Shown here piece after piece: positions 1 to 32,357 of a stretch of DNA of 32,357 nt (positions within the stretch are counted from its first letter, which is position 1; the number at the start of each line of letters is the position of its first letter). The stretch comes from Deltaproteobacteria bacterium. Lineage in GTDB: Bacteria; Myxococcota_A; UBA9160; SMWR01. Below the pieces are notes generated by a model. That model had not been told where the DNA came from. It searched no databases and saw only the letters and a list, made by a program, of their open reading frames with translations. Position numbers and translations under genes: made by a program. The stretch spans positions 1 to 32,357 of the forward strand of contig JAFDEI010000037.1 of the NCBI GenBank assembly GCA_019310425.1. Reading direction: 5' to 3'.

Positions 1-438
1 TCGGCCGAGGTCGGTGTCCTCTTCTGTACGCTCGTGATCGTCACTGGCCCCATCTGGGCCAAGGGGACCTGGGGGCATTGGTGGTCCTGGGACCCGCGGC
101 TGACCGTCACGCTGCTCCAGTGGTTCATCTACCTCTCGTATCTGCTGCTGCGCAGCTTCACCGAGGGCAGCACGCGCACGGCGCGCTTCGCCGCCGTGTA
201 CGGCGTCGTGGGGGTTCTCGCGGTGCCGCTCAATTATTTCGCGATCGAGCTCTTCGGCGGTGCCGCGATGCACCCCGACAACCTCCAGAGCGACAGCCTG
301 GGTTCGGGCATGGGCTGGCCGTTCTTCATGGGCGTCGTCACCGCGCTGGCCGGCTACTTCCACCTGTTGCGTCTGCGTGTCGACCTCGAACGCCGGCGCC
401 TCGAACAGCTCGTGCGGCTCGACGAATTCGACCGCTAG
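1..438 (+). CDS. ccmC: Cytochrome c biogenesis / heme exporter protein, CcmC/CcsA family (5' truncated by window edge)
   Basis: Frame 1 is open from base 1 (SAEVGVLFCTLVIVTGPIWAKGTWGHWWSWDPRLT...). The WGxWWxWDPRLT tryptophan-rich motif and following TM segments are typical of the CcmC/CcsA family. Stop at 436-438. Confidence 0.88.
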   Translation, partial: SAEVGVLFCTLVIVTGPIWAKGTWGHWWSWDPRLTVTLLQWFIYLSYLLLRSFTEGSTRTARFAAVYGVVGVLAVPLNYFAIELFGGAAMHPDNLQSDSLGSGMGWPFFMGVVTALAGYFHLLRLRVDLERRRLEQLVRLDEFDR

Positions 439-472
439 AACGCGGGTTTACCTCTGCGAAATCAAATGGGAG

Positions 473-502
473 TTGACAACCGCAAGCTCGCAGAGATATA
501 AG
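473..502 (+). promoter_or_regulatory. Candidate sigma70-type promoter
   Basis: TTGACA (473-478), 18-bp spacer, TATAAG (497-502), in the intergenic region after ccmC and pointing towards the 957 ORF. Confidence 0.6.
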
Positions 503-508
503 CAGAGA

Positions 509-956
509 ACGGATATCCTGTGTTTTCGACACCGGAATTTCATCAACGGAGGCGACCGCTTACCCATTCCCCCAGAGGGAAAGCGTGTGCACGGGGGACG
601 ATCGGCGGGTCGGAAGGTCGGAAGGTCTGGGTAGACCCGAGGACTGGAAATCCCCCCCACTGTGACAGAAGTTGCGCAGTTTCCACCCAGCCGGGTGGAA
701 TACGGAACGGGGTTGCCCAACGAGGGCTTCCCGGGTGCGCTGCGGGGCTCGATCGAGCCAACCGTTCACACGCAGACAGGCGGAAGCGAGGGCTGCAACG
801 TCAGCCGCTGCGGGTGGAATTCGGGTCGGCGCAGGGTCTGGCACAGGGATTGCGATAAGACCCCCGAACAGGGCCCCGGGATCGCAATGATTCCGGGGTA
901 ACCGGAAGACCGGAAGACAAGAGACAGACGGGCCCGAGCGGGGTCCGAACACAGGG
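509..956 (+). other. Long untranslated leader or candidate structured ncRNA region
   Basis: About 450 nt with no convincing CDS between a strong-looking promoter and the next CDS. Contains hairpins 681-688/693-700, 791-795/802-806, palindrome 746-759 and stem 874-879/893-898 whose loop complements 849-856. Confidence 0.35.
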
Positions 957-1454
957 ATGGCCATCATGAAGCGCGGCGTCGGTTACTGCGAGAACACCGA
1001 TTGCGAGGATTACGCCAAGGGCGTCTTCCTGCTGAACCACGGTGACACCTTCTACTGCCCGCGCTGCCGCCAGCTGGGCAAGGTCGAGAAGGAACGCGGG
1101 TTCTACACAGGCAATACCGACATCTTCAAGGAGGTCCGGGTCGAGTACAACTTCGACCCGATCAACAGCGTATACCGCGAGATCGGCATCGTCCGCGATG
1201 AGAGCCTCTGGGGGCGCAACAACGTCTACACCCTCCAGTCGCCGCTGATCAAGACCGAGAAACGCGCGCTCAAGGTCGCCGAGGCCATCCTCGCCAACCT
1301 GAATCGTTACCGCGGGCTGCTCAACGGCGACGACATCCCGCGCACGACCGAGATCATCCTCTCCTTCGACGACAATTTCGAAGAGTTCTCACGCAAGCTC
1401 CAGCAACTCAGCAAGGAGTGGGAAGCGAGCGGCCTGCGCGAGAACCAGCGCTAG
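957..1454 (+). CDS. Conserved hypothetical protein with N-terminal zinc-ribbon-like cysteines
   Basis: CENTDC...FYCPRC cysteine pairs, non-repetitive globular sequence. ATG at 966 is an alternative start (AGGG upstream at 953-956). Confidence 0.75.
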   Translation: MAIMKRGVGYCENTDCEDYAKGVFLLNHGDTFYCPRCRQLGKVEKERGFYTGNTDIFKEVRVEYNFDPINSVYREIGIVRDESLWGRNNVYTLQSPLIKTEKRALKVAEAILANLNRYRGLLNGDDIPRTTEIILSFDDNFEEFSRKLQQLSKEWEASGLRENQR

Positions 1455-1679
1455 GACTGCGGAGGGGCGCTTGCGCCCGGGCGCGGCTCGGACGAGTCGA
1501 CCGGCGGCGTCTTCTTCGGCGGATGCAGCGATTGCGGTCACGAGCAGGGACTCGGCATCGCAGACCCCGGTCCCCGCCGACTGGCCCCACTCGGTATACG
1601 TCGAGGTCGTGCTTCATTGGGATTCGCGAATCCCGGACGCCGCTCTACTAAAAGCACTCCGCGCCCCGGTGCTTCGATT

Positions 1680-1740
1680 CGATAGACGTGCACGGTGTGG
1701 GGCGGGAAGCCGGTGCGGACGTAGTCACCGACGCAACCCT
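1680..1740 (-). pseudogene. Nudix hydrolase gene fragment
   Basis: 55/61 identical nt by eye to 4716-4776 in the intact Nudix gene. Encodes GCVGDYVRTGFPPHTVHVYR vs GRVGDYVRTGFLPHTAHVYR. No Nudix box nearby. Confidence 0.6.
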
Positions 1741-1764
1741 CGTCTGCCGCTCGAAACGATCCGT

Positions 1765-3132
1765 TCAGTCCAGCCGTTGCATGCGCGCGCCGCGCAACTC
1801 GCGCATCACCGGATCGACGAGCCACTCGTGTCGCTGGAGGCGTCGGTGCAGAATTCGCAATAGCTCGGCCTCCTGCTCGGGACCCGCGCCCAGGACGTGC
1901 GCCTCGAGGGCCGCGTCACCCTCCAGGCCACTGCCCGGACGCGAACCGAGCAGCGCTTCGAGGTCGTCGAGGTTCCGAGCCTCGAACTCGGGCCCCAGGC
2001 TCTCCGCGCGTCGCAGGTATTCCGCCGCGCGCAACATCATCTCGCGCCGGTACGTTTCGTACTCCGCCTCGCCGTCCGCCTTCGTCGACAGCATCTGCGC
2101 CAGCGCATCGCCACCCGGCGAATGCCGCGTGGGCACCGGCTCCGGCAGGTCGACGGGATCGAGCGCGACACCGCTGCCCGCCGCGATCACCTCGAGGGGT
2201 GTCCGTGCATAGACGAGATACCAGCCCAGGTACTGGACGAAATCCAGCCCCGGCAGCGCGCTCGCGACCATCGGCGCAACCGCAAGCGGCGTGCAGGCCG
2301 CGAAGCGCACAGTGTGGAAGTCGATCACGCGCCGATCCACCGGCTCTCCGGTCCGCTCTTCGTAGTGCCGGATCCCGTGCGAGAGGTCGCCGAGTGGTTC
2401 ACTGAGGTCGCGCGAGCGAAGCGAGCCGAGGTCTGCGGCCGGATCACCCACGTACGCGAGTTCGAGGTCGATCACCGCGGTGACGCGGTTCGCTTCGAAC
2501 AGAAACTGCCCCGCGTCCGCACACACGAAGCTCTGCCGTTTGCGCCCGCGCGGTACATTGCGCCGGATCCAGCCGATCAGGAACTCGATCGCGGGCTCGG
2601 GCCGCGACTTTGCCGCACGGAATCGCGCCACCCAACTGTCGAAGTCCCCGAGCCCGAGCTGTTCGTCGCCCTCGCAGGTCGTGAGCCCGAGCGCCTCGAA
2701 GCCGGAAGCATCGAGTGCGTGGATCCGCGCGAGAACGTCCATGTAGTCTTCGAGGACCGCGGTCCGCTGGGCCTCGCTATCGGCGGTCGCGAGATTCGCG
2801 CGACCCGGGCTGCGCGCGAGCACAACGCCGCCCGGATCCGGACAGAGCCCGTATACATGCGGAACCGGAATTCCCTCGGCCTCGAGCTTCCGCAGCACCC
2901 GCGCCTCTCGATCGAGCGCTTCGAAGCCGTTCGGGTCCTCAGCGCGCTGGCCGCGGAAGTACAGCGGCAGCGTCTCACCGTCGCGCTCGAGATCGAGGAA
3001 CCAGGCCGGCCGCCAGCGCGCCTGCCGCTGTGCACGCACGACACGGCCACCGATCTCGCGCTCGATCCAGCCGAACGCCTTCTCCCACTCGGGAGTCAGC
3101 GTGGGAAGAATGGGGGGGAGAGCGAGAGCCAT
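1765..3132 (-). CDS. Phosphotransferase family protein (APH/choline kinase-like)
   Basis: MALALPPILPTLTPEWEKAFGWIEREIGG...; APH-like core (VPHVYGLCPDPGGVVLARSPGRANL; FVCADAGQFLFEANRVTAVIDLELAYVGDPAADLGSLR). ATG at 3132 chosen inside the longer ORF. Confidence 0.8.
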   Translation of the reverse strand: MALALPPILPTLTPEWEKAFGWIEREIGGRVVRAQRQARWRPAWFLDLERDGETLPLYFRGQRAEDPNGFEALDREARVLRKLEAEGIPVPHVYGLCPDPGGVVLARSPGRANLATADSEAQRTAVLEDYMDVLARIHALDASGFEALGLTTCEGDEQLGLGDFDSWVARFRAAKSRPEPAIEFLIGWIRRNVPRGRKRQSFVCADAGQFLFEANRVTAVIDLELAYVGDPAADLGSLRSRDLSEPLGDLSHGIRHYEERTGEPVDRRVIDFHTVRFAACTPLAVAPMVASALPGLDFVQYLGWYLVYARTPLEVIAAGSGVALDPVDLPEPVPTRHSPGGDALAQMLSTKADGEAEYETYRREMMLRAAEYLRRAESLGPEFEARNLDDLEALLGSRPGSGLEGDAALEAHVLGAGPEQEAELLRILHRRLQRHEWLVDPVMRELRGARMQRLD

Positions 3133-3380
3133 GGCCTTTCCGTCCGCACGAATTCGCGTTCGACCCGCGGCACGTGCCGCGCCACTCGGGTGCGATGACG
3201 ATACCAGTTGTGGATCGAAGGTTGGTCCATCGGAATCGAACGCTCCGCCGGACCTCCCGAGGGGGTGGCGCTTCACTCGGACGACTTGCTCCGCTCCGAT
3301 TCCGCGCGCTCGCGGCGCATGTGATCCAGATTGAATTCGCGTTCGGAGACCGCGCGATGGCCTCATCGCTGTCGCCCGGC

Positions 3381-3461
3381 TTCATCGCGAACCGGGATGC
3401 CTACGCGGACGACTGGAGGCGCAAGAAGATCGATCGGATCCTGATGCTGCTGCTCGGTGCG
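3381..3461 (+). pseudogene. hisG fragment (inverted relative to intact copy)
   Basis: 78/81 identical nt by eye to the reverse complement of 5283-5363. Encodes [27 protein letters not shown] vs [27 protein letters not shown] in HisG. Confidence 0.8.
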
Positions 3462-3660
3462 TTCCGCGACACCGGCCAGCCCGCAGATAGGCCTCCGGTA
3501 GCGGATCTGGGCGGCCGAAGTAGAGCCTGAAATGAATGAGGGCAATTCACTACAAAAGGCCCCACGGTGTCCGCCTCTCGTTCTTGGCTCTCGTTTGAGT
3601 GTGGACGGACGTTTACACCTCCACACCGGCATTCAGGAAACCTCCAGAGGAGAATCACTC

Positions 3661-4503
3661 ATGCTTCGCCGCCGGCTCCGCCTGTTGCACAACATCACTA
3701 CTTTGGTCTGCACCGTGTTGTGGGCGGCGACCGCCGAAGCCGCGCCGCACGCGGCTTTCGTCTCCGGAAGCTTCGACAGTGCCAATGGAACCCTGGCATT
3801 CCTTGCGGGAGACGCGTTCTCCGCTGAGATCGTCTTCGACACGGACACGGCGGCGGCCAGCGTCGAACAGCACGACGATCCGTCACCCGAGCCGGATCTC
3901 GACAAGTTCGACGCATGGGGCTTCACGGGGGCGCCGTACAAAGTCAAAGTCATGACTTCGGAGATCCCCGGCGGTGTCGAGACGCTCCCGGATTGTGAAG
4001 TGAAGGTCTACGACAACGACAGCAGCATTTCGAATGCCACCCTCGCGTCATTCGGCATAACACCTCCCGATCCGGGCACGGACCCAAACGTCTTCGACAT
4101 CATCGAGTACCTCGGCGTCAACACGACCGAACTCGCACCGGACCCGGACTCACCGCTGATGGGCACGTCTGCCGATGGCATCGAGGTTGGGCTCAATGCC
4201 GTCCTGCTGGGGGACTGGCTCGAGACCAACAACCCCTCGACCCTCGATCTGCCTCCTTCCGGAGACGTGTACACCTACCTCTTGATCGCCACGGAATACG
4301 ACGGGTCAGGGAATGAAGTCGGGATGGCCTATGCAGTGCTCCCCGCTGCGGGTGTAACGTCGGGCCCGCCGACTGTCGAAGCGGTTCCTGCGGCGTCGCC
4401 GTCATTGCTTCCGGTGTTCGCTGCGGCCCTGCTGCTATTCGCGGGCCGACGGCTCAGCGGCCCGGCCGTCGTCAGGCGTCGGATCCCGCGGCGTCGTCGC
4501 TGA
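3661..4503 (+). CDS. Exported hypothetical protein with C-terminal hydrophobic segment and Arg-rich tail (PEP-CTERM-like sorting signal?)
   Basis: AGGAG at 3649-3653 before ATG 3661; N-terminal signal peptide ending ...AEAAPHA; C-terminus VPAASPSLLPVFAAALLLFAGRRLSGPAVVRRRIPRRRR. Confidence 0.75.
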   Translation: MLRRRLRLLHNITTLVCTVLWAATAEAAPHAAFVSGSFDSANGTLAFLAGDAFSAEIVFDTDTAAASVEQHDDPSPEPDLDKFDAWGFTGAPYKVKVMTSEIPGGVETLPDCEVKVYDNDSSISNATLASFGITPPDPGTDPNVFDIIEYLGVNTTELAPDPDSPLMGTSADGIEVGLNAVLLGDWLETNNPSTLDLPPSGDVYTYLLIATEYDGSGNEVGMAYAVLPAAGVTSGPPTVEAVPAASPSLLPVFAAALLLFAGRRLSGPAVVRRRIPRRRR

Positions 4504-5041
4504 GCCGCATCCGGAGATCGATCGACATCCCAGCCCAGATCGCTGCCACTCCGTTGTACTCATGGCGCGTGACGGGTTCCGGCAGGTTCGCCGCGGCGTC
4601 GGCGAGCGGTGCGCGGTACCACGGAAACAAGGTGCGCGGAACGCGGTCGAGCGGAAACCAGGCGACTTTCGGCGTCTCCGCGCTTGGCCGTAGCTCGCCG
4701 CCCAGCACGCGACAGCGATAGACGTGCGCGGTGTGGGGCAGGAAGCCGGTGCGGACGTAGTCGCCGACACGGCCCTGGAGCTCGACCACGAGTCCCGTTT
4801 CCTCGAGGATCTCGCGCCGGAGAGCGTCTTCGACGCACTCGCCGAGGTTCAGATTTCCGCCCGGCAGCTCCCAGCCCCGCAGGTCGTGGCGAACCGAGAG
4901 CAACACCCGGTCGCCGTCGATCACGATCCCCTGCGCGACCACGAGCGGCCCGCGCGCGTGAGTGCGAGGAGAAACCAGCCCGTTCCACGCGATCACCGTG
5001 TAACTCGGAACGATCTGCGCCAGGCGCCCGAGGCGACCCAC
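4472..5041 (-). CDS. Nudix hydrolase
   Basis: Nudix box GGNLNLGECVEDALRREILEETGL (GX5EX7REUXEEXGU). GTG start at 5041 just downstream of the hisG stop; an upstream ATG at 5092 lies inside hisG. Confidence 0.88.
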   Translation of the reverse strand: MGRLGRLAQIVPSYTVIAWNGLVSPRTHARGPLVVAQGIVIDGDRVLLSVRHDLRGWELPGGNLNLGECVEDALRREILEETGLVVELQGRVGDYVRTGFLPHTAHVYRCRVLGGELRPSAETPKVAWFPLDRVPRTLFPWYRAPLADAAANLPEPVTRHEYNGVAAIWAGMSIDLRMRLSDDAAGSDA

Positions 5042-5045
5042 CGCG

Positions 5046-5933
5046 CTACTCGATGATCTTGTTGAGGGGGTATTCGACGATGCCGCGGGCACCGGCTTCG
5101 GACAGCTTGGGGAACAGCTCGGTGACGATCGCCTCTTCGATGACCGTGTTGATCGCGACCCAGTCCGGGTCGGCGAGATGGGAAATCGTCGGCGTTCCGA
5201 GCGCCGGCAAGACCGCGAGCACCGAGTCGAGTGAGTCCTTCGGGACGTTCAGCATCAGCCCGACGCGGTCGACCGCGCGAATCGCACCGAGCAGCAGCAT
5301 CAGGATCCGATCGATCTTCTTGCGCTTCCAGTCGTCCGTGTAGGCATCCCGGTTCGCAATGAAGCGCGGGGTGCTCTCGAGCACGGTGTCGATCACGCGC
5401 AGATTGTTTGCACGCAGGCTCGAGCCGGTCTCGGTGACGTCGACGATCGCGTCCGCGAGCACGGGCGGCTTGACTTCGGTCGCACCCCAGGAAAACTCGA
5501 CATCGGCCTTCACGCCGTGCTGTTTCAGATAGCGCTTGGTGAGGTTCATCACCTCGGTCGCGATCCGCTTGCCCGCGAGGTCTTTCGGGCGCTTGATCTT
5601 CGAACCTTCCTTCACCGCGACGACCCAGCGCACCGGGCCGTAGTTGGGCCAGGGGGCGCGCAGGTCGGCGACCTCGGTGACCTTCGCGCGGTTCTCGATC
5701 GTCCAGTCGACGCCCGTGATGCCGACGTCGAGGATTCCCTGCTCGACGTAACGAGCCATCTCCTGTGCGCGAATCAGCATGCACTCGATCTCGGGGTCGT
5801 TGATCTCGGGGTAGTACGAACGCGACGTGATCCGCAGCTTGAACCCCGCCAGCCCAAAGAGCTTCTGCGTAGTCTCCTGAAGGCTCCCCTTCGGCAGCCC
5901 GAGTTTCAAGATCGGTTTCTTCTTCGCGCTCAT
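5046..5933 (-). CDS. hisG: ATP phosphoribosyltransferase
   Basis: [44 protein letters not shown] motifs; C-terminal regulatory-type domain. Confidence 0.95.
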
Positions 5934-6316
5934 TCGCCGTAGACCTCGTCGGGGTCGAAGACCTGCTCGCCCACGTCTACCCAGGTGCGATCATCGAGCC
6001 GCCGGAAGAAGCAGCTGCGCTTGCCGGTGTGACAGGCGGCGTTACCGCGCTGTTCGACACGCAGCAGCACCGCGTCACCGTCGCAGTCGATCGAGAGGCT
6101 CTTCAGCAGTTGGGTATTGCCACTCGACTCGCCTTTGTGCCAGAGCTTCTGACGCGAGCGGCTGAAGTAGACCACCTCACCGATCTCGACGGTCTTCCGA
6201 AAGGCCTCCTCGTTCATATAGGCAACCATCAGGATGTCGCCGGTGGCGTCATCCTGGGCGATCGCGGTGACGAGACCCCCGCCCTTGGTGAAGTCGATTG
6301 CATCGATCGGATCCAT
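5930..6316 (-). CDS. hisI: Phosphoribosyl-AMP cyclohydrolase
   Basis: [17 protein letters not shown]...[20 protein letters not shown]...[28 protein letters not shown]; overlaps the hisG start by a few nt. Confidence 0.95.
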
Positions 6317-6329
6317 GGGGGGCGGGACT

Positions 6330-8966
6330 CTAACGGGCCGGCAGCGCGGCCGCCAGACGTTCCCGCAGAGCAACGAGGTTTCCGAAGTCGGCCCCCCTCA
6401 GATACGCGATATCCCCCTTCTTCGCGACCTTCTCGGCGGACCGCTCGAGAATGCCTCGCTTCACCAGCAGCGCGAGCGCGTTCTCGATCGTGGTCTCGTT
6501 CAGCGACTCTGGGCACAGCGCCTCACCGAGCAGCTCGGAGCGCTGAAACTGCTCTGTCGCAGCGTTGATCAAGCCCTTGTAGGTCATGTCGCCCTCGAAG
6601 GCCGCAACCGCCGCGATGGTGGCTGAATAGACCTCGACCACACCGCGGGTCTGCTCCGCCAGGAATGCGAAGCGCGACGCACCCTTCTCGGTCACGCACA
6701 GCTGGCCGTTGCAGAGCTCGACGCAACCAATGCGCTCGAAGTGGTCCACGAATGCGTCGAAGTGCGCAGCCAGGATCTCGCCGCGCGGAATGTAGTACTC
6801 CGAGTAGAACAGGTCGAGCCACTCCGCGAGCTCTGCGCGCAGATCGACCGGAGCGGGACCCGCCAGCAGTCGGCGCGCCAGAAAGCTCGGCGCGGCCAGG
6901 TAGTGGACGATCGAGTTGCGGTAGATGTCGAGCACCCGTCGCGCGGACTCCTCTGAGTAGAAGACCTCACCACGCGGGTCTTGGGACGACTTGAGCAGGT
7001 CGGCCCGCAGCAGGGAGGCGATCGACTCCGAGAATTCGCCGACGTCCCGGCGCAGCGCAGGCGTAAGCCGAACGTCCTGGAGTTGGAGCAGGTCGACGAT
7101 CTCCTGCATCCGCGTTGCCAGGTCCGAACGAAACAGCCCGCGCGTGCGCGAGCCGAGCATCGCGCTCGCCGCGATCGCGGTCGCGTTCGGAACAGCCGCC
7201 CAGTTGATCCGCTCGACGATCCGGTTGCCGAGGTTCTGGACGAACACTCGAAGCTCCGCCTCGACCTCGGGCGAGTCGGAGCGTGCGAAGCGCCCGCGGC
7301 GGTCACCGAGTGCTTCGGCGAGCGAGATCGGCTCACCGAAGTTGACGTGCACGGTTCCGAAGCGCCGCTGGAGGTACTTCCGCGCGCGCATCAGACCCAG
7401 AACGCTCTCGCCACTCTTCGGTCCACCCTCGAGCTCGCCCACCATCTCGCCTTCTTCGACCAGGCGCTCGTAGGTGATCGCGATCGGAACGAAGAAGAGG
7501 TCGCGGCGCGCGCTCGACAAGAACGCATCGAGATCCCACGTGAGCAGCCCGAGCTTCGGCTGCAATGCCTTGCCGGTCCGCGAGCGCCCACCCTCGATGA
7601 AGAACTCCTGAGTGAAACCTTCGCGCACCAGGTACGAGACATAGGAGCGGAATACTTCCTTGTAGATCGGCTCGTCGAACGAGCGCCTCAGGAAGAACGC
7701 ACCCACGCGGCGAAACAGGAACCCCATCGGGCCGAACGCCATGTTTTCGCGGGCGGCGATGTGGGGGGGGACCAGGTGGTTCGCGTAGAACGCGGTCGAG
7801 AGGATCAGGAAATCGAAATACGAACGGTGGCTCGGTGCGAGCACGATCGGATGGCGCTTGGCGTACTCGGCGATCTTCTCGATTCCTGTGAGTTCGATCG
7901 AGACGAAGAGCCGGTTCATGATCCCGACCACGATCATGTTCATCAGGGCGAGAAAAGTCGAGTTCATGTTGGCCGCAATCTCGCGGAAGCTCTTCGCGGC
8001 CTCCGCGCGTGTGCGCTCGACCGACACCTTGCGGCGCCGCGCCTCCTCGACAATTACCGCCTCGACTTCCGCCGTGCCGACGACGAGCTCCTGCACCTTG
8101 CTGCGCGGACGCAGCGTCGGCCCCTCGACCACCTTCTCTTCGCGGTAGAGGAAGGTCAAGATGGTGCGGCGGACCTTTCGCGCGATCGCAAACCGTCCCT
8201 CGTCACGACGCTTCTCGATGAACGAACCGAGGTCGATCGGGTCGCCGACCTTCACGTGCAGACCGCGATAGGTGGTGAGGAATGAAGTCACCTTCGAGAT
8301 GTCCGACGGCCGTGTCGTCGCGCCATACGAAAGGTTCAGGAAGCGGTTGCGCACACGCGGCCCTTTCTTCCAGAACAGTGCGAGCGGAACGAGGTGCACC
8401 GGCCGCTCGCCGTCCCAGGCCCTTGCCACGACGGCTTCGAGCAGACTCAGCTCGCTCCGACCCTGCTCGACCGCGTTGCGTTTGCCGGCGAGCATGCTCC
8501 GCAACCGCGCGGTACGCAGGAACAGGAAGAACGGCGCGCCTTCCGTCGTCAGCCGTTGCACCTGCTCAACCGCCCTGGCCTGTTCGGCGGCTGCCGAAAG
8601 CCCTCTGTCACGGCCGAGGGCGGCGCGCAGGTAGTTCCACAGCGGGCGGTAATTGTGGAAGTGAATTCCATTCGCGAAGCGCGATAGCTCGAGACCCTCG
8701 CGAACGAACAGCTCATTGAAAAGGAAGTAGTCGAGCCGGCTCGCGTACCGCATCACGAATACGACCGAGCCGCGGGATTCGAGCGCGCGAAGCTCTTCGA
8801 CAGTCTTGTCGTCGAGATCGAAGTGGCGGAAGAAGCGGTTGGCGAACCACCGGAAAAACAGATTGAAACGCGGGGTCATCGCCGACAGCAGTTCGACGGC
8901 GGTCGGCGACGATGGGAGTGCAGCAGCGGCCGGCTCGGCGGCCGGATGATCGGTCGGCTCCGACAT
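6330..8966 (-). CDS. plsB: Glycerol-3-phosphate 1-O-acyltransferase, PlsB type
   Basis: Acyltransferase motifs [40 protein letters not shown] in a long single ORF. Confidence 0.92.
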
Positions 8967-8999
8967 GTCCCGAGCAATGTACCACCACCGGGCTCAGCG

Positions 9000-9035
9000 G
9001 GCCGCCCGGCCTCGGGTTCCCGGGGCCGGGCGGCC
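9000..9035. terminator. Strong GC hairpin between plsB and the SDR gene (terminator-like, no T-tract)
   Basis: GGCCGCCCGGCC (9000-9011) is perfectly complementary to GGCCGGGCGGCC (9024-9035); inner loop carries CGGG-TT-CCCG. Confidence 0.5.
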
Positions 9036-9114
9036 GGACCGGCTGGCAGCCGGAAGCACGCAGCGTTTCCCGCGACGGCGCGGAAGCTTTGGCCGCAAAG
9101 CGACCGACGCGCAG

Positions 9115-9972
9115 CTACTCGGGCAGCAGGATCTCTCCCGCACTCATCCGCCCGGCGATCTCCTCCGGAGTCCAGACGCCGCCGTCCTCGACCTTCGTGA
9201 TCCCCTTCGCTGTCACGACCTTCATCTCGGCGATACGCCCCCCGCCGACGAAGAAAGTCTTTCCACTGTGGTCCGCCGCGAGATCGCTCGCGAGGTAGAC
9301 GACCAGCGGCGACACCAGGGCCGGGTTCATCGCCGTCGCCAACTTCTCGAAGCCGGGCAGGTCTTCGGTCAGCCGGGTGTGGGCGACCGGCGCGAGGATG
9401 AACACGCGGATGCCGTACTTCTTGCCTTCGATCGCCAGGCAGCGCGACAGACCCGCTATGCCCGCCTTCGCAGCCCCGTAGTTGCCCTGCCCGAAATTGC
9501 CGTCCAGTCCCGAGGTCGACGAGGTATTGATGATCACGCCACCCGCGTTGCGCTGCTTCAGGTGGTTGTAGACCGCATGCGTGACGCAGTAGGTGCCCTT
9601 CAGGTGCACCTTCACGACAATGTCCCACATCTCTTCGGTCGTGTTCGCGAACGACTTGTCGCGCAGAATGCCGGCGTTGTTCACCACACCGTCGACTTTT
9701 TCGAACGCGTCGAGCCCGGACTGGAGGATGCTCAGGCCGCCCTCGACGCTCGATACGTCGTCGTAGTTCGCGACCGCTTCGCCGCCCGCCGCTCGAATTT
9801 CCTCGACGACACCGTCGGCCATCGTGCCACCGCTACCGGACCCGTCGCGCGAGCCACCGAGGTCGTTTACGACGATCGCCGCACCTTCCTTCGACATCGC
9901 CAGCGCGTGCTCGCGGCCGATTCCGCCGCCGGCACCCGTCACGATCATCACTTTTCCGTCAAGCAGTCCCAT
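9115..9972 (-). CDS. SDR family oxidoreductase (3-hydroxyacyl-CoA dehydrogenase / MFE-2-like)
   Basis: MGLLDGKVMIVTGAGGGIGREHAL (TGxxxGIG), NNAGILRD, INTSSTSGLDGNFGQGNYGAAKAG. Confidence 0.9.
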   Translation of the reverse strand: MGLLDGKVMIVTGAGGGIGREHALAMSKEGAAIVVNDLGGSRDGSGSGGTMADGVVEEIRAAGGEAVANYDDVSSVEGGLSILQSGLDAFEKVDGVVNNAGILRDKSFANTTEEMWDIVVKVHLKGTYCVTHAVYNHLKQRNAGGVIINTSSTSGLDGNFGQGNYGAAKAGIAGLSRCLAIEGKKYGIRVFILAPVAHTRLTEDLPGFEKLATAMNPALVSPLVVYLASDLAADHSGKTFFVGGGRIAEMKVVTAKGITKVEDGGVWTPEEIAGRMSAGEILLPE

Positions 9973-10095
9973 GAGATTCTCCAATTGGCTCGATCTTCCA
10001 GGGGGCTGACGTTAGCCGACGTTCATCGCGACCGGCAAGAACCCGACCGATGTCGCCCATCCTGCCTCCGGCAGCTCTAGCCCGACCCAAGACTC

Positions 10096-10962
10096 CTAGC
10101 TGAAGAGAACCGTGCGCAGCTTGCCGATCGGCTTGAAGCCGAGCCGCTCATACAGACGCACGCCGGCCGTGTTGCCGTCGACGACGGCGAGTTGCACGTG
10201 ATCCGCGCCGGCCGCGAATGCCTCGCGGCAGAGATCCGTGACGCCTGCGGTTGCGAAACCCCGGCGACGCACATCGGGCCAGCAATAGACACCCTGCAAC
10301 AGCCAGCCCGTCGTGAGGCGAACGTCGGCGTAGCCTACGCAGACGATCGTGCCCCCGCGCTCGACGACGCGTGCGCGCTCCACGCGGCCCTGTACCCAGC
10401 GTTTGAATCCCTTGACATCACCGGAGAACGGGTCCGGGCGATCCTCTTCGCGCAAGCTCTCCCGCGCAGCCACGACCAGCGCATCGAGGTCGGCATCGAA
10501 CGCAGCGCGGGTCACGGCATCGCCCTGCGAAGTTGACAGATCCGCGTCACTCGCGCGAACCACGTACGCCGTCTCGAGGCGGTCGAGCAACACGTGGCGA
10601 CGGCGTCTTCGCGCGAGATGCCGCCAGATCGTGTCGATCACGTCGGACGAGCTCTTCATCAGCCCGATCCCGATCGACTCGAGAGACGGAAAAAAGGCTT
10701 CGAGCACCTCGGGCGGTGCCACACTGAACACCAGGGTCGGCCGCAGGGCCGCGACCGCGAGCAGTTCGTCGCCACGCCAGGCACCGAGTAGCTCGGTCGC
10801 GGCCTCACCCGGCGACGGCGGTGACGCGAGGCGCAGCACCAGGTCGATCAGGAGCAGATTGCCCACCGGATCCAGCTCGAGCAACGCCAGCGCTTCATCG
10901 CGCATTTCGGGCTTGATTCGCCGCGCGATCACACCAGCCACGGCGTCCCCGTCTCCGTGCAC
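10096..10962 (-). CDS. GNAT family N-acetyltransferase
   Basis: C-terminal GNAT signature WPDVRRRGFATAGVTDLCREAFAAGADHVQLAVVDGNTAGVRLYERLGFKPIGKLRTVLF. Confidence 0.85.
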   Translation of the reverse strand: MHGDGDAVAGVIARRIKPEMRDEALALLELDPVGNLLLIDLVLRLASPPSPGEAATELLGAWRGDELLAVAALRPTLVFSVAPPEVLEAFFPSLESIGIGLMKSSSDVIDTIWRHLARRRRRHVLLDRLETAYVVRASDADLSTSQGDAVTRAAFDADLDALVVAARESLREEDRPDPFSGDVKGFKRWVQGRVERARVVERGGTIVCVGYADVRLTTGWLLQGVYCWPDVRRRGFATAGVTDLCREAFAAGADHVQLAVVDGNTAGVRLYERLGFKPIGKLRTVLFS

Positions 10963-10990
10963 CCGTCGGCGCGCCTGCCACGGTGAATGG

Positions 10991-11206
10991 TCATTCGATG
11001 ACCGCGAGGATCATTCCCTCCTCGATGGAGTCACCTTCCGCGACCGCGATTCGCGCAATGGTGCCGGCGCGCGGAGCCTCGACCGGGATCTCCATCTTCA
11101 TGGATTCGATGATCATGATCACGTCTTCTTCCTCGACCGTATCCCCGACGGCCTTCTCGAGCTTCCAGAGATTGCCCGCGATTTGGGCCGCCACCTCGGT
11201 CGTCAT
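10991..11206 (-). CDS. Stand-alone biotin (biotinyl/lipoyl) carrier protein, 71 aa
   Basis: MTTEVAAQIAGNLWKLEKAVGDTVEEEDVIMIIESMKMEIPVEAPRAGTIARIAVAEGDSIEEGMILAVIE with ESMKM biotinylation motif. The longer listed ORF is an antisense extension over ffh. Confidence 0.88.
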   Translation of the reverse strand: MTTEVAAQIAGNLWKLEKAVGDTVEEEDVIMIIESMKMEIPVEAPRAGTIARIAVAEGDSIEEGMILAVIE

Positions 11207-11323
11207 GCGTTCCCCCAACCCCCGTCGGTGCTTCACAGAGGTCATGGTGCACCCCGAATTGCAATCGAGCAAGCCGCATGGCGGAAGGCGCACGTCCGCT
11301 ATTCTCCGCGCCTCGGAGAAACC

Positions 11324-12758
11324 ATGCTCGAAACACTGACCCAGGGATTCACCAGCGCCCGCGAGAAGCTCGCCGGCGTGCGACAGCTGACCGAGGAGAA
11401 CATCGATCAGTCGCTGCGCGACGTGCGCATGTCGCTGCTCGAAGCCGATGTCGACTTCGCGGTGGTGAAGGACTTCCTCGCGACCGTCAAGGAGCGGGCG
11501 CTCGGCGAAAAGGTCGACACACGCGTGCGCGATGCGGGCGGACGCAGCATCAAGGTCACCCCCGGGCAGCACTTCGTGAAGATCTGCGAAGAAGAGCTCA
11601 CGGCGCTGATGGGGCCGGTCGACCCGGAGCTCGCACAGGGCGAGGGTGGTGTGGTGTCGCTGATGCTCGTCGGCCTCCAGGGCGTCGGCAAGACCACCGT
11701 CGCGGCCAAGCTCGCGCGCCACCTCCAGGGCCAGAAGCGCCGGCCGCTGCTGGTCGCGGCAGACGTCTACCGGCCGGCCGCGGTTTTGCAGCTGCAACAG
11801 CTCGGCAAACAACTCGACGTCACGGTCCACGCAGGCGCCGAGGGCGAATCGCCGGCCACGATCTGCGCGGCCGCCTGCAAACGCGCGCGTGCGGAAGGCT
11901 ACGACGCGATCATCTACGACACCGCGGGGCGACTCGCGATCGACGATACGCTGATGGAAGAGCTTCGAGAGATCGGCCAGAAGACCTCGCCCGCAAACAC
12001 ACTGTTGGTCTGCGACTCGCTGATGGGGCGCGACGCCGTCAACGTCGCCAAGGCGTTCAGCGAGAAGCTCGACATCCACGGACTGATCCTGACCAAGCTC
12101 GACGGCGACGCCCGAGGCGGCGCGGCCCTCGCGATCAAGGCCGTCACAGGCGTTCCGATCAAATTCCTTGGAACGGGCGAGTCGCTCGACCGACTCGAGG
12201 AATTTCGGCCCGAGGGGCTCGCGTCACGCGGGAAAGTTCGGCCTCGAAGACCTGCTCAAACAGCTGCGCACGATCCAGAAGCTCGGGCCGCTGCGCGACG
12301 TGATGGCCAAGATGCCGATGTTCGGTGGGCTCGCCGACCAGGTAGACGAAAGCGAACTCGGGCGCGTCGAGGCGTTGATCCAGTCGATGACGCCCGCCGA
12401 GCGTGCGCAGCCCGAGATCATCGACAAGCGGCGCTCGACGCGAATCGCGCGCGGCAGCGGCCGACGAAGCCAGGACGTCCGCAACCTGATCGAACGCTTC
12501 GTGCAGATGCGCGGCATGATGGCCAACCTCGGCAAGAAGGGTGGGCTGCTGTCGAAGATCCCCGGCATGGGCGGCATGGCGGGCGCCGGCGCCGGCGATA
12601 TGGACCCGGCCAGCTTGATGGCCGCAATGGGGGGCGGGGGTGGCCTTGGCGATGCCGCCGCCGGACCGAGTCAGCGTGTGCTCGAGAAGAAGCGCGTGCG
12701 CAGCAAGGGAAAACGCAAACAAGCCCGCAAGGCTCGACGAAAGAACCGAAAGCGCTGA
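11324..12758 (+). pseudogene. ffh: Signal recognition particle protein Ffh, interrupted by a frameshift and missing the NG-M linker
   Basis: N/G domain in frame from ATG 11324 (GLQGVGKTTVAAKLA, DTAGR, TKLDGDARGG, GTGES) to about 12229. M domain in a second frame from about 12231 (GKFGLEDLLKQLRTIQKLGPL...RGSGRRSQDVRNLIERFVQMRGMM) to the stop at 12758. Confidence 0.85.
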
Positions 12759-12953
12759 ACACGGACCCGCGGCGGGGCTCTCCGACGAACCCCCGAGATT
12801 GCAATCGCGAGAATCGCGCTAGCCTGGAAGGGTTCTTCGGCAGACGGTGGGGGCGATCCGAGAATGCGTCCGGGGTTACCCCGTGGGGGGATATCCCGTT
12901 CCACCGCCATACGTTCAGGTTTTGCGCGAATGTTACCGATTCATTGCGTACCC

Positions 12954-15476
12954 ATGGCCAGAATTGCGTCCGCTTTCATCCTGACCTTGATCAGCTTGCT
13001 AGCCACTCCGGCCGCCGCGGCCGGGGAAATGCTGCCGTTACCGGCCTCGCTCCAGCCGAACGTGCGCTTCTGGACTCGGATCTATTCCGAGATCGACCTC
13101 TCGGGCGGAATGATCCACGACAGCCGGAACCTCGACATCGTCTACGAGGTGATGCGCTTCCCGCCCGGCCTCTCGCGCCGTGAACACGAACGCAAGGTCG
13201 CGAAGGCCAAGCGCGACTGCGTGATCGCACTCAAGCGACTCGCACGCGGAGAACGAGAGAACCTGAGCGAGAAGGACAGGCAGGTGCTCTCGCGCTGGCC
13301 AGAGGGCGTCAGCAACAAGACCCTCGCCACCGCCGCGAAGAACGTCCGCTTCCAGCGCGGCCAGGCCGACCGCTTCAAGGCCGGACTCGAACGCGCCGGC
13401 GCATGGCGGAGCCACATCGAGCAGGTATTCGATCAGGCCGGACTCCCGCGCGAGTTCGTCGCCCTGCCCCACGTCGAGTCGTCGTACCGGGCAGACGCCT
13501 ACTCGAGTATCGGCGCCGCGGGTTTGTGGCAGTTCACGCGCTCGACCGGACGGCTCTACATGCGGGTCGACAATGTCGTCGACGAGCGACTCGATGCACA
13601 CGCGGCGACTTACGCGGCCGCGAAGCTGTTGAAGCGCAACTACGAGTTGCTCGGCAGCTGGCCGCTCGCGATCACCGCATACAACCACGGAGCCGGCGGC
13701 ATGGCGCGAGCGGTTCGCAAAGTGGGCAGCGAGGACATCGGGAAGATCGTCACCGATTACAACGGGCGGACCTTTGGATTCGCTTCGCGCAACTTCTACG
13801 CCGAATTCCTGGCAGCGCTCGAGGTGGACCGCAACAGCCAGCGCTACTTCGGGCCCATCCACCAGGACCGCCCGCGAAATTTCGAGAGAGTCGTACTCGA
13901 TGCCTACTACCCCCCCAGCGCTCTCGAAAAGGCCTTCGGCATCGACCGCAAGACACTCGAGTCGTACAACCCGTCGTTGCGACCGGCTGTCTGGAACGGC
14001 AACAAATACGTGCCGAAGGACTTCAAACTCGCACTGCCGCCAGAGTCACGCACGCTGCCGAGCGAAGAGTTGCTGGCGGCGATCCCGACATCGGACCGCA
14101 AGAGCGAGCAGCACCGCGACCGCTACTACAAAGTCAGGCGCGGCGACTCACTATCGAGGATCGCGCAGCGCTACCGGATCCGGATCCGGGAGCTCGTGGC
14201 GGCGAACAACCTGCGCAGCCGGCACCGCATCCGGGTCGGCCAGGTGCTGGTGCTGCCCGACCACGCGTACCGCAGCCGAGGCAACGTCGCGCGCACCGAT
14301 CGACCCAAGGACGGTATCTACCGCGTGCGGCGCGGCGACAACCTGTCTGCAATTGCGGAGCGGTTCGGCGTGAGCGCACGGGAAGTCGCGACTGCGAACA
14401 GGCTGCGCAATCGCAATCGCGTCTACGTGGGGCAGAAGCTTCGTATTCCCACGACCAATCTGCCCGCGGTCGCAAGCAGCGCCCATCTCGAGGACGGCGT
14501 CTACAAGGTGCGGCGCGGTGACAACCTCTCAGCCATTGCGAGACGATTCGGCGTGAGCGCCCAGGAAGTCGTCGCCGCGAACGGCCTGCGCAATCGCAAC
14601 CAGCTCGCCATCGGCCAGACACTCCGGATTCCGGGCGGCGACGCAAGCCCCACCGCGAGCGGCTCGCGCCCGAAAAACGGCATCTACCGCGTGCAGCACG
14701 GCGACAGCCTGTCGGCAATTGCCTCCCGCTTCGACGTCAGCGAATCTGCGCTCGTCGCGGAGAACGCCCTGCGGAACCGCCACCACGTCTACGTGGGGCA
14801 GGATCTGAGGATTCCCGAACCGGTCGACGTCGCGACGGCAAAGCCCGAGAAGCCCGCCGAGCCCGTATCGCAACCGCAGGCTGAGCCTGCGGCCACGGTG
14901 AGCGAGGTCGACGGACCCGCCCGCATCGCAACGCGCGATCAGCCGGACGCAACCGCGGCGGCCGACAGCAGTCGCCTCGACTCCCAGACCGCGTCTCTCG
15001 AGCCCGAACCGACCGTATCGGCGGCCTCCGGCCCGCCGCCCCCCGACCCCTCCGATTACGAAGTCGACTCGAAAGGTCGCGTCACCGTGCAGGCTGCCGA
15101 AACCCTCGGCCATTATGCGGAGTGGCTCGAGATCAAGACCAGTCGCCTGCGGCGGCTGAACAGCCTCAAGTTCGGCACCTCGGTCGCGATCGGCCGCAAG
15201 ACCATGCTCGACTTCAGCCACGTCACGTCCGAGACCTTCGAACAGCGCCGGCTCGCGTACCACCACACGCTCCAGGAAGAGTATTTCACCGCCTTCGAAG
15301 TCATCGGCACCAGGACCCACCTGATTCGCAGCGGAGAGAGTCTGTGGTACCTCGCCGAACGGAAGTACGAAGTGCCGGTCTGGCTGATTCGCCAGTACAA
15401 CCCCGACCTCGATTTCAGCGCACTCCAGTCGGGGACCCGGATGGTGATTCCCGAAGTCGGGCGGCGCGGAGCGTAG
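12954..15476 (+). CDS. Membrane-bound lytic murein transglycosylase, MltD-like, with tandem LysM domains
   Basis: SLT/GH23 motifs (FVALPHVESSYRADAYSSIGAAGLWQFTRSTGR; ITAYNHGAGGMARA), then four LysM repeats (V[R/Q]xGD[S/N]LSxIA...GQxLxIP) and a C-terminal LysM-like segment (HLIRSGESLWYLAERKY...). ATG 12954 gives a signal peptide. Confidence 0.88.
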   Translation: MARIASAFILTLISLLATPAAAAGEMLPLPASLQPNVRFWTRIYSEIDLSGGMIHDSRNLDIVYEVMRFPPGLSRREHERKVAKAKRDCVIALKRLARGERENLSEKDRQVLSRWPEGVSNKTLATAAKNVRFQRGQADRFKAGLERAGAWRSHIEQVFDQAGLPREFVALPHVESSYRADAYSSIGAAGLWQFTRSTGRLYMRVDNVVDERLDAHAATYAAAKLLKRNYELLGSWPLAITAYNHGAGGMARAVRKVGSEDIGKIVTDYNGRTFGFASRNFYAEFLAALEVDRNSQRYFGPIHQDRPRNFERVVLDAYYPPSALEKAFGIDRKTLESYNPSLRPAVWNGNKYVPKDFKLALPPESRTLPSEELLAAIPTSDRKSEQHRDRYYKVRRGDSLSRIAQRYRIRIRELVAANNLRSRHRIRVGQVLVLPDHAYRSRGNVARTDRPKDGIYRVRRGDNLSAIAERFGVSAREVATANRLRNRNRVYVGQKLRIPTTNLPAVASSAHLEDGVYKVRRGDNLSAIARRFGVSAQEVVAANGLRNRNQLAIGQTLRIPGGDASPTASGSRPKNGIYRVQHGDSLSAIASRFDVSESALVAENALRNRHHVYVGQDLRIPEPVDVATAKPEKPAEPVSQPQAEPAATVSEVDGPARIATRDQPDATAAADSSRLDSQTASLEPEPTVSAASGPPPPDPSDYEVDSKGRVTVQAAETLGHYAEWLEIKTSRLRRLNSLKFGTSVAIGRKTMLDFSHVTSETFEQRRLAYHHTLQEEYFTAFEVIGTRTHLIRSGESLWYLAERKYEVPVWLIRQYNPDLDFSALQSGTRMVIPEVGRRGA

Positions 15477-15509
15477 GAGCGCGAAACGCGGTTCGTGACC
15501 ACGCGTTCG

Positions 15510-16187
15510 TCAGACCTGGAAGAGGGTTTCGTCGGGGAGGCGGATTGCGGTGAGGCGGCCTCCGTAGACTGCACCGGTGTCGATGCCGATGCTGAAGGGT
15601 TCGTTCCAGCGAACCGAGAAGTCGACCGCGGGCGTGTGGCCGTAGACGATGGTGACACCGAGCTTGTGCGGCAGGTCGGCGCTGGTGCGCTCCCAGAGGA
15701 GATCCTCGGAGCGGGTGTTGCGTAACGCGTAGTCGACATCCACCTCGTCGAGCAGGTCGCGGCCGATGCCCGCGTGGACGAACAGATAGTCGCCGTCGCG
15801 GTGATAGAGCTTCAGATGTTTGAAGAAGCGCTCGTGATCCGGCGGGAGCTGAAACGTCTTCGCGTCGGGTTCCTCGGCGTCGAAGTAGCCATAGCTCGCG
15901 AGCGTGCGGTCGCCGCCGTTCATGAGGAAGGCGTCGCCGCCGAAGTACTCCTTGCGGTGCCACCCGAGGAAGCTCAAGAACATCGATTCGTGGTTCCCGA
16001 GCAGGAACACGCAGTCGTGCTCCTGCTTCACCCGCAGCAGCGTCTCGACCACACCCTTCGAATCCGGACCACGGTCGACGTAGTCGCCGACGAAGACCAG
16101 CCGGTCACCATCGCGGAAAGGCAAGCTCGCGAGCAACTCTTCGAGCAGCTCGCGCTCACCGTGGATGTCTCCGATCGCGTAGAGCAA
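15510..16187 (-). CDS. Metallophosphoesterase / PPP-family serine-threonine phosphatase
   Basis: GDIHG, GDYVDRGPDS, LLGNHE motifs. Confidence 0.92.
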   Translation of the reverse strand: MLYAIGDIHGERELLEELLASLPFRDGDRLVFVGDYVDRGPDSKGVVETLLRVKQEHDCVFLLGNHESMFLSFLGWHRKEYFGGDAFLMNGGDRTLASYGYFDAEEPDAKTFQLPPDHERFFKHLKLYHRDGDYLFVHAGIGRDLLDEVDVDYALRNTRSEDLLWERTSADLPHKLGVTIVYGHTPAVDFSVRWNEPFSIGIDTGAVYGGRLTAIRLPDETLFQV

Positions 16188-16284
16188 GAACCGTTCTCCC
16201 CCTGCCGTGGTTCTTCGGCGCTACTTCCAGAGTGCTTGATTCCGTCGCCACGCGATCGTCCGAATCGTGTGGCGGCCCGGCTAC

Positions 16285-17337
16285 TCAGCCGGCCAGCGCC
16301 TCTCCGAGTTTCCGTAGAGCGAGCTGCCCGCAGGCGGCATCGATATCCTCACCGCGAGGGCGCCGCAGCGTCACCCGTAGCCCCGAGCCCGCGACGATCC
16401 GCAGGAACCGGTCGATCGCCTGCTCCGAAGGTGCCCGCAACGTCGTATCCGGGTGTGGGTTCATCGGGATCAGATTGACCTTTGACGGTATTCCTGCGAG
16501 CAGTGGCGCGAGCCGGGCGGCGTCCTCGGGGGAGTCGTTCACGCCTTCGATCAGTGTGTACTCGAAGAATACGGGCCGACGCGTATTCACGAATTCGATC
16601 CGACGCAATTCGTCGAGCAGGTCCGCGATTGGATAGCGGCGGTTGAGCGGAACCAGCCGATCGCGTACCGCGTCGGTGGTCGCGTGCAGCGACACCGCGA
16701 GGTTGATCGGCGCACACGCCAACAGCTCGGCGATCTTGGGCACCAGGCCAACCGTCGACACGGTGATGCGGCGCGGCGCCATCGCAAATGCCTTCGGGTG
16801 TATCAGCAACTGCACGGCTTCGATCACCGCAGGCAGGTTCAGGAGCGGTTCGCCCATGCCCATGAAGACGACATTCGTTATGCGGCGCTCCTCACCCGAA
16901 ATGTCTCGCATCCGGCAGACCTGATCGATGATCTCCGCAGTCGAGAGGTTGCGGCTGAAGCCGAGCGCCCCGGTCGCGCAGAAGCTGCACGCCATCGCGC
17001 AACCGACTTGCGTCGACACGCACAGGGTGGTCCGATCCTCCTCGGGGATCAACACCGACTCGATCTCGGCGCCGTCTTTGGCCCGGAGCACGGCCTTCAC
17101 CGTACCGTCCTGCGAACGATCGACTCCCGACAGCTCGAGCGCCCTTGCGTCCCAGGTCTCCGCCAGGCTACCGCGCAGCTCGACGCCGAGGTCGGTCATG
17201 CAATCGAGATCGTCGATCCCGCGCTGATAGAGCCACCCCGCGATCTGATCAGCTCGATAGGGAACGTGCCCTTGCGCGGAGAGAAGTTCACGCAGGTGCT
17301 CGATCGAATGGTCTTTGAGATTGGGTCGCTGTTGCAT
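16285..17337 (-). CDS. rlmN: 23S rRNA (adenine(2503)-C2)-methyltransferase
   Basis: Radical SAM CAMACSFCATG, VFMGMGEPLLN, LIPMNPHP; ATG start at 17337 (MQQRPNLKDHS). Confidence 0.93.
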   Translation of the reverse strand: MQQRPNLKDHSIEHLRELLSAQGHVPYRADQIAGWLYQRGIDDLDCMTDLGVELRGSLAETWDARALELSGVDRSQDGTVKAVLRAKDGAEIESVLIPEEDRTTLCVSTQVGCAMACSFCATGALGFSRNLSTAEIIDQVCRMRDISGEERRITNVVFMGMGEPLLNLPAVIEAVQLLIHPKAFAMAPRRITVSTVGLVPKIAELLACAPINLAVSLHATTDAVRDRLVPLNRRYPIADLLDELRRIEFVNTRRPVFFEYTLIEGVNDSPEDAARLAPLLAGIPSKVNLIPMNPHPDTTLRAPSEQAIDRFLRIVAGSGLRVTLRRPRGEDIDAACGQLALRKLGEALAG

Positions 17338-17393
17338 GCTGTGCGGCGCCCCGGTGGCCGTCGCGCGGACGCTATGCGGGCCCCTCGCCGGTG

Positions 17394-18083
17394 TCAAGAA
17401 CCACCGGACGGGGATCCATCCTCGCGTTTCGGCGCGCGCTTGCGGTAGGCGAAGTAGCAACACGTTCGCCCGATCGACTTCCATTCGATCTCGTACGCAG
17501 TCGGTGAACGACCTCGGCTATCGCGGCGGTACGGTTCGGGCGCATACACGTTATGGATCCGCGGATCCGCAGCGAGCACCTCGGCCATCTGCTGCGCGTA
17601 CGTCGGATCGTCGGTCGCGAGGTTGAGCTCGCCACCGTCCACGATGCGATGCACCATGTCGGAGATGAACGGCCCCTGGATCAGGCGGCGCGGCCCGTGG
17701 CGGTCCTTCGGCCATGGGTCCGGAAAGTTGATCCAAGCGGTCGCGATCGAATTCTCGGGGAATAATTCAGGGATCACGACCTGCGCGTCGGACTCGAGCA
17801 GCCGGATGTTGCGAATCCCGAGTCGCGGCAGTCGCCGCGCCATCTTGAGCGTGCGCTTGAAGGACCTCTCGACGCCGACGAATGCGCAGTCGGGAGACTG
17901 CTTCGCGAGGTCGATCAGGAACTCGCCACGCCCATAGCCGATGTCGACGACGAGATCGCGCACGACGGGTACGTCGTCCGCGAACAACTCCACCCAGCGC
18001 GCGAGGCTCGGCGGCTCGCCATACTCGTCGAAGTAGATCCGGAAGTCTCGTCCGGGGATGTCGAACTTGAGTGTTCTCGACAT
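17394..18083 (-). CDS. trmB: tRNA (guanine-N7-)-methyltransferase
   Basis: DIGYGRGEFL, FVGVERSFKRT, INFPDPWPKDRHGPRRL motifs. Confidence 0.93.
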   Translation of the reverse strand: MSRTLKFDIPGRDFRIYFDEYGEPPSLARWVELFADDVPVVRDLVVDIGYGRGEFLIDLAKQSPDCAFVGVERSFKRTLKMARRLPRLGIRNIRLLESDAQVVIPELFPENSIATAWINFPDPWPKDRHGPRRLIQGPFISDMVHRIVDGGELNLATDDPTYAQQMAEVLAADPRIHNVYAPEPYRRDSRGRSPTAYEIEWKSIGRTCCYFAYRKRAPKREDGSPSGGS

Positions 18084-18092
18084 CGAGGGCCT

Positions 18093-19712
18093 TCAGCCGA
18101 ACGGCGTGAAGCGCAGGATCTCGCGCAGACTCGGGAACTTGGGAGAGTGCGGGTAGTGGTCGACCCGCACCGGCTCGCCGTCGCGCAGTCCGGCCCGACG
18201 GCGCACCGTCTGCAACGCCTCGAGCGGCCCGCCGAGAGTATCGACGAGCCCGAACTTCTGCGCGCGCGCACCGCTCCAGATGCGCCCCTGCGCGACCTTT
18301 TCGATCTCGGCGCGGGTGAGCCCCCGCCCCTCCGCAACCCGGTCGACGAAAGTGTCGTACAACTCCGCCATTTCGCGCTGCACCGCATGCCGCTCGTCCG
18401 GCGTGAAGCCGCGGCTCTCCGACAACAACCCCGCTCGGGCACCGCGCTCCACCCCCTGCTTCGAAACGCCGACACGCCGATAGAGACCCTCGAGGTTCAG
18501 CTTGCCACCCACCACCCCGATCGAACCCGTCACGCTGCAAGGCTCGGCGACGACCTCGTCCGCCGCAGCCGCCATGTAGTAGCCGCCGGACGCAACGACG
18601 TCGCCCATCGAGACGACGACGGGCTTCTCACGCCTGACGAGCGAGATCGCCCGCCACAGCAGATCCGAGGCGAGCGCATCGCCGCCACCACTGTCGACCC
18701 GCAGCACGACACCCCGGACCCCGCGGTCACGCGCGAGCGCATCGAACAGCTCGCGGTAGCGGTCGGAGCGAATCCCGCGCAGGCCAGCGCCGCGACCGAT
18801 TGTGCCGGACGCAACCACGTAGGCGATGCGCGGCACGCGCGCGAACAGCGGGCCCGCAGCATCGACCCGCATGGCGGCGTAGACCGAGGAGTCGACGCGG
18901 CGGACTCGGCGCGGACCCGGACGCTCCGCCGGCGGCACCGGGGTCAGCGCCTCGAGCGCCCGATCGATCTCGTCCGGGTAGAGGCAGGCATCGGCCAGCC
19001 CGACCGCGACCGCCGCACGCGCGCCGTAAGGACCCTTGTCGACCAACTCACGCACCTTCGAGTGTGACAAGCCACGCCCGTTGGCGATACCCGCGACGAG
19101 TTCGTCGTAGAGGTCATCGGCCAGAGCTTCGAGTTGCTCGCGGTTTTCGGGCGACATGGCATCGCGGGTGAGCCGCTCCGCGGCGCTCTTGTAGCGACCG
19201 ATCCGGACCACCTCCGGTTTCAAGTCGAGCCGCTCGAGCACGCCGCGCAGGAACATCGATTCGAGCCGCAGGCCGACGAGGAAGACGTTGCCCGTCTCCG
19301 GCAGCCAGATCGCAGACGCCGCACTCGCGAGCAACAGACTCTCGGCCTCGAGCGTCTCGGCGTAGACCGCGACCGGCTTGCCCGCTGCTCGAAAGGCCTG
19401 CACCGCCCGACGCAGCGACAGCACCCGGCTGATCCCGTGCAGCGGCCCGCTGATTCGAAGCAGCACACCATCGACCTGCGGATCTCGCCGGGCGGCATCG
19501 AGGATCTCGAGCAGCTCGACCAGGCTCGGCGCGGGCCGCTGCCCGAACGGCGAGAACGGTGCGCGCAGCTCTTCCGGCGAAGCCGACAGCTGCACCACCA
19601 GCCAGAAGCCATCGCGCCGCGGCAGGGCTACGCGACTGAGCACGCGTCGCACGACACGTGCGACATCGGCTCCCGCCTGCTGCAGGACCTCGATCGGGGC
19701 GGACGATGTCAC
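18093..19712 (-). CDS. sppA: Signal peptide peptidase SppA (S49 family, two-domain form)
   Basis: VVLRVDSGGGDALASDLLWRAI, VVSMGDVVASGGYYMAAAADEVVAEPCSVTGSIGV, plus N-terminal degenerate S49 domain with a RIGRYKSAAE segment. Confidence 0.9.
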   Translation of the reverse strand: MTSSAPIEVLQQAGADVARVVRRVLSRVALPRRDGFWLVVQLSASPEELRAPFSPFGQRPAPSLVELLEILDAARRDPQVDGVLLRISGPLHGISRVLSLRRAVQAFRAAGKPVAVYAETLEAESLLLASAASAIWLPETGNVFLVGLRLESMFLRGVLERLDLKPEVVRIGRYKSAAERLTRDAMSPENREQLEALADDLYDELVAGIANGRGLSHSKVRELVDKGPYGARAAVAVGLADACLYPDEIDRALEALTPVPPAERPGPRRVRRVDSSVYAAMRVDAAGPLFARVPRIAYVVASGTIGRGAGLRGIRSDRYRELFDALARDRGVRGVVLRVDSGGGDALASDLLWRAISLVRREKPVVVSMGDVVASGGYYMAAAADEVVAEPCSVTGSIGVVGGKLNLEGLYRRVGVSKQGVERGARAGLLSESRGFTPDERHAVQREMAELYDTFVDRVAEGRGLTRAEIEKVAQGRIWSGARAQKFGLVDTLGGPLEALQTVRRRAGLRDGEPVRVDHYPHSPKFPSLREILRFTPFG

Positions 19713-19787
19713 CTTCGCGTCGCCCTCCGCCTGGTCAAGTAGTCGAGTTCCGGGGGGAGCGTCTGCATGGCGGGCCTCGAGTACGGG

Positions 19788-20636
19788 CTACAGCGGAGTC
19801 CGGCCCGTCGGCCGGATCTTGCGTGTCAACAGCCGAATTCGACGTTGAATGATCTCGAAACGACCCCGATCGCTCACTTTCAGGCCCAAACCTTCGGGCA
19901 TCTCGGCCAGCAGCGCGGTCGTCTCCTCGATCCGATCCTCGGTCGCGGGGTGGCTCGAGAAGAATGCGAGCCCGGCGTTCCCGCTTTCCCGCCGCACCAC
20001 CTGCAGGAATGTCAGCATACCGTGCGGATCGTAGCCCGCCGCGGGCATTACCTCGATTGCGAAGACGTCGGCCTCGAGTTCGTCAGCCCGCGAGAAGCTG
20101 TTCAGCAGGGCCATCGACGCGAGCCCGCTGCCGAGGTTGGCAAGGCCACCAAAGCCGAAGAGCGATGCGGCCAGGACTCCGGCCTGCGCGGCGGTTCCAA
20201 CGTTGCGCTGGCGATCGTAGTTCTCGGCGATGTGGCGCAGCGCCACGTGACCGATCTCGTGAGCGAGGACCGAAGCGACTTCGCTCACGTTGCGGGCCTG
20301 CAGGATCGTCCCGCTGTGGATGTAGATGTAGCCCGCCGGTGCCGCGAAGGCGTTGATCTCATCGTCCTCGACGACTTCGAAACGGTACTCGAACGGTTGC
20401 GGACCGGCCGCAGAAACGATCTCCTCGCCGATCGAACGGACGTAGTCGAGCACGACCGCGTCCCGGATGAACAGCAGCTCGCCGCGCGCCTGCTGCGCGA
20501 TCTCCGCCCCGAGTTGCCTCTCCTCGGAAACCGTCACGGTGCCACAGCCGATGACCGAACCGGCCAGGATCAGCGACGTCAGCAGTGCCGCAAGAAATCT
20601 CGTGAACGAAATCGGCTCACAACATTTCGGCCGCAT
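19788..20636 (-). CDS. M48 family metallopeptidase lipoprotein
   Basis: Lipobox-like ILAGSVIGCG, zinc motif HEIGH (SVLAHEIGHVALRH), C-terminal SHPATEDRI. Confidence 0.9.
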   Translation of the reverse strand: MRPKCCEPISFTRFLAALLTSLILAGSVIGCGTVTVSEERQLGAEIAQQARGELLFIRDAVVLDYVRSIGEEIVSAAGPQPFEYRFEVVEDDEINAFAAPAGYIYIHSGTILQARNVSEVASVLAHEIGHVALRHIAENYDRQRNVGTAAQAGVLAASLFGFGGLANLGSGLASMALLNSFSRADELEADVFAIEVMPAAGYDPHGMLTFLQVVRRESGNAGLAFFSSHPATEDRIEETTALLAEMPEGLGLKVSDRGRFEIIQRRIRLLTRKIRPTGRTPL

Positions 20637-21840
20637 CGAAGTCGCCCTTCTTCCGGAGACTCTCCGTCACATGCCGAACGATCTGAAGCACCGATGAATC
20701 GAACGAAACGTTGTCGACGATCGGAACACCGTGTCGATCCGCAAGCTCGAGCAGGTGATTCTGGACTCGGAGAATCGCGTTGAGATTCTTCAGATAGCGG
20801 TGCTGCGGACGCGCCTTCGCGCTTGTCGCGCGCTCGGCGAAGCGGGTCTCGAAACCTTCCTCGTCGAGCAACGAGACCATCACGAAGAACACGTCGGCCA
20901 GATCGGCATAGACCTCGAGATCGATCAACCCAGGCACGATCGCCACGCCGTCGAGGACCAGGCTCGCGTTTTCGAGTACCGCGCGGTCCATCGACGCCCG
21001 CACCCCGACCGACACCGAAGCGGCCTGGCTCATGAATCCGTCGATGACCGGATCGTCGCCGACCGACTCGGGCGGCAACAGCTTGTGCGCGTCGTACGAG
21101 GACGCGTGCAGCGCCGGGACCAGATCCTGAGACAACATGATGCGCATGATCTGCCGAATCGAGTCGGTCGACAGTACGCGGCCGATGCCGAGCCGGTGGG
21201 CAACCTCGAGCGCGAGCGACGTCTTGCCGACGCCCGTCGCACCACCGAGCAGGATGATCACCGGGCGCTCCGGCTCCTGGTACTTGCGCCAGACCAGGTA
21301 GCGCTCGGCGGCCCGCGGACTCACCTCGCGTGTGAGCACGTCGAACGTCATCCGACGCAGATCGCGGCGATCGACCTCGTGCGTGCCGCTCGCGACCAGT
21401 TCGCGTTCGATTTCGCGTGCGACATCGAACGCGTCGTTGGGGTCGAGTGCAGCCGCGAGCAGCGACTGCGACAGGTGACCTTTCGAAAACGGCACACCTT
21501 TCCCGCGGCCCGTGACCGTGATCTCGGCACCCGGCAACGGAACCCGCGGATCCTCGGCGAAAGGCTCCGGGCCGAGGATCTCGCGCAGCATCTTGGCGAG
21601 TTCGCTCTTCTCGAGAACCACGCGATCCCCGACCCGAGAACGCACCTCGTTGGCTGCGTGAAAGGCCTCGTCGAACGCGATCCCGCGAGCCATCAGCGAG
21701 TGGATCATGATGCCGCGCATGAACGGCCGGCGTTTGCCAGCGTCCTCGACCTGAATACGACCTTTCTGACGCTCGGACAGAGAAACTCGCGCAGGCCCGG
21801 AAGCCCGTTTTCGGTCGTCCGATGAGCCCATTGGATGCAA
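20617..21840 (-). CDS. 2-phosphoglycerate kinase-like protein with N-terminal ATP-cone-like domain
   Basis: IILLGGATGVGKTSLALEVAHRLGIGRVLSTDSIRQIMR P-loop kinase core; N-terminal RRPFMRGIMIHSLMARGIAFDEAFHAANEVRSRV resembles an ATP-cone. Confidence 0.75.
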   Translation of the reverse strand: MHPMGSSDDRKRASGPARVSLSERQKGRIQVEDAGKRRPFMRGIMIHSLMARGIAFDEAFHAANEVRSRVGDRVVLEKSELAKMLREILGPEPFAEDPRVPLPGAEITVTGRGKGVPFSKGHLSQSLLAAALDPNDAFDVAREIERELVASGTHEVDRRDLRRMTFDVLTREVSPRAAERYLVWRKYQEPERPVIILLGGATGVGKTSLALEVAHRLGIGRVLSTDSIRQIMRIMLSQDLVPALHASSYDAHKLLPPESVGDDPVIDGFMSQAASVSVGVRASMDRAVLENASLVLDGVAIVPGLIDLEVYADLADVFFVMVSLLDEEGFETRFAERATSAKARPQHRYLKNLNAILRVQNHLLELADRHGVPIVDNVSFDSSVLQIVRHVTESLRKKGDFDAAEML

Positions 21841-21944
21841 TCTACCCCACGCCCGAGCAGCGTGCGAGGCAAACCGGAAGAACGGAAAACCAGTGGAATC
21901 TGTGATGTTTTTGAGAGATCATGACAAATCACCTGCATTTTGGG

Positions 21945-21974
21945 TTGACTTTTGAGCTGCAACGCGTCTAGGCT
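21945..21974 (+). promoter_or_regulatory. Candidate promoter for the MerR-like gene
   Basis: TTGACT (21945-21950), 18-bp spacer, TAGGCT (21969-21974) upstream of the GTG at 22002; weak -10. Confidence 0.35.
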
Positions 21975-22001
21975 CACCGGATCTAGAACAGTGGACATCC
22001 C

Positions 22002-22484
22002 GTGAGTTCGAGACCACCCAGTGATCTGTACCCCGTTCGCGATGTCGTCGAGATCCTGAAAATCTCGCGCCGCCAACTCCAATACTGGGCTCTGACCGAT
22101 CTGATCGCACCGAGTGAGCACACCGAGGGCGGGCACGGACGGTACACATTCGAAGATCTCGTCGCCCTCAAGGCCGCCAAACGCCTGATCGACTCCGGTG
22201 TTTCGGTACAACGCATCCGAAAATCGATCGGTGTGCTGCGCCGCATGCTGCCCTCCGTCGAGCGCCCGCTCGCTGAACTGGTGCTGGTGGCGACCGGCGA
22301 TGTCGTCCTGGCTTTCCGTGACGGCACCGCGTTCGACGCACTCTCGGGCCAGGAGTGGGTCTTCGAAGTCGCGAAATTCCAACGGGAGATCGAGGACTGG
22401 AAACGTTCGGTCGACTCGCTGGCGACCGCCAAGAAAGCGACCCGAACCGTTGATCGATCGGGGGTACGAAACCAGAGCGCGTGA
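22002..22484 (+). CDS. MerR family transcriptional regulator
   Basis: N-terminal winged helix (YPVRDVVEILKISRRQLQYWALTDLIAPSEHTEGGHGRYTFEDLVALKAAKRLIDSGVSVQRIRKSI). GTG start. Confidence 0.85.
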   Translation: MSSRPPSDLYPVRDVVEILKISRRQLQYWALTDLIAPSEHTEGGHGRYTFEDLVALKAAKRLIDSGVSVQRIRKSIGVLRRMLPSVERPLAELVLVATGDVVLAFRDGTAFDALSGQEWVFEVAKFQREIEDWKRSVDSLATAKKATRTVDRSGVRNQSA

Positions 22485-22673
22485 AGCGGCACCCTCCTCC
22501 TCCGGCGTCAGCGGCCCTTGACCGGGTGCCGCCAGCCGCCAGCCAACCCTGAACGGGCTGCGAGCAACGAGCTACCAGCAGCGATAACCAGCCTTCGGCA
22601 GCATCAGCGTCAGAGGCTGGTCGTGTGAGAATCCGGCGAGCAGGTCCGGCGTCTGGGTGGGGGGGGGTAGCGC

Positions 22674-23762
22674 ATGCGTATCATCGGAATCGTGAACCAG
22701 AAGGGTGGCTGCGGGAAGACGACCACCACGGTCAATCTCGCCGGTAGCCTGGCGGCTGACGGAGCGAGGGTGTTGGTGGTCGACCTGGACCCCCAGGCCC
22801 ATGCCACGCTGGCATTGGGCATCGACCCCGAAGACCTCGAAGAGAATCTCTACGAGGTCTTGACCGACCCCGACGGCGCCGATCGCCTGCAGGAAGTTCT
22901 GGTCCAGGGCGGAGGAGATGTCGCGATCGCGCCCTCCGGAATCGTGCTTTCCGCACTCGAGCAGAGGCTCGCGAACGCGGAGATCGAATCGCGGACCGAC
23001 CGCCTCTCGAATGCGCTCGAAACCGTACAGGGGATGTTCGATTATGCCCTGATCGACTGCCCGCCGAATGTGGGTCTGCTGACCTTCAACGCACTGCGCG
23101 CCGCCAGCGAGGTGATCGTCCCGCTCGAGATGAGCTACTTCGCGATCCACGGCGTCCAGAAGCTGATCGAAACCATCGCACTCCTGTCCGAGCGCGTCTC
23201 GCACGACCTCGAAGTGCGGATCCTGCCGACGCTCTACGACGGCCGCACGCGACACGCGCGCCAGACTCTCGCGGAAATCCGCGAAATGTACAAAGACCTT
23301 TGCTTCGATACCGTGATCCGGCTCAACGTGAAGCTGCGCGAGGCGGCCAATCGCGGCCTGCCGATCTGCCTCTTCGCACCGTCCGCCAACGGTTCGCGCG
23401 ACTACAACGCGCTCGCCGTGGAGGTCGAGGCGTCGGACCCGAGCTTCGCCGACGCAACCCTCGGCGAGAATGCCGGTCTCGCGGAAGATCCCGTTCGCGA
23501 GGTAGTGGTGCGATTCCGCGACGCCAGCGCAAACGATGTCCGCATCGCGGGCGATTTCAACGGCTGGATTCCAGACAAGGGCGTGCGATCACTGATAGAA
23601 TCAGAGGGAAGCGAGCGGGTCTGGACGAAAATCCTCCAGCTGCCGCCCGGAACCTACGAGTACCGGTACGTCGTCGATGGTGAGTGGCGCGAAGACCCCC
23701 AGAATCCGGAGTTCGATTCGGGATCCACGGGAGGGCGCAATTCGATTCTCGTCGTCCGGTAG
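22674..23762 (+). CDS. ParA/Soj-like ATPase fused to a C-terminal AMPK-beta/CBM48-like (E-set) domain
   Basis: Residues ~1-250: MRIIGIVNQKGGCGKTTTTVNLAGSLA (deviant Walker A), VVDLDPQAHATLALG, ALIDCPPNVGLLTFNAL. C-terminus: VREVVVRFRDASANDVRIAGDFNGWIPDKG...WTKILQLPPGTYEYRYVVDGEWREDPQNPEF. Confidence 0.92.
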   Translation: MRIIGIVNQKGGCGKTTTTVNLAGSLAADGARVLVVDLDPQAHATLALGIDPEDLEENLYEVLTDPDGADRLQEVLVQGGGDVAIAPSGIVLSALEQRLANAEIESRTDRLSNALETVQGMFDYALIDCPPNVGLLTFNALRAASEVIVPLEMSYFAIHGVQKLIETIALLSERVSHDLEVRILPTLYDGRTRHARQTLAEIREMYKDLCFDTVIRLNVKLREAANRGLPICLFAPSANGSRDYNALAVEVEASDPSFADATLGENAGLAEDPVREVVVRFRDASANDVRIAGDFNGWIPDKGVRSLIESEGSERVWTKILQLPPGTYEYRYVVDGEWREDPQNPEFDSGSTGGRNSILVVR

Positions 23763-23777
23763 GGAAGACGTGCGAAA

Positions 23778-24569
23778 TTGCCCCGCGATCTCGGCGACGT
23801 AATTCACCATTTCCTGCCCCAGGACGGGAACGGCACGGGTCCGGACTCCGTCACCGGCGGGCCGCGACTGGAACGGCCGGCGGCGCTTCCGATCATTTCC
23901 CTGCCAATCGGCGACCGCGACGTCGTGCGCGCCGCCTATGCGTGGAACCTCGCCGTCGAGGTCGCACGACGCGGTGCGAGCGCAACGCTGCTCGCACCCG
24001 TAAGTGCGGAACCGTCGCCACTGTGGCCCGAGCCCGGCCGCGGCCCCGTGGGTGCCGAAGTCGTGCTCGCCGACGTGAACGACTTCGGCGAATTGAATCG
24101 CGCGGCGCTGGACATTGCCGTGGGTCGTGCGGCAGACTCCGGCGACGGCGGCGTGGTGCTGGTCAGCGTGCCACCCGCGTGGTTCGAGAACGCCAACGAG
24201 GGCCGCGCGCTGATGCGCTGGGTGCTGTTATTCGCCGCCGCGGAGGCCCGGGATTTGCGCGAAATTTACGGCTTGGCCAAACGAATCATCCGCACCAACC
24301 CGGAGGCCCGGGTCGGCATCACCGTTCACGGTGTGCGCCGGATCGGCGAAGCGGAAAGCGCGTTCAAGAAGCTCTCGGGCGCAGCCCAGCGCCACCTCGG
24401 GTACCCGCTCACGAGCTACGGCCTGCTCGTCGACGACCTGCACGTCTACCGCGCCATCGTGTCACGTCGACCGATCGGCCTCGAGCACCCCCAGTCACGC
24501 GCGGCCAAGGCCCTGCGCGACGTCGCCCGGATGCTGTTGGAAGACGCCCGGATGCTCGCCAATGCCTGA
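23778..24569 (+). CDS. MinD/FlhG-like protein with degenerate nucleotide-binding loop
   Basis: IISLPIGDRDVVRAAYAWNLAVEVARRGASATLLAP aligns by pattern to the MinD N-terminus but lacks GKGGxGKT; C-terminal FKKLSGAAQRHLGYPLTSYGLLVDDLHVYRAIVSRRPIGLEHPQSRAAKALRDVARML resembles the MinD/FlhG C-terminus. TTG start assumed. Confidence 0.65.
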   Translation: MPRDLGDVIHHFLPQDGNGTGPDSVTGGPRLERPAALPIISLPIGDRDVVRAAYAWNLAVEVARRGASATLLAPVSAEPSPLWPEPGRGPVGAEVVLADVNDFGELNRAALDIAVGRAADSGDGGVVLVSVPPAWFENANEGRALMRWVLLFAAAEARDLREIYGLAKRIIRTNPEARVGITVHGVRRIGEAESAFKKLSGAAQRHLGYPLTSYGLLVDDLHVYRAIVSRRPIGLEHPQSRAAKALRDVARMLLEDARMLANA

Positions 24570-25152
24570 TCTCCAGCTGATCGCTCCGCCGCCGCGCGAC
24601 GAGTTGATCGCACAGCTGCGCGGCCGCCTCGGCCATGCAGTACCGGGCCTGCGCGTGCTCGCCGAGAGGCTGCTCGGCGCCGATTCGACCATCGACTTCG
24701 TCGCGCTCGAACCGACCGGGCGCGTGGTGCTGATTCTCGTCGGTGATCGCAATGACGACCTCGAACTCGTCGGGCGCGGGCTCGCGCAGCGCGCCTGGGT
24801 GTCGGCGCGCCTCGGCGACTGGACGCAGCTGGCGCCGAATCTCGGCCTGGAGCCCGACGCCGAGGTACGGGTCGTGCTGGCCTGCCCCGCATTCGGTGCC
24901 GAAGCGTCTGCGGCGCTGCGCGCGCTCGGGAGCAGTGTGATGACCGCGGTGACCTATCGCTGCGTCCAGAACGGCGTGGGTTTCGAGGTCCTCCTCGAGC
25001 ACCCCTTCGCGATGGACCCCGAGCTCGCAGGTGAGCCCGTAGGCTCGACGCAATCGTCCACCCCCGACTCGAGCAACCCGCCGTCGTTTCGCACCGGCCT
25101 CAGCGACGCCGACCTCGGGCTCACGCCCGAGGAACGGAGCGAGTTCGACTAA
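24562..25152 (+). CDS. Conserved hypothetical protein, translationally coupled to the upstream MinD-like gene
   Basis: ATG at 24562 overlaps the preceding stop by 8 nt; continuous globular sequence (LIAQLRGRLGHAVPGLRVLAERLLGADSTIDFVALEPTGRVVLILVGDRNDDLELVGRGLAQRAWV...). Confidence 0.75.
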   Translation: MPDLQLIAPPPRDELIAQLRGRLGHAVPGLRVLAERLLGADSTIDFVALEPTGRVVLILVGDRNDDLELVGRGLAQRAWVSARLGDWTQLAPNLGLEPDAEVRVVLACPAFGAEASAALRALGSSVMTAVTYRCVQNGVGFEVLLEHPFAMDPELAGEPVGSTQSSTPDSSNPPSFRTGLSDADLGLTPEERSEFD

Positions 25153-25203
25153 GAGCGCGCTGCCCCATCCCGCCCCAGCACAGTGAGATTTCCCCACGGG
25201 AAC

Positions 25204-25257
25204 AGAATTTTCCAGAATTCTTGGAGAATTAGTGACAATTTTTGACACCTGGTGACA
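25204..25257. promoter_or_regulatory. AT-rich phased-repeat region upstream of the ECF sigma gene
   Basis: AGAATT at 25204, 25214, 25225; AATT at 25206, 25216, 25227, 25237; TGACA at 25233, 25243, 25253 (about one helical turn apart). Confidence 0.6.
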
Positions 25258-25330
25258 CAACGCGACCACTCCCTCACCGGGGGCCTCTTCTTCTGTGGAT
25301 GGAAGAGCCGAGCCCTGGGGAGATGGATTC

Positions 25331-25912
25331 ATGGCGGCTGCTGAACCGATCGTTGCAACGGAGATCTTGGACGAGGAGCTGATCGAGCGGGTCCAGCAGA
25401 GCGACCGCGCGGCCTTCGACATCCTCTACGAGCGCTACTTCCCGAGAGTCTCCGGCTACGTCCGTCGCCGCGTAGACAACCGCGCAGACGTCGAGGAAAT
25501 CGTCCAGGACGTCTTCATCAACGTCTTCACCTCCCTCGACTCGTTCCGCGGCGAGGCCCCTTTCGCTGCCTGGGTGCTCGGCATCTCGCGCTACACCATC
25601 GCGGGCCGATTCAAGAAGAAGCAGCACAAGATGGTGCCGCTCGACGGCACCCATCACGAAGACGAGAACGAGATGTCCTTTGCCGACCAACAGCGTGAGC
25701 CCTCGCCGCTCGAGCACTACGAATGCCGAGAGCGCATCAGCGAGCTCGAGACTACGGCCAGAACCCGGCTCACGCTCGATCAGTGGCAGCTCGTCGAACT
25801 CCACCACGTGAAGAACCACTCGGTCCGCCAGATGGCGTCCGACCTCGACCGCAGTGAGGATTCGATCAAGTCCAACCTCTACCGCGCGCGCAAGCTGCTG
25901 CTGGCGCGGTAG
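25331..25912 (+). CDS. ECF-type sigma-70 family RNA polymerase sigma factor
   Basis: Region 2 (AAFDILYERYFPRVSGYVRRRVDNRADVEEIVQDVFINVFTSLDSFRGEAPFAAWVLGISRYTI) and region 4 (LDQWQLVELHHVKNHSVRQMASDLDRSEDSIKSNLYRARKLL). Confidence 0.9.
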   Translation: MAAAEPIVATEILDEELIERVQQSDRAAFDILYERYFPRVSGYVRRRVDNRADVEEIVQDVFINVFTSLDSFRGEAPFAAWVLGISRYTIAGRFKKKQHKMVPLDGTHHEDENEMSFADQQREPSPLEHYECRERISELETTARTRLTLDQWQLVELHHVKNHSVRQMASDLDRSEDSIKSNLYRARKLLLAR

Positions 25913-25925
25913 ACTCCGCGCCAGC

Positions 25926-26735
25926 ATGGGCGCGAACGACCACCTGCTTCCGGATCTCGACGACGCTCTCGGCTTCGACCGCCGGAGCCATCCGCCCCTC
26001 TCCCAGCATCCAGCGCTGCGCGTCTCGCGGTTCGAATTTTCGAGCCGAGGCGACCGCGTTCCGGGCCGGCTGCTGCTGCCCGAAACCGGCGACGGACCCT
26101 TTCCGCTGGTGCTGCTCCAGCACGGCCTGAACGGCGCCAAGGACGCGGGCTACATCGAGAGCACCGGCGGCCCGTGGGTACAAAAGGGCGCCGCGGTCGC
26201 TTCGATCGACTTCCCGCTTCACGGCGAACGCGCAAATCCGAAGCTCTGTGAACTGCTGCGCAGCGGTATCACCCAACCGCAGCGCGCCAATGAGCCGACT
26301 CGAATCCTCGTTCAAGAGTTCTTCCGGCAGGCGATCGCCGACCTGGGCCGCGCGTTGGACGCGCTGGAGGCGCTGCCCGAAATCGACCGAGACCGCATCG
26401 CCTACGCATCTTTCAGCCTGGGCAGCATCGTGGGCGCCACCTTCTGCGCCTCCGACCCGCGTCCATGCGCGGCCGCATTCGCAATCGGTGGCGGTGGCAT
26501 CGGCCCCGACGAACTAGACCCCGCGCGGTCGATCGGGAACTTCGCACCGCGGCCAAGCTTGTTCGTGAACTCGAAAACCGACGAGGTCATTCCGCTCGCG
26601 GCCGCCGAAGCGCTCTTCGCGGCCGCCCGCGATCCCAAGGAACGTCACTGGTTCGAGGGGTCGCACGCAGACGTGCCCGGGAAATCACTGAAGACGATGT
26701 GGCGATTTCTGAGTCGACATCTTGGAATCAACTGA
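25926..26735 (+). CDS. Alpha/beta hydrolase (dienelactone hydrolase-like)
   Basis: PLVLLQHGLNGAKD, IDFPLHGER, IAYASFSLGSIVGATF (nucleophile region), late His region WFEGSHADVPG. Confidence 0.82.
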   Translation: MGANDHLLPDLDDALGFDRRSHPPLSQHPALRVSRFEFSSRGDRVPGRLLLPETGDGPFPLVLLQHGLNGAKDAGYIESTGGPWVQKGAAVASIDFPLHGERANPKLCELLRSGITQPQRANEPTRILVQEFFRQAIADLGRALDALEALPEIDRDRIAYASFSLGSIVGATFCASDPRPCAAAFAIGGGGIGPDELDPARSIGNFAPRPSLFVNSKTDEVIPLAAAEALFAAARDPKERHWFEGSHADVPGKSLKTMWRFLSRHLGIN

Positions 26736-26837
26736 TACCGAGGCAAGCAGGCGCCGCTGTACTACGTTCCCGAACCGACCGCACCCCTCCCGCCCCGATG
26801 GCCGGTTGGATTGGTCCCCTCAACCCAGGAGATCCGC

Positions 26838-27932
26838 ATGGCAGTTCGCGTCCTGACACCTCTTCTTTGCTGCGCCTTCGTTGCCCTCGCTTGCGGGGCC
26901 CAGGAATCGGAGACGCCGCCGGCGACCAGTGTCGAAATGCCCGCCGCCGCTTCAGGTGACCCTGCCGCGAGCGGCGGGGCTGACGCGGCAGACGTCGTGG
27001 CGGCCAGATTCGGAGACGAGACGATCAGCGTCGAAGAACTCGACGCGTGGATCCGCGATGACCTGTTCGACGGCGCCTGGGATACAGAGAGCGAACTCTT
27101 CGAGTTGCGCACCAAAGCACTTGAACGCATGGCCACCGAAACGATCCTCGGCCGAACAGCAGCGGCGCGGAACTTGAGCATCGAAGACTATCTCCTCGCC
27201 GAAGTCGCTGCACAGGGCGAGATCAGCGACGAGGAAGTCGCTGCGTTCTACGATGAGCGGAAGGGCGATATGCAGGAACCGTTCGAAGCGCTCGTGCCGC
27301 GCATTCGCACCTACCTCAAGATGAAGCGCGGCGCGGATTACGTGAAGAAGCTGCGTGCCGAAACGAACTTCAACATCCTGCTCGAACGGCCACGAATCGA
27401 GATGGCGGCGGTCGGGCCGAGCCGCGGGCCGGATGACGCCGCGGTCACGATCATCGAGTTCAGCGATTTCCAATGCCCGTACTGCTCTCGGGCGCTTCCG
27501 GAGATCAACCTGATTCTCGAGCGCTACCCGAACGACGTGCGGATCATCTACCGCCACCTCCCGCTCGACCGAATCCACCCGCGCGCACGGGCCGCCGCGG
27601 AGGCTTCTCTCTGCGCTGACGACCAGGGGAAGTTCTGGCCATTCCACGACCTGCTGTTCGCCAACGCCAAGACTCTCGCCGACGAGGATCTCTCGCGCTT
27701 CGCGAAAGATGTAGAACTCGATGTCGCTGCCTTCGAGCAGTGCATCACCGAGGGCCGCTTCAAGCAGAAGATCCAGGAGGACGTCGACGCCGCGACCGGC
27801 GCGGGAATCACGAGCACACCCGCATTCCTCGTGAACGGCATCTTCGTGGGCGGGGCAAAGCCCGTCGACCACTTCGCAGAGATCATCGACGCCGAACTCG
27901 CGAGCGGCGCCGCTGGCGACGACGAGTCCTGA
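26838..27932 (+). CDS. DsbA-like thioredoxin-fold lipoprotein with SurA-like N-terminal region
   Basis: CCAFVALACGAQ lipobox; VVAARFGDETISVEELD...; DAAVTIIEFSDFQCPYCSRALPEI (CPYC), ITSTPAFLVNG cis-Pro. AGGAG at 26826-26830. Confidence 0.88.
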   Translation: MAVRVLTPLLCCAFVALACGAQESETPPATSVEMPAAASGDPAASGGADAADVVAARFGDETISVEELDAWIRDDLFDGAWDTESELFELRTKALERMATETILGRTAAARNLSIEDYLLAEVAAQGEISDEEVAAFYDERKGDMQEPFEALVPRIRTYLKMKRGADYVKKLRAETNFNILLERPRIEMAAVGPSRGPDDAAVTIIEFSDFQCPYCSRALPEINLILERYPNDVRIIYRHLPLDRIHPRARAAAEASLCADDQGKFWPFHDLLFANAKTLADEDLSRFAKDVELDVAAFEQCITEGRFKQKIQEDVDAATGAGITSTPAFLVNGIFVGGAKPVDHFAEIIDAELASGAAGDDES

Positions 27933-28002
27933 TTGCGCTTCGCCCGCTCTGAGGCCGGAGCTGCCGCTGCGTCGCAATTCACGCGCCCGGACGGAGGAGC
28001 GG

Positions 28003-29349
28003 CTACGGGTTCTCGCCGCCGATCCGTTCGAGCAGCGCGTCACGTTCCTTCTCCATCTGCTCTTGCGTGTCCGCTTCGAGGTTGAGACGCAGCACGGGCT
28101 CGGTATTCGACGGACGCAGGTTGAACCACCAGCTGTCGTAACGCACGTACAGCCCGTCGAGGTGCGAAATTTCGGGCGCGTCGGCGTGCTCGGCCTCGAT
28201 GGCCGCGAGCACGGGCTCGATCTTGTCGACGCGCCGGTTGATTTCGCCGCTCGCGCTGTAACGCCGCAGCGGCGCCACGAGTTCCGAAAGCGGCCTGCCC
28301 TCCGAATCCAGCACGTCGAGCAACGCCACGAACGCGGCGATACCGTCGTCCGCAACCAGCGTCGGCGAAAACCGGAAGTAGAAATGCCCCGACAATTCGC
28401 CTGCGAAGATCGCGCCGACCTCGCGCATCCGGGCCTTCACGAATGAATGGCCGACGCGACACATCTCGGCCTCGCCACCCGCAGACTCGATCTCTTCGGC
28501 GGTTGCACGGCTCGAACGCAGGTCGTAGAGGACACGACCGCCGCCGTGCTTGCGAAGCTGGTAGCGCGCGAGCAACCCGGTAATCAGATCGGACGAGATC
28601 GGTTCGCCCTGGTCGTCGACGAAGACCGCTCGATCGGCGTCACCGTCGAACGCAACGCCGAAGGCGGCACCGGTGCGCTTTACTGCATCGACGACGTCGC
28701 GAAGATTCTCGACCTTGAGTGGATCCGCCTCGTGGTTCGGGAAGGTGCAATCGGGTTCGAGGTAGAGGGCCTCTACCTCGAGGTCGAGCCGCCCGAGCAG
28801 CGGCACCAGGCCGGCCGCCGCCATGCCATTGCCACCGTCGATCGCGACGCGCAGGCGTGGCCGACCACTTCCAACTGCGAGAGCGTGATCGACGTAGCCC
28901 TCGGTGACGTCCACGCTGCGCACAGCACCGCGCTGCGACGCCGCCGCTTCGCCGTCGGCGAGCGCACTCGCGATGGACTCGATCTGCTTCAGTCCGCTGG
29001 CCTCGCCGATCGGAATCGCGTTCTCGCGACAGATCTTGAATCCATTGTAGCGACCGGGATTGTGCGAGGCGGTGATCATGATCCCGCCCGCGCCGGCGAG
29101 CTGATCCACCGCGAAGTAGAGCATCGGCGTCGCCACCAGGCCGAGGTCGATGACGTCGACACCCTCGTCCCCAACGCCTCGCACGATCTCGCCGAAGAGC
29201 TCAGGGGAACTCGTGCGGGTGTCGCGGCCAACCACGATCGGGCCGTTTCCGAGAAAGCGCGCGGTCGCGCGGCCGATCCGATACGCCGCCGCCGCATCCA
29301 ATTCGTCCGGGAAGACTCCGCGGATGTCGTATGCCTTGAAGATCGCCAC
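28003..29349 (-). CDS. Phosphomannomutase/phosphoglucomutase
   Basis: [58 protein letters not shown] motifs; GTG start at 29349. Confidence 0.92.
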
Positions 29350-29527
29350 GGCCGGCAGTTTAGGGCCTCGCCAGCGCGCGTCCACGGCCGCGCTTGACCG
29401 TCGGGTCGGGGAGCGGCACATTCTCGGAAACTGCGGTGTTTACAGTGATTTTCGGGGCTGGATGTGCTCCCGAACCACCGTTCGGCCGCAGCTGGCGGTA
29501 TTTTCCGTCTCACCTGGGAGCGTTCGC

Positions 29528-29725
29528 ATGTTCGGTATCGGAACCACGGAGCTCTTGATCATCTTGGGAATCGTGGTGGTGATCTTCGGTGCGCGCCGGC
29601 TGCCGGAACTCGGCTCGGGCCTGGGCCAGGCGATCAAGAACTTCAAGAAGGGCGTGTCGACGAAGGAAGAAATCGACGTAACGCCGAAGAAGGATGACGC
29701 CACGGAAGGTGAGAACTCCTCCTGA
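29528..29725 (+). CDS. tatA: Twin-arginine translocase TatA/TatE family subunit
   Basis: [43 protein letters not shown], 65 aa. Confidence 0.93.
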
Positions 29726-29728
29726 CGT

Positions 29729-31243
29729 TCAGCGCGCCTCCGCAGGAGCAGTCGTTTCCGCTGCCGACTCCTTCGCCACCATGCCCTCTTCACCGAGCCC
29801 CGCAACGCTGCGGGCGTCCAGCTCGTATGCGGCGCCGAGCGCAGCGACGGGATCCGGCGCCGGCGCGGTCATCGTCGCGACTTCGAGATCGAATGCCACC
29901 GCCCCGGCGGGAATGTCTCCGAGCACCGCCATGAAGGGTCGCCGCTTCCGACGCTCGAGCGGGTCGTGGAGAATCGCCGGAGCTGCCCGCTCCTGTGCGG
30001 CGCGCAGATCGCGCGGATTCCACTCGCGTAGTCGCAGGGTCGGGATCGGCGGACCGACCGTGGCGGATTCCGCGACTACTTCGGCTCCGTGCGCGTCGAT
30101 CAGCCGAATCCGCAGCACCGAACCCGGAGCGGGTCGGGTACCGCCGGTGTTGTGGAACGCGCCGCTCACGACATAGATCGGACCCACTACCGCGTTCTCG
30201 ACCCAGTGCCCCTCGACGTGAACCACCTCGAAACCCGCCACACGCATCGCCATGGGGTCGGGTGCTGCTGTGAGCAGGCCCGGGAAGAACATGATCGTGG
30301 ACGCGTATGCGCACAGGGCGGTCACCAGCGCCCAGCCGAGTACGCCACGCAGACGAGTGAACCAGACATCGCCCCGCGAGGCCTCGACCTCGAACTCCGA
30401 AGCGTAGTCACTCGCCGCGAAGGCTTGCGAATCGTCGCTTTCGGAAGCGGCATCCGATTCCGTGGAGCCCTGCGATTCGGCCGTGGGTGCGAAGCCCGCA
30501 GATGGAGGTGCATCGCTGTCTTCGGAGAAATCCCAGCCGGCCGGATTCCCGAGATCCTCGGACGCTTCGCCAAACGGTTCGGCGGAATCCTCTGCGCTCT
30601 CGGGTGCTGCGTCCGGGTGCACCTCGAGCGATGGCTCGGCCTCATCCGCCATGACCGGCCCGTCGATATCGAGGCCGGAGTCAGACGACGGATCCGCTGA
30701 AGACCCGAACCAGTTCCCGCGGTCCACCGTGACCGCGTTCGGATCATCCTCCGGTTCGGATTCCAGCTCGGACTCGGCCGAGAAATCCGTGTCGTGGATG
30801 TCCTGGCCGTGGTCGTCCGCGAATTCGCCGAAGGGCGAATCGGACGAATCGGCAGAATCGGGCTCCCCAGTGACCGGGTCGACCGGAGCCGCCGAAACGC
30901 CTCCCAACAGGTCGTCCACCGCACTGCGAGCTGCGTCGAGGTCACTGATCGGATCTTCGGCGCCGGCGACCGGGTCGACGTCTTCATTGAACTGCCAGTC
31001 GCTCTCCTCTTCGGAATCGGACGAATCGAGCGAGGTCTGGTCGGAGTCGGAGTCGGAGCCGGCTTGTCCGGCTGCGAGCGCTTCCCGCGCGAGCTGCGAG
31101 GCGTGCTCGGGATCCGGGCGGTGCGGAGATTCGACGAAGAATGCACATTTACAACGGGAGCAGCGGACGCGGATGCCCGTTTCAGGCACCTTGGCATCGT
31201 CCAAATTGAACTGCGTCTGGCACTCTTGGCAGGTGACGATCAC
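29729..31243 (-). CDS. MJ0042 zinc-finger / DUF3426-like membrane protein with acidic low-complexity linker
   Basis: VIVTCQECQTQFNLDDAKVPETGIRVRCSRCKCAFFV zinc ribbon; Ser/Asp/Glu-rich linker; TM segment (VLGWALVTALCAYASTIMFFPGLL); C-terminal extracellular domain. GTG start at 31243. Confidence 0.83.
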   Translation of the reverse strand: MIVTCQECQTQFNLDDAKVPETGIRVRCSRCKCAFFVESPHRPDPEHASQLAREALAAGQAGSDSDSDQTSLDSSDSEEESDWQFNEDVDPVAGAEDPISDLDAARSAVDDLLGGVSAAPVDPVTGEPDSADSSDSPFGEFADDHGQDIHDTDFSAESELESEPEDDPNAVTVDRGNWFGSSADPSSDSGLDIDGPVMADEAEPSLEVHPDAAPESAEDSAEPFGEASEDLGNPAGWDFSEDSDAPPSAGFAPTAESQGSTESDAASESDDSQAFAASDYASEFEVEASRGDVWFTRLRGVLGWALVTALCAYASTIMFFPGLLTAAPDPMAMRVAGFEVVHVEGHWVENAVVGPIYVVSGAFHNTGGTRPAPGSVLRIRLIDAHGAEVVAESATVGPPIPTLRLREWNPRDLRAAQERAAPAILHDPLERRKRRPFMAVLGDIPAGAVAFDLEVATMTAPAPDPVAALGAAYELDARSVAGLGEEGMVAKESAAETTAPAEAR

Positions 31244-31397
31244 GTCGCTCAATCCCCTCGCGCAGGTCCGGCCGCTCGGACCCACTGTGCTACGGTTCGC
31301 GGCGGTTTCCGGGCCCTATGCGACTGTTTCGGAGTCGCCGGCGTTTCGCTTGAGAGGCCAGCACCCCCCCGCCCACATCGCAGACCCGGAGGATCCC

Positions 31398-32357
31398 TTG
31401 GCTCCTGACGCTCCGCGCTCGCTACTCGAGCGAAGGGTCGTGATCGTGACGGGCAAGGGCGGAACCGGGAAGACCACGGTCACGGCCGCACTCGCGGTCG
31501 CGGCTGCAAAGGCCGGAAAGCGGGTTCTGGTGGCCGAAATGGGCCGAGATGAGCAGATTCCACGGCTGCTGTGCCCGGGCTCGCCCGCGGTGGGCTATGT
31601 CGGCCGTGAGCTCATGCCGGGCATCCGGGCGATGCGAATCGACCCATTCGAGGCACTCAGCGAGTATCTCACGCTCCAGATCGGCCTGAAACCGCTGGTC
31701 GATACGGTCATCAGCAACCAGGCGTTCCAGCAGTTGATGACGGCCGCACCGGGCTGGCGCGAGCTGATCACACTCGGAAAGATCTGGCATCTCGAGCAGT
31801 TACGGGAGCCAGACGGGCGCCCGTGTTACGACTACATCGTCGTGGATGCGCCCGCGACCGGGCACGGTGTGACCTTTCTCGACGTGCCGCGCGTCGTCAT
31901 CTCGGCGGTTCGCGCGGGTCCGCTTCACCAGCACACCGAGGCCGTCGAGGCGCTGATCGAGGATCCGGAGCGCACGCTGCTCTTGCCGGTGACACTCGCC
32001 GAGGAGCTGCCGGTTCGCGAGACCAACGAGCTGATCGAGCGAGTCCGGTCCGACCTCGCGATCGCGGTCGATCGCGTGGTGGTGAACGCCGTCGCGCCTG
32101 CCCCGTTTCCGGCGGGCCTCGAACACCTCGATGAAGCGCTCGCGCGACTGCCCGATGCAATTCCGCTCGGCGCGTTGCCCCCGCCCGGCCAGCTCGCGGC
32201 CTGCGCGCGCACGCTGCGATTGCGCCACGAGCTGAACGCGCGCTTCGTGAGCGAGATCGCCGAGGGCACCGCGCTGCCGTTGGTCATATTGCCGCGGCTG
32301 CACGGTGGGATCGAGGGGCCACGTGAGATCGAAGAGCTGGCTTCGGCGCTGGTAGCC
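31398..32357 (+). CDS. ArsA/GET3-family ATPase (3' truncated by window edge)
   Basis: TTG at 31398 with GGAGG at 31388-31392; RRVVIVTGKGGTGKTTVTAALAVAAAKAGKRVLVAEMG; YDYIVVDAPATGHGVTFLDVPRVV. Open to base 32357, so it was missed by the ORF track. Confidence 0.88.
   Translation, partial: MAPDAPRSLLERRVVIVTGKGGTGKTTVTAALAVAAAKAGKRVLVAEMGRDEQIPRLLCPGSPAVGYVGRELMPGIRAMRIDPFEALSEYLTLQIGLKPLVDTVISNQAFQQLMTAAPGWRELITLGKIWHLEQLREPDGRPCYDYIVVDAPATGHGVTFLDVPRVVISAVRAGPLHQHTEAVEALIEDPERTLLLPVTLAEELPVRETNELIERVRSDLAIAVDRVVVNAVAPAPFPAGLEHLDEALARLPDAIPLGALPPPGQLAACARTLRLRHELNARFVSEIAEGTALPLVILPRLHGGIEGPREIEELASALVA

Follow-up and report, generated by a model that had tools for sequence, protein, structure and literature searches.

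A CBM48-bearing ParA ATPase with pseudo-enzyme neighbours as a probable ParA-type positioning or partition module

A ParA ATPase with a C-terminal CBM48-like domain (ParA-CBM) and the two proteins encoded downstream of it, a MinD-like pseudo-ATPase and a small protein termed P5, probably belong to a so far undescribed module of the ParA type that serves positioning or partition, in which a pseudo-enzyme adaptor would be the ATPase-activating partner. This reading is based on the conserved linkage of the genes, the loss of catalytic motifs, the conservation and specificity of a short motif and the likeness of this motif to ParB N-termini; from these observations we infer peptide binding to ParA, ATPase stimulation, an adaptor role, cargo positioning and a role of the CBM domain. 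The genes are located in a 32,357-nucleotide stretch of a deltaproteobacterial assembly (contig JAFDEI010000037.1; the window), where five genes follow each other on the + strand in the order MerR, ParA-CBM, MinD-like, P5 and ECF sigma factor. The MinD-like and P5 genes overlap by 8 nt (24562-24569). Both the gene order and the overlap had been described in the initial annotation, which also noted that no ParB is nearby and proposed that the locus is undescribed. Indeed, no ParB was found around the locus, and literature searches for the gene combination returned nothing relevant.

The ParA-CBM gene (22674-23762, + strand; AAA_31 PF13614, 6e-50; AMPK1_CBM PF16561, 9e-13) encodes a Soj-type ParA ATPase (residues 1 to about 250) followed by a C-terminal AMPK1_CBM/CBM48-like domain, which the AMPK1_CBM profile places at residues 278-361 (23505-23756, + strand). 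The Walker A sequence of the window protein is KGGCGKTT, and the deviant Walker A signature KGGxGK[ST] is kept in 75 of 82 homologs; the remaining ones carry KGGCAKTT (four) or are truncated or mis-framed (three). ParA-CBM would be the active ATPase of the module. In the CBM domain of aligned homologs, GDFNGW is invariant (79/79) and DGxW nearly so (78/79). Equivalents of the sugar-stacking tryptophans W100 and W133 of CBM48 domains are kept, the numbering being that of the AMPK beta sequence. Phylogenetic analysis separated ParA-CBM from the Soj proteins of related genomes with 100/100 support. Comparison with Soj further revealed that ParA-CBM does not conserve the arginine found in the IPRN motif of Soj, so that its DNA binding is uncertain.

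The conservation of the gene set was examined in 41 loci with full flanks from the same lineage as the window (home lineage) and in distant genomes. Within the home lineage, the MinD-like gene was present in 39/41 and P5 in 35/41 loci, a linkage far beyond chance. MerR, ParA-CBM, MinD-like and P5 recur together in Gammaproteobacteria in unrelated surroundings, and ParA-CBM is accompanied by MinD-like and/or P5 in Desulfobacterota, Planctomycetota and Omnitrophota. MinD-like/P5 fusions occur at two loci (L100 and L117), and P5 is fused to ParA-CBM at a third (L111). Distant loci had no other neighbour gene in common and, hence, no consistent adjacent cargo gene. The gene-neighbourhood analysis thus found homologs co-located in distant genomes and not scattered. 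The five-gene module initially proposed stands in part: ParA-CBM, MinD-like and P5 recur as a unit, while the ECF gene does not.

Neither of the two proteins encoded downstream of ParA-CBM had a match in Pfam, NCBIfam, PHROGs or PADLOC. The MinD-like gene (23778-24569, + strand) begins with a TTG start codon. Its family matched the FleN profile (1.3e-18), and the predicted structure (pLDDT 90) matched FlhG in a Foldseek search (1.9e-12), both pointing to an FlhG/FleN-type SIMIBI fold. The Walker A signature GxxxxGK[ST] was present in 0/48 homologs, so that the designation 'P-loop-less' given to the window protein is correct and holds family-wide (lost in 48/48). The DQAxxLR motif of the N-terminal enhancer helix of FlhG is also absent, with a different N-terminal motif in its place. 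Profile, predicted fold and Walker A loss identify the MinD-like protein as a putative pseudo-FlhG/FleN.

P5 (24562-25152, + strand) displayed only weak sequence-profile matches, to UPF0102 (0.029) and NucS (0.71). The predicted structure (pLDDT 88.9) gave EndoMS/NucS as the best Foldseek match (E 9e-5, probability 1.0). In the alignment, D45 is kept in 39/43 sequences and the catalytic E-x-K is absent from 43/43. Judged from model and alignment, P5 is a predicted PD-(D/E)XK nuclease fold, nearest to NucS, that has lost its catalytic motif. The conserved C-terminal tail of P5, FRTGLSDADLGLTPEERSEFD (25087-25149, + strand), in which F176 and L180 are at least 90% conserved, is a second candidate short linear motif. 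Together, the alignments show two putative enzyme folds that have lost their catalytic motifs and apparently become part of a ParA system.

The first candidate linear motif, MPRDLGDVIHHFLP, forms the N-terminus of the MinD-like protein (23778-23819, + strand) and is proposed as a ParA-activating peptide on the grounds of its conservation and its linkage to ParA-CBM. The motif has the form (M)PRDLxDVLHYFLP / RGLEEISHLFLS, with R3, L5 and V8 at least 90% conserved, and it opens the protein encoded after ParA-CBM across phyla, irrespective of what follows. It can be succeeded by the MinD-like domain, by P5 (L101), by PAS (L112 and L115) or, at L206, by a MerR-like HTH, a coiled coil and a hydrophobic segment. 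In one acidobacterial protein (L111), the motif occurs in cis, fused to ParA-CBM itself. A motif profile gave one clear match per genome in 11 genomes, all of them its training rows. In an independent test on 394 untrained genomes it returned eight matches, six of which lie immediately after ParA-CBM. As the profile was trained on distant rows and home-lineage MinD-like proteins score nothing at the 1e-2 cut, the motifs of the home lineage were identified by visual inspection and with a regular expression. At about ten distant ParA-CBM loci no recognisable motif protein was found nearby. ParB N-termini from the same lineage read RNALGRGLGALIP, to be compared with the motifs RLGRGLKDVSRFYLS (L205) and RRLGRGLEDVSDAFLS (L111); in sequence, the motif resembles the N-terminal peptide with which ParB triggers ParA. 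The activators known for ParA/MinD ATPases act through a short peptide at the N-terminus, in which a basic residue is essential (PMC13170346), and FlhG activates FlhF through an N-terminal helix (PMC12826062). The sequence motif of the module contains a near-invariant Arg and is linked to ParA-CBM. This leads to a testable prediction at residue level, namely that Arg3 of the MinD-like protein is the activating residue.

In the proposed mechanism, the protein encoded after ParA-CBM would be its cognate partner, whose first about 14 residues would act as activating peptide as in ParB, while the remainder would be a pseudo-enzyme adaptor (a dead FlhG/FleN). This adaptor and the pseudo-nuclease P5 would connect ParA-CBM to a cargo. 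MerR, the first gene of the set, might encode a regulator of the module or a DNA-binding element tying it to DNA. The broader reading, to which we assign slightly less than an even chance, is a novel type of ParA positioning system that spans phyla, with one conserved ParA-CBM, interchangeable partners sharing the ParA-binding N-terminal tag, and pseudo-FlhG and pseudo-NucS as adaptors for a bacterial cargo yet to be recognised. In bacteria, a wide range of genetic and protein cargos is organised by ParA/MinD ATPases, and more than one third of genomes carry several of these ATPases (PMC10241942), yet few cargos are known. The module described here is conserved across several phyla, and no description of it was found in the literature searched.

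The module shares features with several known systems. Like ParABS (Soj-ParB), it has a Soj-type ParA and a partner with an (L)GRGL-like basic peptide at the N-terminus; in contrast to ParABS, its partners have no ParB fold, its ParA carries a CBM48 domain, and ParB of related genomes sits beside a different, separate Soj. The combination of a ParA/MinD ATPase with a cognate partner bearing an activating N-terminal peptide (here predicted) is reminiscent of the protein-cargo systems McdAB and PomXYZ, and a non-DNA cargo is plausible, but the partners are a pseudo-ATPase and a pseudo-nuclease rather than McdB, PomX or PomY. With FlhG/FleN, which act with FlhF and FleQ, the module shares the fold of its MinD-like protein, whose extended N-terminus may likewise target an NTPase partner; it differs in the lost Walker A, the missing DQAxxLR and a partner that would be ParA and not an SRP GTPase. 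A flagellar role is disfavoured, since flagellin was found in only 9/41 genomes, the home genome not among them. NucS/EndoMS is the closest of the PD-(D/E)XK nucleases to the P5 model, whereas P5 has no E-x-K and possesses a new C-terminal tail motif. RacA, a chromosome-anchoring protein with a MerR-type HTH, resembles the module in the linkage of such an HTH to a ParA-type system (a weak NCBIfam match) and in the HTH and coiled coil of the L206 partner, but the window MerR scored 22.9 bits against a model cut-off of 170 bits and does not have the RacA architecture.

FleN modulates FleQ, and the pseudo-FleN and P5 might similarly act on MerR or on other transcription, with the nucleotide state of ParA-CBM in control. 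The nearest relatives of the MinD-like family being FleN/FlhG, the fusion of the L206 motif to a MerR-like HTH and the recurrence of one MerR family upstream of ParA-CBM, both in the home lineage (32/41 loci) and in 11/15 gammaproteobacterial loci (profile E about 1e-55), are in line with such a regulatory switch. We regard it as rather unlikely, however, given that MerR is missing from 9/41 home-lineage loci, is unmatched at the Desulfobacterota, Planctomycetota and Omnitrophota loci and is retained without ParA in G024, and that the motif resembles the ParA-activating peptide of ParB. The latter likeness, the near-invariant Arg among other specific residues and the strict link to ParA-CBM also render it quite improbable that the motif is a membrane-targeting amphipathic helix of a membrane-bound complex, even though it has amphipathic character, terminal amphipathic helices serve MinD and FlhG at membranes, and the MinD-like protein ends in a helix that weakly resembles the motif.

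The CBM48 domain could direct the module to alpha-glucan (glycogen) granules, as its sugar-site positions hardly vary between phyla and, at L206, a gene named from its sequence as encoding a glycogen branching enzyme lies in convergent orientation to the module. These positions are, however, also general features of the CBM48 fold. Moreover, glycogen synthase (GlgA) was matched in only 9/41 genomes and GlgB above cut-off in 18/41, neither of them in the home genome; the enzyme-lacking genomes include six that are 94-98% complete (G004, G010, G020, G028, G034 and G039). Glycogen as cargo is therefore disfavoured and very unlikely. A role in chromosome or plasmid segregation, in which ParA-CBM would serve these cells as their Soj, has a next to negligible probability. 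ParA-CBM is of Soj type and the sole strong one in the home assembly, which showed no ParB and no further strong Soj; this is probably an assembly gap, because relatives carry both, mutually adjacent. The separate Soj-ParB pair in most relatives, the well-supported split in the tree and the position of the locus within conserved chromosomal synteny led us to reject ParA-CBM as the chromosomal ParA.

Sensing and control by MerR/ECF, both put forward in the initial annotation, are hypothetical features of the module. The MerR-family DNA-binding protein (22002-22484, + strand; MerR_1 PF13411, 2e-14) has a conserved C-terminal segment in the alignment, TGDVVLxFxxGTxFxAxSGQEWVFEVA. Its gene is preceded by a promoter-like element (21938-21974, + strand) consisting of TTTTGGG, TTGACT (21945-21950), an 18-nt spacing and TAGGCT (21969-21974), which is conserved in about 20 related loci. 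When the region upstream of ParA was searched for operators, no site was clearly repeated, and only this element stood out. The palindrome listing for three intergenic regions included an imperfect palindrome before the ECF gene, AATTTTCCA-N7-TGGAGAATT (25206-25230), as a possible operator. The ECF sigma factor itself (25295-25912, + strand; sigma70_r2, 1.4e-12) is a lineage-specific neighbour. It was found in 39/41 home-lineage loci, where the wider region is syntenic too (2-phosphoglycerate kinase, M48 peptidase, SppA, DsbA and phosphohexomutase), and was unmatched at the distant loci examined. Its loss together with ParA in G024, G027 and G038 fits one deletion each. We therefore do not retain the ECF sigma factor as a core component, as had been suggested. 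The initial annotation had missed the motif shared at the N-terminus, the descent of the MinD-like protein from FlhG/FleN and the nuclease fold predicted for P5.

All five genes proposed in the initial annotation were borne out at their coordinates on the + strand of the window. The first gene (22002–22484) encodes a MerR protein (Pfam MerR_1, 2e-14) and the second (22674–23762) a single protein, ParA-CBM, which carries both a Soj-type ParA ATPase domain (AAA_31, 6e-50) and a C-terminal CBM48-like domain (AMPK1_CBM, 9e-13). After a gap of 15 nt follows the gene of a MinD-like protein (23778–24569), which overlaps by 8 nt with that of a small protein, P5 (24562–25152). Searches of Pfam, NCBIfam, PHROGs and PADLOC returned no match for the MinD-like protein and P5. 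The product of the fifth gene (25295–25912) was assigned by Pfam as an ECF sigma factor. A promoter-like element (TTTTGGG-TTGACT-N18-TAGGCT) is located upstream of the MerR gene at 21938–21974. It is conserved as TTTTGGG-TTGACT-N17/18-TAcGcT ahead of the MerR genes of about 20 related loci, consistent with an operon led by MerR. Another SIMIBI-class P-loop ATPase with a weak AAA_31 match (1.2e-5) is encoded at 31434–32357 and is incomplete at the window end.

A search for ParA-CBM over named genomes yielded 80 loci, of which about 57 belong to uncultured UBA9160-related Myxococcota/Deltaproteobacteria, the home lineage. Full flanks are available for 41 of these home-lineage loci. MerR lies ahead of ParA-CBM in 32 of the 41, the MinD-like protein comes after it in 39 and P5 in 35, and the ECF gene is present in 39. 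Taken alone, this linkage is weak evidence because the wider region, including genes for a 2-phosphoglycerate kinase, an M48 peptidase, SppA, DsbA and a phosphohexomutase, is syntenic as well. The 2-phosphoglycerate kinase-like gene (ATP-cone and kinase domains; 20617–21840 in the window) is a constant upstream neighbour in this lineage. Natural deletions occur at loci L236, L237, L238 and L239. All five are gone in genomes G027 and G038. Genome G024 has kept MerR without ParA, MinD-like, P5 and ECF, demonstrating that MerR can persist without ParA, and in G033 only ParA and ECF are left, so that these two can persist without the MinD-like protein.

The informative test of recurrence is provided by distant ParA-CBM loci, whose surroundings differ. 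Here the undescribed five-gene module suggested by the initial annotation was recovered in part. A MinD-like homolog follows ParA-CBM in four groups, Planctomycetota, Gammaproteobacteria, Desulfobacterota and Omnitrophota, and P5 does so in several of these loci. In two planctomycetal loci (L117 and L100) the MinD-like protein and P5 appear, as judged from the sequence, to be one protein, and an acidobacterial locus (L111) encodes ParA-CBM and P5 in one protein (P5 profile, E 5e-11). MerR recurs in Gammaproteobacteria but had no match at the ParA-CBM loci of Desulfobacterota, Planctomycetota and Omnitrophota. Fifteen further gammaproteobacterial loci were retrieved with ParA only; the same MerR family lies upstream in 11 of them, once as a fragment, and ten, all with MerR, carry the N-terminal motif described below or a MinD-like protein downstream. 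Four of the 15 lack both MerR and such a downstream protein. The ECF gene was unmatched at the distant ParA-CBM loci, and its place in the recurring set is not supported. In one Desulfobacterota group (L203, L204 and L210) a gene resembling rubrerythrin/ferritin, by sequence appearance only, lies upstream of ParA-CBM. Four ParA-CBM proteins (L042, L086, L090 and L093) show a Gly-to-Ala change in Walker A (KGGCAKTT).

A profile search of the MinD-like protein against solved structures retrieved FleN (1.3e-18), and its structure model (pLDDT 90, the first 30 residues being poorly ordered) matched FlhG (1.9e-12). Walker A is missing in 48/48 sequences, in agreement with the earlier description of this protein as P-loop-less. 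The P5 model (pLDDT 88.9) matched the nuclease EndoMS/NucS (9e-5, probability 1.0) with modest TM-scores of at most 0.45. Of 43 P5 sequences, 39 retain the motif-II Asp and none retains E-x-K. From these residues we infer that both proteins are catalytically inactive.

The protein whose gene comes next after that of ParA-CBM carries a short motif at its very N-terminus, which reads (M)PRDLxDVLHYFLP in home-lineage loci and is RGLEEISHLFLS-like outside them. The motif leads into the MinD-like protein in some loci, P5 alone in L101, a PAS domain in L112 and L115 (both ending at contig ends) and a MerR-like HTH with a coiled coil and a hydrophobic segment in L206. A profile built from 11 distant examples gave one clear match per genome in its 11 training genomes, the next-best having E ≥ 0.03. 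Independently, 394 untrained Desulfobacterota genomes yielded eight matches at E ≤ 1e-3, six of which start the gene directly 3′ of ParA-CBM and two of which are unrelated. Published work describes ParA/MinD ATPase activators as working via a short peptide at the N-terminus in which a basic residue is essential (PMC13170346; PMC10241942). The N-terminus of ParB from the same lineage, RNALGRGLGALIP, is closely resembled by the Desulfobacterota motif form RLGRGLKDVSRFYLS and by that of L111, RRLGRGLEDVSDAFLS. In Omnitrophota (L098 and L099), a probable membrane protein upstream of ParA-CBM starts with MANKRVADILARTYFS, possibly a variant of the motif that is one residue longer.

ParA-CBM is very unlikely to be the ordinary chromosomal Soj, as the relatives possess their own Soj adjoining ParB and an unrooted tree splits these from ParA-CBM with 100/100 support. 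A flagellar role is disfavoured because flagellin was detected in only 9 of 41 genomes. So is glycogen as the cargo: glycogen synthase was detected in 9/41 genomes and branching enzyme scored above the cut-off in 18/41, and the home genome lacks both. The Trp positions of the CBM are retained, so some glycan binding may still occur.

Demonstrated for the ParA-CBM module are its anatomy, conservation and linkage only; peptide binding, ATPase activation and cargo enter as proposals. ParA-CBM-ATP would form a dimer, to which the N-terminal peptide of the partner, including Arg3, would bind and set off hydrolysis, with the MinD-like protein and P5 linking the cargo as adaptors. Evolution may have exchanged the partners and retained the tag. 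The tail of P5 (25087–25149) carries the motif FRxGLxxxDLxLTxEExxEF, possibly a second docking motif. Echoes of this tail are seen in L108 (LTPEEIAEF), within the L117 fusion (DLTPEEFAQVF) and in L204 (AGLTDQDIRDF).

Follow-up and report, generated by a model that had tools for sequence, protein, structure and literature searches.

The window, by which we mean the whole stretch of 32,357 nucleotides analysed here, carries on its + strand a single open frame of 362 aa (22674..23762, ATG start) that joins a Soj/ParA ATPase to a C-terminal E-set domain. The ATPase domain comprises residues 1-252 (22674..23429, +) and the E-set, or AMPK1_CBM domain, residues 274-362 (23493..23759, +), with a linker of residues 253-273 in between (23430..23492, +). 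In Pfam, the ATPase part matched AAA_31 at 6e-50 over residues 1-181 as well as CbiA at 5e-23. Residues 278-361 matched AMPK1_CBM at 9e-13, with 48.7 bits for a curated cut-off of 26.8; CBM_48 and the X25 pullulanase domain were weak matches of the E-set. Among PDB sequences, residues 2-252 correspond to Soj/ParA and residues 272-360 to AMPK beta, and the E-set taken as lone query without the ATPase also recovers the AMPK beta-type match. The AlphaFold model (mean pLDDT 89) shows two confident domains connected by a linker of low pLDDT that is loose at about residues 256-272. With this model Foldseek ranks Soj/ParA first for the ATPase part (E 1e-25 to 1e-22), the best ten such matches having a TMt of 0.85-0.94. 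The first-pass annotation had read the frame as a ParA fused to an AMPK-beta/CBM48-like E-set, in agreement with all of these comparisons. Mean protein identity over 24 relatives is 73% for the ATPase, 72% for the E-set and 20% for the linker. Within the window's own genome (G000, a 4.9 Mb assembly, 91% complete, with Myxococcota as relatives) the E-set is the sole AMPK1_CBM domain found.

The fusion is real. An orthologous ATPase is present in 55 of the 61 genomes of the window's order and bears the E-set in 53 of the 55, such that the count of retained fusions called for by the annotation amounts to 53 of 61 genomes, next to two ATPases that lack the E-set (G018 and the single-contig genome G017). 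In the assemblies of G036 and G047 the fusion gene is broken across frames. Since the E-set is kept in 53 of 61 genomes and full-length homologs are found in numerous independent assemblies across phyla, a frame-shift or assembly artefact can be dismissed. Within Myxococcota the fusion is limited to the window's class; among the matches listed, the other classes hold plain Soj-like ParAs that end near residue 260. Outside Myxococcota full-length homologs share about 40-45% identity with the window's protein, and the fusion occurs in at least seven phyla, with carriers in Omnitrophota (about 108 of 144 sampled genomes), Zixibacteria, Acidobacteria, Eisenbacteria, Planctomycetota, Syntrophaceae and Auribacterota. 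Almost all of the named loci come from MAGs. The homologs were scanned with the patterns IVNQKGGC and DPQAH, by which plain ParAs closer to the fusion clade may be missed. In a tree of the ATPase part alone, many deep forks of which are unresolved, the fusions form one clade apart from the Soj of relatives, with the G017 and G018 proteins nested inside. This nesting points to one origin of the E-set followed by two later losses. The divergent fusions of the Phycisphaerae type (L069, L072, L093) have a longer linker.

The ATPase part is of full length and contains the motifs KGGCGKTT (the deviant Walker A), DLDPQAH and DCPP (the Walker B); residues K10, K15, D37 and D39 are kept in 44 of 44 homologs. 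The basic residues K220 and R222 sit in the part of the domain through which Soj contacts DNA. Following DxDPQ, an Ala-His (residues 41-43, 22794-22802) is seen in all 44 aligned fusions where the Soj of relatives has Asn; as the homolog set was partly sampled by the pattern DPQAH, the invariance of H43 is biased. The same Asn in M. xanthus ParA, N64, is reported to aid the coordination of Mg and of the nucleophilic water, and the exchange of Asn for His might possibly alter the hydrolysis chemistry of the fusion. At the places of M. xanthus ParA Y81 and E117, which adjoin the ParB arginine (PMC12462528), the fusion has Y60 and E96, and 42 of 44 homologs retain them; the register was taken from the D58/D60 numbering of that study.

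Directly downstream lies a gene that we call c0 (23778..24569, +), which encodes a partner of 263 aa with FlhG/FleN-like fold according to profile, Foldseek and model. Its profile matches FlhG/FleN 4rz2 at 1.8e-29, FlhG is the nearest Foldseek match (4e-13), and in profile comparison it also aligns to the ParA part of the fusion. The AlphaFold model of c0 has a pLDDT of 89 and a free N-terminal tail. FlhG/FleN proteins (PDB 4rz2, 4rz3, 8p53) and c0 have in common a MinD-like fold and an N-terminal extension with a short motif, which in FlhG is DQAxxLR and acts on the partner NTPase FlhF (PMC12826062). In contrast to FlhG/FleN, c0 adjoins a ParA rather than flhF, and its peptide is ParB-like. 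In the window's c0 no DQAxxLR and no intact P-loop were seen: the Walker A is eroded and reads PIISLPIGDRDVVRAAYAWNLA; Eisenbacteria copies retain PGKST.

The pair is co-inherited. Almost throughout the window's class c0 adjoins the fusion, and no c0 match at E<=1e-20 was found in the 7 class genomes without the ATPase. The same pairing of c0 and fusion recurs in Eisenbacteria, Syntrophaceae and one Omnitrophota locus. The main Omnitrophota group has no c0, and the neighbouring genes there fail to score for its peptide. Some genomes, such as G051 (C39, C75) and G393 (C26, C27), hold two full-length fusion genes each, and the C75 copy of G051 is adjoined by a c0 of its own.

At the N-terminus of c0 we recognised, from its sequence pattern, a putative docking peptide (23784..23819, +). 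It follows the pattern R-x-L-x-D-V-x-H-x-F-L, reads RDLGDVIHHFLP in the window and carries R-x-L-x-x-[VL]-[IL]. The corresponding partner peptide of other phyla is LGRGLSDISHIF, with c0 starting as LGRGLSDISHIFLS. Where the c0 body has been lost, in G042, G048, G050 and G056 (family f4) and in the acidobacterium L067, the next gene begins with the peptide; in G044, also without c0 body, the next gene starts with a more divergent version. Scored with a matrix derived from c0, three of these next genes reach 20-30 bits, whereas 99% of the other called ORFs stay at or below 3.7 bits. Conversely, the peptide and c0 are both retained in G017 and G018, which have lost the E-set. Having survived the loss of the c0 body as well as of the E-set, the transferable peptide is the most persistent companion of the ATPase in these lineages. 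The annotation had missed both c0 and its peptide. A membrane-anchored Omnitrophota protein (c2) resembled a peptide carrier by eye and was dropped at a median score of -6.5 bits.

M. xanthus ParB has a comparable N-terminal motif; mutation established that its L11, L15, L18 and I19 make the contact with ParA, while R13 is required for ATPase stimulation (PMC12462528). The c0 peptide, which is short, fits L11-R13-L15-L18-I19, a likeness that rests on about five positions; the ParB of relatives reads ALGRGLGALI at the corresponding motif. By analogy we infer that c0 may stimulate the fusion ParA as ParB stimulates Soj.

The ParB-like peptide on the partner also speaks for a rival view, in which the fusion is an ordinary ATPase for the partition of chromosomes or plasmids and its C-terminal domain is decorative. 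The nearest solved relatives are indeed Soj/ParA proteins of ParABS (PDB 8ray, 6iub, 2bek, 1wcv), with which the fusion ATPase shares domain, motifs, length and fold as well as the tyrosine and glutamate near the ParB arginine. It differs from them by its E-set, by the Cys in KGGCGKT and by the invariant His in DxDPQAH at the place of the DPQxN Asn of the relatives' Soj. Furthermore, no ParB homolog was found among the fusion neighbours, and in relatives a Soj-ParB pair is located apart from the fusion locus (L113/L114). Even the closest plasmid records share less than 60% identity, and 6 of the eight listed end near residue 260. An ordinary partition role is therefore highly improbable, and a plasmid origin of the fusion was rejected for want of a close plasmid relative. 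We also rejected a defence system, for which the PADLOC matches were weak and generic.

Overlapping the end of c0 is a further gene, c1 (24562..25152, +), encoding 196 aa with weak NucS/PD-(D/E)xK likeness (E 0.002 to NucS), in which no catalytic residues are evident. It comes after c0 at many c0-bearing loci; the entry for L047, which was in a wrong frame, was left out. Behind the NucS-like body follows a conserved tail, FR-x-GL-x-x-x-DL-x-L-x-x-EE-x-x-x-F, which by its sequence looks like another docking peptide. In G017, ParA, c0 and c1 stay after the loss of the E-set, so that the E-set is not essential to the core. It is useful yet dispensable, as two lineages manage without it.

The E-set itself shares with the AMPK beta glycogen-binding domain (AMPK1_CBM, CBM48 clan; PDB 4y0g, 2f15, 1z0m) the sequence match, the pattern FN-x-W ... 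Y-[RK]-x-x-VDG-x-W ... DP and both stacking tryptophans, while being joined to an ATPase and not to a kinase subunit. W298 (23565..23567, +) and W338 (23685..23687, +) are the equivalents of the sugar-stacking W100 and W133 of AMPK-beta1, and both occur without exception in all 81 homologs. At the places of W100, W133, K126, L146 and N150, the last of which is also a sugar contact in AMPK-beta, the window has W, W, R, T and N. The AMPK-beta1 register used for these equivalences agrees with the PDB beta2 alignment. Over the 81 homologs the K126 place is R or K, with Q in 4, and the N150 place is N or D in all but two. The L146 place is aromatic (Y or F) in 38 of the 47 homologs outside the Myxococcota class and mostly V, T, M or A within it (T352 in the window). 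In AMPK-beta1, W100, K126, W133, L146 and T148 contact beta-cyclodextrin, and mutants bind less glycogen (PMC2642990). Judged by these residues, the sugar site appears to be retained, with one contact differing in the window's lineage specifically. The concern that the tail might be unconserved or devoid of ligand-site residues does not hold: apart from the two lineages that have lost it, the tail is conserved, and so are both of its tryptophans.

A putative sugar site next to a ParA raises the question of glycogen, which the annotation had put forward as a possible cargo. In other phyla the gene content supports this circumstantially, in line with the aromatic third contact: GT5 glycogen synthase is present in 36 of 39 fusion genomes, the three exceptions being of the Phycisphaerae type (L069, L072, L093), and in most loci of the main Omnitrophota group a GH57 gene lies upstream of the fusion (2e-65 in Pfam for the one member checked). 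Within Omnitrophota, GT5 occurs in 100 of 108 genomes with the fusion and in 25 of 36 without it (p=0.001), a comparison confounded by kinship and genome size; genomes without GT5 and fusion are mostly small, and we did not use the association as proof. The conserved gene order there (e.g. L091:5774-9849) is GH57, a membrane-anchored protein of ~190 aa with the N-terminus KEIYEHLANIYLDASSKKKKK, the fusion, a small membrane protein, and a Lys-rich protein ending in an EF-Tu domain-2-like region.

The window's class differs. Its 67 genomes contain GT5 in 11, GH13 in 33 and GH57 in 5 cases. GT5 is present in 10 and absent in 50 of the 60 ATPase-carrying genomes, and 25 of the 60 have no match to GT5, GH13 or GH57. 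These 25 comprise several genomes listed as 94-97% complete as well as G000, in which none of the three was detected at 91% completeness. After these searches we rejected glycogen cargo as the leading reading for the window's lineage. The pattern across phyla compared with that of the class makes an alpha-glucan link plausible for the family and not for the window's organism, whose fusion is unlikely to bind glycogen itself. The ancestral cargo of the fusion system was most likely an alpha-glucan body, to go by the distribution of these genes. Most genomes of the window's lineage no longer have the glycogen pathway, so that the E-set would have to bind some other ligand there, or a protein.

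One possibility is that in the Myxococcota lineage the E-set has given up sugar binding for a role as a protein-protein module, with a cargo protein, c0 or c1 as its partner; the tryptophans would then serve the structure or a protein surface. The missing glycogen genes would fit, as would the lost third contact, the strong lineage-specific constraint on the E-set (the 72% identity above) and a conserved PDK-x-V loop after FNGW that is specific to the Myxococcota lineage. A purely structural role, however, needs neither the W133 equivalent nor the R and N kept at the K126 and N150 places, and c0 and c1 stay in place after the E-set loss in G017. We consider this docking role unlikely. Less probable still appears a sensor, in which alpha-glucan or sugar binding to the E-set would allosterically change the ParA ATPase and couple a ParA-driven process to carbohydrate status. 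Glycogen does inhibit AMPK through W100/W133 of the beta subunit (PMC2642990), both tryptophans are invariant in the homologs, and GT5 co-occurs with the fusion in other phyla. Against it, the loose and unconserved linker gives no sign of domain coupling, and alpha-glucan enzymes were undetected in G000 and 24 other fusion genomes.

The reading we prefer, to which we assign about an even chance, is a chromosomal system of the ParA type that is dedicated to positioning or partitioning a cargo other than DNA, with the E-set as head, c0 as activator and an alpha-glucan ancestry. The ATP-bound ParA part would dimerise and bind the nucleoid non-specifically, with the E-set on its flexible linker as a built-in head facing the ligand or cargo. 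The annotation's idea of such a built-in head fits the evidence. The free N-terminal peptide of c0 (R-x-L-x-D-V-x-H-x-F) would dock on the ParA dimer in the manner of the ParB N-terminus and trigger ATP hydrolysis, while the FlhG-like body, which no longer shows clear signs of being an ATPase, might add a further contact. Release of the dimer from the nucleoid by the peptide would then produce the usual moving gradient. In the window's class the head would bind another glycan or a protein. Speaking against a positioning system are the retention of ParA, c0 and c1 in G017 after E-set loss, the absence of GT5, GH13 and GH57 matches in G000, the lost L146 contact, the shortness of the peptide with its few ParB-like positions, and the main Omnitrophota group, in which neither c0 nor a scoring peptide accompanies the fusion. 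A more specific form, in which the ATPase itself would hold on to a polysaccharide granule and transport or distribute it over the nucleoid, controlled by the ParB-like peptide switch of the pseudo-ATPase partner, and would later have been re-aimed at a different ligand in the glycogen-less Myxococcota class, we put forward tentatively, as possible and yet less probable than its opposite.

ParA/MinD ATPases are responsible for placing a wide range of bacterial cargoes, in most cases with the help of a separate adaptor. In the carboxysome system McdA-McdB and other ParA/MinD cargo systems, as in the fusion system, the ParA-type ATPase comes with a small set of neighbours and is not tied to DNA partition; McdA reaches its cargo via the adaptor McdB, whereas the fusion carries a ligand-type domain within the ATPase (PMC6328274, PMC10241942). 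Neither Pfam nor NCBIfam names the fusion, NCBIfam giving generic ParA-type models below their cut-offs. In the literature searched, from which subscription papers and preprints are largely excluded, we found no description of a ParA with a CBM48, AMPK1_CBM or glycogen-binding domain, nor of bacteria positioning or sharing out storage polysaccharide. We rate the individual parts (ParA, E-set, FlhG-like body) as known kinds and their combination as apparently new: fusion, spread, FlhG-like pseudo-ATPase and transferable ParB-like peptide together appear undescribed in Pfam, NCBIfam and this literature. A conserved ParA with a glycogen-binding-type head would provide a direct molecular handle on the question whether storage polysaccharide is positioned or shared out in bacteria. 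The family moreover offers natural experiments, in which the E-set is lost and the pair kept, the partner body lost and the peptide kept, or the glycogen genes lost and the E-set kept.

Several other genes lie around the fusion in the window. Upstream, a MerR-type HTH protein (22002..22484, +) is conserved in the Myxococcota class only, and its membership in the system is uncertain. A divergently placed gene (20617-21840, -) for a protein with an ATP-cone domain, a nucleotide sensor of the NrdR/RNR type, is conserved upstream in 26 Myxococcota loci. An ECF-type sigma factor gene (25295-25912, +), located a few genes past the fusion, is conserved in about 21 Myxococcota loci. Further away, a frame of 944 aa (10349-13183, +) contains an FtsY/SRP-type GTPase flanked on each side by several hundred residues.
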